A DNA stretch of 64,000 bases, from the NCBI GenBank assembly GCA_022819825.1, contig JAJEGM010000013.1:1-64000 (forward strand), written 5' to 3'. Each line of letters opens with the position of its first letter. The first letter of the stretch is position 1. The position numbers were made by a program, and so were the translations under genes. The stretch is from Acidimicrobiia bacterium (lineage in GTDB: Bacteria > Actinomycetota > Acidimicrobiia > Acidimicrobiales > Bin134). Positions 1 to 64,000 of this stretch are shown here, piece after piece. Under the pieces are notes generated by a model. It saw only the letters and a list, made by a program, of their open reading frames with translations, was not told the DNA's origin and searched no databases.

Positions 1-1
1 A

Positions 2-130
2 CGCTCAGCCCGAGGCTACCGAAACCTACACAACTACCGGCTCAGAATCCTGCTTGCCGCCGGACGAAAACCAGGCCAAACTCAACCCGTCACAAAAATC
101 AGAACCCGACGTCCCCGCTTCATCGCGTAG
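2..130 (+). mobile_element. C-terminal fragment of a transposase (ISL3/IS1167-like), truncated by window edge
   Basis: Frame 2 reads RSARGYRNLHNYRLRILLAAGRKPGQTQPVTKIRTRRPRFIA*; 'ARGYRNxxNYRLRxLL' is typical of transposase C-termini. Confidence 0.55.
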
Positions 131-188
131 AGCCCGTTTACTATGACAGCCGGTTTCTCCCATACGCCAAGCCCCGTCCAGGCCACAA

Positions 189-1874
189 CTAGAACGCGAT
201 CAGCCCCTCCTGCGGATGGGCCCACGGAAGCCGGGGAACGTGCTCGATCTGTTTGGGCCGAGCCAGCGGTATGTGGCCGATAGGGACATCGATGACTGCT
301 GGTGCCTGCTGTTCGAGCGCGGCCGGGATCATCGCTTCGAGATCCATGGGATCGTCGGCCCTCATTCCGATGGCACCGAACGATTCAGCGAGTTTCACGA
401 AATCAGGGTTGGCGAGGTCGGTTCCGTAGGTGCCGTCGAAGAAATCGTCTAGGTCGCGGGCAACGTTGCCGTAAGCGTCGTCTCTGAAGATGACGGTGGT
501 GACATTGATGCCGTACTTGATCGCGGTCGCCAACTCAGATGAGCTGAACAAGAAGCCTCCGTCCCCGGTGACGCACACCACGGGGCGATCCGGTTGGGCC
601 AGCTTTGCTCCCAGCGCAGTTGGGAACGCGTATCCCAGGTTGAAGGAGTACCCGGAGTCGATGAAAGTACTCGGCTGGTTCACCTGCCAGTGGGTGCGAG
701 CGTAGAAGCCGAATTGCGTGACATCCCAGACAGTTAGGGCATTTTCAGGTGTGCCCTTTTGCAGCGCCTCCAAAATGGGGTACTGCGGTTCTCTGGATCG
801 GATGTCGTAGTAGGCGATGAGTTGGCGGGCGGCGGTCACTGCCTCAGCAGGCGACGGGCGCTCGTGGCATCCAGTATCAATGAGAAGTGGCAAGAGCGCA
901 TCAATGGTTGCTTGGGCGTCGCCGTGCAGGGGAATTGTGTTTGCTTGAATCCGGGTGAGGTCGAAGTCGTCAATGTTGATGTTCACCAGCGTCGACGACT
1001 CCCCGGCGGGGTTGCCCAACGAAAAGCGTGTTCCAATGCCGATGACCACATCGGCGGACTTCATCACGTCTAGCAGCTGGTTCAGTTCATGCCGCTCTCC
1101 ACCGGGGCCGACGCAGGAGCCGTAGCACAGCGGATGACTATCCGGTATAGCCCCCTTTCCGCCTCCCGACGTGATTACTGGGATGTTTGTGGTTTCGACG
1201 AGGTCGAGAAGAGCCTGCTCTGCGCCCGACAGAGCTACTCCGCCTCCGGCGACGATCAGGGGTAGACGAGAGTGTGCGATGGTCGAAGCCGCTTCTTGCA
1301 GTTGTTCACGGCTGGGAATGATTCGCGAGATGGGGGTGGGACCCATCAGTTCGACTTCATCTCGTTCCACCAGGGCATCCGGTGGGCATTCGATGTAGGT
1401 CGGACGGGGGCGGCCGGTGCGCATTTGTTGAAATGCCTCGGATACGGCCGCGGGAATCTCTCTTGGAGTCAGGGCTTGCTGGCGCCATTTGGTGATAGGT
1501 CGCACGATGTCCATCTGGTCTTCGATCTCATGGACACCTCCCAGGTTCTTCCCTATCTGCCCTCGGGGAATTTGTCCGGCGATGAGCAACAACGGACTAG
1601 AGCGGGCGTAGGCCGTGGCCAATCCCGCAGCTGCGTTGTATATGCCGACACCGGGAACCACGAGGGCCACTCCCGGCACGCCCGACGCTCGGGAATGGCC
1701 GTAGGCCATGTAGGTGGCGGCCTGTTCATGCCGGGTGGTGACCATCCGAATGCCGGGTTCGTCGCGCAGCGCGGCCACAATCCCGTACATCTGGATTCCT
1801 GGTATTCCAAAGACGACTTCAACGCCCTCTCGGACCAGCGATTTTGCGAGAGCTTCCCCCCCGCTCAACTTCAC
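189..1874 (-). CDS. Thiamine pyrophosphate-dependent enzyme, acetolactate synthase-like
   Basis: 561 aa; GIPGIQMYGI N-terminus, HEQAATYMAYGHSR, GDGGFLFSSSELATA...N TPP-binding motif. Confidence 0.85.
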   Translation of the reverse strand: MKLSGGEALAKSLVREGVEVVFGIPGIQMYGIVAALRDEPGIRMVTTRHEQAATYMAYGHSRASGVPGVALVVPGVGIYNAAAGLATAYARSSPLLLIAGQIPRGQIGKNLGGVHEIEDQMDIVRPITKWRQQALTPREIPAAVSEAFQQMRTGRPRPTYIECPPDALVERDEVELMGPTPISRIIPSREQLQEAASTIAHSRLPLIVAGGGVALSGAEQALLDLVETTNIPVITSGGGKGAIPDSHPLCYGSCVGPGGERHELNQLLDVMKSADVVIGIGTRFSLGNPAGESSTLVNINIDDFDLTRIQANTIPLHGDAQATIDALLPLLIDTGCHERPSPAEAVTAARQLIAYYDIRSREPQYPILEALQKGTPENALTVWDVTQFGFYARTHWQVNQPSTFIDSGYSFNLGYAFPTALGAKLAQPDRPVVCVTGDGGFLFSSSELATAIKYGINVTTVIFRDDAYGNVARDLDDFFDGTYGTDLANPDFVKLAESFGAIGMRADDPMDLEAMIPAALEQQAPAVIDVPIGHIPLARPKQIEHVPRLPWAHPQEGLIAF

Positions 1875-1907
1875 CGGGTCATTCTTGCATCCGCAGAATC
1901 AAGCCGA

Positions 1908-3233
1908 CTACTGGGCAAGCTCAAGCCGGTACACGGTGTCGTCGAAGCTCAGCACGTAGAGCTCGCCGGCCGCGTCTTCGCCGAAGGAGACCAGGGTGAC
2001 CGGGTCGACGGAGAGGCCGAGCTCTTTTCTGGTGTCCACTCCTTGGGCATCAACAGTGAGACCCCACAGGCGGCCTTGGCAGAAATCGCCGAACACGTAG
2101 GTGCCCACCAGGCTGGGAATGGCCGAACCCCGGTATACGTGGCCCCCGGTTATGGAGCAGCCCGTGTCGTGGTCGTACACGTGAATGGGGAAGTCCAAGT
2201 CTTCAGGGGTATCGGCGCCGGAAAACCGCACGTGGCCTTCAAACAGCGGCCACCCCAGGTTGGCCCCTGGCTTCCAGCTGTCCGCGGCCCGCAGCACGTG
2301 GATTTCTTCCCATTCGTTTTGTCCCACATCAGCGATCCACAGATCGCCGGTGGTCCGGTCGAAGGAGAATCGCCAGGGGTTGCGAGCTCCGTAGTGCCAG
2401 ATCTCAGCTCGCCCCCCGCTGTCGGTAAACGGGTTGTCGGCGGGAATGGAGTAAGCCGAGTCGCCGCTGGCCTCGGGATCGATACGGAGCATGGTGGCGA
2501 GCAGGGTGTCCAGATTCTGGCCCTGGTTGAACATGTCATCTCGGCCGCCGCCGTCGCCAAATCCGATCCACAGGTAGCCGTCGGGACCGAAGGCGATATG
2601 GCCGCCATTGTGGTTGCAGGCTGGCTGGTCGGCGTCCAGCACCGTCCGGCCCTGGTCGCCCTGAACCCACTGCCCGCTCATGGGGTACTCCACGATCAAG
2701 CTGTCGCCCCTCAAGTCGGTGGAGCTCACGTAGAGCTTCGATCCGTCGGGGGAGAAGGCGATGCCCAACAGTCCTTCTTCGCACTCTGGATTGGTTTGGT
2801 CGCTGATATCCAGCACCATCTCGGGAGGTTCATCCCCGTCTGCGCTTATGAGCCACACCTGGCCCTCCCGGGTGGCCACGTAGAGGTCTCCACTGGTGCC
2901 GCCGGTGCCCGGTCGGGCGACGAGCGCCATCGGATCGGTGAGCGATGCCACCGGGGTCAACACCAGATTTGTTTCCTCAGGCTGGTCGGCCACCGTGCCT
3001 TGTTTGTCCTCGCCTTGGTCGAGAGCCGGGTCGGTGGCGGGGGAGGCAGCCGACTGGTCTCCGGCATCGGTGGGGGCGTCCGGTCCCGATTGGGGAGCAG
3101 TGGCCGTCGTCGCGGCTGCTCTAGCGGTGGCCGCTACGGTGGCCGCGATTTGTGGCTGGGCGTCGCGTCGGTCTTCGTTGCTGTCGCCACAAGCGCTAGC
3201 CAACAGGCAAATCGCAGCGACTGTCGCCGCCAT
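1908..3233 (-). CDS. PQQ-dependent sugar dehydrogenase-family lipoprotein
   Basis: Start placed at MAATVAAICLLASACG (lipobox); GLLGIAFSPD, HNGGHIAFGPDGYLWIGFGDGG, YGARNPWRFSFD motifs. Confidence 0.85.
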   Translation of the reverse strand: MAATVAAICLLASACGDSNEDRRDAQPQIAATVAATARAAATTATAPQSGPDAPTDAGDQSAASPATDPALDQGEDKQGTVADQPEETNLVLTPVASLTDPMALVARPGTGGTSGDLYVATREGQVWLISADGDEPPEMVLDISDQTNPECEEGLLGIAFSPDGSKLYVSSTDLRGDSLIVEYPMSGQWVQGDQGRTVLDADQPACNHNGGHIAFGPDGYLWIGFGDGGGRDDMFNQGQNLDTLLATMLRIDPEASGDSAYSIPADNPFTDSGGRAEIWHYGARNPWRFSFDRTTGDLWIADVGQNEWEEIHVLRAADSWKPGANLGWPLFEGHVRFSGADTPEDLDFPIHVYDHDTGCSITGGHVYRGSAIPSLVGTYVFGDFCQGRLWGLTVDAQGVDTRKELGLSVDPVTLVSFGEDAAGELYVLSFDDTVYRLELAQ

Positions 3234-3247
3234 TTGCCGGTTGCGGC

Positions 3248-4093
3248 TCACGGTTGCTTCCGCAGTGGCCGGATTAATCCCTCCTGCACGACAGAGGCCA
3301 CCAGTTCGCCGGTGCGGTTCCACGCCGTGCCCCATGCCAGGCCCCGGGCATTGGATGCTGAATTGGACACCTGGTCCAGGAAGATCCAGTCATCCATTCG
3401 CAGCGGCCTATGGAACCACATGGCGTGGTCGAGGCTGGCCGCTTGGATGTCGATCTCGTTGCCCCGCACCGGCAGCGCCTTGGTGGCGGTGTCCAGCACG
3501 GTCATGTCGCTGGCGTAGGTGAACATGCAGGTGTGCAGTACAGGGTTTTCGGGCAGCGTGCCGGTGGCCCGTAGCCACACCTGCAAGCGGGGCTCTCGGC
3601 TCTGGCCCCGTTCTGCGGGCGAGCCGGTCACGTAGCGAAGCTCAATCGGGCGGATCATTCGGCCTTGGTCGTCCACCGGGAAACCGTCCCAAACAAACGG
3701 TTCCAACTCTTCGGGGTCGGGGATGCCTGCGGGAAGGTCGGTCTGGTGCTCGAAACCCTCCTCTTCTTTGTGGAAGGAGGCCGACATGGCGAAGATGGGC
3801 TGGCCGTGCTGGATGGCGGTCACCCGGCGGGTGGTGAACGATCGGCCGTCTCGCACCCGCTCCACCAGATACACCAGGGGCGCCGACACGTCGCCGGGAC
3901 GGATGAAGTAGGCCTGGAGGCTGTGGACCGCTCTGTCTTCCACCGTGCGGGTGGCGGCCACTAGGGCTTGGCCGGCCACCTGACCGCCGAACACCCGCTG
4001 GCGGTCCTCTTGGGGGCTGACTCCCCGGAAGATGTCCTCCTCGATGGGCTCCAGATCCAGCAGTTCGATGAGCGCATCTACCTCTGCTTGCAT
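3248..4093 (-). CDS. tesB: Acyl-CoA thioesterase II
   Basis: 281 aa; RVFGGQVAGQALVAA, HSLQAYFIRPGD, SLDHAMWFHRPLRMDDWI. Confidence 0.9.
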   Translation of the reverse strand: MQAEVDALIELLDLEPIEEDIFRGVSPQEDRQRVFGGQVAGQALVAATRTVEDRAVHSLQAYFIRPGDVSAPLVYLVERVRDGRSFTTRRVTAIQHGQPIFAMSASFHKEEEGFEHQTDLPAGIPDPEELEPFVWDGFPVDDQGRMIRPIELRYVTGSPAERGQSREPRLQVWLRATGTLPENPVLHTCMFTYASDMTVLDTATKALPVRGNEIDIQAASLDHAMWFHRPLRMDDWIFLDQVSNSASNARGLAWGTAWNRTGELVASVVQEGLIRPLRKQP

Positions 4094-4181
4094 GACCGAC
4101 TGATCCTACCGTCAGAGTTAGGCAAACCTTATGGCCTAGTAGTCGGATTTGAGAGGGGCTGGGGTACGCTTGTTTCTCCCC

Positions 4182-4676
4182 ATGACGCTTCTTGTCTCTG
4201 CCCGCGCTCACGTCTTGGAGAACTGGCGCCGCTTACTGCGCTATTGCGGCACATCGGCGGTGGGAGTGGTGCTGGGTCAGACCATTCTGCGGGTGTGCTA
4301 CGACCTGTTTGGCTGGTCGGGGTTGTTGTCCAACTTGGTGGCTTTCTTGATTGCCAACATCCCCGTCTATTTCCTGTACCGAGGGTGGGTGTGGGACAGC
4401 AGCGGCCCTACTCAGTGGGGCCGAGTGGTGCTGCCCTTCTGGCTGGTCTCGCTGGCGGGGCTGGCCCTGTCGTCGCTGGCCGTGGGCTTGGTGGACGCCG
4501 CCACCGACAACGGCTGGTTCATCACCGCGGCGTCGGTTGGCGCCTTCGGCACGGTATGGCTGGTGAAGTACGCGGTGTGCGACCAGTACTTGTTCGGTCC
4601 AGCGCTCGACGGAGGGTCTGCTGACAAGGGCCTTGAGACCCAAGACGATGGAACCCAGTCGGCGGGCGTTCGCTGA
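4182..4676 (+). CDS. GtrA-family membrane protein
   Basis: LRYCGTSAVGVVLGQ...NIPVYFLYRGWVW; alternative start at 4149. Confidence 0.7.
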   Translation: MTLLVSARAHVLENWRRLLRYCGTSAVGVVLGQTILRVCYDLFGWSGLLSNLVAFLIANIPVYFLYRGWVWDSSGPTQWGRVVLPFWLVSLAGLALSSLAVGLVDAATDNGWFITAASVGAFGTVWLVKYAVCDQYLFGPALDGGSADKGLETQDDGTQSAGVR

Positions 4677-5277
4677 GGCCGCCCGGGGGTTCATGCCCCC
4701 CGATGAGGGAATGGCGCTTCACCAGGCCGCCTGCGACTTGGAGGTGGCCGGGCCGCTGCTGGAAGTGGGCAGCTATTGCGGCAAGTCGTCGGTGTATCTG
4801 GGCGACGCCGCCCAAGCCCAGGGCCGGGTGCTGTTCGCCCTCGACCATCACCGGGGCTCGGAGGAGAACCAGCCGGGCTGGGAGTGGCACGAGCCCGATC
4901 TTGTCGATCCCGCCGTCGGCCTGATTGACACCCTGCCCCATTTCCGCCGCACCGTTCATGAGGCCGGGTTGGAGGGAAGCGTGGTGGCTTTAGTGGGTGA
5001 CTCGGTGACCATCGCCCAAAACTGGTCCACTCCGCTGGCCTTCTTGTTCATCGACGGCGGCCACGGCACCGAACCCGCCCACGCCGACTACGAGAACTGG
5101 GTGCCCCACGTGGCCATCGGCGGCCGTTTGGCCATCCACGACGTGTTCCCCAACCCCGCCGACGGCGGCCGCCCCCCCTACGAGATCTACTGCCGAGCCA
5201 TGGCCTCCGGCGCTTTCGCTGAGTTCTTCGTCACCGGTTCTCTCAGGGTCCTCACCCGCGTCGCCCCCGGCGTCTGA
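4648..5277 (+). CDS. Class I SAM-dependent methyltransferase
   Basis: LLEVGSYCGKSSVYLG, ALDHHRGSEENQ, LFIDGGHGTEPAHADYENWVPHVAIGGRLAIHD. Confidence 0.75.
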   Translation: MEPSRRAFAEAARGFMPPDEGMALHQAACDLEVAGPLLEVGSYCGKSSVYLGDAAQAQGRVLFALDHHRGSEENQPGWEWHEPDLVDPAVGLIDTLPHFRRTVHEAGLEGSVVALVGDSVTIAQNWSTPLAFLFIDGGHGTEPAHADYENWVPHVAIGGRLAIHDVFPNPADGGRPPYEIYCRAMASGAFAEFFVTGSLRVLTRVAPGV

Positions 5278-5325
5278 TCTACCCAGTTCCAAGCAGGCCC
5301 TTAGTCGCCTCACTACCGTTGCGGC

Positions 5326-6507
5326 GTGAATCAAGAACAAAGGCTGGCATCAGGCGAAGCGTGGCAGGAGTTCTGCGACCGGTTGAAAGCCGCAGGTAAC
5401 CGGCTGCTGGAAGACGACTTTCCGGCGGAGGCGGCTGATCGGGCCGAGGGCTACCGGCACTTGGGCCGGCTGCTGATGCAGGGGTGGATCGAGCAGGTTG
5501 AGTTTGGCGACCGAGATTTCCCGGTCATGTACCGCCACAACGACGACGTGATGCGCTGGGGCGGCCCCAACGTGGACAACACCTACTGGCGGGCCCACGT
5601 GAGTGTTGAGCACTCCTATCGGATCAATGGGTGGCTGCCGCCAGGGGCGATGTTCGTGATCCAAAGCGCCCACGGCGAGATGCACCAGAACCGTCTGGGC
5701 ATCACCGCCGAACGCTCGAGCGACAATTTCGCGGTGGATCCCGATGGCAGCTTCACCTTCGTTGCCAGCGCCACTCCCCACGACGGCAACTGGCTCCCCA
5801 TCGACGAGCACACCGACCACATCTCGGTGCGGGAATACAACGTGGACTGGGGAGTAGACGAGCCGGGCCGGTTTGTGATCGAGCGGGTGGGCAGTGAGGG
5901 TAAGCGCCCGGAGCCGCTTGATCCGGCTGGCTTCGCCGAGGGTTTGGATCGGGCCATGGCGTGGGCCGAGGACGCCCTGGTGTTTTGGAACCAGTGGATG
6001 GAGCGGAGCCGCCGGGCCGCGCCACCCAATGTGTTCTACGGCCCCCGCTCTGTGCCCGGTGGGGCCGATGCCATCGGCTACGGCGGCTGCTCCTACGAAC
6101 TGGGGCCCGACGAGGCCCTGGTAGTGAGCTGCGACGTGCCCGACGCCCAGTACTGGTCGTTCATGCTTTACAGCTACGCCTGGTTCGAGTCGCTGGACTT
6201 CGCCAACCGCACCGTGAGTCTCAACAACGCCCAGATCGCGGTGGACCCCGACGGCCGATTTCGTATCGTGGTAGCCCATCACGACCCAGGCGTGCAGAAC
6301 TGGCTCGACACCGAGGGCCGCCCTGAGGCTCTCATCACCTTCCGCTGGGTCCTCAGCTCCACCATGCCCACCCCCGAGGGCCAAGTGGTCCCTTTCACGG
6401 AGATTGGTGATCACCTCCCCGACTTCACCACCCGCTTGACTCCTGAGCAGCGCGCCACCCAAATCGCCACCCGCCGCCAATCCCGAGCCCACCGCTTCCG
6501 CTGCTGA
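5326..6507 (+). CDS. DUF1214-like hypothetical protein
   Basis: 393 aa ORF; GLCxYELGPDEALVV..PDAQYWSFMLYS-type region. Confidence 0.5.
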   Translation: MNQEQRLASGEAWQEFCDRLKAAGNRLLEDDFPAEAADRAEGYRHLGRLLMQGWIEQVEFGDRDFPVMYRHNDDVMRWGGPNVDNTYWRAHVSVEHSYRINGWLPPGAMFVIQSAHGEMHQNRLGITAERSSDNFAVDPDGSFTFVASATPHDGNWLPIDEHTDHISVREYNVDWGVDEPGRFVIERVGSEGKRPEPLDPAGFAEGLDRAMAWAEDALVFWNQWMERSRRAAPPNVFYGPRSVPGGADAIGYGGCSYELGPDEALVVSCDVPDAQYWSFMLYSYAWFESLDFANRTVSLNNAQIAVDPDGRFRIVVAHHDPGVQNWLDTEGRPEALITFRWVLSSTMPTPEGQVVPFTEIGDHLPDFTTRLTPEQRATQIATRRQSRAHRFRC

Positions 6508-6554
6508 ACTTCATTGGCGCGGTTGAGTCTCTAGCGCGATGTAGCCTCGCCTCC

Positions 6555-7127
6555 ATGATTTCTTGGCGTATCTGGAAGGTTCCCGCCCTTGTTGCCTGCC
6601 TTTTCTTGATGGCCGCGGCCTGCGGGAGCGACGACAACGGCCAGGCCTACGAAGCTGAGCGGATTGGTGGCACAGCCTCAGCCAGCATCGTCAACCCCGA
6701 TGGTGGTGTGATAGGCACTGCCGACTTCGAGCAAGGGCCGACGGGGGTGCTGATCACGGTGTCGGTGAGCGGCCTCACCCCCGGCGGGCACGGAATCCAC
6801 CTTCACGCGGTGGGTGCGTGTACCCCGGATTTCAAGGCGGCCACCGGGCATATCACCAGGACCGACGATGCGCTTCACGGGTTGAAGAACCCCGAGCGAA
6901 CGGCTGGCAACGGCGATAACGGCGACCTGCCCAACCTCTATGCGGCAGCCGACGGCACCGCCCAGGCGGAGTTCTTCACCTCGCTGGTGACCATTTCTGG
7001 CGGGTCAATGCCCGCACTGCTCGATGCTGACGGCTCCACGGTGATCATCCACGAAAGCCCCGACGATCACATCACCCAGCCCATCGGCGGCGCCGGCGGC
7101 CGCGTCGGCTGCGCCATCATCCGCTAA
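6555..7127 (+). CDS. Cu/Zn superoxide dismutase-like lipoprotein
   Basis: Lipobox LMAAACGS; GGHGIHLHAVGAC, GDNGDLPNLYA, VIIHESPDDHITQPIGGAGGRVGCAII. Confidence 0.85.
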   Translation: MISWRIWKVPALVACLFLMAAACGSDDNGQAYEAERIGGTASASIVNPDGGVIGTADFEQGPTGVLITVSVSGLTPGGHGIHLHAVGACTPDFKAATGHITRTDDALHGLKNPERTAGNGDNGDLPNLYAAADGTAQAEFFTSLVTISGGSMPALLDADGSTVIIHESPDDHITQPIGGAGGRVGCAIIR

Positions 7128-7141
7128 CCCGCGAGCAGTTC

Positions 7142-7585
7142 TCAGCAATCCCCTATCCGTAAGGCAGCGCGTACCGATCGTTCCACCGCATCGGCAACAG
7201 CTTCAGGGTTTTCGTGCTCCCAAAAGCGCAGCACGGTCCAGCCGGCTTCTTGGAGGTGGGCGTCGGTGTCTTGGTCGCGGGCGATGTTGCCGGTGATCTT
7301 GTTGGACCAGTACTCGGGGTTGGTGGCCGGTTGGGTGTGGTGTTCCGGGCAGCCGTGCCAATAGCAGCCGTCCACGAACACCGCGACCTTGGCCTTACGG
7401 AACACCAAATCGGCCGTCCGCCGCAGCTCCGGCAGCGGCCGAGCGGCCACCCGGTAGCGCAACCCTCGCCGATGCACCGCCGAGCGAACCGCCAATTCCG
7501 GTTTGGTGTCCCGGCTGCGATTCCCCTGCATCGACTTGCGGGTCGCCTCCGAAGAAGCCCAAGAGTCGTCAGGCAACCCGCCCAT
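7142..7585 (-). CDS. vsr: Very short patch repair (Vsr)-type endonuclease
   Basis: MQGNRSRDTKPELAVRSAVHRRGLRYR...TADLVFRKAKVAVFVDGCYWHGCPEH. Confidence 0.9.
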   Translation of the reverse strand: MGGLPDDSWASSEATRKSMQGNRSRDTKPELAVRSAVHRRGLRYRVAARPLPELRRTADLVFRKAKVAVFVDGCYWHGCPEHHTQPATNPEYWSNKITGNIARDQDTDAHLQEAGWTVLRFWEHENPEAVADAVERSVRAALRIGDC

Positions 7586-7620
7586 GGCCCGATGGTAGCG
7601 ATACCCCGCTGGGGGCGGGC

Positions 7621-8700
7621 TCAGCCGATGGTGATTAGTTCGGGGAGGGTGCGGTGGTTGGAGAAGAGGGTGGAGGCAGGGGAGGCGCCGGATAGGGCGT
7701 CGGCGGCCAGGATGACGGCGGCGGCGGTGTAGCTGGTGCGCTCATCGGCAGGGAAGTGGATCCGCTCGGGATGGACCATGCCGGTGAAGTAGGAGCCGTC
7801 GTCGGCTCGCAGGTTTTGCACCCACTCGAACATCTCGGCGGCGATGTCTCTTCGGCCCACGCCGAGATGAGCCATAAGGCTCTCGCAGGTCTCCGCGGCG
7901 GTTACCCAGGGCCGATCCGACACGCAGCGCACCCCGAGGCCGTCCATCACGAATGTGTCGTAGCGGGAGGCCAGCATGGTGCGGCCTTCCTGGCCGGTGA
8001 CCACGCCGGCCAGAACGGGGTAGTACCAGTCCATGGCCCAGCGGTGCTTGGGGGCGAAGGCGTCGGGTTGGGTTCGGATCACATCGGCCAGCCGGGCGGC
8101 GCTCAGCTCCCAGTCGGGCCGCTCGTGGCCCAACTCCTCGCCGGTGGCGATGGCGGCTCGCAGGCTGTGGCAGATACTCGACGACCCGGTCAGCAGGGCG
8201 AACGACCAAGGTGTGCCGTCGGCGTGGCGGGCCCAGCGGATCTCTCCTCGGGGGAGCTGCAAATCGAGCACGAAGTCCACCGCTCGTTCCACCACCGGCC
8301 ACATGCTTTCCAAGAAGCTCCGGTCGCCAGTACACAGGTGGTGGTGCCATACGCCGGTGGCCACGTAGGCCACGCAGTTGGCATCCAGCTTGTCTTGCTC
8401 CACGCCGTCGGCCACGTAGTACTGGTGCCAGGCGCCGTCGGAACGCTGGTGATCCGCCAACCACTGGTAGGCCCGCTCGGCTTCTTTCCGGCGGCCCATC
8501 ACGGTTAGGGCCATGGCCGCCTCCACGTGGTTCCACGGGTCGGCGTGGCCGCCGGGGAACCAGGGGATCATCCCGTTGGGCAATTGCCAATCGGCGATGC
8601 TGTCAGCGGTTTGCTCTAGCTCGGTTGCCGACAAGACGCCGGCCACGCAAGGCCCGGCAAGTTCGGTCTCCCTGTGATTCTGGGATTCAGACGGCGACAA
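7621..8700 (-). CDS. Alpha/alpha-toroid (prenyltransferase/glycoside hydrolase-like) protein
   Basis: WQLPNGMIPWFPGGHADPWNHVEAAMAL repeat-like helical pattern. Confidence 0.5.
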   Translation of the reverse strand: MSPSESQNHRETELAGPCVAGVLSATELEQTADSIADWQLPNGMIPWFPGGHADPWNHVEAAMALTVMGRRKEAERAYQWLADHQRSDGAWHQYYVADGVEQDKLDANCVAYVATGVWHHHLCTGDRSFLESMWPVVERAVDFVLDLQLPRGEIRWARHADGTPWSFALLTGSSSICHSLRAAIATGEELGHERPDWELSAARLADVIRTQPDAFAPKHRWAMDWYYPVLAGVVTGQEGRTMLASRYDTFVMDGLGVRCVSDRPWVTAAETCESLMAHLGVGRRDIAAEMFEWVQNLRADDGSYFTGMVHPERIHFPADERTSYTAAAVILAADALSGASPASTLFSNHRTLPELITIG

Positions 8701-9439
8701 GCTCGGTCTCCCTTGGACTCTGTGATCCTGGCTTCCGGCTATAAAGAACCAGGCTCTTGCCCAGCACTGGACTCAGGACCCGTTCGGCTATTCGGGTGAT
8801 TCTTGGTTGGCGAACAATATCCCATTCCAAGAGCCGGCGATAAGCCGCAACCACCCGATGGTCGTCTCGGTTGGGGCCGACCGCGCACCGCAGCCACCAA
8901 TAGGGGCTGTGCAGCGCGTGGGCGTGATGGCCCGAATAGGGGGCCAAGCCAGCCCGCCGGAGCCGACGCCGGAGTTCGCTGCGCCGGTAGATCCGCACGT
9001 GGCCGCCCACCGCCTTGGGGGCGTGGTACTCGTCCGAGAGCGCCCAGCACACCTTTTCGGGGAACCAGGTGGGAACCGTTACCGCCAGCACCCCGCCGGG
9101 GCGCAGAATGCGGGTCAGCTCGGCCAGCGCCTGATCATCTGAGTCCACGTGCTCCAGCACCTCGGAGGCGATGACCCGGTCGAACGACTGGTCGGGAAAC
9201 GGAAGGCGGGTGGCATCGCCTTGGGCAGCCTGGCACGTTCCGTGGTACTGCTCTCCGGCATCCGACATGGCCGCGAACGTGGCCCGAACTTCGGCCAACT
9301 CGGCCGACGCCAGATCGCAGGCCACTACATGGGCGCCCCGTCGGGCGGCCTCATAGGCATGGCGCCCAAAGCCGCATCCCAAATCGAGCAGCCTTTCGCC
9401 CGGCTTCAAACCCAAGCGGTTGTAGTCAACGGTCAACAT
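8687..9439 (-). CDS. Class I SAM-dependent methyltransferase
   Basis: RLLDLGCGFGRHAYEAARRGAHVVACDLA; start placed at MLTVDY rather than the upstream ORF start. Confidence 0.8.
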   Translation of the reverse strand: MLTVDYNRLGLKPGERLLDLGCGFGRHAYEAARRGAHVVACDLASAELAEVRATFAAMSDAGEQYHGTCQAAQGDATRLPFPDQSFDRVIASEVLEHVDSDDQALAELTRILRPGGVLAVTVPTWFPEKVCWALSDEYHAPKAVGGHVRIYRRSELRRRLRRAGLAPYSGHHAHALHSPYWWLRCAVGPNRDDHRVVAAYRRLLEWDIVRQPRITRIAERVLSPVLGKSLVLYSRKPGSQSPRETELVAV

Positions 9440-9471
9440 GATCGGACTGGAAGTCGCCGAGAGGTTCGTGC

Positions 9472-10737
9472 CTATCGGTTGGGCCGCCACTCGTCGAGTA
9501 GCGCCCGGTAGTGCTCCACCGTCTGCTCGGCGGTGTGGCGCCAGCTCCACCGGCTAATCACCCGTTCCCGACCCGCCGCTCCGATGCGGGCGGCCATTTC
9601 GGGATCATCCAGCACTCTGCTCAGCGCCGCGGCCAGTGCCTCACTGTCGCCGGGCGGCACCGACACGCAGGTTTGGCCGTCGGGGCCGGCCACTTCGGGC
9701 AACGCCCCTCCCGTGGTGGCCACTAGCGGTGTGCCGCTGCACATGGCCTCGATGGCCGGCAGGGAGAACCCTTCGTACAGAGATGGCACTACCGCCACCG
9801 AGCTGGTGGCGTACAGCTCCACGATGCGCTCGTCGGGCACCCCGGAGATGAACTCCACCATCTGGCTCAGGCCCAGGTTGTGGATTGCTTCGGCCGAGGT
9901 GCCCCCCTCACGGGGTTTGCCGATGACGATGAGGCGCACGTCGCGCTCGGTACGCAGCTTGGCCACTGCTTCCAACAGGTAGCGCAGGCCCTTCATGGGC
10001 ACATCCGCGCTGGCGGTAGTGATGATCTGCTCGGGCTTGCGGTCCACGCCGGGCAGCGGGCGGAACTGCTCGGGGTCCACCCCCACCGGAACCACGTGCA
10101 TCAGGCGGCGGGGCACTTTCTGGTCTCGGGCGATGTCGTCGCGCGACGACTCCGACACGGTGATGATTCGCCGCAGGCGCCGGGCCACCCGGGCCTGCAT
10201 CCGGGTGAAGGAATACCAGCGCCGCTTGCCCAGCCGCTCTACCGGACCTCGGGCATGCTCGAGCTCCAGTTGGCGGTCGACGGTGATGGGGTGGTGGATG
10301 GTGCCCAGCACCGGCAGACCGTCCCGTTCTATGGCCAGCAGCCCGTAGCCGAGCGATTGGTTGTCGTGAACCAGGTCGAAATCCCCCACTCGGGAGCGCA
10401 GCATCTGCCACGCCCGGATAGAGAAGGCCAGCGGCTCCGAGAAGGCACCGGTCATGAACGAGCCCACCTCGGCGGCGTCGGCCCACGACTTGATCTCCCA
10501 GAACCCCGGCATCCGCCCCGGATGGGCGTCGTTGAAGATGTCCAGGCTGGGGAGCTCGTGCAGCGGAACCCGATCGTCGAGCACCGGATAGGGCTGTCCG
10601 CTCAGCACCTCCACGTGGTGACCGAGGTCGGTCAACGCCTTGCTCAGATGGTGGACATACACTCCCTGCCCACCGCAGTGGGGCTTGCCCCGGTACGACA
10701 AAAGGGCGATTTTGAGCGGGCGATCCGCCGAGACCAT
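9472..10737 (-). CDS. Glycosyltransferase family 4
   Basis: YRGKPHCGGQGVYVHHLSKAL..., VPSLYEGFSLPAIEAMCSGTPLVAT. Confidence 0.9.
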   Translation of the reverse strand: MVSADRPLKIALLSYRGKPHCGGQGVYVHHLSKALTDLGHHVEVLSGQPYPVLDDRVPLHELPSLDIFNDAHPGRMPGFWEIKSWADAAEVGSFMTGAFSEPLAFSIRAWQMLRSRVGDFDLVHDNQSLGYGLLAIERDGLPVLGTIHHPITVDRQLELEHARGPVERLGKRRWYSFTRMQARVARRLRRIITVSESSRDDIARDQKVPRRLMHVVPVGVDPEQFRPLPGVDRKPEQIITTASADVPMKGLRYLLEAVAKLRTERDVRLIVIGKPREGGTSAEAIHNLGLSQMVEFISGVPDERIVELYATSSVAVVPSLYEGFSLPAIEAMCSGTPLVATTGGALPEVAGPDGQTCVSVPPGDSEALAAALSRVLDDPEMAARIGAAGRERVISRWSWRHTAEQTVEHYRALLDEWRPNR

Positions 10738-10812
10738 AGCCCCACAAGGCTTTCGGAATTCGGTGGGTTTGGCAAATGCTCAGCTGCTCTGACTGACCGC
10801 TATCTTGGCCCC

Positions 10813-11250
10813 GTGCGAGCGCTGGTGCAGCGGGCCGCCGAGGCCCGGGTTCGGGTAGACGGCGAGGTGATCGGGGAGATCGGCCCAGGGCTGTGCTGTC
10901 TGGTGGGCGTGACCCACGACGACGACGCCGACACAGTGAAGAAGATGGCCGGCAAGCTGTGGAACTTGCGCATCTTCACCGACGAGAACGGGCACATGAA
11001 CTTGTCGGTGGCCGACACCAGCGGCGAGCTGCTGGTGGTGAGCCAGTTCACCCTCTACGGCGACATCAGCCGGGGCCGCCGCCCCTCATTCCTCGGCGCC
11101 GCCGCCCCCGACCAAGCCGCTGCCCTGATCGACGACCTCGTTGTCGAACTCCGCGCCCTCGGCGCCACCGTCGCCACCGGCTCCTTCGGCGCCATGATGG
11201 CCGTAGAGTTGATCAATGACGGCCCTGTCACCCTGATGGTGGAGGTCTGA
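10813..11250 (+). CDS. dtd: D-aminoacyl-tRNA deacylase
   Basis: GTG start; VRALVQRAAEARVRVDGE...MNLSVADTSGELLVVSQFTLYGD.SRGRRPSF. Confidence 0.93.
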   Translation: MRALVQRAAEARVRVDGEVIGEIGPGLCCLVGVTHDDDADTVKKMAGKLWNLRIFTDENGHMNLSVADTSGELLVVSQFTLYGDISRGRRPSFLGAAAPDQAAALIDDLVVELRALGATVATGSFGAMMAVELINDGPVTLMVEV

Positions 11251-12732
11251 TCAGCGGGGTTGGCGGCCGGGAGGGGTGGTGGTCCTTGAGTGGGCTATCC
11301 AGGCCGCCAGCAGGGCAGCTAGGGCGAGGGCGAGCATGGGCCAGGGGCCAGCGCGGGTGGCGAGGGTTTGGCCGGTGCGGAGCTCGATTTCGGCTTGGAT
11401 GACCTTGCGCTCGGAGACGGCGGTGCGCTGGTAGACGTTGCCGTCGGGGTCGACGAAGGCGCTGAACCCGGTGGGGGCCGACTGCACTACCCAGCGGCCG
11501 GTCTCCAAAGCCCGCAGCCGGGAGCTGGCGATTTGCTGGGTCTGCACGATGGTGAGCCAATAGCTGGCCCCGTTGGTGGGGTTCAACAGCACCTCGCCAC
11601 CGTTGCCGATGGCGTCTCGGGCCCGATCCTCGAAGAAGATCTCCCAGCTGATGGACACCCCGAGGCGGCCCACGGGGGTGTCCACCACTGCGGGGGTGTC
11701 ACCTCGGCGCATGTCTCGGGCTGGCAGATAGTCGGGGGCTAGCGGCTCGATCAACGACCGCAGCGGCACGTACTCCCCAAACGGCACCAGTCGGACCTTG
11801 TCGTAACGGCCCACTTGGGTGCCGTCGGGGGCGAATACCGCGGCGAAGTTGGCCGCTTCGGTGTCCGACACGTCCTCAACCACTCCGGCCACCAGCGTGG
11901 TGTTGAGCTCGCGGGCCAGCTCAGCCAGCCGCATGCGCTCCCGGCTGTTGGCGAACAGGCCATGCACGTCCACTACGTCTTCGGGCCACACCACCAAGTC
12001 CACCGGCGGCTGCACCAGTTGGCTGGCCTCGAGGTGCCGCGTGAACACCACCCCCGGCTCAGTGTTGGCCGCCCTGGTCCGCTGCGGGCCGCCGCCCTGA
12101 ACCACGGCCACGTCGATGGTGCCGGTGGCCGAGCCCCGGGGGGCCAGCGCCGCCCAGCCACAGAGCCCCAGCACCACGACTGCGAGGGCCAGCGCCGCCT
12201 GCCAGCGGCGGTCGAGCGCGGCGGCTAGCACCATGGCGATGGTCACACACACGCCCACCAGCAGCAATGGCCCGAGCACCCGCACGGTGGCGGCCCAGGG
12301 AGTGTCCACCTGGCTCATGGGCAGGGTGGCCAGCGGCACCCCACCGAACGGCCACCGCCAGCGGATCGCTCCGGCCAGCACAAACAGGCCGGGCAGCGCC
12401 AACCATCGACTGCGCCCCGGCGGGCAAACTGCCCCCACCAGTCCGTAGAGCACGGAGAACACCACGCACACCGCTAGGTAGCCGGGCAGAGTGAAGTCGA
12501 CCATCCAGAACGTGGCCGGGAACAGCCAGCCCGCTCCGAACCCAAACCCCCGCCACGCCCGAGCCCATACCGGCTGATCGGCAAGAAGCCGTTCGAAAGC
12601 CACCAACCCGACTAAGGCCAGTGGCCACCACCCCCACGGCGGCATCGACAGCGCCACCAGCCCGCCCGCCGCCAAAGAGCCTGCCGCGGTCCACCCACTG
12701 GTGCGAGCCCACACGGCGAGTCGCGGGCTCAT
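11251..12732 (-). CDS. lnt: Apolipoprotein N-acyltransferase
   Basis: 493 aa; nitrilase domain VVWPEDVVDVHG...NPTNGASYW...QTQQIASSRLRALETGRWVVQSAPTGFS. Confidence 0.85.
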   Translation of the reverse strand: MSPRLAVWARTSGWTAAGSLAAGGLVALSMPPWGWWPLALVGLVAFERLLADQPVWARAWRGFGFGAGWLFPATFWMVDFTLPGYLAVCVVFSVLYGLVGAVCPPGRSRWLALPGLFVLAGAIRWRWPFGGVPLATLPMSQVDTPWAATVRVLGPLLLVGVCVTIAMVLAAALDRRWQAALALAVVVLGLCGWAALAPRGSATGTIDVAVVQGGGPQRTRAANTEPGVVFTRHLEASQLVQPPVDLVVWPEDVVDVHGLFANSRERMRLAELARELNTTLVAGVVEDVSDTEAANFAAVFAPDGTQVGRYDKVRLVPFGEYVPLRSLIEPLAPDYLPARDMRRGDTPAVVDTPVGRLGVSISWEIFFEDRARDAIGNGGEVLLNPTNGASYWLTIVQTQQIASSRLRALETGRWVVQSAPTGFSAFVDPDGNVYQRTAVSERKVIQAEIELRTGQTLATRAGPWPMLALALAALLAAWIAHSRTTTPPGRQPR

Positions 12733-12769
12733 CGGGTGATTGCGCCTTCGGCCACGCGGACGCAGGTCT

Positions 12770-14104
12770 TCATCTGACGATTGCGCCCTCGGTCAGGCCG
12801 GCCTGGGCAGCCTGTCGGCCTTGGTTGATGCAGGCCGGTACCCCCAGGCCCCGTGCCCACGCCCCAGTTACCTGCAACCAGGGGGCGTCTTGGGCCAGCA
12901 CCTGTCTAATGTCGGCCACCAACTCCAGATGGCCGGGTCGGAACTGGGGCAGCGACCGCTCCCATCGGCTGATGCGCACCGTGTGGGGCTCGGCCTCCAG
13001 GCCCATCGTCGCCGCCAAATCGGTCCGCACCACGTCCAGCAGAGCATCGTCGTCGAAGGACAACGCCCGGTCGTCGCCATAGCGGCCAACCGACACTCGC
13101 ATCACCACTGTGTCGTGCGAGCCCACATGGCCCCATTTGCTCGACGCCCATGAGCAGGCGGTAATGGTCCGGCCCTCCACCGCGGGCACCAGATAGCCCG
13201 ATCCCGCCATGGGGTGATCTACGTCGGCGGCACTGAAAGCCAGCGACACCAGCACCACCGAGGCGTAGTCAATCTCGCCCAACAGATCGGCGGCAGCCGA
13301 CGAAACCGGAGCAACCAGCGCGCTGGCCACGTCTGCCGGGAGGGTCACGATCACTTGGTCGGCATCCAGCTCGCCCAGATCAGTCACCGGGGACGACAGC
13401 CGCAGCCGCTGGCCTAGTCGGCTGACCAACTCATCGGTCAATCGCCCCACACCGTCGGGCAGGGAGTAAAACACCGGCGCTTCGGGGTCGGCGGTCGACG
13501 ACGCGGCCAGACGGCTCAATTCCCGCACCAAGCTGGGGCCCCGAGCCGCGGCTTCGGCCAACTGAGGCACGGCAGCTCGCACGCTCAGGTCGTCGATCGA
13601 TGAGGCGTTGATGCCTCCGACCAGCGGATCCACCAGCCTGTCGGCCACTTCGTCGCCCAGCCGCCGCCGCACCAAACTGCCCACCGACTCGTCGCCATCC
13701 AGCGGCGACCCGGCCAAGTCAGGTTCTTGGCGGGCCCGGTCCACCCCACCATCAGACACAATCCCCGAGGCGGCCAAGGCATCGAAATCCAGCGGTACCC
13801 CCAGCACGTTGGGCTGAGGCAGCGCCCGCAGCTCCCCTCGGGAGTACACAAACGCCGCCCGCTGGGCCGGCGAAACCAGCTCGCCCGCCAACCCCAGCTC
13901 TTGGCAAAGTTCCACTGCCCACGGCACCCGGGCCAAGAACGCATCCGCCCCCTCGTCCACCGGCTGACCGGCCAACTCGGTGGTGAGAATCCGCCCCCCC
14001 GCCCGCTCGGCGGCCTCATACACCACCACCTCAGCACCAGCTTTGGCCGCCTCGTAGCCCGCGGCCAACCCGGTGATCCCCGCCCCGACAACGGCGATTC
14101 TCAC
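12770..14104 (-). CDS. hemY: Protoporphyrinogen/coproporphyrinogen oxidase (HemY type)
   Basis: VRIAVVGAGITGLAAGYEA FAD motif; adjacent to hemE with 4-nt overlap. Confidence 0.85.
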   Translation of the reverse strand: MRIAVVGAGITGLAAGYEAAKAGAEVVVYEAAERAGGRILTTELAGQPVDEGADAFLARVPWAVELCQELGLAGELVSPAQRAAFVYSRGELRALPQPNVLGVPLDFDALAASGIVSDGGVDRARQEPDLAGSPLDGDESVGSLVRRRLGDEVADRLVDPLVGGINASSIDDLSVRAAVPQLAEAAARGPSLVRELSRLAASSTADPEAPVFYSLPDGVGRLTDELVSRLGQRLRLSSPVTDLGELDADQVIVTLPADVASALVAPVSSAAADLLGEIDYASVVLVSLAFSAADVDHPMAGSGYLVPAVEGRTITACSWASSKWGHVGSHDTVVMRVSVGRYGDDRALSFDDDALLDVVRTDLAATMGLEAEPHTVRISRWERSLPQFRPGHLELVADIRQVLAQDAPWLQVTGAWARGLGVPACINQGRQAAQAGLTEGAIVR

Positions 14105-15153
14105 GGAGCGGCCTTGTATCCGTGTACCAGCTCCACCACCCGTTCCAGCGTCTCGGGATCGGTTTCGGGCAGCACACCGTGGCCCAGGTTGAACACGTGA
14201 CCCGGCTGTCCGGCGTTGCGATCCAGCACGTCGGTGGCCCGGTCGGCCACCACCGGCCACGGGGCCAGCACCGCGGCGGGATCCAAGTTGCCCTGCACGA
14301 CCACATCGGGGCCGAGCCGCTCTCGAGCGTCGTCCAGATGCACTCGCCAGTCCACCCCCACCACGTCGGCCCCAGCTTTGGCCAATAATTCGAGCAACTC
14401 GCCGGTGCCCACCCCGAAGTGGATGCCCGGCGCCCCATCGCCCCGGCTGCCCAACTCAGCGAACACTCGCTGGCTAGCCGGCAGCACGAACTGCCGGTAT
14501 TCATCGGGGGCCAGCGCCCCGGCCCACGAATCAAAAAGCTGAAAGGCGGAAGCCCCGGCATCGAGCTGCGAGCCAATGGAGGCGATAGCCAGATCAGCCA
14601 ATCGGTCCATCAGCGCGGCCCACAGGTCGGGCTCGCTATGCATGAACCGCTTGGTGAGGGCGTGGGTGCGAGACGGCCCTCCCTCCACCAAATAGGAGGC
14701 CATGGTGAACGGCGCCCCGGCGAAGGCGATCAACGGGACGTCGAGCTCTGCCACCAGATTGCGGACCGTTTCCAGCACATAGGGGGTGTCGGCCTCGGGA
14801 TCGAGCGGCCGCAGCCGATCCAGGTCGCGAGCCTCGCGGAACGGGTGCTCCACAACCGGCCCCACCCCAGGCACGATGTCGACGCCGAACCCGATGGCAT
14901 GGGTGGGAACCACGATGTCGGAGTACAAGATGGCCGCGTCCACCCCATAACGGCGCACCGGCTGAAGGGTGATCTCGGTGGCCACCTCGGGACGAGCGAT
15001 GGTGTCCAGCATCGAGCCTTCCCCCCGGATGGCCCGGTACTCAGGCAGCGACCGCCCCGCCTGACGCATGAACCACACCGGCACCCGCTCCACCGGCAGC
15101 CCGCGACACGCCCGCAAAAAGGCGTCGTTGGCGATGGAGGAACGTGCAGCCAC
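14101..15153 (-). CDS. hemE: Uroporphyrinogen decarboxylase
   Basis: VPVWFMRQAGRSLPEYR, ILYSDIVVPTHAIGFGVDIVPGVGP, FAGAPFTMASYLVEGG; GTG start at 15153. Confidence 0.93.
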   Translation of the reverse strand: MAARSSIANDAFLRACRGLPVERVPVWFMRQAGRSLPEYRAIRGEGSMLDTIARPEVATEITLQPVRRYGVDAAILYSDIVVPTHAIGFGVDIVPGVGPVVEHPFREARDLDRLRPLDPEADTPYVLETVRNLVAELDVPLIAFAGAPFTMASYLVEGGPSRTHALTKRFMHSEPDLWAALMDRLADLAIASIGSQLDAGASAFQLFDSWAGALAPDEYRQFVLPASQRVFAELGSRGDGAPGIHFGVGTGELLELLAKAGADVVGVDWRVHLDDARERLGPDVVVQGNLDPAAVLAPWPVVADRATDVLDRNAGQPGHVFNLGHGVLPETDPETLERVVELVHGYKAAP

Positions 15154-15177
15154 GCATAAACGGTACTGACATATGGG

Positions 15178-15459
15178 TTGGCCGGTACCATCCATGCGGT
15201 GCGCCGGTCTATTGACGACTACCCCTTCGACCCGGCAGACCTCCCGCCCGGTGACGACGACGAGTTCTCCCCGGTGTCGTGGGCGGTGGCCATCGCCGAC
15301 GACTACGAAGACGCCACTCCCCGGGTAGTGCTCACCGTGGAAGAGGTGGGCCAAGCCGGCTATGGCCTGGTAGCCCACCTGTCCCCGCCTCTGGCCCGCC
15401 GCCTCCAGGCCGCTATCGGCGACGCCCTCAAAGAGATCGGCGAGGCCGGGTCTGCTTAA
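15178..15459 (+). CDS. Hypothetical protein, about 90 aa
   Basis: ORF between hemE and helD, coherent codon use; start uncertain. Confidence 0.5.
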   Translation: MAGTIHAVRRSIDDYPFDPADLPPGDDDEFSPVSWAVAIADDYEDATPRVVLTVEEVGQAGYGLVAHLSPPLARRLQAAIGDALKEIGEAGSA

Positions 15460-15522
15460 TCGTCCATCGGCGTACTAGACTTGAACGTTCACTGATTTTG
15501 AACTCAGTCTGAGGAGTCTCCG

Positions 15523-17673
15523 ATTCATCCGGATCACGCCGCGGAACAGACATACATCGATCGGGCCCACCAAGCCCTCGAGACGGCCCGGGAGAGGGCG
15601 CTGTCGCTGAAGGGCATGGTTGAGGTGGGCGCGGGCGGCACCCATCAGGCCCGCTATGAGCGGGAGATTATTTGGGATTCGATAAGCACCCGCCTCAGCG
15701 TTCTGGACATCGGTGACGCCTCGCTGGTGTTCGGTCGCCTCGACTGGAGCGATGAGCAGGGCGGCGACCAGCTCTATGTGGGCCGGGTGGCGGTGTGGGA
15801 TGACGACCAGGAGCCGGTGACCATCGACTGGCGGGCCCCGGCGGCCGAGGCTTTCTACCGAGCCACCGGGAGCGAGCCCATGGGCCTGTCCCGACGTCGC
15901 CACTTCGTGACCAGAGGCCGGGAGCTGCTGGGGGTGGAAGACGAGTACTTCGGCGAAACCAACGGCCGGGGCCGGATGCCGTTGGTGGGGGAGGCCGCCC
16001 TTCGAGCCGGTTTGGAAGCTGGCCGCACCGGCCGCCTCGCCGACGCGGCCGCCACCATCCAGATCGAGCAGGACGCCATTATCCGCTCCCCGCTGTCTGG
16101 CCTTCTCGTGGTGCAAGGCGGTCCCGGCACCGGCAAGACAGTGGCCGCTCTCCACCGAGCCGCTTATCTGCTCTATACCCACCGCTTTCCCCTCGAAGGC
16201 CAGGGAATGCTGGTGCTCGGCCCCAACCGCCTGTTTTTGACCTATATCGAGCAGGTGCTTCCATCGCTGGGCGAGGCCGGCGTGGAGGTATCGATGCTGG
16301 CCGACCTGCTGCCCGGCACCCGGGTCAAAGGGCTCGACAACCCTCGTATCTCCCGCATCAAGGGCGATCTGCGAATGATCACGGTGCTGCGCCGGGCTCG
16401 CCGGGATCGCCAGCGCCCGCTGCGGGCCGACTTGACGGTGGGGTTTGGCCTGCGTCGGCTCCGGCTCACCGTGGATCAGAGCGCTGAGATCGTTCGCCAG
16501 GCCCGCAAGCGGTTCCGCACCCACAACCGGGCCCGTCGCTTTGTGGAAGAACAGGTGTACCAGCACCTGGCCGACAGTGGCGCCCGCACCGATTCCCCCG
16601 CTCCCGACATGGAGGCGGTGCGCGAACAACTTCACGGCAGCATCGAACTGCGAGAGGCCCTGGAGTGGATGTGGCCAGTGCTCACCCCATCCCACCTGCT
16701 GCACGACCTGTTCGGTTCTCCCGCGCTGCTCCGCTCAGCGACGGCGTCGGTGTTGACTCCAGAGGAAACCGACCTGCTCTACCGCTCCCGACAACCCCAT
16801 GCCTCCGAAGTGGTGTGGACGGCCGACGACGCCCCCCTGCTGGATGAGGCCCTGGCCCTGTTGGGCCCCCGACCCGGCCACAAGCAGTCGGAGTCGATTC
16901 GCACCTACGGCCACATCGTGGTGGATGAGGCCCAAGATCTGTCGCCCATGCAGCTCCGGATGATCAGCCGCCGCTCGCTAAACGGGTCGATGACCGTGGT
17001 GGGCGATATCGCCCAGGCCACCTCGGCATGGGGGCACGACTCCTGGGACAGCGTGATCGAGCACCTCCCCGACCACATCGACCCCCGATTTTCCGAGTTG
17101 ACCATCGGGTATCGCCTACCCGAGCCCATCATGGAAGTGGCTGCCAAGGTGCTCGACGCCGCCATGCCCGGCCTGGTACCGCCTCAATCGATTCGCATTG
17201 AGGGCCGCCCTCCCCGATTCGTTCCCGTGATCGCCCATCAAACCCCAGCCTCCGGCAATGGCCAGGGCAACGGACAAGGCAGTGTCCAAGACGGCGAACC
17301 CAGCCCCAGCAGCCTGACCGCCGCCGTCGTCAGGGAGGTAAAGGCCGAGCTCAGCGCGTTGGCCAACGGGAACCTGGCGGTGATCTGCCACAACGCACTG
17401 GCCGATGCCATCTCTGAGGCACTCACCGTTGCCGAAGTCGATCACGGTTTGGTGTATGAGCGAGGCCTGGAGTCCCGGGTGACCATCGTGCCGGTGGAGT
17501 TGGTGAAGGGGCTTGAGGTGGACACCGCCATCGTGGTGGAGCCGGCCGACATCTGCGAAAAGCTCCCCAAGGGGATGCGAGCTCTGTATGTGGCCATGAC
17601 CCGGGCCACGCAGCGCCTCGTGGTTGTGTACTCCCGCCCGCTGCCCGAGCCCCTGCTCACCAAGGAGGCATGA
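15523..17673 (+). CDS. helD: HelD-like UvrD/Rep-family helicase (RNA polymerase recycling type)
   Basis: VIDWRAPAAEAFYRATGSEPMG, VVQGGPGTGKTVAALHRAAYLLY, VDEAQDLSPMQLRMI; ATT start proposed at 15523 behind GAGGAG; first in-frame ATG is 15616. Confidence 0.85.
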   Translation: MHPDHAAEQTYIDRAHQALETARERALSLKGMVEVGAGGTHQARYEREIIWDSISTRLSVLDIGDASLVFGRLDWSDEQGGDQLYVGRVAVWDDDQEPVTIDWRAPAAEAFYRATGSEPMGLSRRRHFVTRGRELLGVEDEYFGETNGRGRMPLVGEAALRAGLEAGRTGRLADAAATIQIEQDAIIRSPLSGLLVVQGGPGTGKTVAALHRAAYLLYTHRFPLEGQGMLVLGPNRLFLTYIEQVLPSLGEAGVEVSMLADLLPGTRVKGLDNPRISRIKGDLRMITVLRRARRDRQRPLRADLTVGFGLRRLRLTVDQSAEIVRQARKRFRTHNRARRFVEEQVYQHLADSGARTDSPAPDMEAVREQLHGSIELREALEWMWPVLTPSHLLHDLFGSPALLRSATASVLTPEETDLLYRSRQPHASEVVWTADDAPLLDEALALLGPRPGHKQSESIRTYGHIVVDEAQDLSPMQLRMISRRSLNGSMTVVGDIAQATSAWGHDSWDSVIEHLPDHIDPRFSELTIGYRLPEPIMEVAAKVLDAAMPGLVPPQSIRIEGRPPRFVPVIAHQTPASGNGQGNGQGSVQDGEPSPSSLTAAVVREVKAELSALANGNLAVICHNALADAISEALTVAEVDHGLVYERGLESRVTIVPVELVKGLEVDTAIVVEPADICEKLPKGMRALYVAMTRATQRLVVVYSRPLPEPLLTKEA

Positions 17674-17677
17674 GCCG

Positions 17678-18076
17678 ATGGCCCACGATCCCCACAGCCT
17701 CACCGACGAGATGAACGAATTCCTCCGGGATCGCCATCTGGCGTCGCTCACCATTCTGCGCCCCGACGGCACCCCCCATGTGACCCCGGTGGGGTTCACC
17801 TGGGATCCCGACACCGCCACCGCCCGCATCATCACCTGGGCCGGGGCCAAGAAGGTGCGCATGTTGGAGGCGGCCGGAGGCGGCAGAGCCGCACTGTGCC
17901 AGGTGGACGGCGGTCGGTGGGTCACCCTGGAGGGTCACGCCACCGTCACCGCCGATCCTGAGCAGTGCGCCGAGGCGGTGGCCCGCTACGGCGAGCGCTA
18001 CAGCCCCGCCAAAGACCGGGGCGCCGACCGGCGGGCCATCATCATTGATGTGGATTCAGTGCTAGGACGAGCATGA
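17678..18076 (+). CDS. Pyridoxamine 5'-phosphate oxidase / F420-type split-barrel protein
   Basis: FLRDRHLASLTILRPDGTPHVTPVGFTWD. Confidence 0.8.
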   Translation: MAHDPHSLTDEMNEFLRDRHLASLTILRPDGTPHVTPVGFTWDPDTATARIITWAGAKKVRMLEAAGGGRAALCQVDGGRWVTLEGHATVTADPEQCAEAVARYGERYSPAKDRGADRRAIIIDVDSVLGRA

Positions 18077-18741
18077 CCCCTAAGGGCATCGGCCTCAGCG
18101 CCGATGTGCAGGAGTACCTGGTGGCCCATGGCGCAGGCATCGACCCCATCGCCCAGGAGCTCATCGACGTCACCGCCGAGCTGGGGCGTATTTCTGGAAT
18201 GCAGGTCGCCCCTGAGCAGGGTGCCTTCATGACCATGCTCACGCGCCTGCTCGACGTGCGGTTCGCGGTGGAAGTGGGCACCTTCACCGGCTACTCGGCC
18301 CTGTCCGTCGCCCGAGGGCTGGCCCCCGGCGGACGGCTGCTGTGCTGTGACGTGAGCGACGAGTGGGTGAGCATCGGCCGCCCGTTTTGGGAGCGGGCCG
18401 GGGTGGCCGACCGCATCGAGGTGGTAATCGCCCCTGCGGCCGAGACCTTGGCCACCCTGCCCGGCGATCCGCCCATCGACCTGGCCTTCATCGACGCCGA
18501 CAAGCGGTCTTACCGGATCTACTACGAGGAGATCCTGCGCCGCCTCAGCCCCAAGGGAATCATCCTGGTGGACAACGTGTTGTGGGCAGGCCGGGTGGCC
18601 GACCCCGATGCCGACCTCGAAGAGAACCCCGATACCGCCCACATTCGAGAGTTCAACGCTTCCGTGGTCGCCGACCCCCGGACCACCCAAGTGATGCTCC
18701 CCATCTCCGACGGGCTAACGCTCATAACTCTGGCCCCATAA
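18073..18741 (+). CDS. O-methyltransferase (SAM-dependent, family 3)
   Basis: VEVGTFTGYSALSVARGLAPGGRLLCCD, LAFIDADKRSYRIYYEE, GIILVDNVLWAGRV. Confidence 0.9.
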   Translation: MTPKGIGLSADVQEYLVAHGAGIDPIAQELIDVTAELGRISGMQVAPEQGAFMTMLTRLLDVRFAVEVGTFTGYSALSVARGLAPGGRLLCCDVSDEWVSIGRPFWERAGVADRIEVVIAPAAETLATLPGDPPIDLAFIDADKRSYRIYYEEILRRLSPKGIILVDNVLWAGRVADPDADLEENPDTAHIREFNASVVADPRTTQVMLPISDGLTLITLAP

Positions 18742-19485
18742 GGTGCGCCACCGGCCCCCGGCCCGCGCCCAAGTCCCATTCTGCCGAACGAGTGAGGCGA
18801 TCGCGAACAAAAGCCTTGGCAGCAGTGATGGCTTCCATTGGGTCAATTCCCACCGCCAATCCAACGGCCACCACAGCAGAAAAAGTGCAGCCAGTGCCGT
18901 GGTCGTTGTAGGAATCGATCACATCGGCGGCCAGCTCAAACCACCTATCTTCGTGGTAAATCCAATCGGTGGCGGTGTGTTCGCCAGTAATCACCAGCAC
19001 GCCTAGGCACAGTGCCGCAAGATCAGCTGGCTCGTCACACCTGCCCGCCTCACCGAGCACCCTTGCCTCACGGGCATTGGGAGTTGCGACAGCCGCGTGC
19101 CCCAAAAGCTCCAAATATGCGGCCTCGGCCTCTTCATCGAGCAGTCGGTCTCCGGTCGACGACACCATCACCGGATCAACCACTAGGTTGGGCAGCCGCC
19201 CGGCTGCCGCGTAATCGCCGATCACGTCGATCACCTCCCGACTGCCCAGCATCCCGGATTTCACCGCGGCCACCGGCAGGTCGTCTAGCACCGAGTCGAG
19301 TTGCTGGGCCACGAAGTCGGCCGGAATGGGGTGTATCCCCTGGACGCCCACCGTGTTTTGGGCGGTTACTGCGGTGATCACCGCGGTTCCGTGTACTCCC
19401 AGGGCGGCGAATGTGGCCAGATCAGCGGCAATCCCCGCGCCGCCCGAGGAGTCCGACCCAGCAATGCTGAGCGCTACAGGAGGGT

Positions 19486-19501
<16 letters not shown>
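18722..19501 (-). CDS. thiD: Hydroxymethylpyrimidine/phosphomethylpyrimidine kinase
   Basis: SIAGSDSSGGAGIAADLATFAALGVHGTAVITAVTAQNT; DHGTGCTFSA. Confidence 0.95.
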
Positions 19502-20818
<1,317 letters not shown>

Positions 20819-20857
20819 TTACGGCCTACCGTCCGGGGGTTCGCACCAGTCGCCCAC

Positions 20858-21046
20858 TCATCCTCCCTGGGCCGCTTCGAGGATCTCGACCCGGTCGCCC
20901 TCGGCCAGCGGAGCTTCGCTCCACCGGCTGCGGGGCACTATCTCACGGTTGACGGCCACCGCCACACCCCGTTGGTTGGGGGCCAGGGTTCCCACCGTGG
21001 AGTCTGCTGGAACATCCAATGTCTCGCCGTTGACTACAACGATCAC
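20858..21046 (-). CDS. thiS: Sulfur carrier protein ThiS
   Basis: 62 aa, MIVVVNGETLDV..., C-terminal GG. Confidence 0.93.
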   Translation of the reverse strand: MIVVVNGETLDVPADSTVGTLAPNQRGVAVAVNREIVPRSRWSEAPLAEGDRVEILEAAQGG

Positions 21047-22170
21047 GCCGTCACCCCGCTGAGGTGCTCAGGTCTGAGGGCGTCATCGGTGGGCTCGTCC
21101 CTGAATCGGTCCGGGCTGAACCGCGACAAGTCCATTGGCGGCTCATGGCCCTGCACTAGGGCAGCTACTGCGATTGCGGTGATGGGCGCGGCGAGGATGC
21201 CGTTGCGGTAATGGCCGGTGGCGTACACGATGCCGTCGCGGCCGGTCCCGATGATGGGGGCATTGTCGGGTGCTCCGGGGCGCAGGCCAGCCCACGTCTC
21301 CACCAGGTCGATCTCGCTGAGCCCCGGCAGCAGGGTCAACACATCTCGGAGCAGCTCGTAGACGCCCCCCGCGGTCACCCGGGTGTCGAAGCCCTGCTCT
21401 TCCTGGGTGGCACCCACCACTATCTCACCGTCGCTGCGGGGCACCGCGTACACGCTCGACCCCCGCACCACCCCCCGCACCGGCAGTTGCAGCAGTCCCT
21501 CCGGGCCACTCAGGCGGAGGATCTGCCCCTTGATGGGCCGGATGGGCACCCCCAGCAACCGGCCGCTCCACGCCCCGGCGGCCACCACCACCTGCTGGCC
21601 GGTCACCGTGTGGCCATCGCTGGCCACCACTTGGTTCCGGCTCACCTCGGTGGCTGAGACCGGAATGGTGGGCACTCGATTCAACAGCTCGGCCACCACC
21701 CGGCGGGGGTTCACCTGATGGTCAAGCGGAGAGTACACCCCGCCCCGCACGCCGGGGGCGAGCAGCGGCTCTCGGACTCGGCATTCCCGGCTCCGAAGCC
21801 GCTCCACCGGCAGGCCCTCCTGCTCGTGCAGGTCGCCCAGGTTGTCGAGCAGTGCCTTGTCGTCGGCGTCGTAGGCGGCCATGAGCATCCCGTCGCGGCG
21901 GTAGTCCACGGCATCGGCCCCCAGAGAGTCGGCGAAGGCCGGCCACGCCTGACTGGCAGCCAGGTTCAGCTCCAAGATGTGGCTCTCTCCCCAGTACGCC
22001 TCGTGGATGGGGGCCAGCATCCCCGCCGCCGCGTGGCTGGCCCCGGTGCCCGGGGCGGGGTCGAGCACCACCACCTCGGCGCCGTCTTGCAGGAGCCGCC
22101 AGGCGGCCGACAATCCGATGATGCCGCCACCCACAATGATGACGTCCGGGTACGAGGGCACGTCAGCCAC
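21043..22170 (-). CDS. thiO: Glycine oxidase ThiO
   Basis: DVIIVGGGIIGLSAAWRLLQDGAEV..., APIIGTGRDGIVYATGHYRNGILAAP. Confidence 0.92.
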   Translation of the reverse strand: MADVPSYPDVIIVGGGIIGLSAAWRLLQDGAEVVVLDPAPGTGASHAAAGMLAPIHEAYWGESHILELNLAASQAWPAFADSLGADAVDYRRDGMLMAAYDADDKALLDNLGDLHEQEGLPVERLRSRECRVREPLLAPGVRGGVYSPLDHQVNPRRVVAELLNRVPTIPVSATEVSRNQVVASDGHTVTGQQVVVAAGAWSGRLLGVPIRPIKGQILRLSGPEGLLQLPVRGVVRGSSVYAVPRSDGEIVVGATQEEQGFDTRVTAGGVYELLRDVLTLLPGLSEIDLVETWAGLRPGAPDNAPIIGTGRDGIVYATGHYRNGILAAPITAIAVAALVQGHEPPMDLSRFSPDRFRDEPTDDALRPEHLSGVTA

Positions 22171-22804
22171 CGAGGACCTCCAGCAGCTCGGCAGTGGCCG
22201 CGGCCGGGTCAGCGGCGTGGGCCACTGCCCCGATCACCGCCACACCGTGGGCCCCAGCGTCCAGCAATTCCGGCACTTGGGCGGCGGTTATTCCGGCGAT
22301 GGCGATCACCGGGATGTCCACCGCGGCGGCCACCCTCTCCACCCCAGTCGGCCCCAGCGGATCGGGCAGATCGTCTTTGGTAGCGGTGGCGTACACCGGC
22401 CCGACCCCCACGTAGGAAGCCCCATCGTCCTGGTGGCGGAGTGCGGACTCGGGATCTCGGGCGGTGCTCCCCACTATTCGGTCTGGGCCGAGTAGGCGAC
22501 GCATCTCGGCCACCGGCAGGTCATCGGCACCGCCGTGTACTCCGTGAGCTCCGGCGGCCAGCGCGATGTCGGCCCGGTCGTTCACGATCACCATCGCGTC
22601 TGTGGCCTGAGCCGATGCCACAATGCGCTGGCACTCTGCCAACACTGCGATGTCGCGGGCCTCTTTGATCCGCACCTGCACCGTAGGGGCTCCGCCTCGA
22701 AAGGCGGCATCGGCCAATGAGGCGCAGTCGACGATGACATGCAGCCGGGGAACATGTGTGGTCACCGGATCACTCACGGCTAGCTCATGGTCGATCAGCG
22801 TCAT
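22163..22804 (-). CDS. thiE: Thiamine phosphate synthase
   Basis: VQVRIKEARD, VIVNDRADIALAAGAHGVHGGADDLPV, YVGVGPVYATATKDD. Confidence 0.92.
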   Translation of the reverse strand: MTLIDHELAVSDPVTTHVPRLHVIVDCASLADAAFRGGAPTVQVRIKEARDIAVLAECQRIVASAQATDAMVIVNDRADIALAAGAHGVHGGADDLPVAEMRRLLGPDRIVGSTARDPESALRHQDDGASYVGVGPVYATATKDDLPDPLGPTGVERVAAAVDIPVIAIAGITAAQVPELLDAGAHGVAVIGAVAHAADPAAATAELLEVLGG

Positions 22805-22828
22805 CGAAGCCGTTGCCCTCGCCCAGCG

Positions 22829-24677
<1,849 letters not shown>

Positions 24678-24727
24678 GTTGTCGCCCTTAGTCTGCCACA
24701 GACGGCTAGCGGTTCCTATGGCGACTT

Positions 24728-25948
24728 CTACTTCCTCAGGGAGACGGTGAAGCGGGATTCTTCTTCGGAGAAGTCCGGTTCGGTGCCATTGTGCTGCGCC
24801 ATGGCGGGGATGACCTGTCGGCGGATGCCCATGCCCAGCCCCTCGACGTAGCCGTAGTCACGCATGATGCTCATCATCACCTGGTTACGCGCATAGCGGG
24901 CTCCTTCACGCATGCCCTCGACGCTGATGGTGTTCGGCAGGCTCCCAGGACTCTGCACTTCGATTCGATCGTCGAAGACCGATAACAGCACATCGGTCCC
25001 AGTGATGCTGTAGTCGCGGTGTACAAGTGCATTGACAACAACCTCGCGAATGGCTGGTTCAGGGAAATCGGGGCGCTCGACACGGCGACCGTCCTCCAGC
25101 GCTGCGGAGGCGCCTGTGTTGCGGCGGACGAAGTCGAGAGCCCTTTCCACGACTCCGGTTTCGACTAACTCACCGTCGACTGAGCGCAAAGCCACTAGCG
25201 GGCCCTTGATGCTCTGGTCGGATCTCGTGGCATAGTCGGACTCTTGGCCCGGGAAGCATACCGCCCGAATTCCGCATTGCGGCAAGAATCGCCCTGTGTT
25301 CAGGCCGAACAGGAGCATCCCGTCGACGGTGGCGTACGTTTCACCACCGGTTTCGGTGGCAAGCTCGAGGTTGCAGAGCAGCCTGCGCCACGACTCTGAA
25401 TTGGGGCTGGGCATCTCCGCATCGCCGCGGATGCGGACGAAGTAATCTTGAAGGCGTCGTGTGTCGAGATCGGCAGCACTGGCTCCTGGTACCGGTTTGA
25501 GGCCGTAGCGGAGTCCACCCGACTGCTGGTACAGCCGCTGTTCCTCCTCGCGAGTCGAATCGCGTGTTGTGGTGCCGACACGGACCTTTGTAACCCAGTG
25601 CGACCCCTGTTTGGACTTGTACGGTTTGTCGGGTGCGTTGGCTGGCACGGTCACGATGCCGACCATGATGCCGCCGTCAGACTCGATGACCTCCCAGTTC
25701 GGGATGATGGAGGGCTCCAGGTGATCGCGAGCAACCTGCATGATCCACTCCTCGGCTCTTGCAACCGCACGCGATAGCCCGGAGACGCCGCCGTCGTCCT
25801 CGACGCCGAGCAGCACATGTCCGCCTTCTAGGTTCAGCAGTCCAGCGAGCACCGCGGCGAGCTTGCCCGGTTGTGTGTCGTCCCGCTTGAATTCCACGCG
25901 CGAGTTCTCACCGGTGGCAATCAGCCGTAGCAAGTCGGTCTGGTTCAT
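24728..25948 (-). CDS. AlbA_2 (Schlafen-like) domain plus GHKL-type ATPase protein
   Basis: ENSRVEFKRDDTQPGKLAAVLAGLLNLEGGHVLLGVEDDGGVSGL; C-terminal IREVVVNALVHRDY...RIEVQSPGSLP. Confidence 0.85.
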   Translation of the reverse strand: MNQTDLLRLIATGENSRVEFKRDDTQPGKLAAVLAGLLNLEGGHVLLGVEDDGGVSGLSRAVARAEEWIMQVARDHLEPSIIPNWEVIESDGGIMVGIVTVPANAPDKPYKSKQGSHWVTKVRVGTTTRDSTREEEQRLYQQSGGLRYGLKPVPGASAADLDTRRLQDYFVRIRGDAEMPSPNSESWRRLLCNLELATETGGETYATVDGMLLFGLNTGRFLPQCGIRAVCFPGQESDYATRSDQSIKGPLVALRSVDGELVETGVVERALDFVRRNTGASAALEDGRRVERPDFPEPAIREVVVNALVHRDYSITGTDVLLSVFDDRIEVQSPGSLPNTISVEGMREGARYARNQVMMSIMRDYGYVEGLGMGIRRQVIPAMAQHNGTEPDFSEEESRFTVSLRK

Positions 25949-25957
25949 CAGTTGCCT

Positions 25958-28675
25958 TCAGAAGCCATACTTGCGACGGCGGCGCTCGAAAGCCTCTTTG
26001 CCGCCTTCGAGGATTTCCTCTACCAGTGCCCGAACCGACGGCGTATCGATGGACCCCATGTGCTCCGGTCGGAGAAAAGCCCGTCCTTCATCATCGCCAT
26101 CGTCGACATCACCCTTCGCATCAAGGCCCAAGATGAGTTCAGCATCACCCAGTACGGGAATATTCGCATTGTGCGTTGAGAAGACAAATTGGCGCTGCCT
26201 CTTGTTCTCCCTCATTTTCTCGACGATGACCTCGCTTATGAAGCGGTTGTCGAGATCGTCCTCAGGTTGGTCGATTATCAGCGGAGCATCAGATTCAAGC
26301 AGCAATAGCAGCAGCACGGCAGTGGCTTTCTGGCCTTTCGACAGTTTGCCGAGCGACTGCCACAACTCATCGCCGGTACTGCCCGATGTGTTCAGGAGCA
26401 GCTCAGTGGTCGGCTGCAACTCCAACTCTTCAATCTTCATCAGTGTGCTTTCGCCCCCGCCGGCGATGCTCTCTGCTTGTTGTCGGGTGATGCTGTAGTG
26501 CTCGGCCAATTCCGCGGCACCATTACGGCATCGAGCCACGAGATCTGTGAGGGACAACTCATCGGCTGATTCGAGTTGCCGGATCGCGACGTCTAGCCGA
26601 CCGCCAATCTCGTCTCTCAGCAAGGCTGTCAATGGCGCCCGATCGCCTGCGGCACTGACTTCAACCCGGACGTATCCCTTGAGTCGCTTGTTCACACGCT
26701 TCGCAGCGCCGACAAGCTCGCGGAATTGGGTGGCTTTGACGCCCTCCCACTCGTCAAGCAAGTTTCGTCGTCGTTGAAGTTCCTCGCTACGCAGTTTCAC
26801 GAGTGCTGAATGCCGCTCTTCGAGGGGACGCAGATTCTCAATACTGCGCCGCAAGCGGATGAAGTCCTCCCCGTCAACGGCTGACTTCTGTAGTTCGCGA
26901 AGGATTGCCTCGTATCGCTCGTCGATCACCGCCTTGTGTTCCGACCACTCCGAGGTGATGGTGTCGATGCGTTGCTCAGCTCGCTCCAACACGCTCTCGA
27001 CCTGCTGTGCGACCGATTCAAGTGCGTCGCTCAACTCAATCAGAACTGCATTTGCCGCATCGAGGATCGGCGCGCCGGGCAAGTCGGCTAGCGCGCGCGA
27101 TGAAACGAAGGTGCGGTCGAGAGGCAACTCTTGGCGCAACGTCGCCAGGACTTCGCGTGCTGGCTGAAGGCGTTCCGGGATGGAGTCAACGATCCGGGAC
27201 TCGCGAACCAGCAAACTCTGGTCTTTGAGACGGTCTTCGAGACCAGCTTCTTGAAACCGTTCCAAGGTTTCTTCAAGCTGGGGCAGTTCGGCAAGGCGCT
27301 CGTTGATCGAGGCGAGTTCTTCGTCGGCTTCGAGTATCGCTTTGCGGGAGGCTCGCAGTTCGCGCTGAATGCTTGCCTTGCGTGCTTCGAGGTCGGCATC
27401 GGAACGCACAAAGCGGTGGAGTAGCCGGGTGAGTTTGGGGCCGCTGCGGGTGAGTTCAGATATCTCGTGCTGGCCAAATACCTCAGCTCGAGGCAGCACG
27501 TCAATCGGCCGCAGGTTCGATACCTGGCCCTCGTCGTCGCGAACGATGGGCGGATTCGGAACGGTTCGCTCAATGCGATATTGGCGCTCGGCAGGATGCA
27601 GCGAACGCACCAGCAGCGACACCTTGGTGCCGCTTCGGAGCACATGACGGACGATGTCGCGGTGGGCATTGAGTGCTTCGTCTCCAACAGGTTCGAGATC
27701 CAAGGCGTACCGAATGCTCTCGATCACGGTCGACTTTCCTGTCCCGCGTCCGCCTATGAGTACGTTTAGGTTCGGATTGAGGTGAATCGCGCCGCCGTCA
27801 AGAAAGCCTCCGCCCTCCCACGTGATGGCCGCCAACTCCGAGTGCTCCTCAGGTTCCTCGTCGGAGTTGAGGCGGACACGCGAATCAGGATCGAGGAAGG
27901 CCTGTCGCAGCCCTTCGACGCTGGGCTGACCAGCAAACTTGATCAGAGTGGTCGCTCCCTCGTTGTCTAAGTCGTCCAAGCAGGCCACATCCTTGGCATT
28001 GACCACGGCAATCGCTTGACGCTTGCCAGCCTTGTAGGCGCGTTCATACTCCGGCACTTCATTCCTGATGATTGAGCGCTCCCCTTCGTCGAGTTCATCA
28101 ATCGACGAAGGAATCTGTATTGCCAATAAATTCTCGTTTTTCCACGCGAGCGCTCGCGCGCTCTTTTGAAGGGCCTGAAAAAGCCCCTTCGACCCAACGG
28201 CGTGTGCCGCGATAGCGATCCCACCCTGACGGGAAACCATCTTCAAAATCGTGGCGAAATCCTTGCTGCACGCCTCTCGTGACGGCTGGGGATTTAGGAT
28301 GCCGAACTCGCCTAGGAGCCGGCCGAGTCGGTCTGTAGCGGCATCTGCGTCGTAGATGCACAGGACGTGAATGCCATCAGTCGACTCAAGCTCGAAACCT
28401 GGTAGCACGGTCACGCCTGAACCGCGTGCAGCCTCGTGGAAGGCTGCGATGTCTTGAATGCTGTTGTGATCGGTGATCGCGAGAACGTCGATACCGAGCT
28501 CTTGGGACTTCTCCACGAGACTTGCCGCATAGCTATGCGCGTCGCCGAGGTTGGGTGAGCTTTTGTAGCTCTCGCCATAGTGATGTGGGTTCACCTGAAG
28601 TGCGCACCGCACGAAGTGAGCACCTGATGGCCTTTCCAGCGCATTGGCGATCACGTCTGGTTCGGATGTGTCCAT
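25958..28675 (-). CDS. PHP-domain plus SMC/AAA-type ATPase (TrlF/PPL-like putative antiphage protein)
   Basis: N-terminal NPHHYGESY, LAITDHNSI, GFELES; Walker A LIGGRGTGKSTVIESI; LSKGQKA signature; Walker B PLIIDQPEDDLDN. Confidence 0.85.
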   Translation of the reverse strand: MDTSEPDVIANALERPSGAHFVRCALQVNPHHYGESYKSSPNLGDAHSYAASLVEKSQELGIDVLAITDHNSIQDIAAFHEAARGSGVTVLPGFELESTDGIHVLCIYDADAATDRLGRLLGEFGILNPQPSREACSKDFATILKMVSRQGGIAIAAHAVGSKGLFQALQKSARALAWKNENLLAIQIPSSIDELDEGERSIIRNEVPEYERAYKAGKRQAIAVVNAKDVACLDDLDNEGATTLIKFAGQPSVEGLRQAFLDPDSRVRLNSDEEPEEHSELAAITWEGGGFLDGGAIHLNPNLNVLIGGRGTGKSTVIESIRYALDLEPVGDEALNAHRDIVRHVLRSGTKVSLLVRSLHPAERQYRIERTVPNPPIVRDDEGQVSNLRPIDVLPRAEVFGQHEISELTRSGPKLTRLLHRFVRSDADLEARKASIQRELRASRKAILEADEELASINERLAELPQLEETLERFQEAGLEDRLKDQSLLVRESRIVDSIPERLQPAREVLATLRQELPLDRTFVSSRALADLPGAPILDAANAVLIELSDALESVAQQVESVLERAEQRIDTITSEWSEHKAVIDERYEAILRELQKSAVDGEDFIRLRRSIENLRPLEERHSALVKLRSEELQRRRNLLDEWEGVKATQFRELVGAAKRVNKRLKGYVRVEVSAAGDRAPLTALLRDEIGGRLDVAIRQLESADELSLTDLVARCRNGAAELAEHYSITRQQAESIAGGGESTLMKIEELELQPTTELLLNTSGSTGDELWQSLGKLSKGQKATAVLLLLLLESDAPLIIDQPEDDLDNRFISEVIVEKMRENKRQRQFVFSTHNANIPVLGDAELILGLDAKGDVDDGDDEGRAFLRPEHMGSIDTPSVRALVEEILEGGKEAFERRRRKYGF

Positions 28676-28678
28676 TCG

Positions 28679-28792
28679 CTAGTTCTCCGGGCCTTCGAGA
28701 TCGCTCATGATTCTTCTATAGGCCGAGTCATACAGCAACCACGAATAAGGTTCGATCCGGTCCGCCGGTTGAAGGGAGAGTTCGGCCCTCAA
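28679..28792 (-). CDS. Putative small protein, 37 aa, TTG start (not in the ORF track)
   Basis: (M)RAELSLQPADRIEPYSWLLYDSAYRRIMSDLEGPEN* in the DUF499-TrlF gap, ends 3 nt before the TrlF start codon. Confidence 0.45.
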   Translation of the reverse strand: MRAELSLQPADRIEPYSWLLYDSAYRRIMSDLEGPEN

Positions 28793-28826
28793 TCGCGGCA
28801 GCTCAGTCTATTCCGTGGCATTTGGC

Positions 28827-31634
28827 CTAGTTGGTGAGATCGTGATCGAGGCCGAGTTGGCGCAATCCTTCGGCGACGGTCAGGTCTAGTGTGGTGCGGG
28901 GGATGCCATCAGGGTGGGTGGCAGTGACTTCGACGTTGATGGTCACGTCGGCACCGGTGGCAGCGAGGGGCATAATCGCGACCTTGACCACATCGCGGAT
29001 TTTGTCGGCAGGGATCTGGTGGGTGGTGAGGGTGACCCTGGTCGGATCTTGGTCTTCCTTAACATCAGACTGCTGATCTTCTGAGTTTTCCGTAAGAGTG
29101 ATCTCGGCCCCAGGCTCTGAACCAGTTGTTGATTGAGCCTCTTCAGACTTCTTGTTCTGACGGCGAGCGTCGATCAGGGGTTTGATGTCGGCAGCGCGTA
29201 CAAGCCAGGTGCCGGGTTGGAACTGGATCTCGGTCGGGTCTAGCGGCTCCCCGAAGCGCAGAACGGCATCAGCAGCATCCCAGGAGGCACCCGATGCCAA
29301 GCCGAACAGGTTGGCACTCACCCCTTGTTCTAGGCAGCGGTGCAGCACATCGGGATTTGCGATCTTCGGTAGCCGGGGCAGCCGATAGAAGTAATCCAAC
29401 AGGCGGTCAAGCTCGACCGCAGACTCGTCCGAGCCAATCACGCCGAATCGTTCGGAGAGCAGGGCTGCGGGTGCGAGCGTGGTGTCAATCAGCCGGTCGG
29501 TGGCCTTGAGATGTTCAACCACCCGTTGGCAAATGGTGTCACCAACCCGAGCCGGGCCGAGATCCACGGTTTCGACTCGTACGCCACCACTGCCGTCTGG
29601 CCCAAGCAGAATGAGGTGCCGGTAGGCCATTACAACTTCTTGGGGTAGTCGCTCTTCAACGGCCTTCAGCCGGTTAGCTAGCTGGTCTCGCTGATCTTGG
29701 TTGAACCTCTTTAGGCGGATGCTGTCCTTGGTGATTTCCCGCATGGCCACCACGGTGCGCGCTGCCTGGCGGGCCTTGGTCACACCACCGGCATCGGCAG
29801 CCACCAGCGCCAAGGCGTTCTTGTTGGATCGGGATGAGCCCCGCCCAGTGTTGAGGATCACACCTGCCACCTCTTCCGCCTCAGCAGCGGCGCTGCCAGG
29901 TTGGTTGCCGACTGCCCGGTGTGGGGCAAGCACACCGATGGTGAGACGGGGCTCGTCGACCACATCGCTGGGCTCAACGACATGGGGAACCACTCTGAAC
30001 GGGGCTACCGGTCCAGCGACTTGGCCGACTGTTTCCCGCAACAGCGCGGTGATCTCTCCGTCGCCGACTGCGCCCTCACGCTCCACGATCACCTTGTTCA
30101 GGTTGGGCTCGGTGGTGAACCGATAGCGGCCGCTCTCGTAGCGCATGTACCACAGCGATCCGGCCAAGGCATCACGCACATCGTCCAGCACTCCTCGGGA
30201 CAAGCCGGGAATCGGCTGGGCGACACCGACCAGCATCTGCGGAGGTGAGGCACCAAGAACCCGGTCAGAGCCGAAACTGTTGAGGAATGCCGTCGTGGCT
30301 AGGCCTACCGCCACCCGGTTCTTCTTGATCTCTCCCCCTCTCCGTTCGTCCTCCACCACGGCTTTTGAGTCAGCTCGGATGATGTCAGCGTTGAGTGCCG
30401 ACTTGTAGGACTCGCCGGCGAATCTGATGACCTCAGCCCGGACTCCGTCGTCGGCGAGGGGAACATCGCCGGGGCTGATGAGCAATCCCTGATGGTTGAG
30501 CTGAGACAGCGCCTTCACGGTGTGAGCCAGCGTGCGCAACGCCCCTCGGGTGCGCTGGAATCCCGACAACGACCCCCAGCGGTTGGTAAGCAGGTCAATG
30601 AGCTCCGGGTGGAACGGATAGGCACCGCAGATGCGGCCTCTGTATGAGGGGTCGCGATAGGACTGGGGCAATACATCACCCATCTGCTCATACCAGGTTC
30701 CGTAGGCATCGGCTACTGCCTGTCGCTGCTCGAAACTGCCGATAGTCTCGAACAGACGAGTGTGCAGGATGGGGAAGATGTCGTCGCCCTCCACCGGAGT
30801 GACAATGTTCTCGGTGCGGCCCACGACTTTTGAAAGCCGCTCTGCCATCTCTTGTCCGGCAACAGTCGAATAGTCCTCCAAGCGCGACGAGGTGAGGGTG
30901 GCGACCACCGCGACACCGGGCACGTTGGAGGCTGCGGTGCAGAGCTCCTTGATCACAGTGAGCGTGGTGGCCGCCAGGTTGCCGTCAACCGAGCCCACCT
31001 CCAGTGCCTTGTTGAGATACTCCAGTGTCTCGTCAAGCAGGATCAAGCACGGTGCCGCTTCGCTGAGCAGCTTGACCATCTCCACTGTCGAAGTGCCGCG
31101 CAGCCCCTCATCTTTGGGCCGTACTGACTCATACGCTGCGGTACCCCCGAGCCGCCAGGCCAAATGGCCCAGGAAAGAACGCACGACAGTGCCATCGGGC
31201 ATCGTCTCGGGATCGACAGTGAGCGCGGAGCCGTCCAGCACCGCAACTCGGGCTGTCGGCAGGTTTCCAGTTCTAAAGAGTGCGGCGAGGTCTCTTCCCA
31301 GTTGTGTGTTGGCCACCCGCTCGGGAGCGCCGAACAGGTGGTACGCGGCCAGCAGTGTGTGGGTCTTGCCCCCGCCAAACTCTGTCTGCATCCGAAACAC
31401 TGCTGCCGACCCCATGTCGCCGCCCAGCCGGTTGCCCACTTCCACCAGCACGGATTGCAGGTTCTCAGTCAAGTATGTCTTGGCCGCGAACAACTCAGCA
31501 TCCACATAGTCGGCGGGGCCCATCCCATTTGCTACCAGGCCGAGGTCGGCAGCAAATAGCGACTCGTCGAATGACCCGTCGCGGATGTCTGCGTGGGGCC
31601 GGGCGATGTCGACCCACGGTGCCAATTCGGTCAT
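28827..31634 (-). CDS. DUF499-type AAA ATPase, defence-associated
   Basis: 935 aa; FRMQTEFGGGKTHTLLAAYHLFGAPE Walker A; APCLILLDETLEYLNKA Walker B. Confidence 0.85.
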   Translation of the reverse strand: MTELAPWVDIARPHADIRDGSFDESLFAADLGLVANGMGPADYVDAELFAAKTYLTENLQSVLVEVGNRLGGDMGSAAVFRMQTEFGGGKTHTLLAAYHLFGAPERVANTQLGRDLAALFRTGNLPTARVAVLDGSALTVDPETMPDGTVVRSFLGHLAWRLGGTAAYESVRPKDEGLRGTSTVEMVKLLSEAAPCLILLDETLEYLNKALEVGSVDGNLAATTLTVIKELCTAASNVPGVAVVATLTSSRLEDYSTVAGQEMAERLSKVVGRTENIVTPVEGDDIFPILHTRLFETIGSFEQRQAVADAYGTWYEQMGDVLPQSYRDPSYRGRICGAYPFHPELIDLLTNRWGSLSGFQRTRGALRTLAHTVKALSQLNHQGLLISPGDVPLADDGVRAEVIRFAGESYKSALNADIIRADSKAVVEDERRGGEIKKNRVAVGLATTAFLNSFGSDRVLGASPPQMLVGVAQPIPGLSRGVLDDVRDALAGSLWYMRYESGRYRFTTEPNLNKVIVEREGAVGDGEITALLRETVGQVAGPVAPFRVVPHVVEPSDVVDEPRLTIGVLAPHRAVGNQPGSAAAEAEEVAGVILNTGRGSSRSNKNALALVAADAGGVTKARQAARTVVAMREITKDSIRLKRFNQDQRDQLANRLKAVEERLPQEVVMAYRHLILLGPDGSGGVRVETVDLGPARVGDTICQRVVEHLKATDRLIDTTLAPAALLSERFGVIGSDESAVELDRLLDYFYRLPRLPKIANPDVLHRCLEQGVSANLFGLASGASWDAADAVLRFGEPLDPTEIQFQPGTWLVRAADIKPLIDARRQNKKSEEAQSTTGSEPGAEITLTENSEDQQSDVKEDQDPTRVTLTTHQIPADKIRDVVKVAIMPLAATGADVTINVEVTATHPDGIPRTTLDLTVAEGLRQLGLDHDLTN

Positions 31635-31646
31635 AGCGCCTGCCTA

Positions 31647-34295
31647 TCAGAAGGAAAACTGGAGTTCTTCATAGCTGGTTGCCGGCTGCTTCGCCGCGGC
31701 ATCGGCCAGGCGTTTATGTGAGGTGGCGAGCGCCTGATACATCGTGCGCTCCCGCTCCCCCTCGGGGAGCACTTCTGCCAAAGCTCGGGCCACGTCCCAG
31801 AAACCAGGAATGGTCCCAAAACTCGATGTAGCCAGCACATCAACCACCTCGTTGGCCCGCCCCGCCTCCCAGAGCTGGGCGGCCACGTGCAGCACATCGA
31901 TCAGCGGGCTATCAGGCCGCAGCCGAATGTCGGAGCGCTCATGGGGGCCAAGCAGTGAGAAGTTCTTGCCCTTGCGGCTGACCATCCCACCGGGCAAAGT
32001 CACATCGTCGAGGCTCACTGAGAATGCCCGGGACAGTTTGATGGCCTCATCGGCGGGGACGGGCACCGTCAGGTATGCCCATCGCCAGGTGACGTAGAGC
32101 AGGGATCGGTCGTCAAGCACGCCGAGCGTATCGGCGGCGAGCAGGCGTCCCATCGCGTGGCGGGCAACTGCCTTGCGGGCCAGCTCCATGAGGTCGCCGA
32201 TGGACACCTCGGTTCCATCCAAGCGGGTGACCGAGCGATGGCGGGCGAACACCTCGAAGGCCGGGCCTATGGCCGATACGAAATAGTCCGCGCCTCGCAG
32301 CCCCAAGTCCTCAAACTCATTCAGCCGCTGGCCGACCACTCGGTTCAGCTCGGCCTCTACTTCGTCATAGAAGGCATCGCCGGCCTCGGTGTTGGGCCGG
32401 CACACCAGCACCACCGAACTGGCCAAGGTCGCCTTGACATGGGCCACCGTCCGCCCGGCCATCTCCGAGCGGATGGGCCAGGAGGTGGTGACGCTCAACC
32501 CGGCGACCCGCAGCGCGCGCAGCAGCTTCTCCCACGCCTTGACCGCAGTGTGGGCGAAAACCAGTGCCACCACCCCGTCGGGTTTCACCACCCGGGCCAC
32601 CTCCGACAGCGCGTCGGCGAGCCGCCGGTCGAACTCTTCTTCGGAGATATAGCCGTCCATGCCGGGGCGACAGCGATTCTGAACCACTTCTTGGGCTTTT
32701 GGGGTCCATGGGGTGGCGAAGTGCTCGGGGTACAAATGCCCGACCGAGCGCTTGAGCCACACGTAGAAGAAGTCCGACAGGTCGGAGTACATCACTGAGA
32801 AGTAGTAGGGCGGGTCAATGAGCACGGCATCGAACTCGCCATCGGCGAAGGGCATGGCCCGGGCGTCGCCCCGCAGCACCCGCGCCGGACCTTCGCCGGT
32901 CTGCGAGCAATGCTCGATCACCTTGCCGATTGCAGTCACCGCGTCGTCCCAAGAACCAGACCCAGTACGGAACGGGTAGTTCTCGCAGAAGTCCCACCGC
33001 ATCTGCACTGTCTGACCGGGAAACGTGCCCCGAATCGTCTCGCGGTTGGTGGCCCAACTAGAAAACGCCGAATTCCGGTCGGCCACTTTGTCAAGAGCGA
33101 AGGCAAGGTAGGTGGCAACCGCCCGAGCACGGTCCGCTACCATTCCCTCTCCCAGCATCTCCCTGTGGGCAGCGCGGATGTTGGCGCTCAGCGTCGCATA
33201 GAGCACCAGTTGCCGGTCGGTGTATAGCGACCGCCATGTGCGGTAGCCATAGGGCAAGAACTGCAAATTTCTGTAGCCGACCTCGTCAACCTGTTCATCG
33301 GGCAGGCGAGCCGTTCCGTCGTCGAACTCGTCGTCGACCAGGGCAGGAAGTTCGTCGGCCGCCAACACAGGAGCCTCCGACTCAACCGGAGTCGGCGCGC
33401 GATAGGTGCGCTCTCGCCCGTCAACGTCGCAGACGGCGTACAGCCGATAACCGAAACCGTGGGCTGTCCCGTGGGCTTTCACGTCGCGCTGGGGCGCGGT
33501 GACCGCCGAGATCGGGCAGGTGACGCTTCCCGCTGACTCGAATCCATCTCTCAGGGTCGGGTCGTCGGGAAGCTCGCCCTGATGGACTTCAATGTCCACG
33601 CCGTCCGGCGTCACCGAGGTAGTCACCCAGGCGTGGCGGCGCCCCTCAGCCAACAGCCGAGAGCTGAGAATCGGAATCTCGACCTTCCGGCCCGGGTCGG
33701 GACTGGGCATGGTCCGCACCCAGAAGTAGTAGGGAACCGGCGGGCGGCTTTCGGCGGCGGGATAGAGATGGGCCACAGCTTTTTCGGTTTTCTCGGCCAC
33801 CCACCCCGCCCATCGCTCAACGTCCACCACCAGGGTGTTGCGTCCGTCCAGGTCTGTATCCCCGAAGCGCTTGGGATAGTCAAGAGAGGCCAGCTCCACC
33901 AGATGGGCAACCGGGTTCAGGTCCATGGCTGTGGTGTCACAGCCCAGTCGCATGGCCTCCAATGGAATGGCGCCCCCGCCCGCAAAACAGTCGAGCACCT
34001 TCGGCGGCTGCAAATGGTCTTGCCGGATTCGCTTCTTGAGCCAACCCACCGCATCGTTGTAGAGCAGTCTCTTGGGGGGCATCGCTTCGGCGATCTTGGA
34101 CAACACTTCGCTGGCATCCGCGGCTTCGTCGATCAGCGCTGCCGCGGCCATGGCCCGGGCCATGGGCAGCGGACGACGGGCCCACCAGGTGTGCAGAGTG
34201 GAGATATGCCCGTCATGGGTGCGCTTGTCGGTGTCCGACGCGTGGTTGATTGCGGCGAGCGGGAGCGCCGCCTCGATCAGTTTCCGCCTGGTCAT
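31647..34295 (-). CDS. DUF1156-type adenine-specific DNA methylase
   Basis: N-term KLIEAALPLAAINHASDTDKRTHDGHISTLHTWWARRPLPMARA; VLDCFAGGGAIPLEAMRLGC; DAVLIDPPYYFSVMYSDLSDFFYVWLKRS. Confidence 0.9.
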   Translation of the reverse strand: MTRRKLIEAALPLAAINHASDTDKRTHDGHISTLHTWWARRPLPMARAMAAAALIDEAADASEVLSKIAEAMPPKRLLYNDAVGWLKKRIRQDHLQPPKVLDCFAGGGAIPLEAMRLGCDTTAMDLNPVAHLVELASLDYPKRFGDTDLDGRNTLVVDVERWAGWVAEKTEKAVAHLYPAAESRPPVPYYFWVRTMPSPDPGRKVEIPILSSRLLAEGRRHAWVTTSVTPDGVDIEVHQGELPDDPTLRDGFESAGSVTCPISAVTAPQRDVKAHGTAHGFGYRLYAVCDVDGRERTYRAPTPVESEAPVLAADELPALVDDEFDDGTARLPDEQVDEVGYRNLQFLPYGYRTWRSLYTDRQLVLYATLSANIRAAHREMLGEGMVADRARAVATYLAFALDKVADRNSAFSSWATNRETIRGTFPGQTVQMRWDFCENYPFRTGSGSWDDAVTAIGKVIEHCSQTGEGPARVLRGDARAMPFADGEFDAVLIDPPYYFSVMYSDLSDFFYVWLKRSVGHLYPEHFATPWTPKAQEVVQNRCRPGMDGYISEEEFDRRLADALSEVARVVKPDGVVALVFAHTAVKAWEKLLRALRVAGLSVTTSWPIRSEMAGRTVAHVKATLASSVVLVCRPNTEAGDAFYDEVEAELNRVVGQRLNEFEDLGLRGADYFVSAIGPAFEVFARHRSVTRLDGTEVSIGDLMELARKAVARHAMGRLLAADTLGVLDDRSLLYVTWRWAYLTVPVPADEAIKLSRAFSVSLDDVTLPGGMVSRKGKNFSLLGPHERSDIRLRPDSPLIDVLHVAAQLWEAGRANEVVDVLATSSFGTIPGFWDVARALAEVLPEGERERTMYQALATSHKRLADAAAKQPATSYEELQFSF

Positions 34296-37200
34296 GGCTG
34301 TGCCTCTGCGGCATCTATGACTGGCTGGGGGGCGACCCGATAACGCACATCGAGCTTGGATGACCAGGCGCTGGCCAATGCCTTGGCCGGATCTTGCACC
34401 CGATAGAGACGGGGATTGGGAGTGGCGCAGTCAAGCACCACATACAGCCAATAGTCATCTCCCAGTTCAAGGGCCTTGGCGAACTCCGACCAGGTCAGCT
34501 CCACACCGCCCACTCCGGCCCGGCCCTTCACCTCGATGCAGCGTCGGTCAATGCCCGTAAGGGAAAGCAGGTCGAAACCGATCTTTTGCGCTTCAACCGA
34601 TTTCACGATGTCAGCACCGCGCACATCGGTCTCGTAGCGCGTCGCCTCCCTCACCGCGATCTGCTCTATCTCACGGCTGGAGAATTTGCCAGTTGTGTCA
34701 ATGGGACCGTCGTCGCCCACGGTTTTGCTGGGAACCACCAGCGCCGTGGCAATGATCCGCACTGGACCGCGTTTCACATTGCGAGAGCGCCGGGCTTTGT
34801 CCAGACGCTCTTCCCGTTTCGCGGCGGTCTCTGCCGCCGCGAGCTCGGCTTGTCGGCGGCGGCCCTCTGCGCCGGCCACCCCGCGCTCAACCTCTGCATC
34901 GAGGTCTAGCAGGGCGGTTTGCTGACGGGCCGCTATCTCTGCGAATGCCTTGGTGAGGTAGTCCTCGGTGATTCGAACGACCCGAGTCCGCTCGGTGCTG
35001 GCCTGCTGGAAGTGAGGCTCGAACTCGTGCTGCCGCGCCCAGTTCACCACTTTGTCGACGTCGGAAAGAGTCATCTCGGGTACTTCAGCACCATGAATGA
35101 ACATGTCATACAGCAGCTCACGGCTTGGTCTGAGAGCTTGGCCCTGCGGTTCGGCAACGGTGGCAAATGCCCGGTGGACCATCTCGCCGGTGCCGTCCAC
35201 GCAGTCTCCGGTGAGGAAGAACAGGACTGCTGGCGCATCAACGTCGGGGGCGGCGAACACCGCTCCTGCCTCCACATCGGCCCGAGTGCGGACGATAACG
35301 GTGTTGAGCGCTGCATCGAAGAGGGGGTGGCCAGGACCGCATAGCTCAGCCTCTGGGACGGCGTGTTCGCCTCCGCCGCTGTGCGCCCGCAGGCGAACTG
35401 CTTTGTCGAAGGTGATGCGCTCATAGCTCGGATACACCTCTCGGGTTGCACCAGCGGCTCGAGACCCCGCTACCAGTTCGTCGGGCGTGCGGGTCACTCG
35501 CAGGGTGCCGGGGTCCAGCCGATCCTCGACTCTGCCTCCCAAAAAGTCCACTGCGTCGGTGAAGAACTTCTCGATGTAGCCGGGCGGGAGTCGTCGCTCG
35601 GCTGCCCGAGCAGCGGCTTCAGCTTGTGATTGCCAGTCGAGGTACCGGGTCGCCAGAGCCTCTTTGGTGAGCTCGCGGAACCTTGCCTCCGTCTCGGGAT
35701 CGGCTTGGTCTCCGCCAATGCTCTCCGCCGCGTCGTCAGGGCTGATTTCTTTGGCCAGTACCTGCTCGATCAACTCTGCCAGGCGATATCCCGCAAAGGT
35801 CTCCCCGATCACGTCGAACACCTTGTCCCCGAGAACTCGGCCCATATTCTCCAACTTCTGGAGAAGGGTGGCCAGCACATGGCCCTCAAGGGTGTTGGCG
35901 GCGACCATGTTGTAGATATGCACATCGCGGGTCTGGCCGATGCGGTGGATGCGGCCCATGCGCTGTTCCAATCGGTTCGGGTTCCACGGGATGTCGTAGT
36001 TCACCATCAGATGGCAGAACTGGAGGTTGATGCCCTCTCCGGCGGCCTCGGTGGCCACCATGACCTGGGCCCGATCCCGAAAGTCCCTTTCCGCGGCAAT
36101 CCGGTCTCCCAGCCTCATGCCACCGTGGATGGAAACCACATCGAAGTCTGGCGACAACTTCTCCACCAGATAGTGGAGGGTGTCGCGGTGCTCGGTGAAG
36201 ATCAGCAACTTGACCGACGGATCGTCGCTCAGGCCCTCTTGGCGCACCACTTCGAGCAACTCGTTCAGCTTCACCTCCGTGCCCGCTGCCTCAGCCTCCT
36301 CGGCCTGGATGAGCAGGGGGCGCAATGCGGTCAACTCCTCCTCCAGCTCCGTGATGGTTCCCGGTAACCACTCCTCGAGGGCTCTCTCTTCCATCTCCCA
36401 GCGCTCGTCTTCGTTGAGGTCGCCCAACTCGTCGGGATGCTGTTCGCCGTAGACGTCGGAGATGAACTCCTGGCGGCTCCGCAGATAGGCCGCGGGGTCT
36501 TCCAGCGCTTGTTCCAAGCGATTGACACGGCGCTCCAAGGTGCGCTTGATGGCCCGGAGCGACGACGCCAGCCGCCGCTGCATGGTAGTGAGCGCAAAAC
36601 CGGCAACCCGCGGGCCGCTCTCGCCTCGGATGCGAGCCAGTTCGGTGGACACAAAGCTGGTGACCGCTTCATACAAGTCCCGTTCCGCGCCCGCGAGGTT
36701 GTAGGCCACCGTGTGCGGGTGACGGGGCTTGAACAGAGCTTCGCCCCTCATGTCCACCATCTCCTCCTTGGCAACCTTGCGGTACTGGTGGGGATTCAGC
36801 GGCACATCGCCTGAAGGGCAGCGGTCGCCATAGGCGTCCGGGTCGAGCAAACGAAGCAGTCCCCACATTGATTCGTTGCGACCCGAGTGCGGCGTGGCCG
36901 TCAACAGGATCAGACGATGCGCCTTCCGGGCCACCACTTCAGCCGCCTTGTAGCGCTCGCTGCGCCTTTTAATCAGACCTTTGCTGTCGACATCAAGCGT
37001 GAACCCGTGAGCCTCGTCGACAATGGCCAAGTCCCACTCCCGCTCAGCTCCGGCAAACCCCTCCAACACCTCCTCTCGCCGGAGCAAATCCCGCGACACC
37101 ACCACCAAGTCGTGCTGATCCCAAGGGTTCTGTGTCGGGTGGGCATGCAACATTGCCGAGTCGAACTGAGTGCAGTGGATGTCGAACCGCTCGGCCAGCT

Positions 37201-37699
37201 CCCGCTGCCACTGCGGGCGCAAGTTGGCCGGGGTAACGATCAACACCCGATCGGCGGCATGGCGCAGCATCAGTTCCTTGATGTAAAGCCCAGCCATGAT
37301 GGTCTTGCCAGCGCCTGGATCGTCAGCCAACAAGAACCGCAGCACCGGCTCCGACAGCAGCGACCCATACACCGCGTCAAGCTGATGGGGCAGAGGCGAG
37401 ATATTCGACACGGCCAAAGCGGCCATGTCGTGGCGGAACATGTTCTCAATCCGCAGCGCCTCCACCCCCAGCCGAAATCGGCGGGGATCTCCGCTGAAGC
37501 GAACCGGTCCCGCCGATGACATCAGCTTGATCTCTGGTACTTCAGCCTCAGGTAGTGTGACCTCGCCCAGGCTGCCGTCCGAACCCCGATAGACGATCTC
37601 CCAGAATGCCCCCTGGGTGACCTGCACCAGCGTCACCACATCATCGTCCCCAGGCAAACACACCCGGGCGCCCTTCACCAGCTGGTCAGGATCGGCCAT
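34292..37699 (-). CDS. SNF2-family helicase with C-terminal DUF3883/PD-(D/E)XK-like domain (DrmD-like)
   Basis: LADDPGAGKTIMAGLYIKEL, IVDEAHGF, LTATPHSG, NRLEQRMGRIHRIGQ; C-term GFDLLSLTGIDRRCIEVKGR. Start placed at MADPDQLVKG; ORF opens at 37747. Confidence 0.88.
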   Translation of the reverse strand: MADPDQLVKGARVCLPGDDDVVTLVQVTQGAFWEIVYRGSDGSLGEVTLPEAEVPEIKLMSSAGPVRFSGDPRRFRLGVEALRIENMFRHDMAALAVSNISPLPHQLDAVYGSLLSEPVLRFLLADDPGAGKTIMAGLYIKELMLRHAADRVLIVTPANLRPQWQRELAERFDIHCTQFDSAMLHAHPTQNPWDQHDLVVVSRDLLRREEVLEGFAGAEREWDLAIVDEAHGFTLDVDSKGLIKRRSERYKAAEVVARKAHRLILLTATPHSGRNESMWGLLRLLDPDAYGDRCPSGDVPLNPHQYRKVAKEEMVDMRGEALFKPRHPHTVAYNLAGAERDLYEAVTSFVSTELARIRGESGPRVAGFALTTMQRRLASSLRAIKRTLERRVNRLEQALEDPAAYLRSRQEFISDVYGEQHPDELGDLNEDERWEMEERALEEWLPGTITELEEELTALRPLLIQAEEAEAAGTEVKLNELLEVVRQEGLSDDPSVKLLIFTEHRDTLHYLVEKLSPDFDVVSIHGGMRLGDRIAAERDFRDRAQVMVATEAAGEGINLQFCHLMVNYDIPWNPNRLEQRMGRIHRIGQTRDVHIYNMVAANTLEGHVLATLLQKLENMGRVLGDKVFDVIGETFAGYRLAELIEQVLAKEISPDDAAESIGGDQADPETEARFRELTKEALATRYLDWQSQAEAAARAAERRLPPGYIEKFFTDAVDFLGGRVEDRLDPGTLRVTRTPDELVAGSRAAGATREVYPSYERITFDKAVRLRAHSGGGEHAVPEAELCGPGHPLFDAALNTVIVRTRADVEAGAVFAAPDVDAPAVLFFLTGDCVDGTGEMVHRAFATVAEPQGQALRPSRELLYDMFIHGAEVPEMTLSDVDKVVNWARQHEFEPHFQQASTERTRVVRITEDYLTKAFAEIAARQQTALLDLDAEVERGVAGAEGRRRQAELAAAETAAKREERLDKARRSRNVKRGPVRIIATALVVPSKTVGDDGPIDTTGKFSSREIEQIAVREATRYETDVRGADIVKSVEAQKIGFDLLSLTGIDRRCIEVKGRAGVGGVELTWSEFAKALELGDDYWLYVVLDCATPNPRLYRVQDPAKALASAWSSKLDVRYRVAPQPVIDAAEAQP

Positions 37700-37761
37700 T
37701 CTGGTTCCAACATCGCCCCCCGAGCATCCGAGCACTCTACCCACCACCGGTGACGCTTGCT

Positions 37762-37792
37762 CCGACGCTCCTCGGCCCCCCGCGTGGTTGTC
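37762..37792. repeat. Right copy of the 31-nt imperfect direct repeat (riboswitch 5'-half remnant)
   Basis: ccgacgctcctcggccccccgcgtggttgtc. Confidence 0.7.
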
Positions 37793-37826
37793 TGCTCATT
37801 CTCAGTACATTTCCATGTAAGCTGAG

Positions 37827-37870
37827 CTAGACCGCACCGGGCCTTTCTTGCAGGCCCGGTGCGGTCCTAG
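37827..37870. other. Strong hairpin (about 17 bp, one bulge, 9-nt loop)
   Basis: CTAGACCGCACCGGGCC-tttcttgca-GGCCCGGTGCGGTCCTAG; no T-tract. Confidence 0.7.
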
Positions 37871-37895
37871 GAGACAGCAGAGCTTCCTCCCTTAT

Positions 37896-37968
37896 GGGGC
37901 TACCCGTGGTCGGGCCGGTGAAGGACTTGACACCCGGCCGGGAGGGTTCGATCCCCTCTAGCTCCACC
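37896..37968 (+). other. tRNA-Ala/tmRNA-like element (acceptor and T arms intact, non-canonical middle)
   Basis: GGGGCTA...GAGGG-TTCGATC-CCCTC-TAGCTCC-A-CC; 7-bp acceptor with G3:U70-type pair and 5-bp T stem; no standard D/anticodon arms. Confidence 0.5.
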
Positions 37969-38051
37969 TAGCACCCTATACGGTGGTGATGCCGTACACC
38001 ACCCCTTTGCCCCGAGCGGAGCAGCCGCCCAGGTTGCGTTTTCTCGGTACT

Positions 38052-39575
38052 TCACCGATGCTCTAGATAGCGGTTGATGAGGGATTGGGTTGAGGAGTCT
38101 CGGGTCGGGTTGGGGTGGGCTGCGCCAGTGAGTTCGGCGGCGATGTCGGTGGCCAGTGTCTTACCCAGTTCGACTCCCCCTTGGTCGAAGGGGTTGATGC
38201 TCCACACGGTGGCTTGAGTGAACACTTTGTGCTCGTAGAGAGCCACGAGCTGCCCAAGAGTGCGGGGGGTGAGCTGATCGGCGAGCAGGACGGTGCTGGG
38301 CCGGTTGCCGGGGAACTGGCGGTGGGGATCGCCAGCGTCGGGGGCGCCGAAGGCCAGGGCCTCGGCCTGGGCGAACAGGTTGGCCATGAGCAGATCATGG
38401 TGCTCGATGTGGGAGTGGTTCGGGCGACAGAAGCCGATGAACTCCACCGGGACGATGTCGGTGCCCTGGTGCAGCAGTTGGTGGAAGGCGTGCTGGCCGT
38501 TGGTTCCCGGCTGGCCCCACACCACCGGGCCGGTGGCGGTGGGCGCTGGGGTGCCGTCGGCCTGTACCGACTTGCCGCTGCTCTCCATGTCGAGCTGTTG
38601 GATGTAAGCCGGAAACAGGGCTAGCTCTTGGGAATAGGGGAGCACGGCATAAGTGGGCCAGCCCCAGAAGTTGCGGTTCCAGATTCCGATGAGCCCCAGC
38701 AGGGCGGGGAGGTTCTCGGCCCACGGGGCGGTGCGGAAGTGCTCGTCGATGTGGTGCATCCCGGCCAGCATGTCGGCGAAGGCGTCGGGCCCGACGGCGG
38801 CCATAAGGCTGAGCCCAACTGCGGAGCCCAGCGAATAGCGGCCGCCTACCCAGTCCCACATGGCGAAGACGGCATTCGCGTCGATACCGAACTCTCGGGC
38901 CTTGTCAGAGCGGGCGGTGACGGCGGCAAAGTGGCTGTTGGCCGCCTTTGCGCCCACCGCGTCGGCGACCCAGGCTCGGGCAGTGCGGGCATTGGTCAGC
39001 GTCTCGGTGGTGGTGAAGGTCTTGGACACGACAATGAACAGGGTTCGGGCTGGGTCCAATCCACGGGTCACCTCCCGGAAGTGGGCTCCGTCAACGTTGG
39101 ACAGAAAGCGCACATCTAGCTCTTGGTTGACGTAGGTCGCCAGTGCGGCTGTTGCCATGGCTGGCCCCAGGTCCGATCCGCCGATGCCGATGTTCACCAA
39201 TGCGTCCCACTTACCGCCGTGAGCTTCGGAGGCGAAAGCGGCCATGCGGTCAAGTTCTTCGCCAACCTCGGGTGGTGGGTCGGGTCTGCGTAGGGCGGTG
39301 TGCCAGGCGGGACGGCTCTCGGTGAAGTTCACCACTTCCCCCGTGAGCATGTTCACGATCCATTCCCGAAGCCTGACGCCATCGGCCAATGCAGCAAGTA
39401 GCGCCACCGTCTCGTCGGTCAGGCGGTTCTTGGAGTAGTCCAGCAGCAAGCCGTCGGCCTCTGCGGTCAACCGCTCGCCCCGGTCGGAATCGCGGTCGAA
39501 CAGATCCCGCAGGTGTACGCCCCTCAGAGCGTCCCGATGGGCGCTCAGTGCGTGCCACTCGCCGGTGTCATGCAT
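38052..39575 (-). CDS. pgi: Glucose-6-phosphate isomerase
   Basis: VNIGIGGSDLGPAMA, FIVVSKTFTTTETLTNARTARAW, WDWVGGRYSLGSAVGLSL, NPFDQGGVELGK. Confidence 0.97.
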   Translation of the reverse strand: MHDTGEWHALSAHRDALRGVHLRDLFDRDSDRGERLTAEADGLLLDYSKNRLTDETVALLAALADGVRLREWIVNMLTGEVVNFTESRPAWHTALRRPDPPPEVGEELDRMAAFASEAHGGKWDALVNIGIGGSDLGPAMATAALATYVNQELDVRFLSNVDGAHFREVTRGLDPARTLFIVVSKTFTTTETLTNARTARAWVADAVGAKAANSHFAAVTARSDKAREFGIDANAVFAMWDWVGGRYSLGSAVGLSLMAAVGPDAFADMLAGMHHIDEHFRTAPWAENLPALLGLIGIWNRNFWGWPTYAVLPYSQELALFPAYIQQLDMESSGKSVQADGTPAPTATGPVVWGQPGTNGQHAFHQLLHQGTDIVPVEFIGFCRPNHSHIEHHDLLMANLFAQAEALAFGAPDAGDPHRQFPGNRPSTVLLADQLTPRTLGQLVALYEHKVFTQATVWSINPFDQGGVELGKTLATDIAAELTGAAHPNPTRDSSTQSLINRYLEHR

Positions 39576-39615
39576 GCCCGCAGCGTAACCGGGCGTTTGG
39601 TGCCCGCTTGGCCGA

Positions 39616-42336
39616 CTATTCGTAGGAGATGGCTTCCAGCACGTTGAGGCGACTGGCCCGACGGGCGGGTATCGAAGCGGCCAGCAAACCGGCGACGGCC
39701 ACGATCACCAAGTAGATCCAGAGCGTGCCCCACGGGATGGAGAACGACGAGACGAAGTTGTCGGGGATGATCTCTACTGTGGCCCAGCCGAACAGCACCC
39801 CGACGGTGATGCCCATGAGCCCGCCGAACACGGCCACGATGCCCCCTTCCCAGCGGATCATCCGCCGGGCTTGGCGCCGGGACATGCCCACCGCTCGCAA
39901 CAGGCCCAGTTCCCGGGTCCGCTCGAACACCGAGAGGGCCAGCGTGTTGGCCACCCCCATGAGGGCGACGATCAGGGAGATGGCCAAGAAGGCGTTGACC
40001 ACCCCCAAGAACGTGTCGATCTGGCTCTCTTGGGTTTCCTGGAACTCGACCTGGTCTCGCACATTGAGCTGCGGGTAGGTCAGGGTCACCCGCTCGAGCG
40101 CCTCTCGGGCCTCCTCGGCGGTGTAGCCCGGGGCGGTGAGGGCGGAGATGAAGGCGTCCTCCTGGGCGATGAGGTAGCGATCCCAATCGGCGGTATCGAT
40201 CAGCCAAGAGCCGAACACCGCGTTGTCGCCGAAGACGGCAGCCACTTCAAAGGTCGCCGTCTGTCCGTCGGAGAACTCCAGTTCCACCGGATCACCAACG
40301 CCAACCGACAAGTCCTCAGCCTGGTCGGTGTGCAGGGCAACATCGCCCGCCCCGGCACCGGCAAAGCTCCCCTCCACCACGTCGAGGTCGAAGTGCAGGG
40401 GGACGACATCCAGATCAACCGCCCCAACTTCGTCGACATCTTGGTCAATCGGGGAGCGGATACCCTCGAACTTGTACCGGAAGGCCAGCACCGAGGAAAC
40501 CTCGTCAAGCTCGCTGATGCCCCGGGTTGCCTGCGGGCTGAACGTTGCCGTGGGGTCACCGCAGTTTCCTGGGCAGATGAGCCAGTCGGACTTGACCGAG
40601 CGGTCCAAGGTGTCTTCGAGAGTCTGCTTGAACGACTGGCCCAGCACCGAGACCATGGACACCAGAGCCAGGCTGATCATGAGCGCCGAGGCGGTATTGG
40701 CCGTTCGCCGGGGACTGCGTTCCGCGTTCTGGCGAGCCAGCCGCCCACTGACCTCGGAGACCTTGGCCGGCAGCCATCCCAAGACCCTGGAGACCGGTAC
40801 CGCAAATACCGGGCTGACTAGGTTCATCCCCACGAACACCAACAGCGCGCTCATGCCCAGCAGGGCCAGAAGCGAGCTGGTCGAGAAGTCTCCAACCACG
40901 GCCACGATGAGCATGGCCAAACCCAACACCAGCACTCGGGCCTGGCCCACCGGCTGGGGCAGGTTGCGCCCGCCGACGAAGGCCAGCACAGCGGCGGCCA
41001 GTGCAGTGACGATGATGACCAGCGCCGTCTCCCAGACGATTCCAAACGCCACCAAGATCACGCTCAAGGAGGTGAGCAGCTTCTCCAGCCCCGTAGACCG
41101 GCGCTCCTCGGTGAGGCGGGGCGGCATGTTGCCGGTGAGCGCTGCCATTGGAGTTACCCGGCGGGCTCGCAGGGCGGGCCAGATGGCAGACACCGCGGTC
41201 ACACCCACCCCCACCAGGATCGCGGCCAGAATCGAGTTGGTGCCCACAATGATGGGAGCGTCGGGCAAGCCCGCACCGAAGCTAGAGATCAACGCTCGGA
41301 TGCCCAGAGAAATCAGCACGCCCAACCCGAGTCCGGCGGCACTGGCCACCACCCCCACGGCGATGGCCTCGCCGACGACGATGGTGGTGACTTGCCGTCC
41401 GCTGGCCCCCAGGGCCCGCAGCAGCCCCAGTTCCCGGGTGCGCTGGCTCACCAGGATGGTGAAGGTGTTGTAGATGATGAAGGCCGACACCACCAGGATC
41501 ACAACCGCGAAGCCCAACATGAAGTACTCGAAGAAGCCGATGAACTCGTCGAACAGGTCGGCCTGTTCCTCCACCAGATCCTCGTTGGCCACCACTTCCA
41601 GGCCGTCGTCGAGGACTGTGGCGACAGCCGCCGATGCCGCCTCCGGCGAGGTGTTGGGCTCGAGCCGGATGTCGATGCTGTCGAAACCTCCTCCGTTGTG
41701 CAAGAGCTGGCGGGCGGTTTCGATATCCCACGCCGTCATCTGCGCGCCCGCGGTGGCGTTGTCGCCGCTGCCGTAGCGGAAGAGCCCGACCAGCGTGAAC
41801 GATTCGGTGCCGGAGGGAGTAGACACCCGATAGCGTTCGCCCACCTCGAAGCCGTTGTCGTTAGCGGTGTCGGCATCCAAGGCGAACTCGCCGGGTCCGT
41901 CGGGGACTCGACTCACTCCGTCGGGCCACACTTCCAACGCTCCGAGGGAATCGTCTGAGGGCCAGCCGATGCCGATCTGCGGTGGCCCGAACAGCTCCAA
42001 TGCCTCGCCGTCGGCGGTGATGGGAATCACGTTGAACTCCACCACTGTCCCCACCGCAGCAGCCACCCCGTCAACCGATCGCACATCATCGAGGAGCTCG
42101 GGGTCGACCAGCGTTCCGCTTTCGCCCCTGTCGCCGAACACCAGCTCGGGACGCACCGACAAATCAACGCCCTGGAAGATGTCCGCAGAGAGGTTGTCGA
42201 ACGTGGACCGAAGCCCCGAGGTGGTGACCAGCACGCCCACGGTGAAGCCCACGCTCACGACAACGGCAAGCGTGGTCAGCATGAACCGGATGCGAGTTCC
42301 GGCGATGCTCTTCAGGGCGTAGCGGATGAGGCCGAT
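39616..42336 (-). CDS. FtsX/MacB-type ABC transporter permease
   Basis: 888-aa ORF from ATG 42282, but homology to the neighbouring paralog extends to an ATC at 42336 (IGLIRYALKSIAGTRIRF). Confidence 0.85.
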   Translation of the reverse strand: MGLIRYALKSIAGTRIRFMLTTLAVVVSVGFTVGVLVTTSGLRSTFDNLSADIFQGVDLSVRPELVFGDRGESGTLVDPELLDDVRSVDGVAAAVGTVVEFNVIPITADGEALELFGPPQIGIGWPSDDSLGALEVWPDGVSRVPDGPGEFALDADTANDNGFEVGERYRVSTPSGTESFTLVGLFRYGSGDNATAGAQMTAWDIETARQLLHNGGGFDSIDIRLEPNTSPEAASAAVATVLDDGLEVVANEDLVEEQADLFDEFIGFFEYFMLGFAVVILVVSAFIIYNTFTILVSQRTRELGLLRALGASGRQVTTIVVGEAIAVGVVASAAGLGLGVLISLGIRALISSFGAGLPDAPIIVGTNSILAAILVGVGVTAVSAIWPALRARRVTPMAALTGNMPPRLTEERRSTGLEKLLTSLSVILVAFGIVWETALVIIVTALAAAVLAFVGGRNLPQPVGQARVLVLGLAMLIVAVVGDFSTSSLLALLGMSALLVFVGMNLVSPVFAVPVSRVLGWLPAKVSEVSGRLARQNAERSPRRTANTASALMISLALVSMVSVLGQSFKQTLEDTLDRSVKSDWLICPGNCGDPTATFSPQATRGISELDEVSSVLAFRYKFEGIRSPIDQDVDEVGAVDLDVVPLHFDLDVVEGSFAGAGAGDVALHTDQAEDLSVGVGDPVELEFSDGQTATFEVAAVFGDNAVFGSWLIDTADWDRYLIAQEDAFISALTAPGYTAEEAREALERVTLTYPQLNVRDQVEFQETQESQIDTFLGVVNAFLAISLIVALMGVANTLALSVFERTRELGLLRAVGMSRRQARRMIRWEGGIVAVFGGLMGITVGVLFGWATVEIIPDNFVSSFSIPWGTLWIYLVIVAVAGLLAASIPARRASRLNVLEAISYE

Positions 42337-42345
42337 GAGTAAGTA

Positions 42346-44940
42346 TTACTGGTGAGCGATGGCTTCCAACACGTTGAGGCGGTTGGCTCGGCGGGCTGGG
42401 AAGAAGGCGGCCAGCATTCCGGCCACCGCCGACACCACTAGGTAGATCACCAGCGTGAGCCACGGCACGCTGACGGTGGAGATGACGCTGCTGGGAAGGG
42501 CGGCCGCCGCGATGGCGCCGGCCACCACGCCGGTCGCAATGCCCACGATTCCCCCGAAGACGGCGACGATGATGCTCTCCAAGAAGATCGTCCCCCAGGT
42601 TTGCCGCTTGGCCATTCCGATTGCCCTTACCAGCCCCAGTTCTCGGGTTCGCTCGAAGATCGAAAGGGCCATGGTGTTGGAGATTCCCACCACGGCAATG
42701 AGCAAGGCGAAGACCAAGAACACGTTGATGATCACCAGGAACGTGTTGATTTCAGTGGCCCGGCCCTCTCGATATTCGGCCTGGTCCTTGACCACAACCT
42801 GGGGATATTCGGCGAGCTCTGATTCCAGGCTGGACCGGGCCTGGTCCGTGTCAATCCCCGAAGCGATGATGACCGTGGCCAGATTGTCCTGGGTGCCGCC
42901 CATAAATTGGTCCCAGTCGCTGAAGTCAACCACCAACGGACCGACCACGGAATCCTCGGTGTGGAGGGCGACGACATCAAACGTCGACGTCTGCTCGCCG
43001 GGGAACTCGAGGAGCAGCAGGTCTCCGACGGCGATGTCGAGATCGTCGGCCAGATCCTTGTGAACGAGCACATCGCCGGAGCCTGCGCCTTCCAAGTTCC
43101 CGGAGACCACGCCCGGGTCGACATGGAGTGAGAACGAGTCGAGGTCAGTGCCGGTCAGGCGGCGCTGTTCGCCATCGGGCGCGCGCGCTCCGTCGGGGCG
43201 GAATCGGAAGGCCATCACCGATTCCACCTCGGGCATCTCCGACATTTGCCGAGTGGCCTCTTGGCTGAACGCGCCCACAGCGGTGCTGAACGTGCTCAAA
43301 TCGGTGTTGCACTCGTTCACGCAAACGAGCCAGTCGGCCTCCACCGAACCCTCTAGTTGGCTAGTCAAGGTTTGCTTGAAGGATGTGCCGAGCACGGTGA
43401 CCAGCGACACCATGGCCAAGCCGATCATGAGCGCTGAAGCGGTGGTGGCGGTGCGGCGTGGGTTGCGGGCCGCGTTGAGCCGAGCCAACCGCCCGTTGAT
43501 GGTGAACAGCCGGTCGGCTGGCCAGCCCAAGAACAGCGACATCGACCGGGCGATTCCCGGCGTGGCGATGTTGACCCCCAGAAGCATCAACAACGCCCCC
43601 AATCCCAGCGGTAGCAAGAGCTGGGAGGTGGGAAGACCGGCCAGCAGGCCAATCAGCATCAGGATCAGCCCCACCCCGCCGGCTGTCGATCCGATGACCA
43701 AGGCGCGTCGCTTGTTGAAGGGACCGATCTCAGCCTCGTCGGCCAGCGCCACCATGGGCGTCACCCGGCGGGCCCGCATGGCCGGCCAGATGGCGGTCAC
43801 CATGGTCACGCCGATTCCGATGATCACCGCGGCCGCAACGGTCCACCCGCCGATGATGATGTCGATAGCGGGTAGGTGGGCGCCAGCGCTGTTCAGTGCT
43901 CCGGCAATACCAAGAGCCACCAATATGCCGAGGCCGAATCCCGCGACGGTGGCCACGATCCCGACGATCAAGGCTTCGACCGCCACGACTTGGGCGACTT
44001 GGCGCCGCTCGGCGCCCAGTACTCGCAGCAGGCCCAACTCTCTGATGCGCTGCCCCATGACCAGGGTGAAGGTGTTGTAAGTGATGAACGCCGAGATGAT
44101 CAGCACAATCACCGCGAATGCCAGCAAGAGGTTCTGGATTTGGTCGATGTTTCCGGCGAATTCCGCGTTGCTCTCATCGATGTTGTCCTGCTGGGAGACC
44201 ACCTCGATACCGGGGCTCACCCGGGCGCTGATGGCCGCAGCCACCTCTTCGTAAGTTGCGCCCGGTGACAGCTTTCCGTGGATGAGGTCGTAGCCGCCCC
44301 CATCGTGCAGGATCTGCCGGGCGGTGGACATCTCCCACGAGACGGTCTGAAGCGCTACCCGGGTCTCGGGGTCGATGAAGTACAAGTACCCCACCAGGTC
44401 GTATTCGCCGGTGCCGCCGGGGGTGGCCACCTTGTAGCGCTGACCGATGACGAAGTTGTTCTCCCTGCCGGTGAAATGGTCGATGGCGAATTCATCGGGC
44501 CCGGCAGGCCGGCGGCTGATGCCGTCGTCGTAGACATAGACCGTGCTGAGCGACTCGGTCTCGGGCCAGCCGTATCCGATTTGTCGTCCCACGCCCGGAT
44601 CTAGGGCATTGCCATCGCCGTCGATGGCCACAACATTGAATTCCTGCGCCAATCCCGTTACTGCTTCCACGCCGTCGATCGACATGAGTTCATCGCTCAG
44701 CGACACAGGAACCAGGGGCACGCCCTCGTTGCGATCGCCGACGTCGGAGGCGGCGCGAACGGTAAAGTCGTACTTTTCGTAAATCTGGCCCGACAGGTCG
44801 TTGAGAGAGGCGCGGAGGCCGTCGGTGGAGATCAGCACCCCGGTGGTGAGAGCCACCCCAATGATCACCGCGAGGGTGGTGAGCGCGAACCTCACCTTGA
44901 CGCCGGCGATGCTTCGAAGGCTGTATCGCAGGAGGGTCAT
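42346..44940 (-). CDS. FtsX/MacB-type ABC transporter permease (paralog)
   Basis: MTLLRYSLRSIAGVKVRFALTTLAVIIGVAL; AFITYNTFTLVMGQRIRELGLLRVLGA. Confidence 0.92.
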   Translation of the reverse strand: MTLLRYSLRSIAGVKVRFALTTLAVIIGVALTTGVLISTDGLRASLNDLSGQIYEKYDFTVRAASDVGDRNEGVPLVPVSLSDELMSIDGVEAVTGLAQEFNVVAIDGDGNALDPGVGRQIGYGWPETESLSTVYVYDDGISRRPAGPDEFAIDHFTGRENNFVIGQRYKVATPGGTGEYDLVGYLYFIDPETRVALQTVSWEMSTARQILHDGGGYDLIHGKLSPGATYEEVAAAISARVSPGIEVVSQQDNIDESNAEFAGNIDQIQNLLLAFAVIVLIISAFITYNTFTLVMGQRIRELGLLRVLGAERRQVAQVVAVEALIVGIVATVAGFGLGILVALGIAGALNSAGAHLPAIDIIIGGWTVAAAVIIGIGVTMVTAIWPAMRARRVTPMVALADEAEIGPFNKRRALVIGSTAGGVGLILMLIGLLAGLPTSQLLLPLGLGALLMLLGVNIATPGIARSMSLFLGWPADRLFTINGRLARLNAARNPRRTATTASALMIGLAMVSLVTVLGTSFKQTLTSQLEGSVEADWLVCVNECNTDLSTFSTAVGAFSQEATRQMSEMPEVESVMAFRFRPDGARAPDGEQRRLTGTDLDSFSLHVDPGVVSGNLEGAGSGDVLVHKDLADDLDIAVGDLLLLEFPGEQTSTFDVVALHTEDSVVGPLVVDFSDWDQFMGGTQDNLATVIIASGIDTDQARSSLESELAEYPQVVVKDQAEYREGRATEINTFLVIINVFLVFALLIAVVGISNTMALSIFERTRELGLVRAIGMAKRQTWGTIFLESIIVAVFGGIVGIATGVVAGAIAAAALPSSVISTVSVPWLTLVIYLVVSAVAGMLAAFFPARRANRLNVLEAIAHQ

Positions 44941-44995
44941 TGGCCGATTACCGGATCATGAACTTAGGGAACGAGCTACCTGGCTGCGCCCGAAC

Positions 44996-45826
44996 TCAGT
45001 CGTCCAGGTCCTTCATGTACTCTAAGACCTCTTCCGCGGTTGCCCCTTCTGGTATGCCTTTGACGAATTGGCCTACTTGCAAGATCTTCATGTAGTCGAG
45101 CACCTGGTCGGCGGTGGGGTTGAGCATCTCGCCCTGGAGCAGTCCGTCGGCCAAGAACACGGTGCGGTCGGCAAAGGATGCCGCTTTGGCGTCGTGGGTG
45201 ACCATCACGATTGTCTGCCCCAGATCGTCCACTGCCTCGCGCATGAACTTCAGGACGTCGTTGCCCGACCGGGAGTCGAGGTTGCCGGTGGGTTCGTCGG
45301 CAAAGATGATCTCCGGCTGGCTGGCCAGCGCCCTCGATACCGCCACCCGCTGTTGCTGGCCCCCCGACAGCTCGTTGGGCCGGTGGGAGAGTCGATCGCC
45401 CAGTCCCACGGTGGCGATCACACTGTCGACCCACTCCTGGTCGGGCTCGCGCCGGGCCAGATTCATGGGCAGGGTGATGTTCTCGATGGCGTTCAGGGTG
45501 GGCACCAGGTTGAACGCCTGGAAGATGAACCCCAGCCGATCGCGGCGCAGCATCGTGAGCTCTTTGTCGTTGAGGGTACTCAGGTCGGTGTCGCCGATGA
45601 AGGCCTGGCCCTCAGTGAGATTGTCGAGGGCGGCCATGCAGTGCATGAGGGTGGACTTGCCCGAACCCGACGGGCCCATGATGGCAGTGAATCTGCCCTT
45701 CTCGAAGGTGATGTCCACCCCGTCGAGGGCTCTGACTTCGGTCTCCCCCGACCCGTAGATCTTTACCGCGCCCACCGAACGGGCAGCAGCCATGGTCTCT
45801 GTGGCCAGCGTGGACGCGTCGCTCAT
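44996..45826 (-). CDS. LolD/MacB-type ABC transporter ATP-binding protein
   Basis: IMGPSGSGKSTLMHCMAALDNLTEG, LSGGQQQRVAVSRAL, IIFADEPTGNLDS. Confidence 0.95.
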   Translation of the reverse strand: MSDASTLATETMAAARSVGAVKIYGSGETEVRALDGVDITFEKGRFTAIMGPSGSGKSTLMHCMAALDNLTEGQAFIGDTDLSTLNDKELTMLRRDRLGFIFQAFNLVPTLNAIENITLPMNLARREPDQEWVDSVIATVGLGDRLSHRPNELSGGQQQRVAVSRALASQPEIIFADEPTGNLDSRSGNDVLKFMREAVDDLGQTIVMVTHDAKAASFADRTVFLADGLLQGEMLNPTADQVLDYMKILQVGQFVKGIPEGATAEEVLEYMKDLDD

Positions 45827-45881
45827 GGGAATAGCACCCTTTCGGCGTTAGCCAGTTTTCTCTTGGCGGAAATAATGGAAA

Positions 45882-46511
45882 CTATGGCTGGGAGACTACA
45901 CGCAGGTAGGGCTTTTGCTCATCCCATCCGTCGGGGAACAGTTCTGCCGCCTCCTCGTTGGAGAGGGCGGGCACAATGATCACGTCGTCGCCGTGCTGCC
46001 AGTTCACCGGGGTGGCCACCTTCTTGGAGGCGGTGAGCTGGAGCGAGTCGATCACCCGCAGCACCTCGTCGAAGTTGCGCCCCGTACTGGCCGGATAGGT
46101 GATGGTGAGCTTGACCGCGTTGTCGGGGCCGATCACGAACACCGAGCGCACCGTCATGGTGTCGCTGGCGTTGGGGTGGATCATGTCGTAGAGGTCGGCC
46201 ACGGTGCGGTCGGCGTCGCCGATCATCGGGAAGTTGGGACGGATGCCCTGAGTGTCCTCGATGTCCTGCGACCAGGCCACATGGTCTTCCACCGAGTCGC
46301 ACGACAGGCCGATCACCTTCACATTTCGGGCTGCGAACTCTTCGGCCAGTTGGGCGGTGTAGCCAAGCTCGGTGGTACACACTGGGGTGAAGTCCTTGGG
46401 ATGGGAGAACAGAACCGCCCAAGAGTCCCCTTTCCACTCGTGGAAGGAGATGGTTCCCTCAGTGGTCTCGGCAGTGAAATCGGGGGCGGCATCCCCAAGT
46501 CGAATAGCCAT
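45882..46511 (-). CDS. Peroxiredoxin (1-Cys/Prx6-like)
   Basis: WAVLFSHPKDFTPVCTTELGY, RPNFPMIGDADRTVADLYDMIHP. Confidence 0.93.
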   Translation of the reverse strand: MAIRLGDAAPDFTAETTEGTISFHEWKGDSWAVLFSHPKDFTPVCTTELGYTAQLAEEFAARNVKVIGLSCDSVEDHVAWSQDIEDTQGIRPNFPMIGDADRTVADLYDMIHPNASDTMTVRSVFVIGPDNAVKLTITYPASTGRNFDEVLRVIDSLQLTASKKVATPVNWQHGDDVIIVPALSNEEAAELFPDGWDEQKPYLRVVSQP

Positions 46512-46616
46512 GTTCAGCTCCTTACTGTGCGGCAGTTGTTGAAAGAAGTCTGCCCACCCTACTCCGCTGAGGCAATACCTGACTAAAGAGGTCTGGATTG
46601 ATGTCGCGGCTTGTCT

Positions 46617-47552
46617 CTACTCCGCGTCTTCGGGGGTGCCGCGCCGGCGTAGAAGGCGGCGGATGCGACCGCCTTCAAGGTCCTCGGTGGTGTCTTCGGG
46701 TACGCCGACCGCAACCTCAAGGGCATCCTCGGGATGGTCTTCCAAGTCGAAGGCGGACCCTGAGTCATCTCGCACCATGATCGGGACCTCGAAATCGGGC
46801 TCGTCTTCTTCTGGCTCGTCGGTTTCGACCAGTGCCGTCTCCAGTGCTGTTCGTATCTCCTCCAGTTCGAATTCGGCGGTGGACATAACCGCTCGCAGGT
46901 TGCTCATGGGCTCTTCGGAGAATTGGCGCAGCCGCTCGATCCACTCGTCCCGATACTGCACGTAGATGAGGTGCTGGCGACGGGCGGTGGCGTAGTCACT
47001 TTTGATCACCGCGAACACCGCCGCCTCCCCGGCCACGTGCATGGCGCTCAGCTCGGCCCTCATGACCGGCGAAGGATGGCTGGCGATGGCCTCCCGCATC
47101 TTCGGGGCCAGTTCTTCATGGCCGGCCAAGAGTTCGTCACGATTGTCCATATCGACCTGGAGGCCCGAGGCATTGATTTCGCCGAGCACTTTCTGGTGAT
47201 TCTCGATCCAGGCCGAGACCGTCTGGTCGTGGTGCCGGTGCCACTCGGCCAGGCCCTCATGGTCGGGCCGAGAGGTGTCCAGAGCGTGGGGCACTTCGAC
47301 CGTGGTGTCACCGACCAGCTCGAGCTTCGGTTTCCCGTTGGAGTCCTCTGATTCGTCCTCGGAATCGGAGAAGTCAAGCTCGCCGTCGAAAGGCACCGGC
47401 CCATCTTCTGAGGCTGCCTGGCTTGCCTCCGGCACCGGGCCCGGGAAGATATCCCACAGGGCCCGTTTCTTGCGGGTAGCCATGGCCACGATGCCGGCCA
47501 GCAGACCGCACCCCAAGATGATGATCGCGGGAATGGCGAGCCCGGCGTTCAC
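46617..47552 (-). CDS. Membrane-anchored hypothetical protein
   Basis: GTG start then VNAGLAIPAIIILGCGLLAGIVAM TM segment, acidic C-terminal region. Confidence 0.65.
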   Translation of the reverse strand: MNAGLAIPAIIILGCGLLAGIVAMATRKKRALWDIFPGPVPEASQAASEDGPVPFDGELDFSDSEDESEDSNGKPKLELVGDTTVEVPHALDTSRPDHEGLAEWHRHHDQTVSAWIENHQKVLGEINASGLQVDMDNRDELLAGHEELAPKMREAIASHPSPVMRAELSAMHVAGEAAVFAVIKSDYATARRQHLIYVQYRDEWIERLRQFSEEPMSNLRAVMSTAEFELEEIRTALETALVETDEPEEDEPDFEVPIMVRDDSGSAFDLEDHPEDALEVAVGVPEDTTEDLEGGRIRRLLRRRGTPEDAE

Positions 47553-47586
47553 GAGAGGACAATCGCGGGAAGAACAACCCTGACGT

Positions 47587-47727
47587 TCACGACTCGCCGA
47601 CCGTGCTGGCAGCCAGCACGCGGACATTGGCGGTCGGGGCCGGAGTGGTGGCGGTGTGCTGGCGGCACGACCAACAGGTGTCGCGCGCCGTGCCCCACCA
47701 TGTGACATCGCAGCGTGGACACCACAT
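47587..47727 (-). CDS. Small zinc-ribbon protein (46 aa)
   Basis: MWCPRCDVTWWGTARDTCWSCRQH: two CxxC knuckles. Confidence 0.5.
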   Translation of the reverse strand: MWCPRCDVTWWGTARDTCWSCRQHTATTPAPTANVRVLAASTVGES

Positions 47728-47800
47728 GGTGGCTTTGCGCCGCGCTCTCGGCGCAAATAACCAGGCGCGAGCCGGAACGGCCATATGGCCCACACTAGAA

Positions 47801-47868
47801 GCGCGGTTAGCGCAAGTTGTGGATATCCGCCATGAGGGCGCGGTTAGCGCAAGTTGTGGATATCCGCC
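47801..47868. repeat. Two-copy tandem repeat, period 37 nt (31 nt identical)
   Basis: gcgcggttagcgcaagttgtggatatccgcc at 47801-47831 and 47838-47868. Confidence 0.95.
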
Positions 47869-47869
47869 G

Positions 47870-48415
47870 CTAGGGAGTGGGCTCTTCCTCGTCGGGGGGA
47901 ATGATGAGCTCTTGGCCGACCTGGATCAGTTCTGCCGCGACGATGTTGTTGGCCGCGGTGATCTCATCCAGCGTCTTGCCGTACTGGAGGGCGATCCCCA
48001 GCAGTGTGTCGCCTTGGACAACGATATGGGTGCGCTCACCGGGGCGGACGGTGCCGTCGCTGTTGAGAACGACCGGCGCGTCTTGGGGGATTTCGATCTC
48101 TTGGCCGATGCTCAAGACGTTGGGGTTCTCCAACTCGTTGATCGCGTCGATCTCCTGCCAGGTGATGCCGAACTCGTCGGCGATGCTGCCCAGCGTGTCG
48201 CCCTCTCGAACCACGTATATGAATGCCTCGGGGGTTGAGGTTGGCGTAGGGGTGGGGGGCGGGGTCGGAGCGACGACCTGAGCGGTGGGAGGGGCTAACT
48301 CATCGGGGTCCGCGCCGAGCGGGCGTTCCTCCGAAGTCGTTCCCCCTCCGCCGCCGCAGGCCGCGCCCAACACGGCCAACATCAGCACCATCAACAACAA
48401 TTGGGCCCGGCGCAT
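47870..48415 (-). CDS. LysM-domain lipoprotein
   Basis: Lipobox AVLGAACG; YVVREGDTLGSIADEFGITWQEIDAINELENPNVLSIGQEIEIP and second LysM repeat. Confidence 0.9.
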   Translation of the reverse strand: MRRAQLLLMVLMLAVLGAACGGGGGTTSEERPLGADPDELAPPTAQVVAPTPPPTPTPTSTPEAFIYVVREGDTLGSIADEFGITWQEIDAINELENPNVLSIGQEIEIPQDAPVVLNSDGTVRPGERTHIVVQGDTLLGIALQYGKTLDEITAANNIVAAELIQVGQELIIPPDEEEPTP

Positions 48416-48558
48416 GGCGACACCTCCTCTGAACCAGTGGCCCTCAACAATACGCAACGCGCTCCCAAACCTAAAAAAGAGGGATCACCGTCGTGTACTG
48501 AGAACTGCGAAGGACTGTGGATGACCACCCACTGGACGGGTGCTGACAACATGGAGGA

Positions 48559-49572
48559 GTGTCCACTTTCGGCATCCTGGTAAACCCGAGATCGGGCAGC
48601 GATGTGCGGCGCCTCCTCACCAGTGCAGGCTCGTCCACCATCGAAGAGAAGGTGAGCATTCTGCGCCGCCTCATACACGGTGCGGTGGAAACAGGTGCCG
48701 AGCAGGTGGTGCTGACCCGGGATCCCTTCTCCATCGCCCGTCGGGCAACCGAGAACCTCCAGCTGCCTTTGAAGGTGGAGGTTCTCGACCTGCCCCTGCA
48801 CCACAACGAACGTGATTCGGTGGATGCGGCGCAGGCCATGCGAGACGCGGGGTGCGGCTCGGTGGTCAGCTTGGGCGGCGACGGTACCAATCGGGCGCTG
48901 GCCCTGGGATGGCCCGACGCCCCGCTGATTCCGGTGTCCACCGGCACCAACAACGCCTTTCCAGTCCACATTGAGCCCACCGTGGCCGGTATGGCCGCGG
49001 GGCTCATCGCCACCGGAGCAGTGGACCTCGACGCCCACTCGTCCCGGGCCAAGGTGGTGGCGGTGGGGGTGAACGATGGCGACTCCGGCGCCGAAACCGA
49101 CATGGCCCTCGTCGATGCCATTGCAGTAGATGACCCCTATGTGGGTTCTCTGGAGCTGTTCGACCCGGAAACCATGATGCTTGGCGTACTGACCCGCGCT
49201 GACCCAGCCGCCATCGGCTTCAGCGGCTTGGCGGGCACGGTGTTGCCCTGCACCCCTGACGAGGAACAGGGAGTGGTGCTGGAGTTCATGCCACCGAGCC
49301 AGAATCCGGCTCGGTTAGTGCGGGGCGCGTTGGCACCAGGGTGGTTCGCGTCGGTTGGATTGGCCCGAAGCCGGTATCTGGAACTCGACGTCTCCGTGGA
49401 TGTGGCCGGGCCATGTCTGCTGGCCTTCGACGGAGAGCGCAGCCGCCGCCTGCACTCCGGCCAGACCGCTTCGCTGCGGGTCGTGCGCGGTGGGCCCCGG
49501 GTGATCGATGTGGGCTCGGTGGTGCTCTCCGGTGCTCGAACGGGCAAGTTCGAAATCCGCGTGGGAGACTGA
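48559..49572 (+). CDS. ATP-NAD/AcoX kinase-like protein
   Basis: GILVNPRSGSD, VVSLGGDGTNRALA, IPVSTGTNNAFP. Confidence 0.75.
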   Translation: MSTFGILVNPRSGSDVRRLLTSAGSSTIEEKVSILRRLIHGAVETGAEQVVLTRDPFSIARRATENLQLPLKVEVLDLPLHHNERDSVDAAQAMRDAGCGSVVSLGGDGTNRALALGWPDAPLIPVSTGTNNAFPVHIEPTVAGMAAGLIATGAVDLDAHSSRAKVVAVGVNDGDSGAETDMALVDAIAVDDPYVGSLELFDPETMMLGVLTRADPAAIGFSGLAGTVLPCTPDEEQGVVLEFMPPSQNPARLVRGALAPGWFASVGLARSRYLELDVSVDVAGPCLLAFDGERSRRLHSGQTASLRVVRGGPRVIDVGSVVLSGARTGKFEIRVGD

Positions 49573-49577
49573 GGCGC

Positions 49578-51245
49578 ATGAGTGCAGACGTTGTAATTCG
49601 CGGGGGAACTGTGGTGGACGGCTCAGGAGAGCCAGGACGGGAGGCCGATGTAGCCATCACCGGGGACCGCATCAGCGAGATCGGTTCGGGGCTGTCGGGC
49701 AAGGTGGAGTTGGATGCCAGCGGCCAGGTGGTGGCCCCCGGCTTCATCGACATCCACACCCATTACGACGCCCAGGTGTTCTGGGATCCGGCGCTCAGCC
49801 CGTCGTGCTACCACGGGGTGACCTCGGTGATCGCCGGCAACTGCGGCTTCTCCATCGCCCCCACCCGGTCCCGCCACCAGGACCTCATCGCCCGCACCCT
49901 CGAGAACGTCGAGGACATGAACGTGGACAGCCTGGCCGAGGGCATCCCCTGGGACTTCGAGACCTTTCCCGAGTACCTGGACTCCATCTCTCGCCGGGGC
50001 ATCGCCCTCAACTTCGGGGCCTACATCGGCCACACCGCTTTGCGGCTGTTCGTAGTGGGCGACGAGGCCTACGAGCGGGCGTCAACCGATGAGGAAGTGG
50101 CCCGCATGGTGGAGGTGGTGGCGGAGGCCATCGACGCCGGGGCGGCCGGGCTGGCCACCAGCTTTGCCATGACCCACCGCGGGGCCGACGGACTGCCCAT
50201 TCCCAGCCGATTCGCCACCCGGGACGAGTTCGAAGCGCTCATTGGCGTGCTCGGCCAGAAGCGCCGAGGCGTGGTTTCGATTGCCCCCGGCGAGCAGGTG
50301 GGCATCGACGACATGTACGCGTTGCAACCCAGGGTGGGCGTGCCGTTCACCTACGGCGCCCTGCTGACCTTCCCCAATGGGAACCACGAGAAGAGCGCGG
50401 CCAAGAACCGGGAGGCATGGGAAAAGGGAATTCAGGTGTGGCCCCAGGTCACTCCTCGCCCGCTCACCTTCCAGATGGTGATGACCGATCCGTTCACCCT
50501 CAACGTGAACCCCGAGTTCGCCGCGCTGATGAGCGAGGACCACGACGCCCGGCTCAAGGCCTACGACGATGAGGACTGGCGCAACCGGACGGCGGAGGCC
50601 TTCAAGCACCAGAAGGCCATGGTTCCCCGGTGGGAGACTTTCCAGATCGCCGAGACGGCTTCTCGCCCGGAACTGGTCGGGCGACGGCTCACCGACGTAG
50701 CCGAAGAGCTGGGAGTGCGCCCCCTCGACGTGCTTCTCGACACCGCGGTTTCCGACGACCTGGCCACTCGGATCAGCTGCATCATCGCCAACGACGACCC
50801 CGAGGGGGTGGCCATGCTGTTGCAGCAGGACGGCTGCACGCTGGGCCTGTCCGACGCCGGCGCCCACGTGGGCCAACTGTGCGATGCACCGCAGGCTACC
50901 GACTTCTTGGGCAATTGGGTGCGTGACCGCGAGCTCATGCCCATGGAGAAGGCGGTTAGGAAGCTCTCCGCAGTGCAGGCCGACTTGTTCAACCTGGTGG
51001 ACCGGGGCTATCTGCGGGAGGGGGCCTATGCCGACGTGGTGGTGTTCGACCCCGACACGGTGGCGCCCGGGCCACTGCGCCGGGTGCGGGACTTCCCCGC
51101 CAACGCCGAGCGGCTCACCGCCGACGCCTCCGTGGGCATCACCCACGTGCTGGTGAACGGCACCCCCATCCGCCGCGATGGCGAGGTTGACGAGAGCGGC
51201 GTAGGCGCCCACCCTGGCGACATCCTGCGCCCCTCCGCCCGCTAG
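49578..51245 (+). CDS. Amidohydrolase / N-acyl-D-amino-acid deacylase family
   Basis: VVIRGGTVVDGSGEPGREADVAITGDRI, APGFIDIHTHYDAQVFWDP, GLSDAGAHVGQLCDA. Confidence 0.9.
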   Translation: MSADVVIRGGTVVDGSGEPGREADVAITGDRISEIGSGLSGKVELDASGQVVAPGFIDIHTHYDAQVFWDPALSPSCYHGVTSVIAGNCGFSIAPTRSRHQDLIARTLENVEDMNVDSLAEGIPWDFETFPEYLDSISRRGIALNFGAYIGHTALRLFVVGDEAYERASTDEEVARMVEVVAEAIDAGAAGLATSFAMTHRGADGLPIPSRFATRDEFEALIGVLGQKRRGVVSIAPGEQVGIDDMYALQPRVGVPFTYGALLTFPNGNHEKSAAKNREAWEKGIQVWPQVTPRPLTFQMVMTDPFTLNVNPEFAALMSEDHDARLKAYDDEDWRNRTAEAFKHQKAMVPRWETFQIAETASRPELVGRRLTDVAEELGVRPLDVLLDTAVSDDLATRISCIIANDDPEGVAMLLQQDGCTLGLSDAGAHVGQLCDAPQATDFLGNWVRDRELMPMEKAVRKLSAVQADLFNLVDRGYLREGAYADVVVFDPDTVAPGPLRRVRDFPANAERLTADASVGITHVLVNGTPIRRDGEVDESGVGAHPGDILRPSAR

Positions 51246-51372
51246 GCACAACCAGGCGTTTCCGCAGAATTCGCCAAAGTCCTCTGGCGCGCTCCAGGGG
51301 AGTGAGCCTAAGCTGCGGTTGAACGCAAGAGCGACAGCGTGGTCGTTCCCACATGATGACGAGGAGATCGCC

Positions 51373-51792
51373 ATGGGGGAAAACACAGACTGGCGCATTG
51401 AGTTGAACCGGGCCGGAGTTGGCCTGCAAGCGCTCTTGTCCGAGGGCATGCCCGCCGACAATCTCGACGAGTGGGTGCAGCGCCTAGAGGACCAACTAGG
51501 AGAACTCAGCCGGGCGCTTACCGGATTCTGCTCGGACTGCGACCTCGGGCTGTTCGATGACTGCATCGAGCTGGCCCCTCGGCTGGTGCCCCAAGTGAAG
51601 AAGATCCGCACCGAGCAGGTTCAGCTCCAGGCCTCGGTGCAGGAGCAAATCCACCGACTGCACACCCAAAAGCCCGACTCAACATTGGAACGGTCGATGG
51701 CCGACATCGTCCACCGGGTGGACCAGCTCAACCACCACGCGGTCGACGTGGTGTACAGCGCCTACGACACCGACCTCGGCGGTCCCGGCTGA
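51373..51792 (+). CDS. Hypothetical protein
   Basis: MGENTDWRIELNRAGVGLQALL...; upstream GAGGAG. Confidence 0.6.
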   Translation: MGENTDWRIELNRAGVGLQALLSEGMPADNLDEWVQRLEDQLGELSRALTGFCSDCDLGLFDDCIELAPRLVPQVKKIRTEQVQLQASVQEQIHRLHTQKPDSTLERSMADIVHRVDQLNHHAVDVVYSAYDTDLGGPG

Positions 51793-51810
51793 TCCTTCCC
51801 TCGGCGGGAC

Positions 51811-51838
51811 AGTTCAGAGCTCTCCGAACTGTTCTTTT
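51811..51838 (+). terminator. Rho-independent terminator
   Basis: AGTTC-agagctctcc-GAACT followed by GTTCTTTTT. Confidence 0.75.
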
Positions 51839-51851
51839 TCCGCGCGATGTA

Positions 51852-52475
51852 TCAGAGCTCTCCGAACTGCCGGTCGCCCGCGTCTCCCAAGCCGGGCACG
51901 ATGTAGGCCCGATCGTTGAGCCCCTCGTCGACTGACGCGGTGAACAGGCGAACGCCGGGAGCGGCGGCTTCTAGTGCCTTCACCCCCTCAGGGGCGGCCA
52001 GCACGCACACTGCGGTGATCTGTCCGGCGCCGGCGGCGGCCATCCGCCCGCACACGTAGGCCAGCGACCCTCCGGTGGCCAGCATCGGCTCCAATACCAG
52101 CACGGCCTGACCGCGGAGATCGTCGGGCACGGTGTTGAGATAGGGCTCGGGCTGGAACGTCTCCTCGTTGCGGCGCACGCCCAGAAAGCCCACGGCCGCC
52201 TCCGGTAACAGCTTGCGAGCGGCTTCGAGCATCCCCAGCCCGGCTCGCAGCACCGGCACTAGCAGTGGGGGGTCGTCGATTCGGACTCCAGATGTCGGTG
52301 CCAGCGGCGTGTTGACGCTGACCACGGCGGCAGGAAGATCCCGCAGGGCTTCGTAGACCAACAGTCCGCTCAGTTCATCTAGGGCCCGTCGGAACTCCGG
52401 TGAAGGGGTGTCGGCCCCGCGTAGGGCGGTCAGGCGGGTCTGTACCAGCGGGTGATCGACAACCGAAACCTCCAT
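51852..52475 (-). CDS. upp: Uracil phosphoribosyltransferase
   Basis: [49 protein letters not shown]. Confidence 0.95.
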
Positions 52476-52539
52476 AGCCTCACCTTAGGCATTGATCACG
52501 GGTGACTGGTTGTCGAACTCCCGCCCTATCCTTGGGCGG

Positions 52540-53478
52540 GTGACCGATCTACTCGCCATCGAGACCCCGACAGGGGCCGCCGATGCCGTGGCCGGGGTGC
52601 GCATCACCCCGGTGGACGCGGTGGGGCTGGAGCAACGGGCTGCCGCGCTGTGTACTCGGTCGATCAAAACTTCTTCCAAGGCGGCGGCGCTTGACTTGGC
52701 CATCCGGGTGATGGACCTGACCACCCTTGAGGGTGCTGATACGCCGGAGCGGGTTGAGGCCCTGTGTACCCGGGCCCGCCATCCCGACGCGGTCGACTGG
52801 TCGGTTCCCTCCGTGGCTGCGGTGTGCGTGTATCCCGAGTTGGTGCCGGTGGCCGCCGAGGCACTGGCCCACAGTGCGGTGGCGGTGGCCAGCGTGGCCG
52901 GAGGATTCCCGGCCGGACTGGCCCCTCTGGAGGCTCGGCTGGCCGAGGTCGCCTGGGCGGTAGCCGCGGGGGCCGACGAGGTGGACATCGTGCTGAACCG
53001 TTCGGCATTTCTGTCCGGGCGGTACCAAAAGGCCTATGACGAGATCGCCGGGGCCAAGCAGGCTTGCGGGTCGGCCCACCTGAAGGTGATTTTGGAGACC
53101 GGCGAGCTGGGGTCGTACGACCAGATCAGGCGGGCGTCGATGCTGGCCATGGTGGCGGGCGCCGATTTCATCAAGACCTCCACCGGCAAGATCGGCACCT
53201 CGGCTACCCCGGCTGTCGCCTTGTGCATGGCTGAGGCCATTCGGGACATGGCCGAGCAAACCGGGCGGTCCGTGGGCCTCAAGCTGGCCGGGGGAATACG
53301 CACCGCCAAGCAGGCCTGGCACTACCTGGTGATTGTGGGCGAGACATTGGGACCGGGGTGGCTGACCCCAGAGCGTTTTCGATTGGGCGCCTCCAGCCTG
53401 CTCAACGACGTGCTCATGCAGCGGGCCAAGCTCCGCGACGGCCGCTATCAGCGGCGGGAGGACTACAGCGTTGACTGA
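52540..53478 (+). CDS. deoC: Deoxyribose-phosphate aldolase
   Basis: GADEVDIVLNRSAFLSG, LKVILETGELGSYDQIRRAS, GADFIKTSTGK. Confidence 0.93.
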   Translation: MTDLLAIETPTGAADAVAGVRITPVDAVGLEQRAAALCTRSIKTSSKAAALDLAIRVMDLTTLEGADTPERVEALCTRARHPDAVDWSVPSVAAVCVYPELVPVAAEALAHSAVAVASVAGGFPAGLAPLEARLAEVAWAVAAGADEVDIVLNRSAFLSGRYQKAYDEIAGAKQACGSAHLKVILETGELGSYDQIRRASMLAMVAGADFIKTSTGKIGTSATPAVALCMAEAIRDMAEQTGRSVGLKLAGGIRTAKQAWHYLVIVGETLGPGWLTPERFRLGASSLLNDVLMQRAKLRDGRYQRREDYSVD

Positions 53479-54958
53479 CCGCTCGTCTCCAGGACACGAG
53501 GTGGCGCCGGTAGGCGATTTCGATCTCGAGTATGCAGCTGCCCCCGAATCCACCGCCCCGGTGCGCTTGGCCTCGCAGTACGGCCTGTTCGTGGGGGGCG
53601 AGATGGTGGAGCCGGCTGCCGGTCGGCTCGCCCCCACCGTCAACCCCGCCACCGGGGAGGCGTTGGCCGAAGTCAGCGTGGCCGATGCCGCCGACGTGGA
53701 CCGGGCCGTGGCCGCGGCCCGTACCGCCTGGGAAGGGGGATGGCGTGATCTGCCCGGTGCGGAGCGGGCCAAGTACCTGTACCGGGTGGCCCGGCTGCTA
53801 CAGGAACGGGCTCGGGAGTTCGCCGTGCTGGAGACGATAGATGGGGGCAAGCCCATCCGGGAGTCCCGCGATCTGGATATCCCGCTGGCCGCGGCCCACT
53901 TCTTCCACTACGCCGGTTGGGCCGACAAGCTCGACTACGCCTTCAGCGGCCGCCGGGCCGCACCCCTGGGAGTGGCTGCCCAGGTAATCCCGTGGAACTT
54001 CCCCTTGCTGATGGCGGCTTGGAAGCTGGCCCCTGCGCTGGCCTGTGGGAACACCGCGGTTCTCAAACCGGCGCCCACCACTCCGCTGACCGCTTTGCTG
54101 CTGGCCGAGGTGCTGCGTGACGCCGAGCTTCCCCCCGGCGTGGTCAACATCATCACCGGAGACGACGCCGCCGGGGCCGCGCTGGTGGCCCACCCCGGCG
54201 TGGACAAGGTGGCGTTCACCGGCTCTACCGAGGTGGGCCGGGCCATTGCCGCCGAGATGGCGGGGACCGGCAAGCGCCTCACCCTGGAGCTGGGGGGCAA
54301 GGCGGCCAACATCGTGTTCGACGACGCCGCCCTCGATCAGGTGACCGAGGGCATCGTGAACGGCATCTACTTCAACGGCGGCCAAGTGTGCTGCGCCGGA
54401 TCGCGCCTGCTGGTGCAGGAGACGGTGGCCGACACCGTGGTGGGCAAGCTCCAGCGGCGTATGGACACCTTGCGGGTGGGTGATCCGCTGGACAAGAACA
54501 CCGACATCGGGGCCATCAACTCCCAAGCCCAACTCGACCGCATCACCGAGTTGGTGGCTTCCGGGGTGGCTGAGGGGGCCGAGCTGTACACGCCGGAGTG
54601 CGTGCTGCCCGAGCGCGGCTTCTTCCACGCTCCGGCGCTGTTCACCAATGTGTCCACCGCCCACCGCATCGCCCAGGAGGAGATCTTCGGGCCGGTGCTG
54701 TCGGTGCTCACTTTCCGCACCGCCGAGGAGGCGGTGGACAAGGCCAACAACACGCCCTATGGGCTGTCGGCCGGCATCTGGACCGAGAAGGGGTCGCGCA
54801 TCTTGTGGATGGCCGATCGGATGCAGGCCGGCGTGGTGTGGGCCAACACCTTCAACCGGTTCGACCCGGCCAGCCCCTTCGGCGGCTACCGGGAAAGTGG
54901 CTACGGCCGCGAGGGCGGCCGGGCCGGTCTCCTGCCCTATGTGGAGTTGGTCGCATGA
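53471..54958 (+). CDS. Aldehyde dehydrogenase (ALDH16-like catalytic half)
   Basis: VIPWNFPLLMAAWKLAPALACGNT, FTGSTEVGR, LELGGKAANIVFDDA, FNGGQVCCAGSR (catalytic Cys). Confidence 0.92.
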   Translation: MTDRSSPGHEVAPVGDFDLEYAAAPESTAPVRLASQYGLFVGGEMVEPAAGRLAPTVNPATGEALAEVSVADAADVDRAVAAARTAWEGGWRDLPGAERAKYLYRVARLLQERAREFAVLETIDGGKPIRESRDLDIPLAAAHFFHYAGWADKLDYAFSGRRAAPLGVAAQVIPWNFPLLMAAWKLAPALACGNTAVLKPAPTTPLTALLLAEVLRDAELPPGVVNIITGDDAAGAALVAHPGVDKVAFTGSTEVGRAIAAEMAGTGKRLTLELGGKAANIVFDDAALDQVTEGIVNGIYFNGGQVCCAGSRLLVQETVADTVVGKLQRRMDTLRVGDPLDKNTDIGAINSQAQLDRITELVASGVAEGAELYTPECVLPERGFFHAPALFTNVSTAHRIAQEEIFGPVLSVLTFRTAEEAVDKANNTPYGLSAGIWTEKGSRILWMADRMQAGVVWANTFNRFDPASPFGGYRESGYGREGGRAGLLPYVELVA

Positions 54959-55830
54959 GTGATCGACTGGCGGTCAACAAGACCTACAAGCAGTTCATCG
55001 GTGGGGCATTCGAGCGCTCCGAGTCGGGCCGGTCGTATCCGGTGGTAGGTGCCGAGGACCAGCTCTTGGCCCACGCCGTCCAGGGGTCCCGCAAAGACGT
55101 TCGAGACGCAGTGGCGGCAGCCCGTTCGGCTCAAGAGGGCTGGGCCGGGCGCACGGCCTACAACCGGGGCCAGATCCTGTATCGGGTGGCCGAGGTGATG
55201 GAGTCCCGCCGAGACGAGTTTTGCGCCGAGGTGCTCCGGGCCGGTGAAGGGTGTACCGAGGCGGACGCGTCCGAAGAGACCGCGGCGGCCATCGACCGCT
55301 GGGTGTGGTACGCGGGCTGGGCCGACAAGTTCGCCACCGTGCTGGGCGGGGCCAACCCGGTGGCCGGTCCCTATTTCAACCTCAGCGTGCCTGAGCCGGT
55401 CGGCGTGGTGGGGATGGTGGCTCCCGACGAGCCGCCCCTGCTTCCCCTGGTGTCGCGGCTGGCCCCGGTGATCGTGTCGGGCAACACCGCAGTGGTGCTG
55501 GCCTCGGAGCGCTGCCCGCTGGCGGCCGTCACCCTGGCCGAGACCCTGGCGCTGAGCGATGTGCCGTCCGGGGTGGTCAACATCCTTACCGGCCATCAAG
55601 ACGAGCTCGTCCCGCCGTTGGCCGGCCATGTGGCGGTGGATTCGCTGGACCTCACCGGCTGCGATGCTGAATTGGCCGCCGAGGCGGCCCGCCAGGCGGC
55701 GGCCACCATCACCCGGGTGGTGAGCGCGTCGCCCGCCGAGCGGCAATGGGCTGTCGAGGCTGCTCAGAGTCCATACCTCATCGACGCCTTCTGCGAGACC
55801 AAGACTGTCTGGCACCCCAAGGGTCGATGA
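54955..55830 (+). CDS. Truncated aldehyde dehydrogenase-like protein lacking the catalytic-Cys region
   Basis: 291 aa; NKTYKQFIGGAFERSESGRSYPV...VGVVGMVAPDEPPLLPLVSRLAPVIVSGNT; no GQVCCAGSR-like segment; 4-nt overlap with upstream ALDH. Confidence 0.85.
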   Translation: MSDRLAVNKTYKQFIGGAFERSESGRSYPVVGAEDQLLAHAVQGSRKDVRDAVAAARSAQEGWAGRTAYNRGQILYRVAEVMESRRDEFCAEVLRAGEGCTEADASEETAAAIDRWVWYAGWADKFATVLGGANPVAGPYFNLSVPEPVGVVGMVAPDEPPLLPLVSRLAPVIVSGNTAVVLASERCPLAAVTLAETLALSDVPSGVVNILTGHQDELVPPLAGHVAVDSLDLTGCDAELAAEAARQAAATITRVVSASPAERQWAVEAAQSPYLIDAFCETKTVWHPKGR

Positions 55831-56474
55831 GCGGAGGACCGTTTGTTTTCGGCGTCGACCTCGACGGAGTATGCGCCCAGCACACCTTGGCCTTCCGCAA
55901 GATCGTGGCCCAAGAGAAGGGCGTGCCCGAGGAGTCGCTGACTCTGGAATGCGGGTGGGGCTTCCAGGAATGGGGGTTTGAAGAAGGCGACTTCGAGGCC
56001 TATCACCGCCGGGCGGTGGCAGAGCATCGGATGCTGGCCGACATGCCGGCCATGCCTGGCGCGTCCAAGGCGCTGTGGCGGTTGTCGGAGGCCGGGGTGT
56101 GGATTCGCATCATCACCCACCGTCTCTACACCAACTGGGATCACGCCATCGCGGCGGGCGACACGGCAGAGTGGCTCGACAAGGCCAAGATCCCCTATCG
56201 CGACCTGTGCTTCGTAGGCGGAAAGTCGGCGGTGGACGCCCACGTCTACATCGAAGACGCCCCCCACAACGTCGAGGCTCTGCGGGCCGAGGGCCGAACC
56301 GTGATTGTGTTCGACCAGCCCTACAACCGAGACCTAGACCCGCCCCGGGCCACCTCTTGGGAAGAAGTGGAGGCCATGGTGTACGACGAGCTGGCCGCCC
56401 ATCAAGGCGCCGTCCAACACCAACTCCCCACCTTCGACCCCAGCACCGACCGCCTCGACGACCGTTCAGCCTAA
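55827..56474 (+). CDS. HAD-like 5'-nucleotidase
   Basis: VFGVDLDGVCAQHTLAFRK; VYIEDAPHNVEALRAEGRTVIVFDQPYNRDL. Confidence 0.75.
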   Translation: MSGGPFVFGVDLDGVCAQHTLAFRKIVAQEKGVPEESLTLECGWGFQEWGFEEGDFEAYHRRAVAEHRMLADMPAMPGASKALWRLSEAGVWIRIITHRLYTNWDHAIAAGDTAEWLDKAKIPYRDLCFVGGKSAVDAHVYIEDAPHNVEALRAEGRTVIVFDQPYNRDLDPPRATSWEEVEAMVYDELAAHQGAVQHQLPTFDPSTDRLDDRSA

Positions 56475-56479
56475 GACCC

Positions 56480-57166
56480 CTATTGGTCGGCCAGCCAGGG
56501 GGGGAGTTGGCGGATGTCGGAGAGTTCCACCCAGCTGTCGTGGGGAGAGATGGTGGCGTGCTCCAGGTCCCAGGTGAGGTGGTAGGGGATGTGGACGCCT
56601 CGGCCGCCGAGGGCGACCACGGGCTCGATGTCGGAGCGCACCGAGTTTCCCACCATCACGAATCGGTCGATGGCGATGTGGTGGCGGTCGAACAGGCGGG
56701 AGTAGGTGGACTGGTCCTTCTCGGCCACGATCTCCACTGCGTCGAAGTGATCGGCCAACCCGGAGGCGGCGATCTTGGTTTCCTGGTTCCACAGGTCGCC
56801 CTTGGTGATGAGCACCAGGCGATAGCGGTGCTCCAACGCTTCGATGGTCTCGGCTACTCCGTCGAGCAGCTCCACTGGGTGGGCGTGCATTTCCTTGGCC
56901 CAGCCCACAATGGTGTGGATCTCCTCCGCGGTGATCTGTCCTTCGGTGGCCTCGATAGCGGTCTCGATCATCGACAGCACGAACCCCTTGATCCCGTAGC
57001 CGAAGATGGCCACGTTGTGCCGCTCAAGTTCGATGAGCCGCTCGTGGAAGTCCACATCGGGCAGGTAACGGGCCACCAGATCGGCCATCCGCTGCTCGTA
57101 GTCGGCGAAGATCGACTCGTTGTGCCAAAGGGTATCGTCGGCATCGAGACCGACGGTTTCGATCAT
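56480..57166 (-). CDS. HAD-family hydrolase
   Basis: MIETVGLDADDTLWHNE; LVLITKGDL; FVMVGNSVRSDIEPVVALGGRGVHIPY. Confidence 0.88.
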   Translation of the reverse strand: MIETVGLDADDTLWHNESIFADYEQRMADLVARYLPDVDFHERLIELERHNVAIFGYGIKGFVLSMIETAIEATEGQITAEEIHTIVGWAKEMHAHPVELLDGVAETIEALEHRYRLVLITKGDLWNQETKIAASGLADHFDAVEIVAEKDQSTYSRLFDRHHIAIDRFVMVGNSVRSDIEPVVALGGRGVHIPYHLTWDLEHATISPHDSWVELSDIRQLPPWLADQ

Positions 57167-57215
57167 GGGGAGCCTCTCCCCGAGGCCAATCCGAAGATTT
57201 CGATGGGAGCCGCGG

Positions 57216-58286
57216 TCACAGTGCCAGGGAGCCGTAGGCCGGCTTGACCACCTTGTTGATGATCTCCAAGCGCTCATCGAAGGGGATGAAGGCGCTCTTC
57301 ATGGCGTTGATGGTGAGCCACTGGATATCGGCCCACCCGAAGCCGAACTCGTCCACCAGCTGCATGACCTCTTGGGTCATGGAGGTGGCGCTCATGAGGC
57401 GGTTGTCGGTGTTGACCGTGACTCGGAACCGCAGGTCGCTCAGCACCTTGATGGGGTGCTCGGCGATGGACGGAGCTGCCCCGGTGTGGACGTTGGAGGT
57501 GGGGCACAGCTCGAGGGGGATGCGCCGGTCTCGCACGAAAGCGGCCAAACGGCCGAGTTTGGGAGTGCCGTCGGGGTGGAAGTCGATGTCGTCCACGATG
57601 CGGACCCCGTGGCCCAGCCTCTCGGTGCCGCAGTATTGCACCGCCTCCCAGATAGATGGGGGGCCGTAGGCCTCCCCGGCGTGGATGGTGAAGTGGAAGT
57701 TCTCCCGCTGGATCAGGTGGAATGCGTCGAGGTGGCGGGTGGGCGGGTTGCCGGCCTCGGCCCCGGCGATGTCGAAGCCCACCACTCCCTGGTCGCGGTG
57801 GCGTATGGCCAACTGAGCAATCTCCAGGGAGCGGGCCGCGGTGCGCATGGCGGTTAGCAGCGTCCCGATGCGGATATTCCGGTTGGCGCTACCGGCTTCG
57901 AATCCGGCCACCACCGCCTCCACCACCTCATCCAGGCTCAGCCCCGCTTCGGTGTGGAGCTCAGGAGCGAACCGCACCTCGGCATAGACCACTCCATCGT
58001 CGTCCAAGTCTTCGGCGCACTCGGCCGCCACCCGCTCCAAAGCGTCGCGGGTCTGCATGACCCCCACGGTGTGGGCGAACGTCTCCAAGTACAAGGTGAG
58101 GTCGAGACGGCTGGCCCCCCGCACCATCCACCGGGCCAGATCATCGGCATCGGTGGTGGGCAGATTGTCGTAGCCGGTCTCCGCCGCCAACTCCACCACG
58201 GTCTGCGGACGCAGCCCCCCGTCCAAGTGGTCGTGCAACAACACCTTGGGGGCAGCTCTTACTTCTTCGATTGTCGGATGTATCAC
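57216..58286 (-). CDS. add: Adenosine deaminase
   Basis: [62 protein letters not shown]; start uncertain (58316 or 58286). Confidence 0.92.
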
Positions 58287-58296
58287 TGGCTTAAGG

Positions 58297-59565
58297 TTAG
58301 GCAACTCGGTCGGCAATCAGGCGGCGAGGTTCAGGAGCGGTGTCGGCGATGGTCAAGGCCGAACTCAGGGCGTCGTGGGCCGTGGGCAATAGGGAGGGGT
58401 CTTCGGTGTGGAGTTCGGCGATGACCTCGCCGGCAGACACCCGGTCACCGTGTACACGGCGCAGGAGCACCCCGGCCGAGGCCGACACGTCGTCTTCTTT
58501 GCGGGCCCGTCCTGCGCCCAGCCGCCAGGCGGCCACTCCCACTGCCAGGGCATCAATGCGGTTGATCACCCCATCGGCCGGCGCGGTCCAGTGGTCCACC
58601 ACTTTTGCGGTGGGCAGGGGAGCGGTGGGATCGCCGCCTTGGGCGGCCACCATGGCCTGCCAGGCGTCCATGGCCTGACCGGAAGCCAGCACTTCGGCGG
58701 GGTCGGCGTCCAGGCTGGCCAATGCCACCATCTCTTGGGCTAGGGCCAGGGTCACCTCCTTCAAGTCGGCTGGTCCACCCCCGGCCAGTGCTTCCACCGC
58801 CTCGGATACTTCGAGGGCGTTGCCCGCGGCCAAGCCCAGTGGTTGGTCCATGTCGGTGAGTAGGGCCACGGTGTCCACCCCGTGGGCGTGGCCCAGTCCC
58901 ACCATGGTTCGGGCCAGCTCTTTGCCCATGGCCGGGTTGGGCAGGAACGCTCCCGAGCCGAACTTCACGTCCAACACCAGACCGGCGGTGCCCTCGGCGA
59001 TCTTCTTGGACATGATCGAGCTGGCGATCAGAGGGATCGACGCCACCGTGCCCGTCACGTCCCGCAAGGCGTACAGAACCCGGTCGGCGGGGGCCAGGTC
59101 AGCGGTGGCCGCCGCGATCACTGCGCCCACGTCTTGAAGTTGGGCGAGGAACTCGTCGTCGCTCAGGGCGGCTCGCCAGCCGGCGATGGCCTCCATCTTG
59201 TCGAGCGTGCCCCCGGTATGGCCCAGACCTCGTCCGGAGAGCTGGGGCACCGCTGCGCCGCAGGCGGCCACCAGCGGGCACAGCACCAGCGACACCTTGT
59301 CGCCCACCCCGCCGGTGGAGTGCTTGTCGACCGTGGGCCTTTCCAGGCTCGACAAATCCAGCCGCTGGCCGCTGTTGATCATGGCTGCGGTCCAGGTGGC
59401 CAGCTCTCGGGCCGACATGCCCCGCCACACGATGGCCATGAGCAGCGCGGCGGCCTGTTCGGCCGGGATTGCTCCCGTGGTGACCCCATCGATGAACCAG
59501 TTGATCTGCTCGTCGTTCAGCTCGCCGCCGTCTCGCTTGGCGACGATGACATCGACTGCGTTCAC
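58297..59565 (-). CDS. deoA: Thymidine/pyrimidine-nucleoside phosphorylase
   Basis: [45 protein letters not shown]. Confidence 0.95.
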
Positions 59566-59951
59566 GGCAGGTCGTCGGGGCCGAAGGCACCGGGCAGCAG
59601 ATCGCCCACGGTCTGGGTCTCGTTCACCTGGCAGCTGGCCCCGCCCGCCTCATAGAGCAGTTGGCGGCAGCGTCCGCACGGGGTGAGCGGGTTGCCGTCC
59701 CCATCGGTCACCGCCACCGCTACCAGCCGTCCGCCCCCAGTACGGTGCAAGTCGCCCACCAGGCCGCACTCGGCGCACAGCGTGAGCCCGTAAGAGGCGT
59801 TCTCCACATTGCAGCCGGTTACCACCCGGCCGTCGTCGGTCAGCGCGGCCGCGCCCACCGACAGCTTTGAGTAGGGGGCGTAGGCGCTCGCGGAGGCTTT
59901 ATGGGCAGCAGCCCACAACTCGCTCCACGGAATCGCCTGTTCAGTGCTCAT
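59562..59951 (-). CDS. cdd: Cytidine deaminase
   Basis: SAYAPYSKLSVGAAALTDDGRVVTGCNVENASYGLTLCAE; TPCGRCRQLL. Confidence 0.95.
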   Translation of the reverse strand: MSTEQAIPWSELWAAAHKASASAYAPYSKLSVGAAALTDDGRVVTGCNVENASYGLTLCAECGLVGDLHRTGGGRLVAVAVTDGDGNPLTPCGRCRQLLYEAGGASCQVNETQTVGDLLPGAFGPDDLP

Positions 59952-59966
59952 CTGACCTTGCTTCTA

Positions 59967-61277
59967 CTACTTACTTCGCTGGAAGGGCTGGCCCGCAGCC
60001 GCCGGTGGGATCGACCGGCCCACCGCCCCGGCCACCACTACTAGCGTGACAATGAACGGGAGGGCTTGGAGGAATTCGCTGGGAATCTCGAATCCGCTCA
60101 CCTCGACCCCCAGGAACTGGAGCCGGGTGCCCAGCGCCCGGGAGAAGCCGAACAGCAGCGCTCCGCCGAAGGCCCCCCACGGGGTCCACTTCCCGAAGAT
60201 CAGGGCGGCCAGAGCGATGAACCCCGCCGCGTTGGTCATGTTGTCTTCGAAGCGGGTTTGCGACTCCATGGAGAACCAGGCCCCGGCCAGACCGGCGATG
60301 AGCCCGCCCAAGATCACCGACTGATAGCGGATCCGCACCACGTTCACCCCCAGCGTCTCTGCGGCGTGGGGGTTCTCGCCGCACGACCGCACCCGCAGCC
60401 CCCACGGCGTGCGGAACATGACCAACCAGGTGCCGATCACCACCAGATACATCATCCAGTAGATGGGCTTGCCCCGGAACAGCTGGTCGCCGATCACCGG
60501 GATCTCCGACAGCAAGGGCAAGCCGAACTCGGAGGTGCCCACCCCGGTGGTGATGCCGGTTTTGACGATCACCTCTGAACGCAGGAAACCGGTTAGCCCC
60601 AGGGCGAACAGGTTGATCACCACGCCGCCCACGATCTGGTTCACCCCGAAGCGGATGGACAGCACGGCGAGGAGGGCGGCCACTAATCCGCCGGCCAGCA
60701 CTGAGATGAGGATGGAGAACCACAGCCACCCGGTGGACTGGGCATCTCCGATGGTGGCGTAGGTCATGTAGCCGATGCCCGCACCGGCCAGCATGGTGCC
60801 CTCGATGCCGATGTTGATGATGCCCGACCGCTCGCACCACAAGCCGGTGGTTGCTCCCAGTGCCAGCGGGGTGGCCAGCACTAGTGACTCGTTGAACAAG
60901 TTGACGATGTTGGTGCTGGGGTTGTCGGACAAGGCCAGGCTAAGCACCAGTAGTAGTGGAATCACCGCCAGCGCACTCAAGAGCCGGGCCGGGCTGGCCC
61001 ATCGTCGGGCTTCGGGCGGGGCGAATCCCAGCACTGCGGTGAGCAAGAACAGCACGCCGATGGCGACCACCCAGGTTGGGGGATGGAACCCGATTCCCGC
61101 CGGGTCAGGCGGCGGCTCGAAGTTGAACCGCCGACTGTTGCCGCTGATGGCCGGGGCGACCCCGGCGAGCAGCGCGATGCCCAGCAGTCCGAACACCAGT
61201 CCGGTGATCGACTGGCGATTCAGGCCAACCCGCCCTGAGGCCCCGGTTGCGCCCACGGCGTGCTCCACGGTGGTCAC
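59967..61277 (-). CDS. BMP-type nucleoside ABC transporter permease
   Basis: LVLATPLALGATTGLWCERSGIINIGIEGTML; adjacent ATPase and second permease. Confidence 0.9.
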   Translation of the reverse strand: MTTVEHAVGATGASGRVGLNRQSITGLVFGLLGIALLAGVAPAISGNSRRFNFEPPPDPAGIGFHPPTWVVAIGVLFLLTAVLGFAPPEARRWASPARLLSALAVIPLLLVLSLALSDNPSTNIVNLFNESLVLATPLALGATTGLWCERSGIINIGIEGTMLAGAGIGYMTYATIGDAQSTGWLWFSILISVLAGGLVAALLAVLSIRFGVNQIVGGVVINLFALGLTGFLRSEVIVKTGITTGVGTSEFGLPLLSEIPVIGDQLFRGKPIYWMMYLVVIGTWLVMFRTPWGLRVRSCGENPHAAETLGVNVVRIRYQSVILGGLIAGLAGAWFSMESQTRFEDNMTNAAGFIALAALIFGKWTPWGAFGGALLFGFSRALGTRLQFLGVEVSGFEIPSEFLQALPFIVTLVVVAGAVGRSIPPAAAGQPFQRSK

Positions 61278-62434
61278 ACTGCCCCCTCGATGGAGGTGGC
61301 CTTGAACGGGCTCTGGTCGAGCTCGCGCACCCGGAACAAGTAGCGGACGATGGCGTCAGCGGCCACGAACAACAGCACCATGGCCTGGATTATCCTCACC
61401 ACGTCGATGGACACGTCGGCCTCCTGCTGCATCAGCGGCGCTCCCGACAGCATCGATCCCCACAGCAGGGCGGCAGCGATGATGGCTACCGGGTTGGTGC
61501 GGGCCAAAAGCGCAATGGCGATGCCGTCGAAGCCCATCAGGAAGAAGGTGCCCGGCTGGAAGAATCCGTTGGTGCCCGAGATCTCCGAGGCTGCGGCCAA
61601 GCCAGCGAAGGCCCCGGAAGCGGCCATCGAGGCCACGATCACCCGGTTTACGTTGATGCCGGCGTAGTGGGAGGCGTGGGGGTTCAATCCAACGGTGCCC
61701 ACCTCGAAACCGAACGTGGTGCGCTTGAGCACGAAGGCCACCACGAAACAAATCCCGACCAGGGCGAACAGCCCGACGTGGAGAACGGGCTGGCTGTCCA
61801 CCAACTCGGGCAGCACCGCGGTGTCAGAGATGGGATCGGTGCGGGGAACGGTGCTCTCGGTGTCTCGCAGCACCACCGGATCGCGGGAGTTCACCATCCA
61901 GCGGACCCCGAACAGCACCAAAGAGTTGAGCATGATGGTGCTGATAACCTCATGGGCGCCGGTCTTGGTTCGTAGCACGCCGGGAATCCCGCCCCAGATG
62001 GCACCGCCCATCGTGCCGGCGATGAGGATCAGTGGAATGGCCACGAAGCCGGGCAAGTCGGACATCCACGAAAGGGCGCCGACGTAAGCAGCGGTGATGC
62101 CGCCGGCCAGCAGCTGTCCCTCAGCGCCGATGTTGAACAGCCCGGCCCGGAAGGCGAAGGCCAAGGCCAGCGCCGATCCGATGAAGGGCACCGACCGGGC
62201 TACCGACCCCGCGATCTCGTCGCCCCCGCCCACCATGCCCCGCAGCAGCGCCCAGTAGGCGGTGAAGGGGTTCACCCCGATGATGGAGATCAGCACGCCG
62301 CCGACCACGAACGACAACAAGATGGCGTAGAGCGATACGTAAAGCGGCTGCAGCCGCCACGCCTCGGTGAGCACGCGGTGGATTTGGCTGGCCGCCCGGC
62401 CAACCCCGGCATTGGCGTTTCGGGCCCCGTTCAC
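61274..62434 (-). CDS. BMP-type nucleoside ABC transporter permease
   Basis: LAFAFRAGLFNIGAEGQLLAGGI; GTG start. Confidence 0.9.
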   Translation of the reverse strand: MNGARNANAGVGRAASQIHRVLTEAWRLQPLYVSLYAILLSFVVGGVLISIIGVNPFTAYWALLRGMVGGGDEIAGSVARSVPFIGSALALAFAFRAGLFNIGAEGQLLAGGITAAYVGALSWMSDLPGFVAIPLILIAGTMGGAIWGGIPGVLRTKTGAHEVISTIMLNSLVLFGVRWMVNSRDPVVLRDTESTVPRTDPISDTAVLPELVDSQPVLHVGLFALVGICFVVAFVLKRTTFGFEVGTVGLNPHASHYAGINVNRVIVASMAASGAFAGLAAASEISGTNGFFQPGTFFLMGFDGIAIALLARTNPVAIIAAALLWGSMLSGAPLMQQEADVSIDVVRIIQAMVLLFVAADAIVRYLFRVRELDQSPFKATSIEGAV

Positions 62435-62485
62435 CGCTGGCCTCCAGCGCTCAGGCTGCCTACCCCGTTCACCGCTGGCCTCCAG
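62425..62485. repeat. 23-nt perfect direct repeat, period 38 nt, at ATPase stop/permease start
   Basis: ccccgttcaccgctggcctccag at 62425-62447 and 62463-62485. Confidence 0.95.
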
Positions 62486-63980
62486 AAGAGCCCGTGGCCA
62501 TGAGCAGGCCGAGCTCTTCCCGGGTGGCGTCGGCGGCGTTTACCGTTCCGGCCAATCGGCCCCGATAGAGCACGCCGATCCGATCCGACAGCGACAAGAT
62601 CTCGTCCAACTCGGCCGACACCAAAAGCACCGCCACTCCCCGGTCGCGCAGCTCGATGATCTTGCGGTGGATGAACTCGATCGAGCCCACATCCAGACCT
62701 CGGGTGGGCTGGGCCACCACCAGGGCCTTGAGGTCGCCGGTCAGCTCTCGGGCCACGATCACCTTTTGCTGGTTGCCGCCCGACAATGTGTCGATGACGG
62801 CGTCGACCCCGGGGGTGCGGACGTCGAATTGCTCGACCAGCTCTTGGGCTTCGGCGTTGATGGCCGCGGTGTTGCGCACCCCACGCTGGGAGAACTTGCG
62901 GTGGTGGTAGCGGTTGAGCACCAGGTTGTCGGCGATGGTGTATTGGGCCACCACTCCGTGTTTGCTGCGGTTCTCGGGTACGTGGGCGACGCCCAGTTCG
63001 TTGATCTTGCGGGGACTCCAGTCGGTGGTTTCCTGGCCGAGCATCTCCACCCGCCCCCCGGCAGTCGGGCGCATCCCGCAGATGGCCTCCACCAGCTCCC
63101 GCTGGCCGTTGCCCTCCACGCCGGCGATTCCGAAGATCTCACCGGCTCTTACTTCCACGTCGAAGCCGGTGACCGTTTCCACTCCCCGGTCGTCGGCAAC
63201 CCGCAGGTCTTGGGTCCGGAGCACGGGTGCCCCTGGATCGGCCTCGGCCTTGTCCACTCGGAAGACCACGTCGCGGCCCACCATCAAGTTGGCCAGAGAC
63301 TGCTGGGTGGCGCCTTCGGCCGTGGCGGTTCCCACCACCTGTCCAGCTCGCAGCACCGTGATGCGGTCGGCCACAGCCAGCACCTCGCGCAGCTTGTGAG
63401 TGATGAAGATGATCGACTTGCCCTGGCCGGTGAGGCTTTCCACCACCCCGAAGAAGTCGTCCACCTCGCCGGGGGTCAGCACTGCGGTGGGCTCGTCGAG
63501 AATCAAGATGTCGGCATCGCGGAACAGCGCCTTAACCAGCTCCACCCGCTGCTGTTCCCCCACCGACAGGTCGCCCACGGTGGCGTCCGGATCCACGGCC
63601 AGCCCGTAGCGCTCAGCCAGGCTGTCAATCTGGCGGCGGGCTGAGTCCAGATCCAGGAACGCCCCTTTGGTGACCTCGTTGCCCAAGATGATGTTCTCGG
63701 CCACCGTGAACACCGGTATGAGCTGGAAGTGCTGGTGGACCATGCCGATGCCCCGGGCAATGGCATCACCCGAGTCTTCGAAGTGCACCTCTTCGCCCCG
63801 CACCTTGATGGTGCCCTGGTCGGGCCGGTACAGCCCGAACACCATGTTCACCAGGGTGCTCTTGCCCGCGCCGTTCTCTCCCAGCAGGCAGTGGATCTCG
63901 CCCTGGTTGAGGGTGAGGCTCACGTCGTCGTTGGCCACTACCCCTGGGAAGGCCTTGGTGATTCCCTCAACCTCCAGCAC
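62469..63980 (-). CDS. BMP-type nucleoside ABC transporter ATP-binding protein (two ATPase domains)
   Basis: CLLGENGAGKSTLVNMVFGLYRPDQG; LSVGEQQRVELVKAL; ILDEPTAVLTP; LSGGNQQKVIVAREL. Start near window edge uncertain. Confidence 0.93.
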   Translation of the reverse strand: MLEVEGITKAFPGVVANDDVSLTLNQGEIHCLLGENGAGKSTLVNMVFGLYRPDQGTIKVRGEEVHFEDSGDAIARGIGMVHQHFQLIPVFTVAENIILGNEVTKGAFLDLDSARRQIDSLAERYGLAVDPDATVGDLSVGEQQRVELVKALFRDADILILDEPTAVLTPGEVDDFFGVVESLTGQGKSIIFITHKLREVLAVADRITVLRAGQVVGTATAEGATQQSLANLMVGRDVVFRVDKAEADPGAPVLRTQDLRVADDRGVETVTGFDVEVRAGEIFGIAGVEGNGQRELVEAICGMRPTAGGRVEMLGQETTDWSPRKINELGVAHVPENRSKHGVVAQYTIADNLVLNRYHHRKFSQRGVRNTAAINAEAQELVEQFDVRTPGVDAVIDTLSGGNQQKVIVARELTGDLKALVVAQPTRGLDVGSIEFIHRKIIELRDRGVAVLLVSAELDEILSLSDRIGVLYRGRLAGTVNAADATREELGLLMATGSSGGQR

Positions 63981-64000
63981 CGGACGTGCCGCGCCCCCGC

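Follow-up and report, generated by a model that had tools for sequence, protein, structure and literature searches.

A composite island of an Hma operon and a TrlF-TrlG module at the thiC-pgi junction of a member of the Acidimicrobiia

Do five co-directional genes of apparently antiviral type, packed between thiC and pgi, form a single unnamed defence system, or were known systems brought together at one site? The window, by which we mean the whole 64,000-nt stretch of DNA that was analysed, comes from a 3.44 Mb genome in 57 contigs. Among named genomes it comes closest to Ca. Poriferisocius and other MAGs of the Acidimicrobiaceae, so the organism most likely belongs to the Acidimicrobiia and lives in association with sponges. 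A check of the open reading frames recovered exactly the five minus-strand genes of the original prediction (24728-37747) and their tight junctions: trlG and trlF are separated by 9 nt, trlF and hmaC by 151 nt, and hmaC and hmaB by 12 nt, while hmaB and hmaA overlap by 4 nt. Profile searches (PADLOC, Pfam, and NCBIfam) bore out the predicted domains of all five proteins, and no integrase or transposase was found inside the island, again as predicted. The description as a putative antiviral island in a housekeeping context also holds, with only defence-family genes at an otherwise empty thiC-pgi junction. This junction is flanked by thiE and thiC with a TPP riboswitch on one side and by pgi followed by FtsX-type permeases on the other, and the remaining genes of the window that we examined belong to ordinary metabolism. 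GC content is about 65-68% in the flanks, 58% in trlF, and 62-64% in the rest of the island (hma). What did not stand is the idea of one five-gene combination. Both Hma and TrlF/TrlG (TRL) are named and occur separately in sister species, and the island joins a complete Hma operon to a TRL module, a composite of two known cassettes rather than a new five-gene system.

By their profiles and motifs, genes three to five make up a complete operon of Hma, a system named by Payne et al. 2021 (PMC8565338) and reclassified as a Type-1, DUF499-centred BREX-related (BR) system by Rakesh & Krishnan 2026 (PMC12839542). The PADLOC check proposed with the original prediction matched all three profiles (HmaA, 649 bits; HmaB, 375 bits; HmaC, 466 bits over residues 3-930), and the genes are adjacent and co-directional. 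HmaA (34292-37747, minus strand, 1151 aa) consists of SNF2 and Helicase_C domains, with a helicase core like that of RapA, followed by a PD-(D/E)XK-like NOV_C (DUF3883-type) domain at residues 1028-1115. There, D1059 and K1074 are kept in 12 of 12 homologues and E1072 in 11 of 12, a motif consistent with an SNF2 helicase that carries a C-terminal PD-(D/E)XK nuclease. According to PMC12839542, one helicase-nuclease of this kind gave phage defence in an experiment by another group. HmaB (31647-34295, minus strand, 882 aa) is a DUF1156 DNA methyltransferase of the adenine type (PF06634), with a (D/N)PPY motif, D494-P-P-Y497, that is kept in 20 of 20 sequences. HmaC (28827-31634, minus strand, 935 aa) is a DUF499 AAA+ ATPase with Walker A and Walker B motifs kept in 27 of 27. 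As in other Hma/Type-1 BR loci, helicase-nuclease, adenine methylase, and ATPase are thus encoded in a single operon; the window differs in that trlF and trlG come after it and in that HmaC lacks the optional N-terminal HEPN extension of DUF499 ATPases (Walker A at residue 87 versus 245-279 in HEPN-type sequences), a fusion reported in 1370 of 2446 Type-1 taxa (PMC12839542). PADLOC, Pfam, and NCBIfam profiles for PglZ, PLDc, and DUF3780 matched none of the five island proteins, which excludes BREX (types 1-6) and Type-3 BR, whose core loci include PglZ, and Type-2 BR, which has an HKD/PLD nuclease on its helicase and a DUF3780 gene. Single-sequence PDB searches with HmaB, HmaC, and TrlF gave nothing useful. 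Judging from these families, Hma would both methylate and cleave DNA. Hma occurs a second time in this genome (L030; G000:C49:1-19900), there with an HmaC of the HEPN type, and the genome has a further DUF1156-type methylase (G000:C57:69410-72025); the methylases of both are ~36% identical to the HmaB of the window.

The other two genes correspond to trlF and trlG of the trlR-trlF-trlG temperature restriction locus of Photorhabdus (PMC7554251). TrlF (25958-28675, minus strand, 905 aa), the predicted sensor or regulator of TrlG, joins a PHP domain to an SMC/Rad50-like ABC ATPase with a coiled coil, and scores 523.8 bits against NCBIfam NF045780 (cut-off, 350). Its AF2 model (pLDDT 87.6) matches the ATPase heads of SMC, MukB, and Wadjet JetABC as well as the PHP domain of RNase AM, and its profile weakly matches AriA of PARIS. 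The ABC motifs are invariant. The canonical PHP motif I (DxHxH) is absent and replaced by ALQVN, which is kept in 42-43 of 45 homologues; since the other metal-site residues (H70, E95, H103, H158, and D229) are invariant, the PHP site appears to be rewired, not decayed. Directly downstream lies trlG (24728-25948, minus strand), encoding a predicted toxic RNase effector of 406 aa with an N-terminal SLFN_AlbA_2 domain (AlbA_2/Schlafen-type, tRNase-like) and a C-terminal HATPase_c_4 (GHKL) domain. A profile of 46 TrlG sequences matched Schlafen 8/13, SLFN14, and SLFN12 (E = 1.9e-5 for 5yd0 and 1.2e-4 for SLFN14), and the AF2 model (pLDDT 89) matches 3lmm, the tRNase domain of SAMD9, and SLFN11/13/14, followed by histidine-kinase ATPase domains. 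The catalytic triad of SLFN13, E205/E210/D248 (PMC5862951), aligns with E14/E19/D51 of TrlG when mapped by hand from the profile alignment; E14 is kept in 46 of 46 sequences, E19 in 43 of 46 (otherwise D), and D51 in 39 of 46. From its families, TrlG would be expected to cleave RNA. Mutations by which Photorhabdus escapes growth restriction fell in trlG, whereas trlF, although the larger gene, had none (PMC7554251); this pattern would follow if toxicity resides in TrlG. The same source places AlbA_2 at residues 14-128 (14-126 here) and trlG after trlF as in the window, with the locus in the polA/dsbA interval rather than beside Hma. The regulator gene trlR, which has about 79 codons and precedes trlF in Photorhabdus, has no counterpart here, where only the 151-nt gap separates hmaC and trlF; a promoter scan of this gap found none.

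In at least 11 of 21 genomes of the same genus, the site is empty, with 117-357 bp between thiC and pgi. The interval measures 13.46 kb in the window, and 7.24, 6.5, and 1.6 kb in sister genomes G416, G400, and G411, respectively; parts of the window's island are also present in G401 and G409. A 14-bp direct repeat, CCCGCGTGGTTGTC, brackets the island, with its left copy (24670-24683, plus strand) overlapping the 5' end of the thiC TPP riboswitch (24574-24684, minus strand; Rfam RF00059, 58.1 bits), which belongs to the host flank and marks the insertion point, and its right copy (37779-37792, plus strand) just upstream of hmaA. No such pair is expected by chance; G416 (L118) also has the repeat twice, and each empty site examined has one copy. 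The thiC-pgi junction is an integration hotspot. Within it, the cassettes have separate extents of DNA homology to congener loci (blastn, window against these loci; trlFG, ~24725-28750; Hma, ~28825-37699), with a joint at 28750-28825 where homology to trlFG-only loci stops (~28740-28750) and homology to Hma begins (28825-28835). Elsewhere in the sister genomes, orthologues of hmaABC occur without trlFG in G410, G412, and G415 (L123-L125), and trlFG occurs without hma in G404 and G406 (L126-L127). The cassettes moved independently. The closest Hma within the genus (80-90% identical) is without trlFG and the closest trlFG there is without Hma, so that the two may have come together here only recently, and perhaps by coincidence. 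In the interval between hmaA and pgi, positions 37896-37968 resemble the acceptor stem and T-arm of a tRNA (GGGGCTA...GAGGGTTCGATCCCCTC TAGCTCC ACC); this stretch matched nothing in Rfam or ARAGORN and has no second copy in the genome, and a similar stretch is found in the G407 and G416 junctions.

Whether the pairing means anything beyond a shared hotspot was examined across genomes. Among 398 Actinomycetota genomes, TrlF exceeded its cut-off in 14 and HmaC was found in 41, and four of the five closest TrlF loci adjoin or sit inside Hma genes (one with an hmaA remnant only). These four show three gene orders: hmaA-trlFG-hmaB, hmaAB-trlFG-hmaC, and hmaABC-trlFG. A scan of 85,462 species for trlF gave 79 loci from many phyla, in most of which trlG directly follows trlF, and hma genes are closely linked in nine. 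With tight junctions, trlFG lies between hmaB and hmaC (L007/L111, L046, L049, and L054), between hmaA and hmaB (L006/L065 and L067), or ahead of hmaB-hmaC (L043 and L060). Other trlF loci lie within or next to operons of Type-2 BR, BREX, type I, or type III systems, as in pglX-[trlF-trlG]-pglZ of BREX-1 on a Vibrio plasmid (L147) and hsdM-hsdS-[trlF-trlG]-hsdR of a type I system on a Citrobacter plasmid (L141); neighbours also include Mod/Res, BrxL, PglZ, and Type-2 BR genes (the last, e.g., at L053). In 50 trlF-bearing genomes with 50 HmaC loci above 150 bits, six HmaC loci (five Type-1 and one Type-2 BR) fell within trlF neighbourhoods against 0.245 expected (P ~2e-7), under a null of uniform placement that does not correct for the tendency of defence genes to cluster. 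A random association of these gene groups, named in the original prediction as the outcome that would speak against it, is refuted under this null: trlFG recurs in Hma operons of many phyla far above chance. The co-occurrence of both groups is recurrent across phyla but not exclusive; within the genus, the cassettes occur apart. Placed on the TrlF tree, the label of the host system changes 29 times against a mean of 29.7 for shuffled labels, and the Hma label changes 12 times over 13 rows. This scatter indicates many independent recruitments rather than a private lineage, and a dedicated Hma-TrlFG lineage was rejected.

We propose that trlFG is a portable guard or abortive module of modification-based defence, of which this island is one composite example, and we give this reading a probability of roughly 60%. 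Both cassettes would have been acquired at the thiC-pgi hotspot. HmaB would methylate host adenines, HmaC would assemble on DNA and scan it, and HmaA would translocate and cut unmethylated phage DNA through its C-terminal nuclease. TrlF would sense infection, most likely when the modification-based system next to it is inhibited or fails, and would release or activate TrlG, which may then cleave tRNA or other RNA so that growth stops. With less certainty, we infer that what TrlF monitors is the host system and not the phage itself. PrrC and RloC, which are embedded in type I RM loci, likewise pair an ABC-type ATPase sensor with an RNA-cleaving effector, although the effector here appears to be Schlafen-type and not HEPN. 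An ABC-type ATPase sensor and an RNA-cleaving effector beside restriction systems are also the hallmarks of PARIS (AriA/AriB), which senses Ocr (PMC12839542); the module differs from it in that TrlG is of Schlafen/GHKL type and no TOPRIM nuclease AriB is present. Because trlFG sits inside so many operons of methylation-based systems, and because PARIS offers a parallel in sensing Ocr, a guard is the best single explanation. Its most general form, in which TrlFG, with its rewired PHP site and Schlafen tRNase, would be a universal exchangeable guard of methylation-based immunity that fires upon inhibition of whichever host system (Hma, Type-2 BR, BREX, type I, or type III) has it in its operon, is tentative and in our view doubtful. 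In that form, the temperature-restriction phenotype of Photorhabdus would be a guard misfiring.

If TrlFG does sense that its host system has failed, backup immunity in restriction-modification, BREX, and Hma alike could be explained by a single module. The TRL locus, known for temperature restriction, would then be recast as a defence module, and anti-restriction proteins would be expected to trigger TrlG. A role in phage defence is not proposed in the available part of PMC7554251. Hma and Schlafen add-ons have already been described: at least 1017 taxa have a Schlafen protein linked to a BREX/BR locus, and these auxiliary effectors share with TrlG the presence of an AlbA_2 and minimal histidine kinase-type protein near the BR core, while the PHP-ATPase partner TrlF is absent from the main text of that study (PMC12839542). 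Our literature searches found no account of TrlF as a defence protein; an earlier mention of a PHP-ATPase/Schlafen pair may exist. What appears to be under-described is that the Schlafen protein usually has the PHP-ATPase TrlF as its partner, and that this pair is repeatedly embedded in operons of five modification-based systems, an embedding of which the island is a clean example.

The guard reading has to be weighed first against two independent systems that merely share a hotspot, in which Hma restricts DNA and TrlFG is an autonomous abortive pair with a phage trigger of its own. The separation of the cassettes in congeners, their distinct homology boundaries, the 151-nt spacing, and the upstream region that trlF has to itself all agree with this. 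So does the solitary state of many trlF genes: about two-thirds of the 79 loci have no modification system nearby within the available sequence (some contigs are short), and many plasmid trlF genes are likewise alone, which indicates that trlFG can stand alone. Autonomous abortive infection is for this reason a strong rival. Independent stacking would not lead one to expect that trlFG, in many phyla and in more than one system, lies between genes of the same operon with overlaps of 4 nt, nor the enrichment over uniform placement, and we regard it as the less likely reading. Far less probable is one integrated five-gene system in which TrlFG is an RNase layer that replaces the N-terminal HEPN domain of other HmaC proteins. 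The HmaC of the window and most embedded HmaC proteins do lack the extension, but L046 and L054 possess both it and trlFG, and sister Hma operons without trlFG exist. Strict complementation of a missing HEPN by TrlG was rejected on account of these two embedded loci. Sister copies at the same site are broken: in G416 and G401, where trlG and hmaC are ~93-96% identical to the window copies, a 0.9-kb segment encoding a DUF6338 protein takes the place of trlF and the ATG of trlG is lost, and G416 additionally lacks hmaB and half of hmaA. That the island is decaying baggage and no longer active, as the loss of trlF or hmaB from sister copies and the broken versions in G416, G401, and G409 might suggest, is very improbable given five open frames and the intact state of all catalytic residues examined in the window.

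Several loci vary these arrangements. The DUF6338 proteins of the sister loci are of membrane type, and their segments (L118:3799-4712 and L121:2178-3091) retain trlG and hmaC on either side. In Sinorhizobium (L098:12672-13193) and Shinella (L106:2419-2940), the gene directly after trlF is not trlG but encodes a related protein of 173 aa that is assigned to no family. Larger Schlafen-type proteins (546-604 aa) lie between hmaA and hmaB in other Actinomycetota (L031:4208-5848 and L034:2193-4007), without TrlF. A BREX-like locus with PglZ and BrxL (L110:3083-18552) has trlFG twice, with a distant pair (280 bits) first and a closely related pair second. On an archaeal plasmid of Halapricum (L145:5059-17623), trlF and a DUF262 protein in the place of trlG are found among DUF1156, DUF499, and SNF2 genes.
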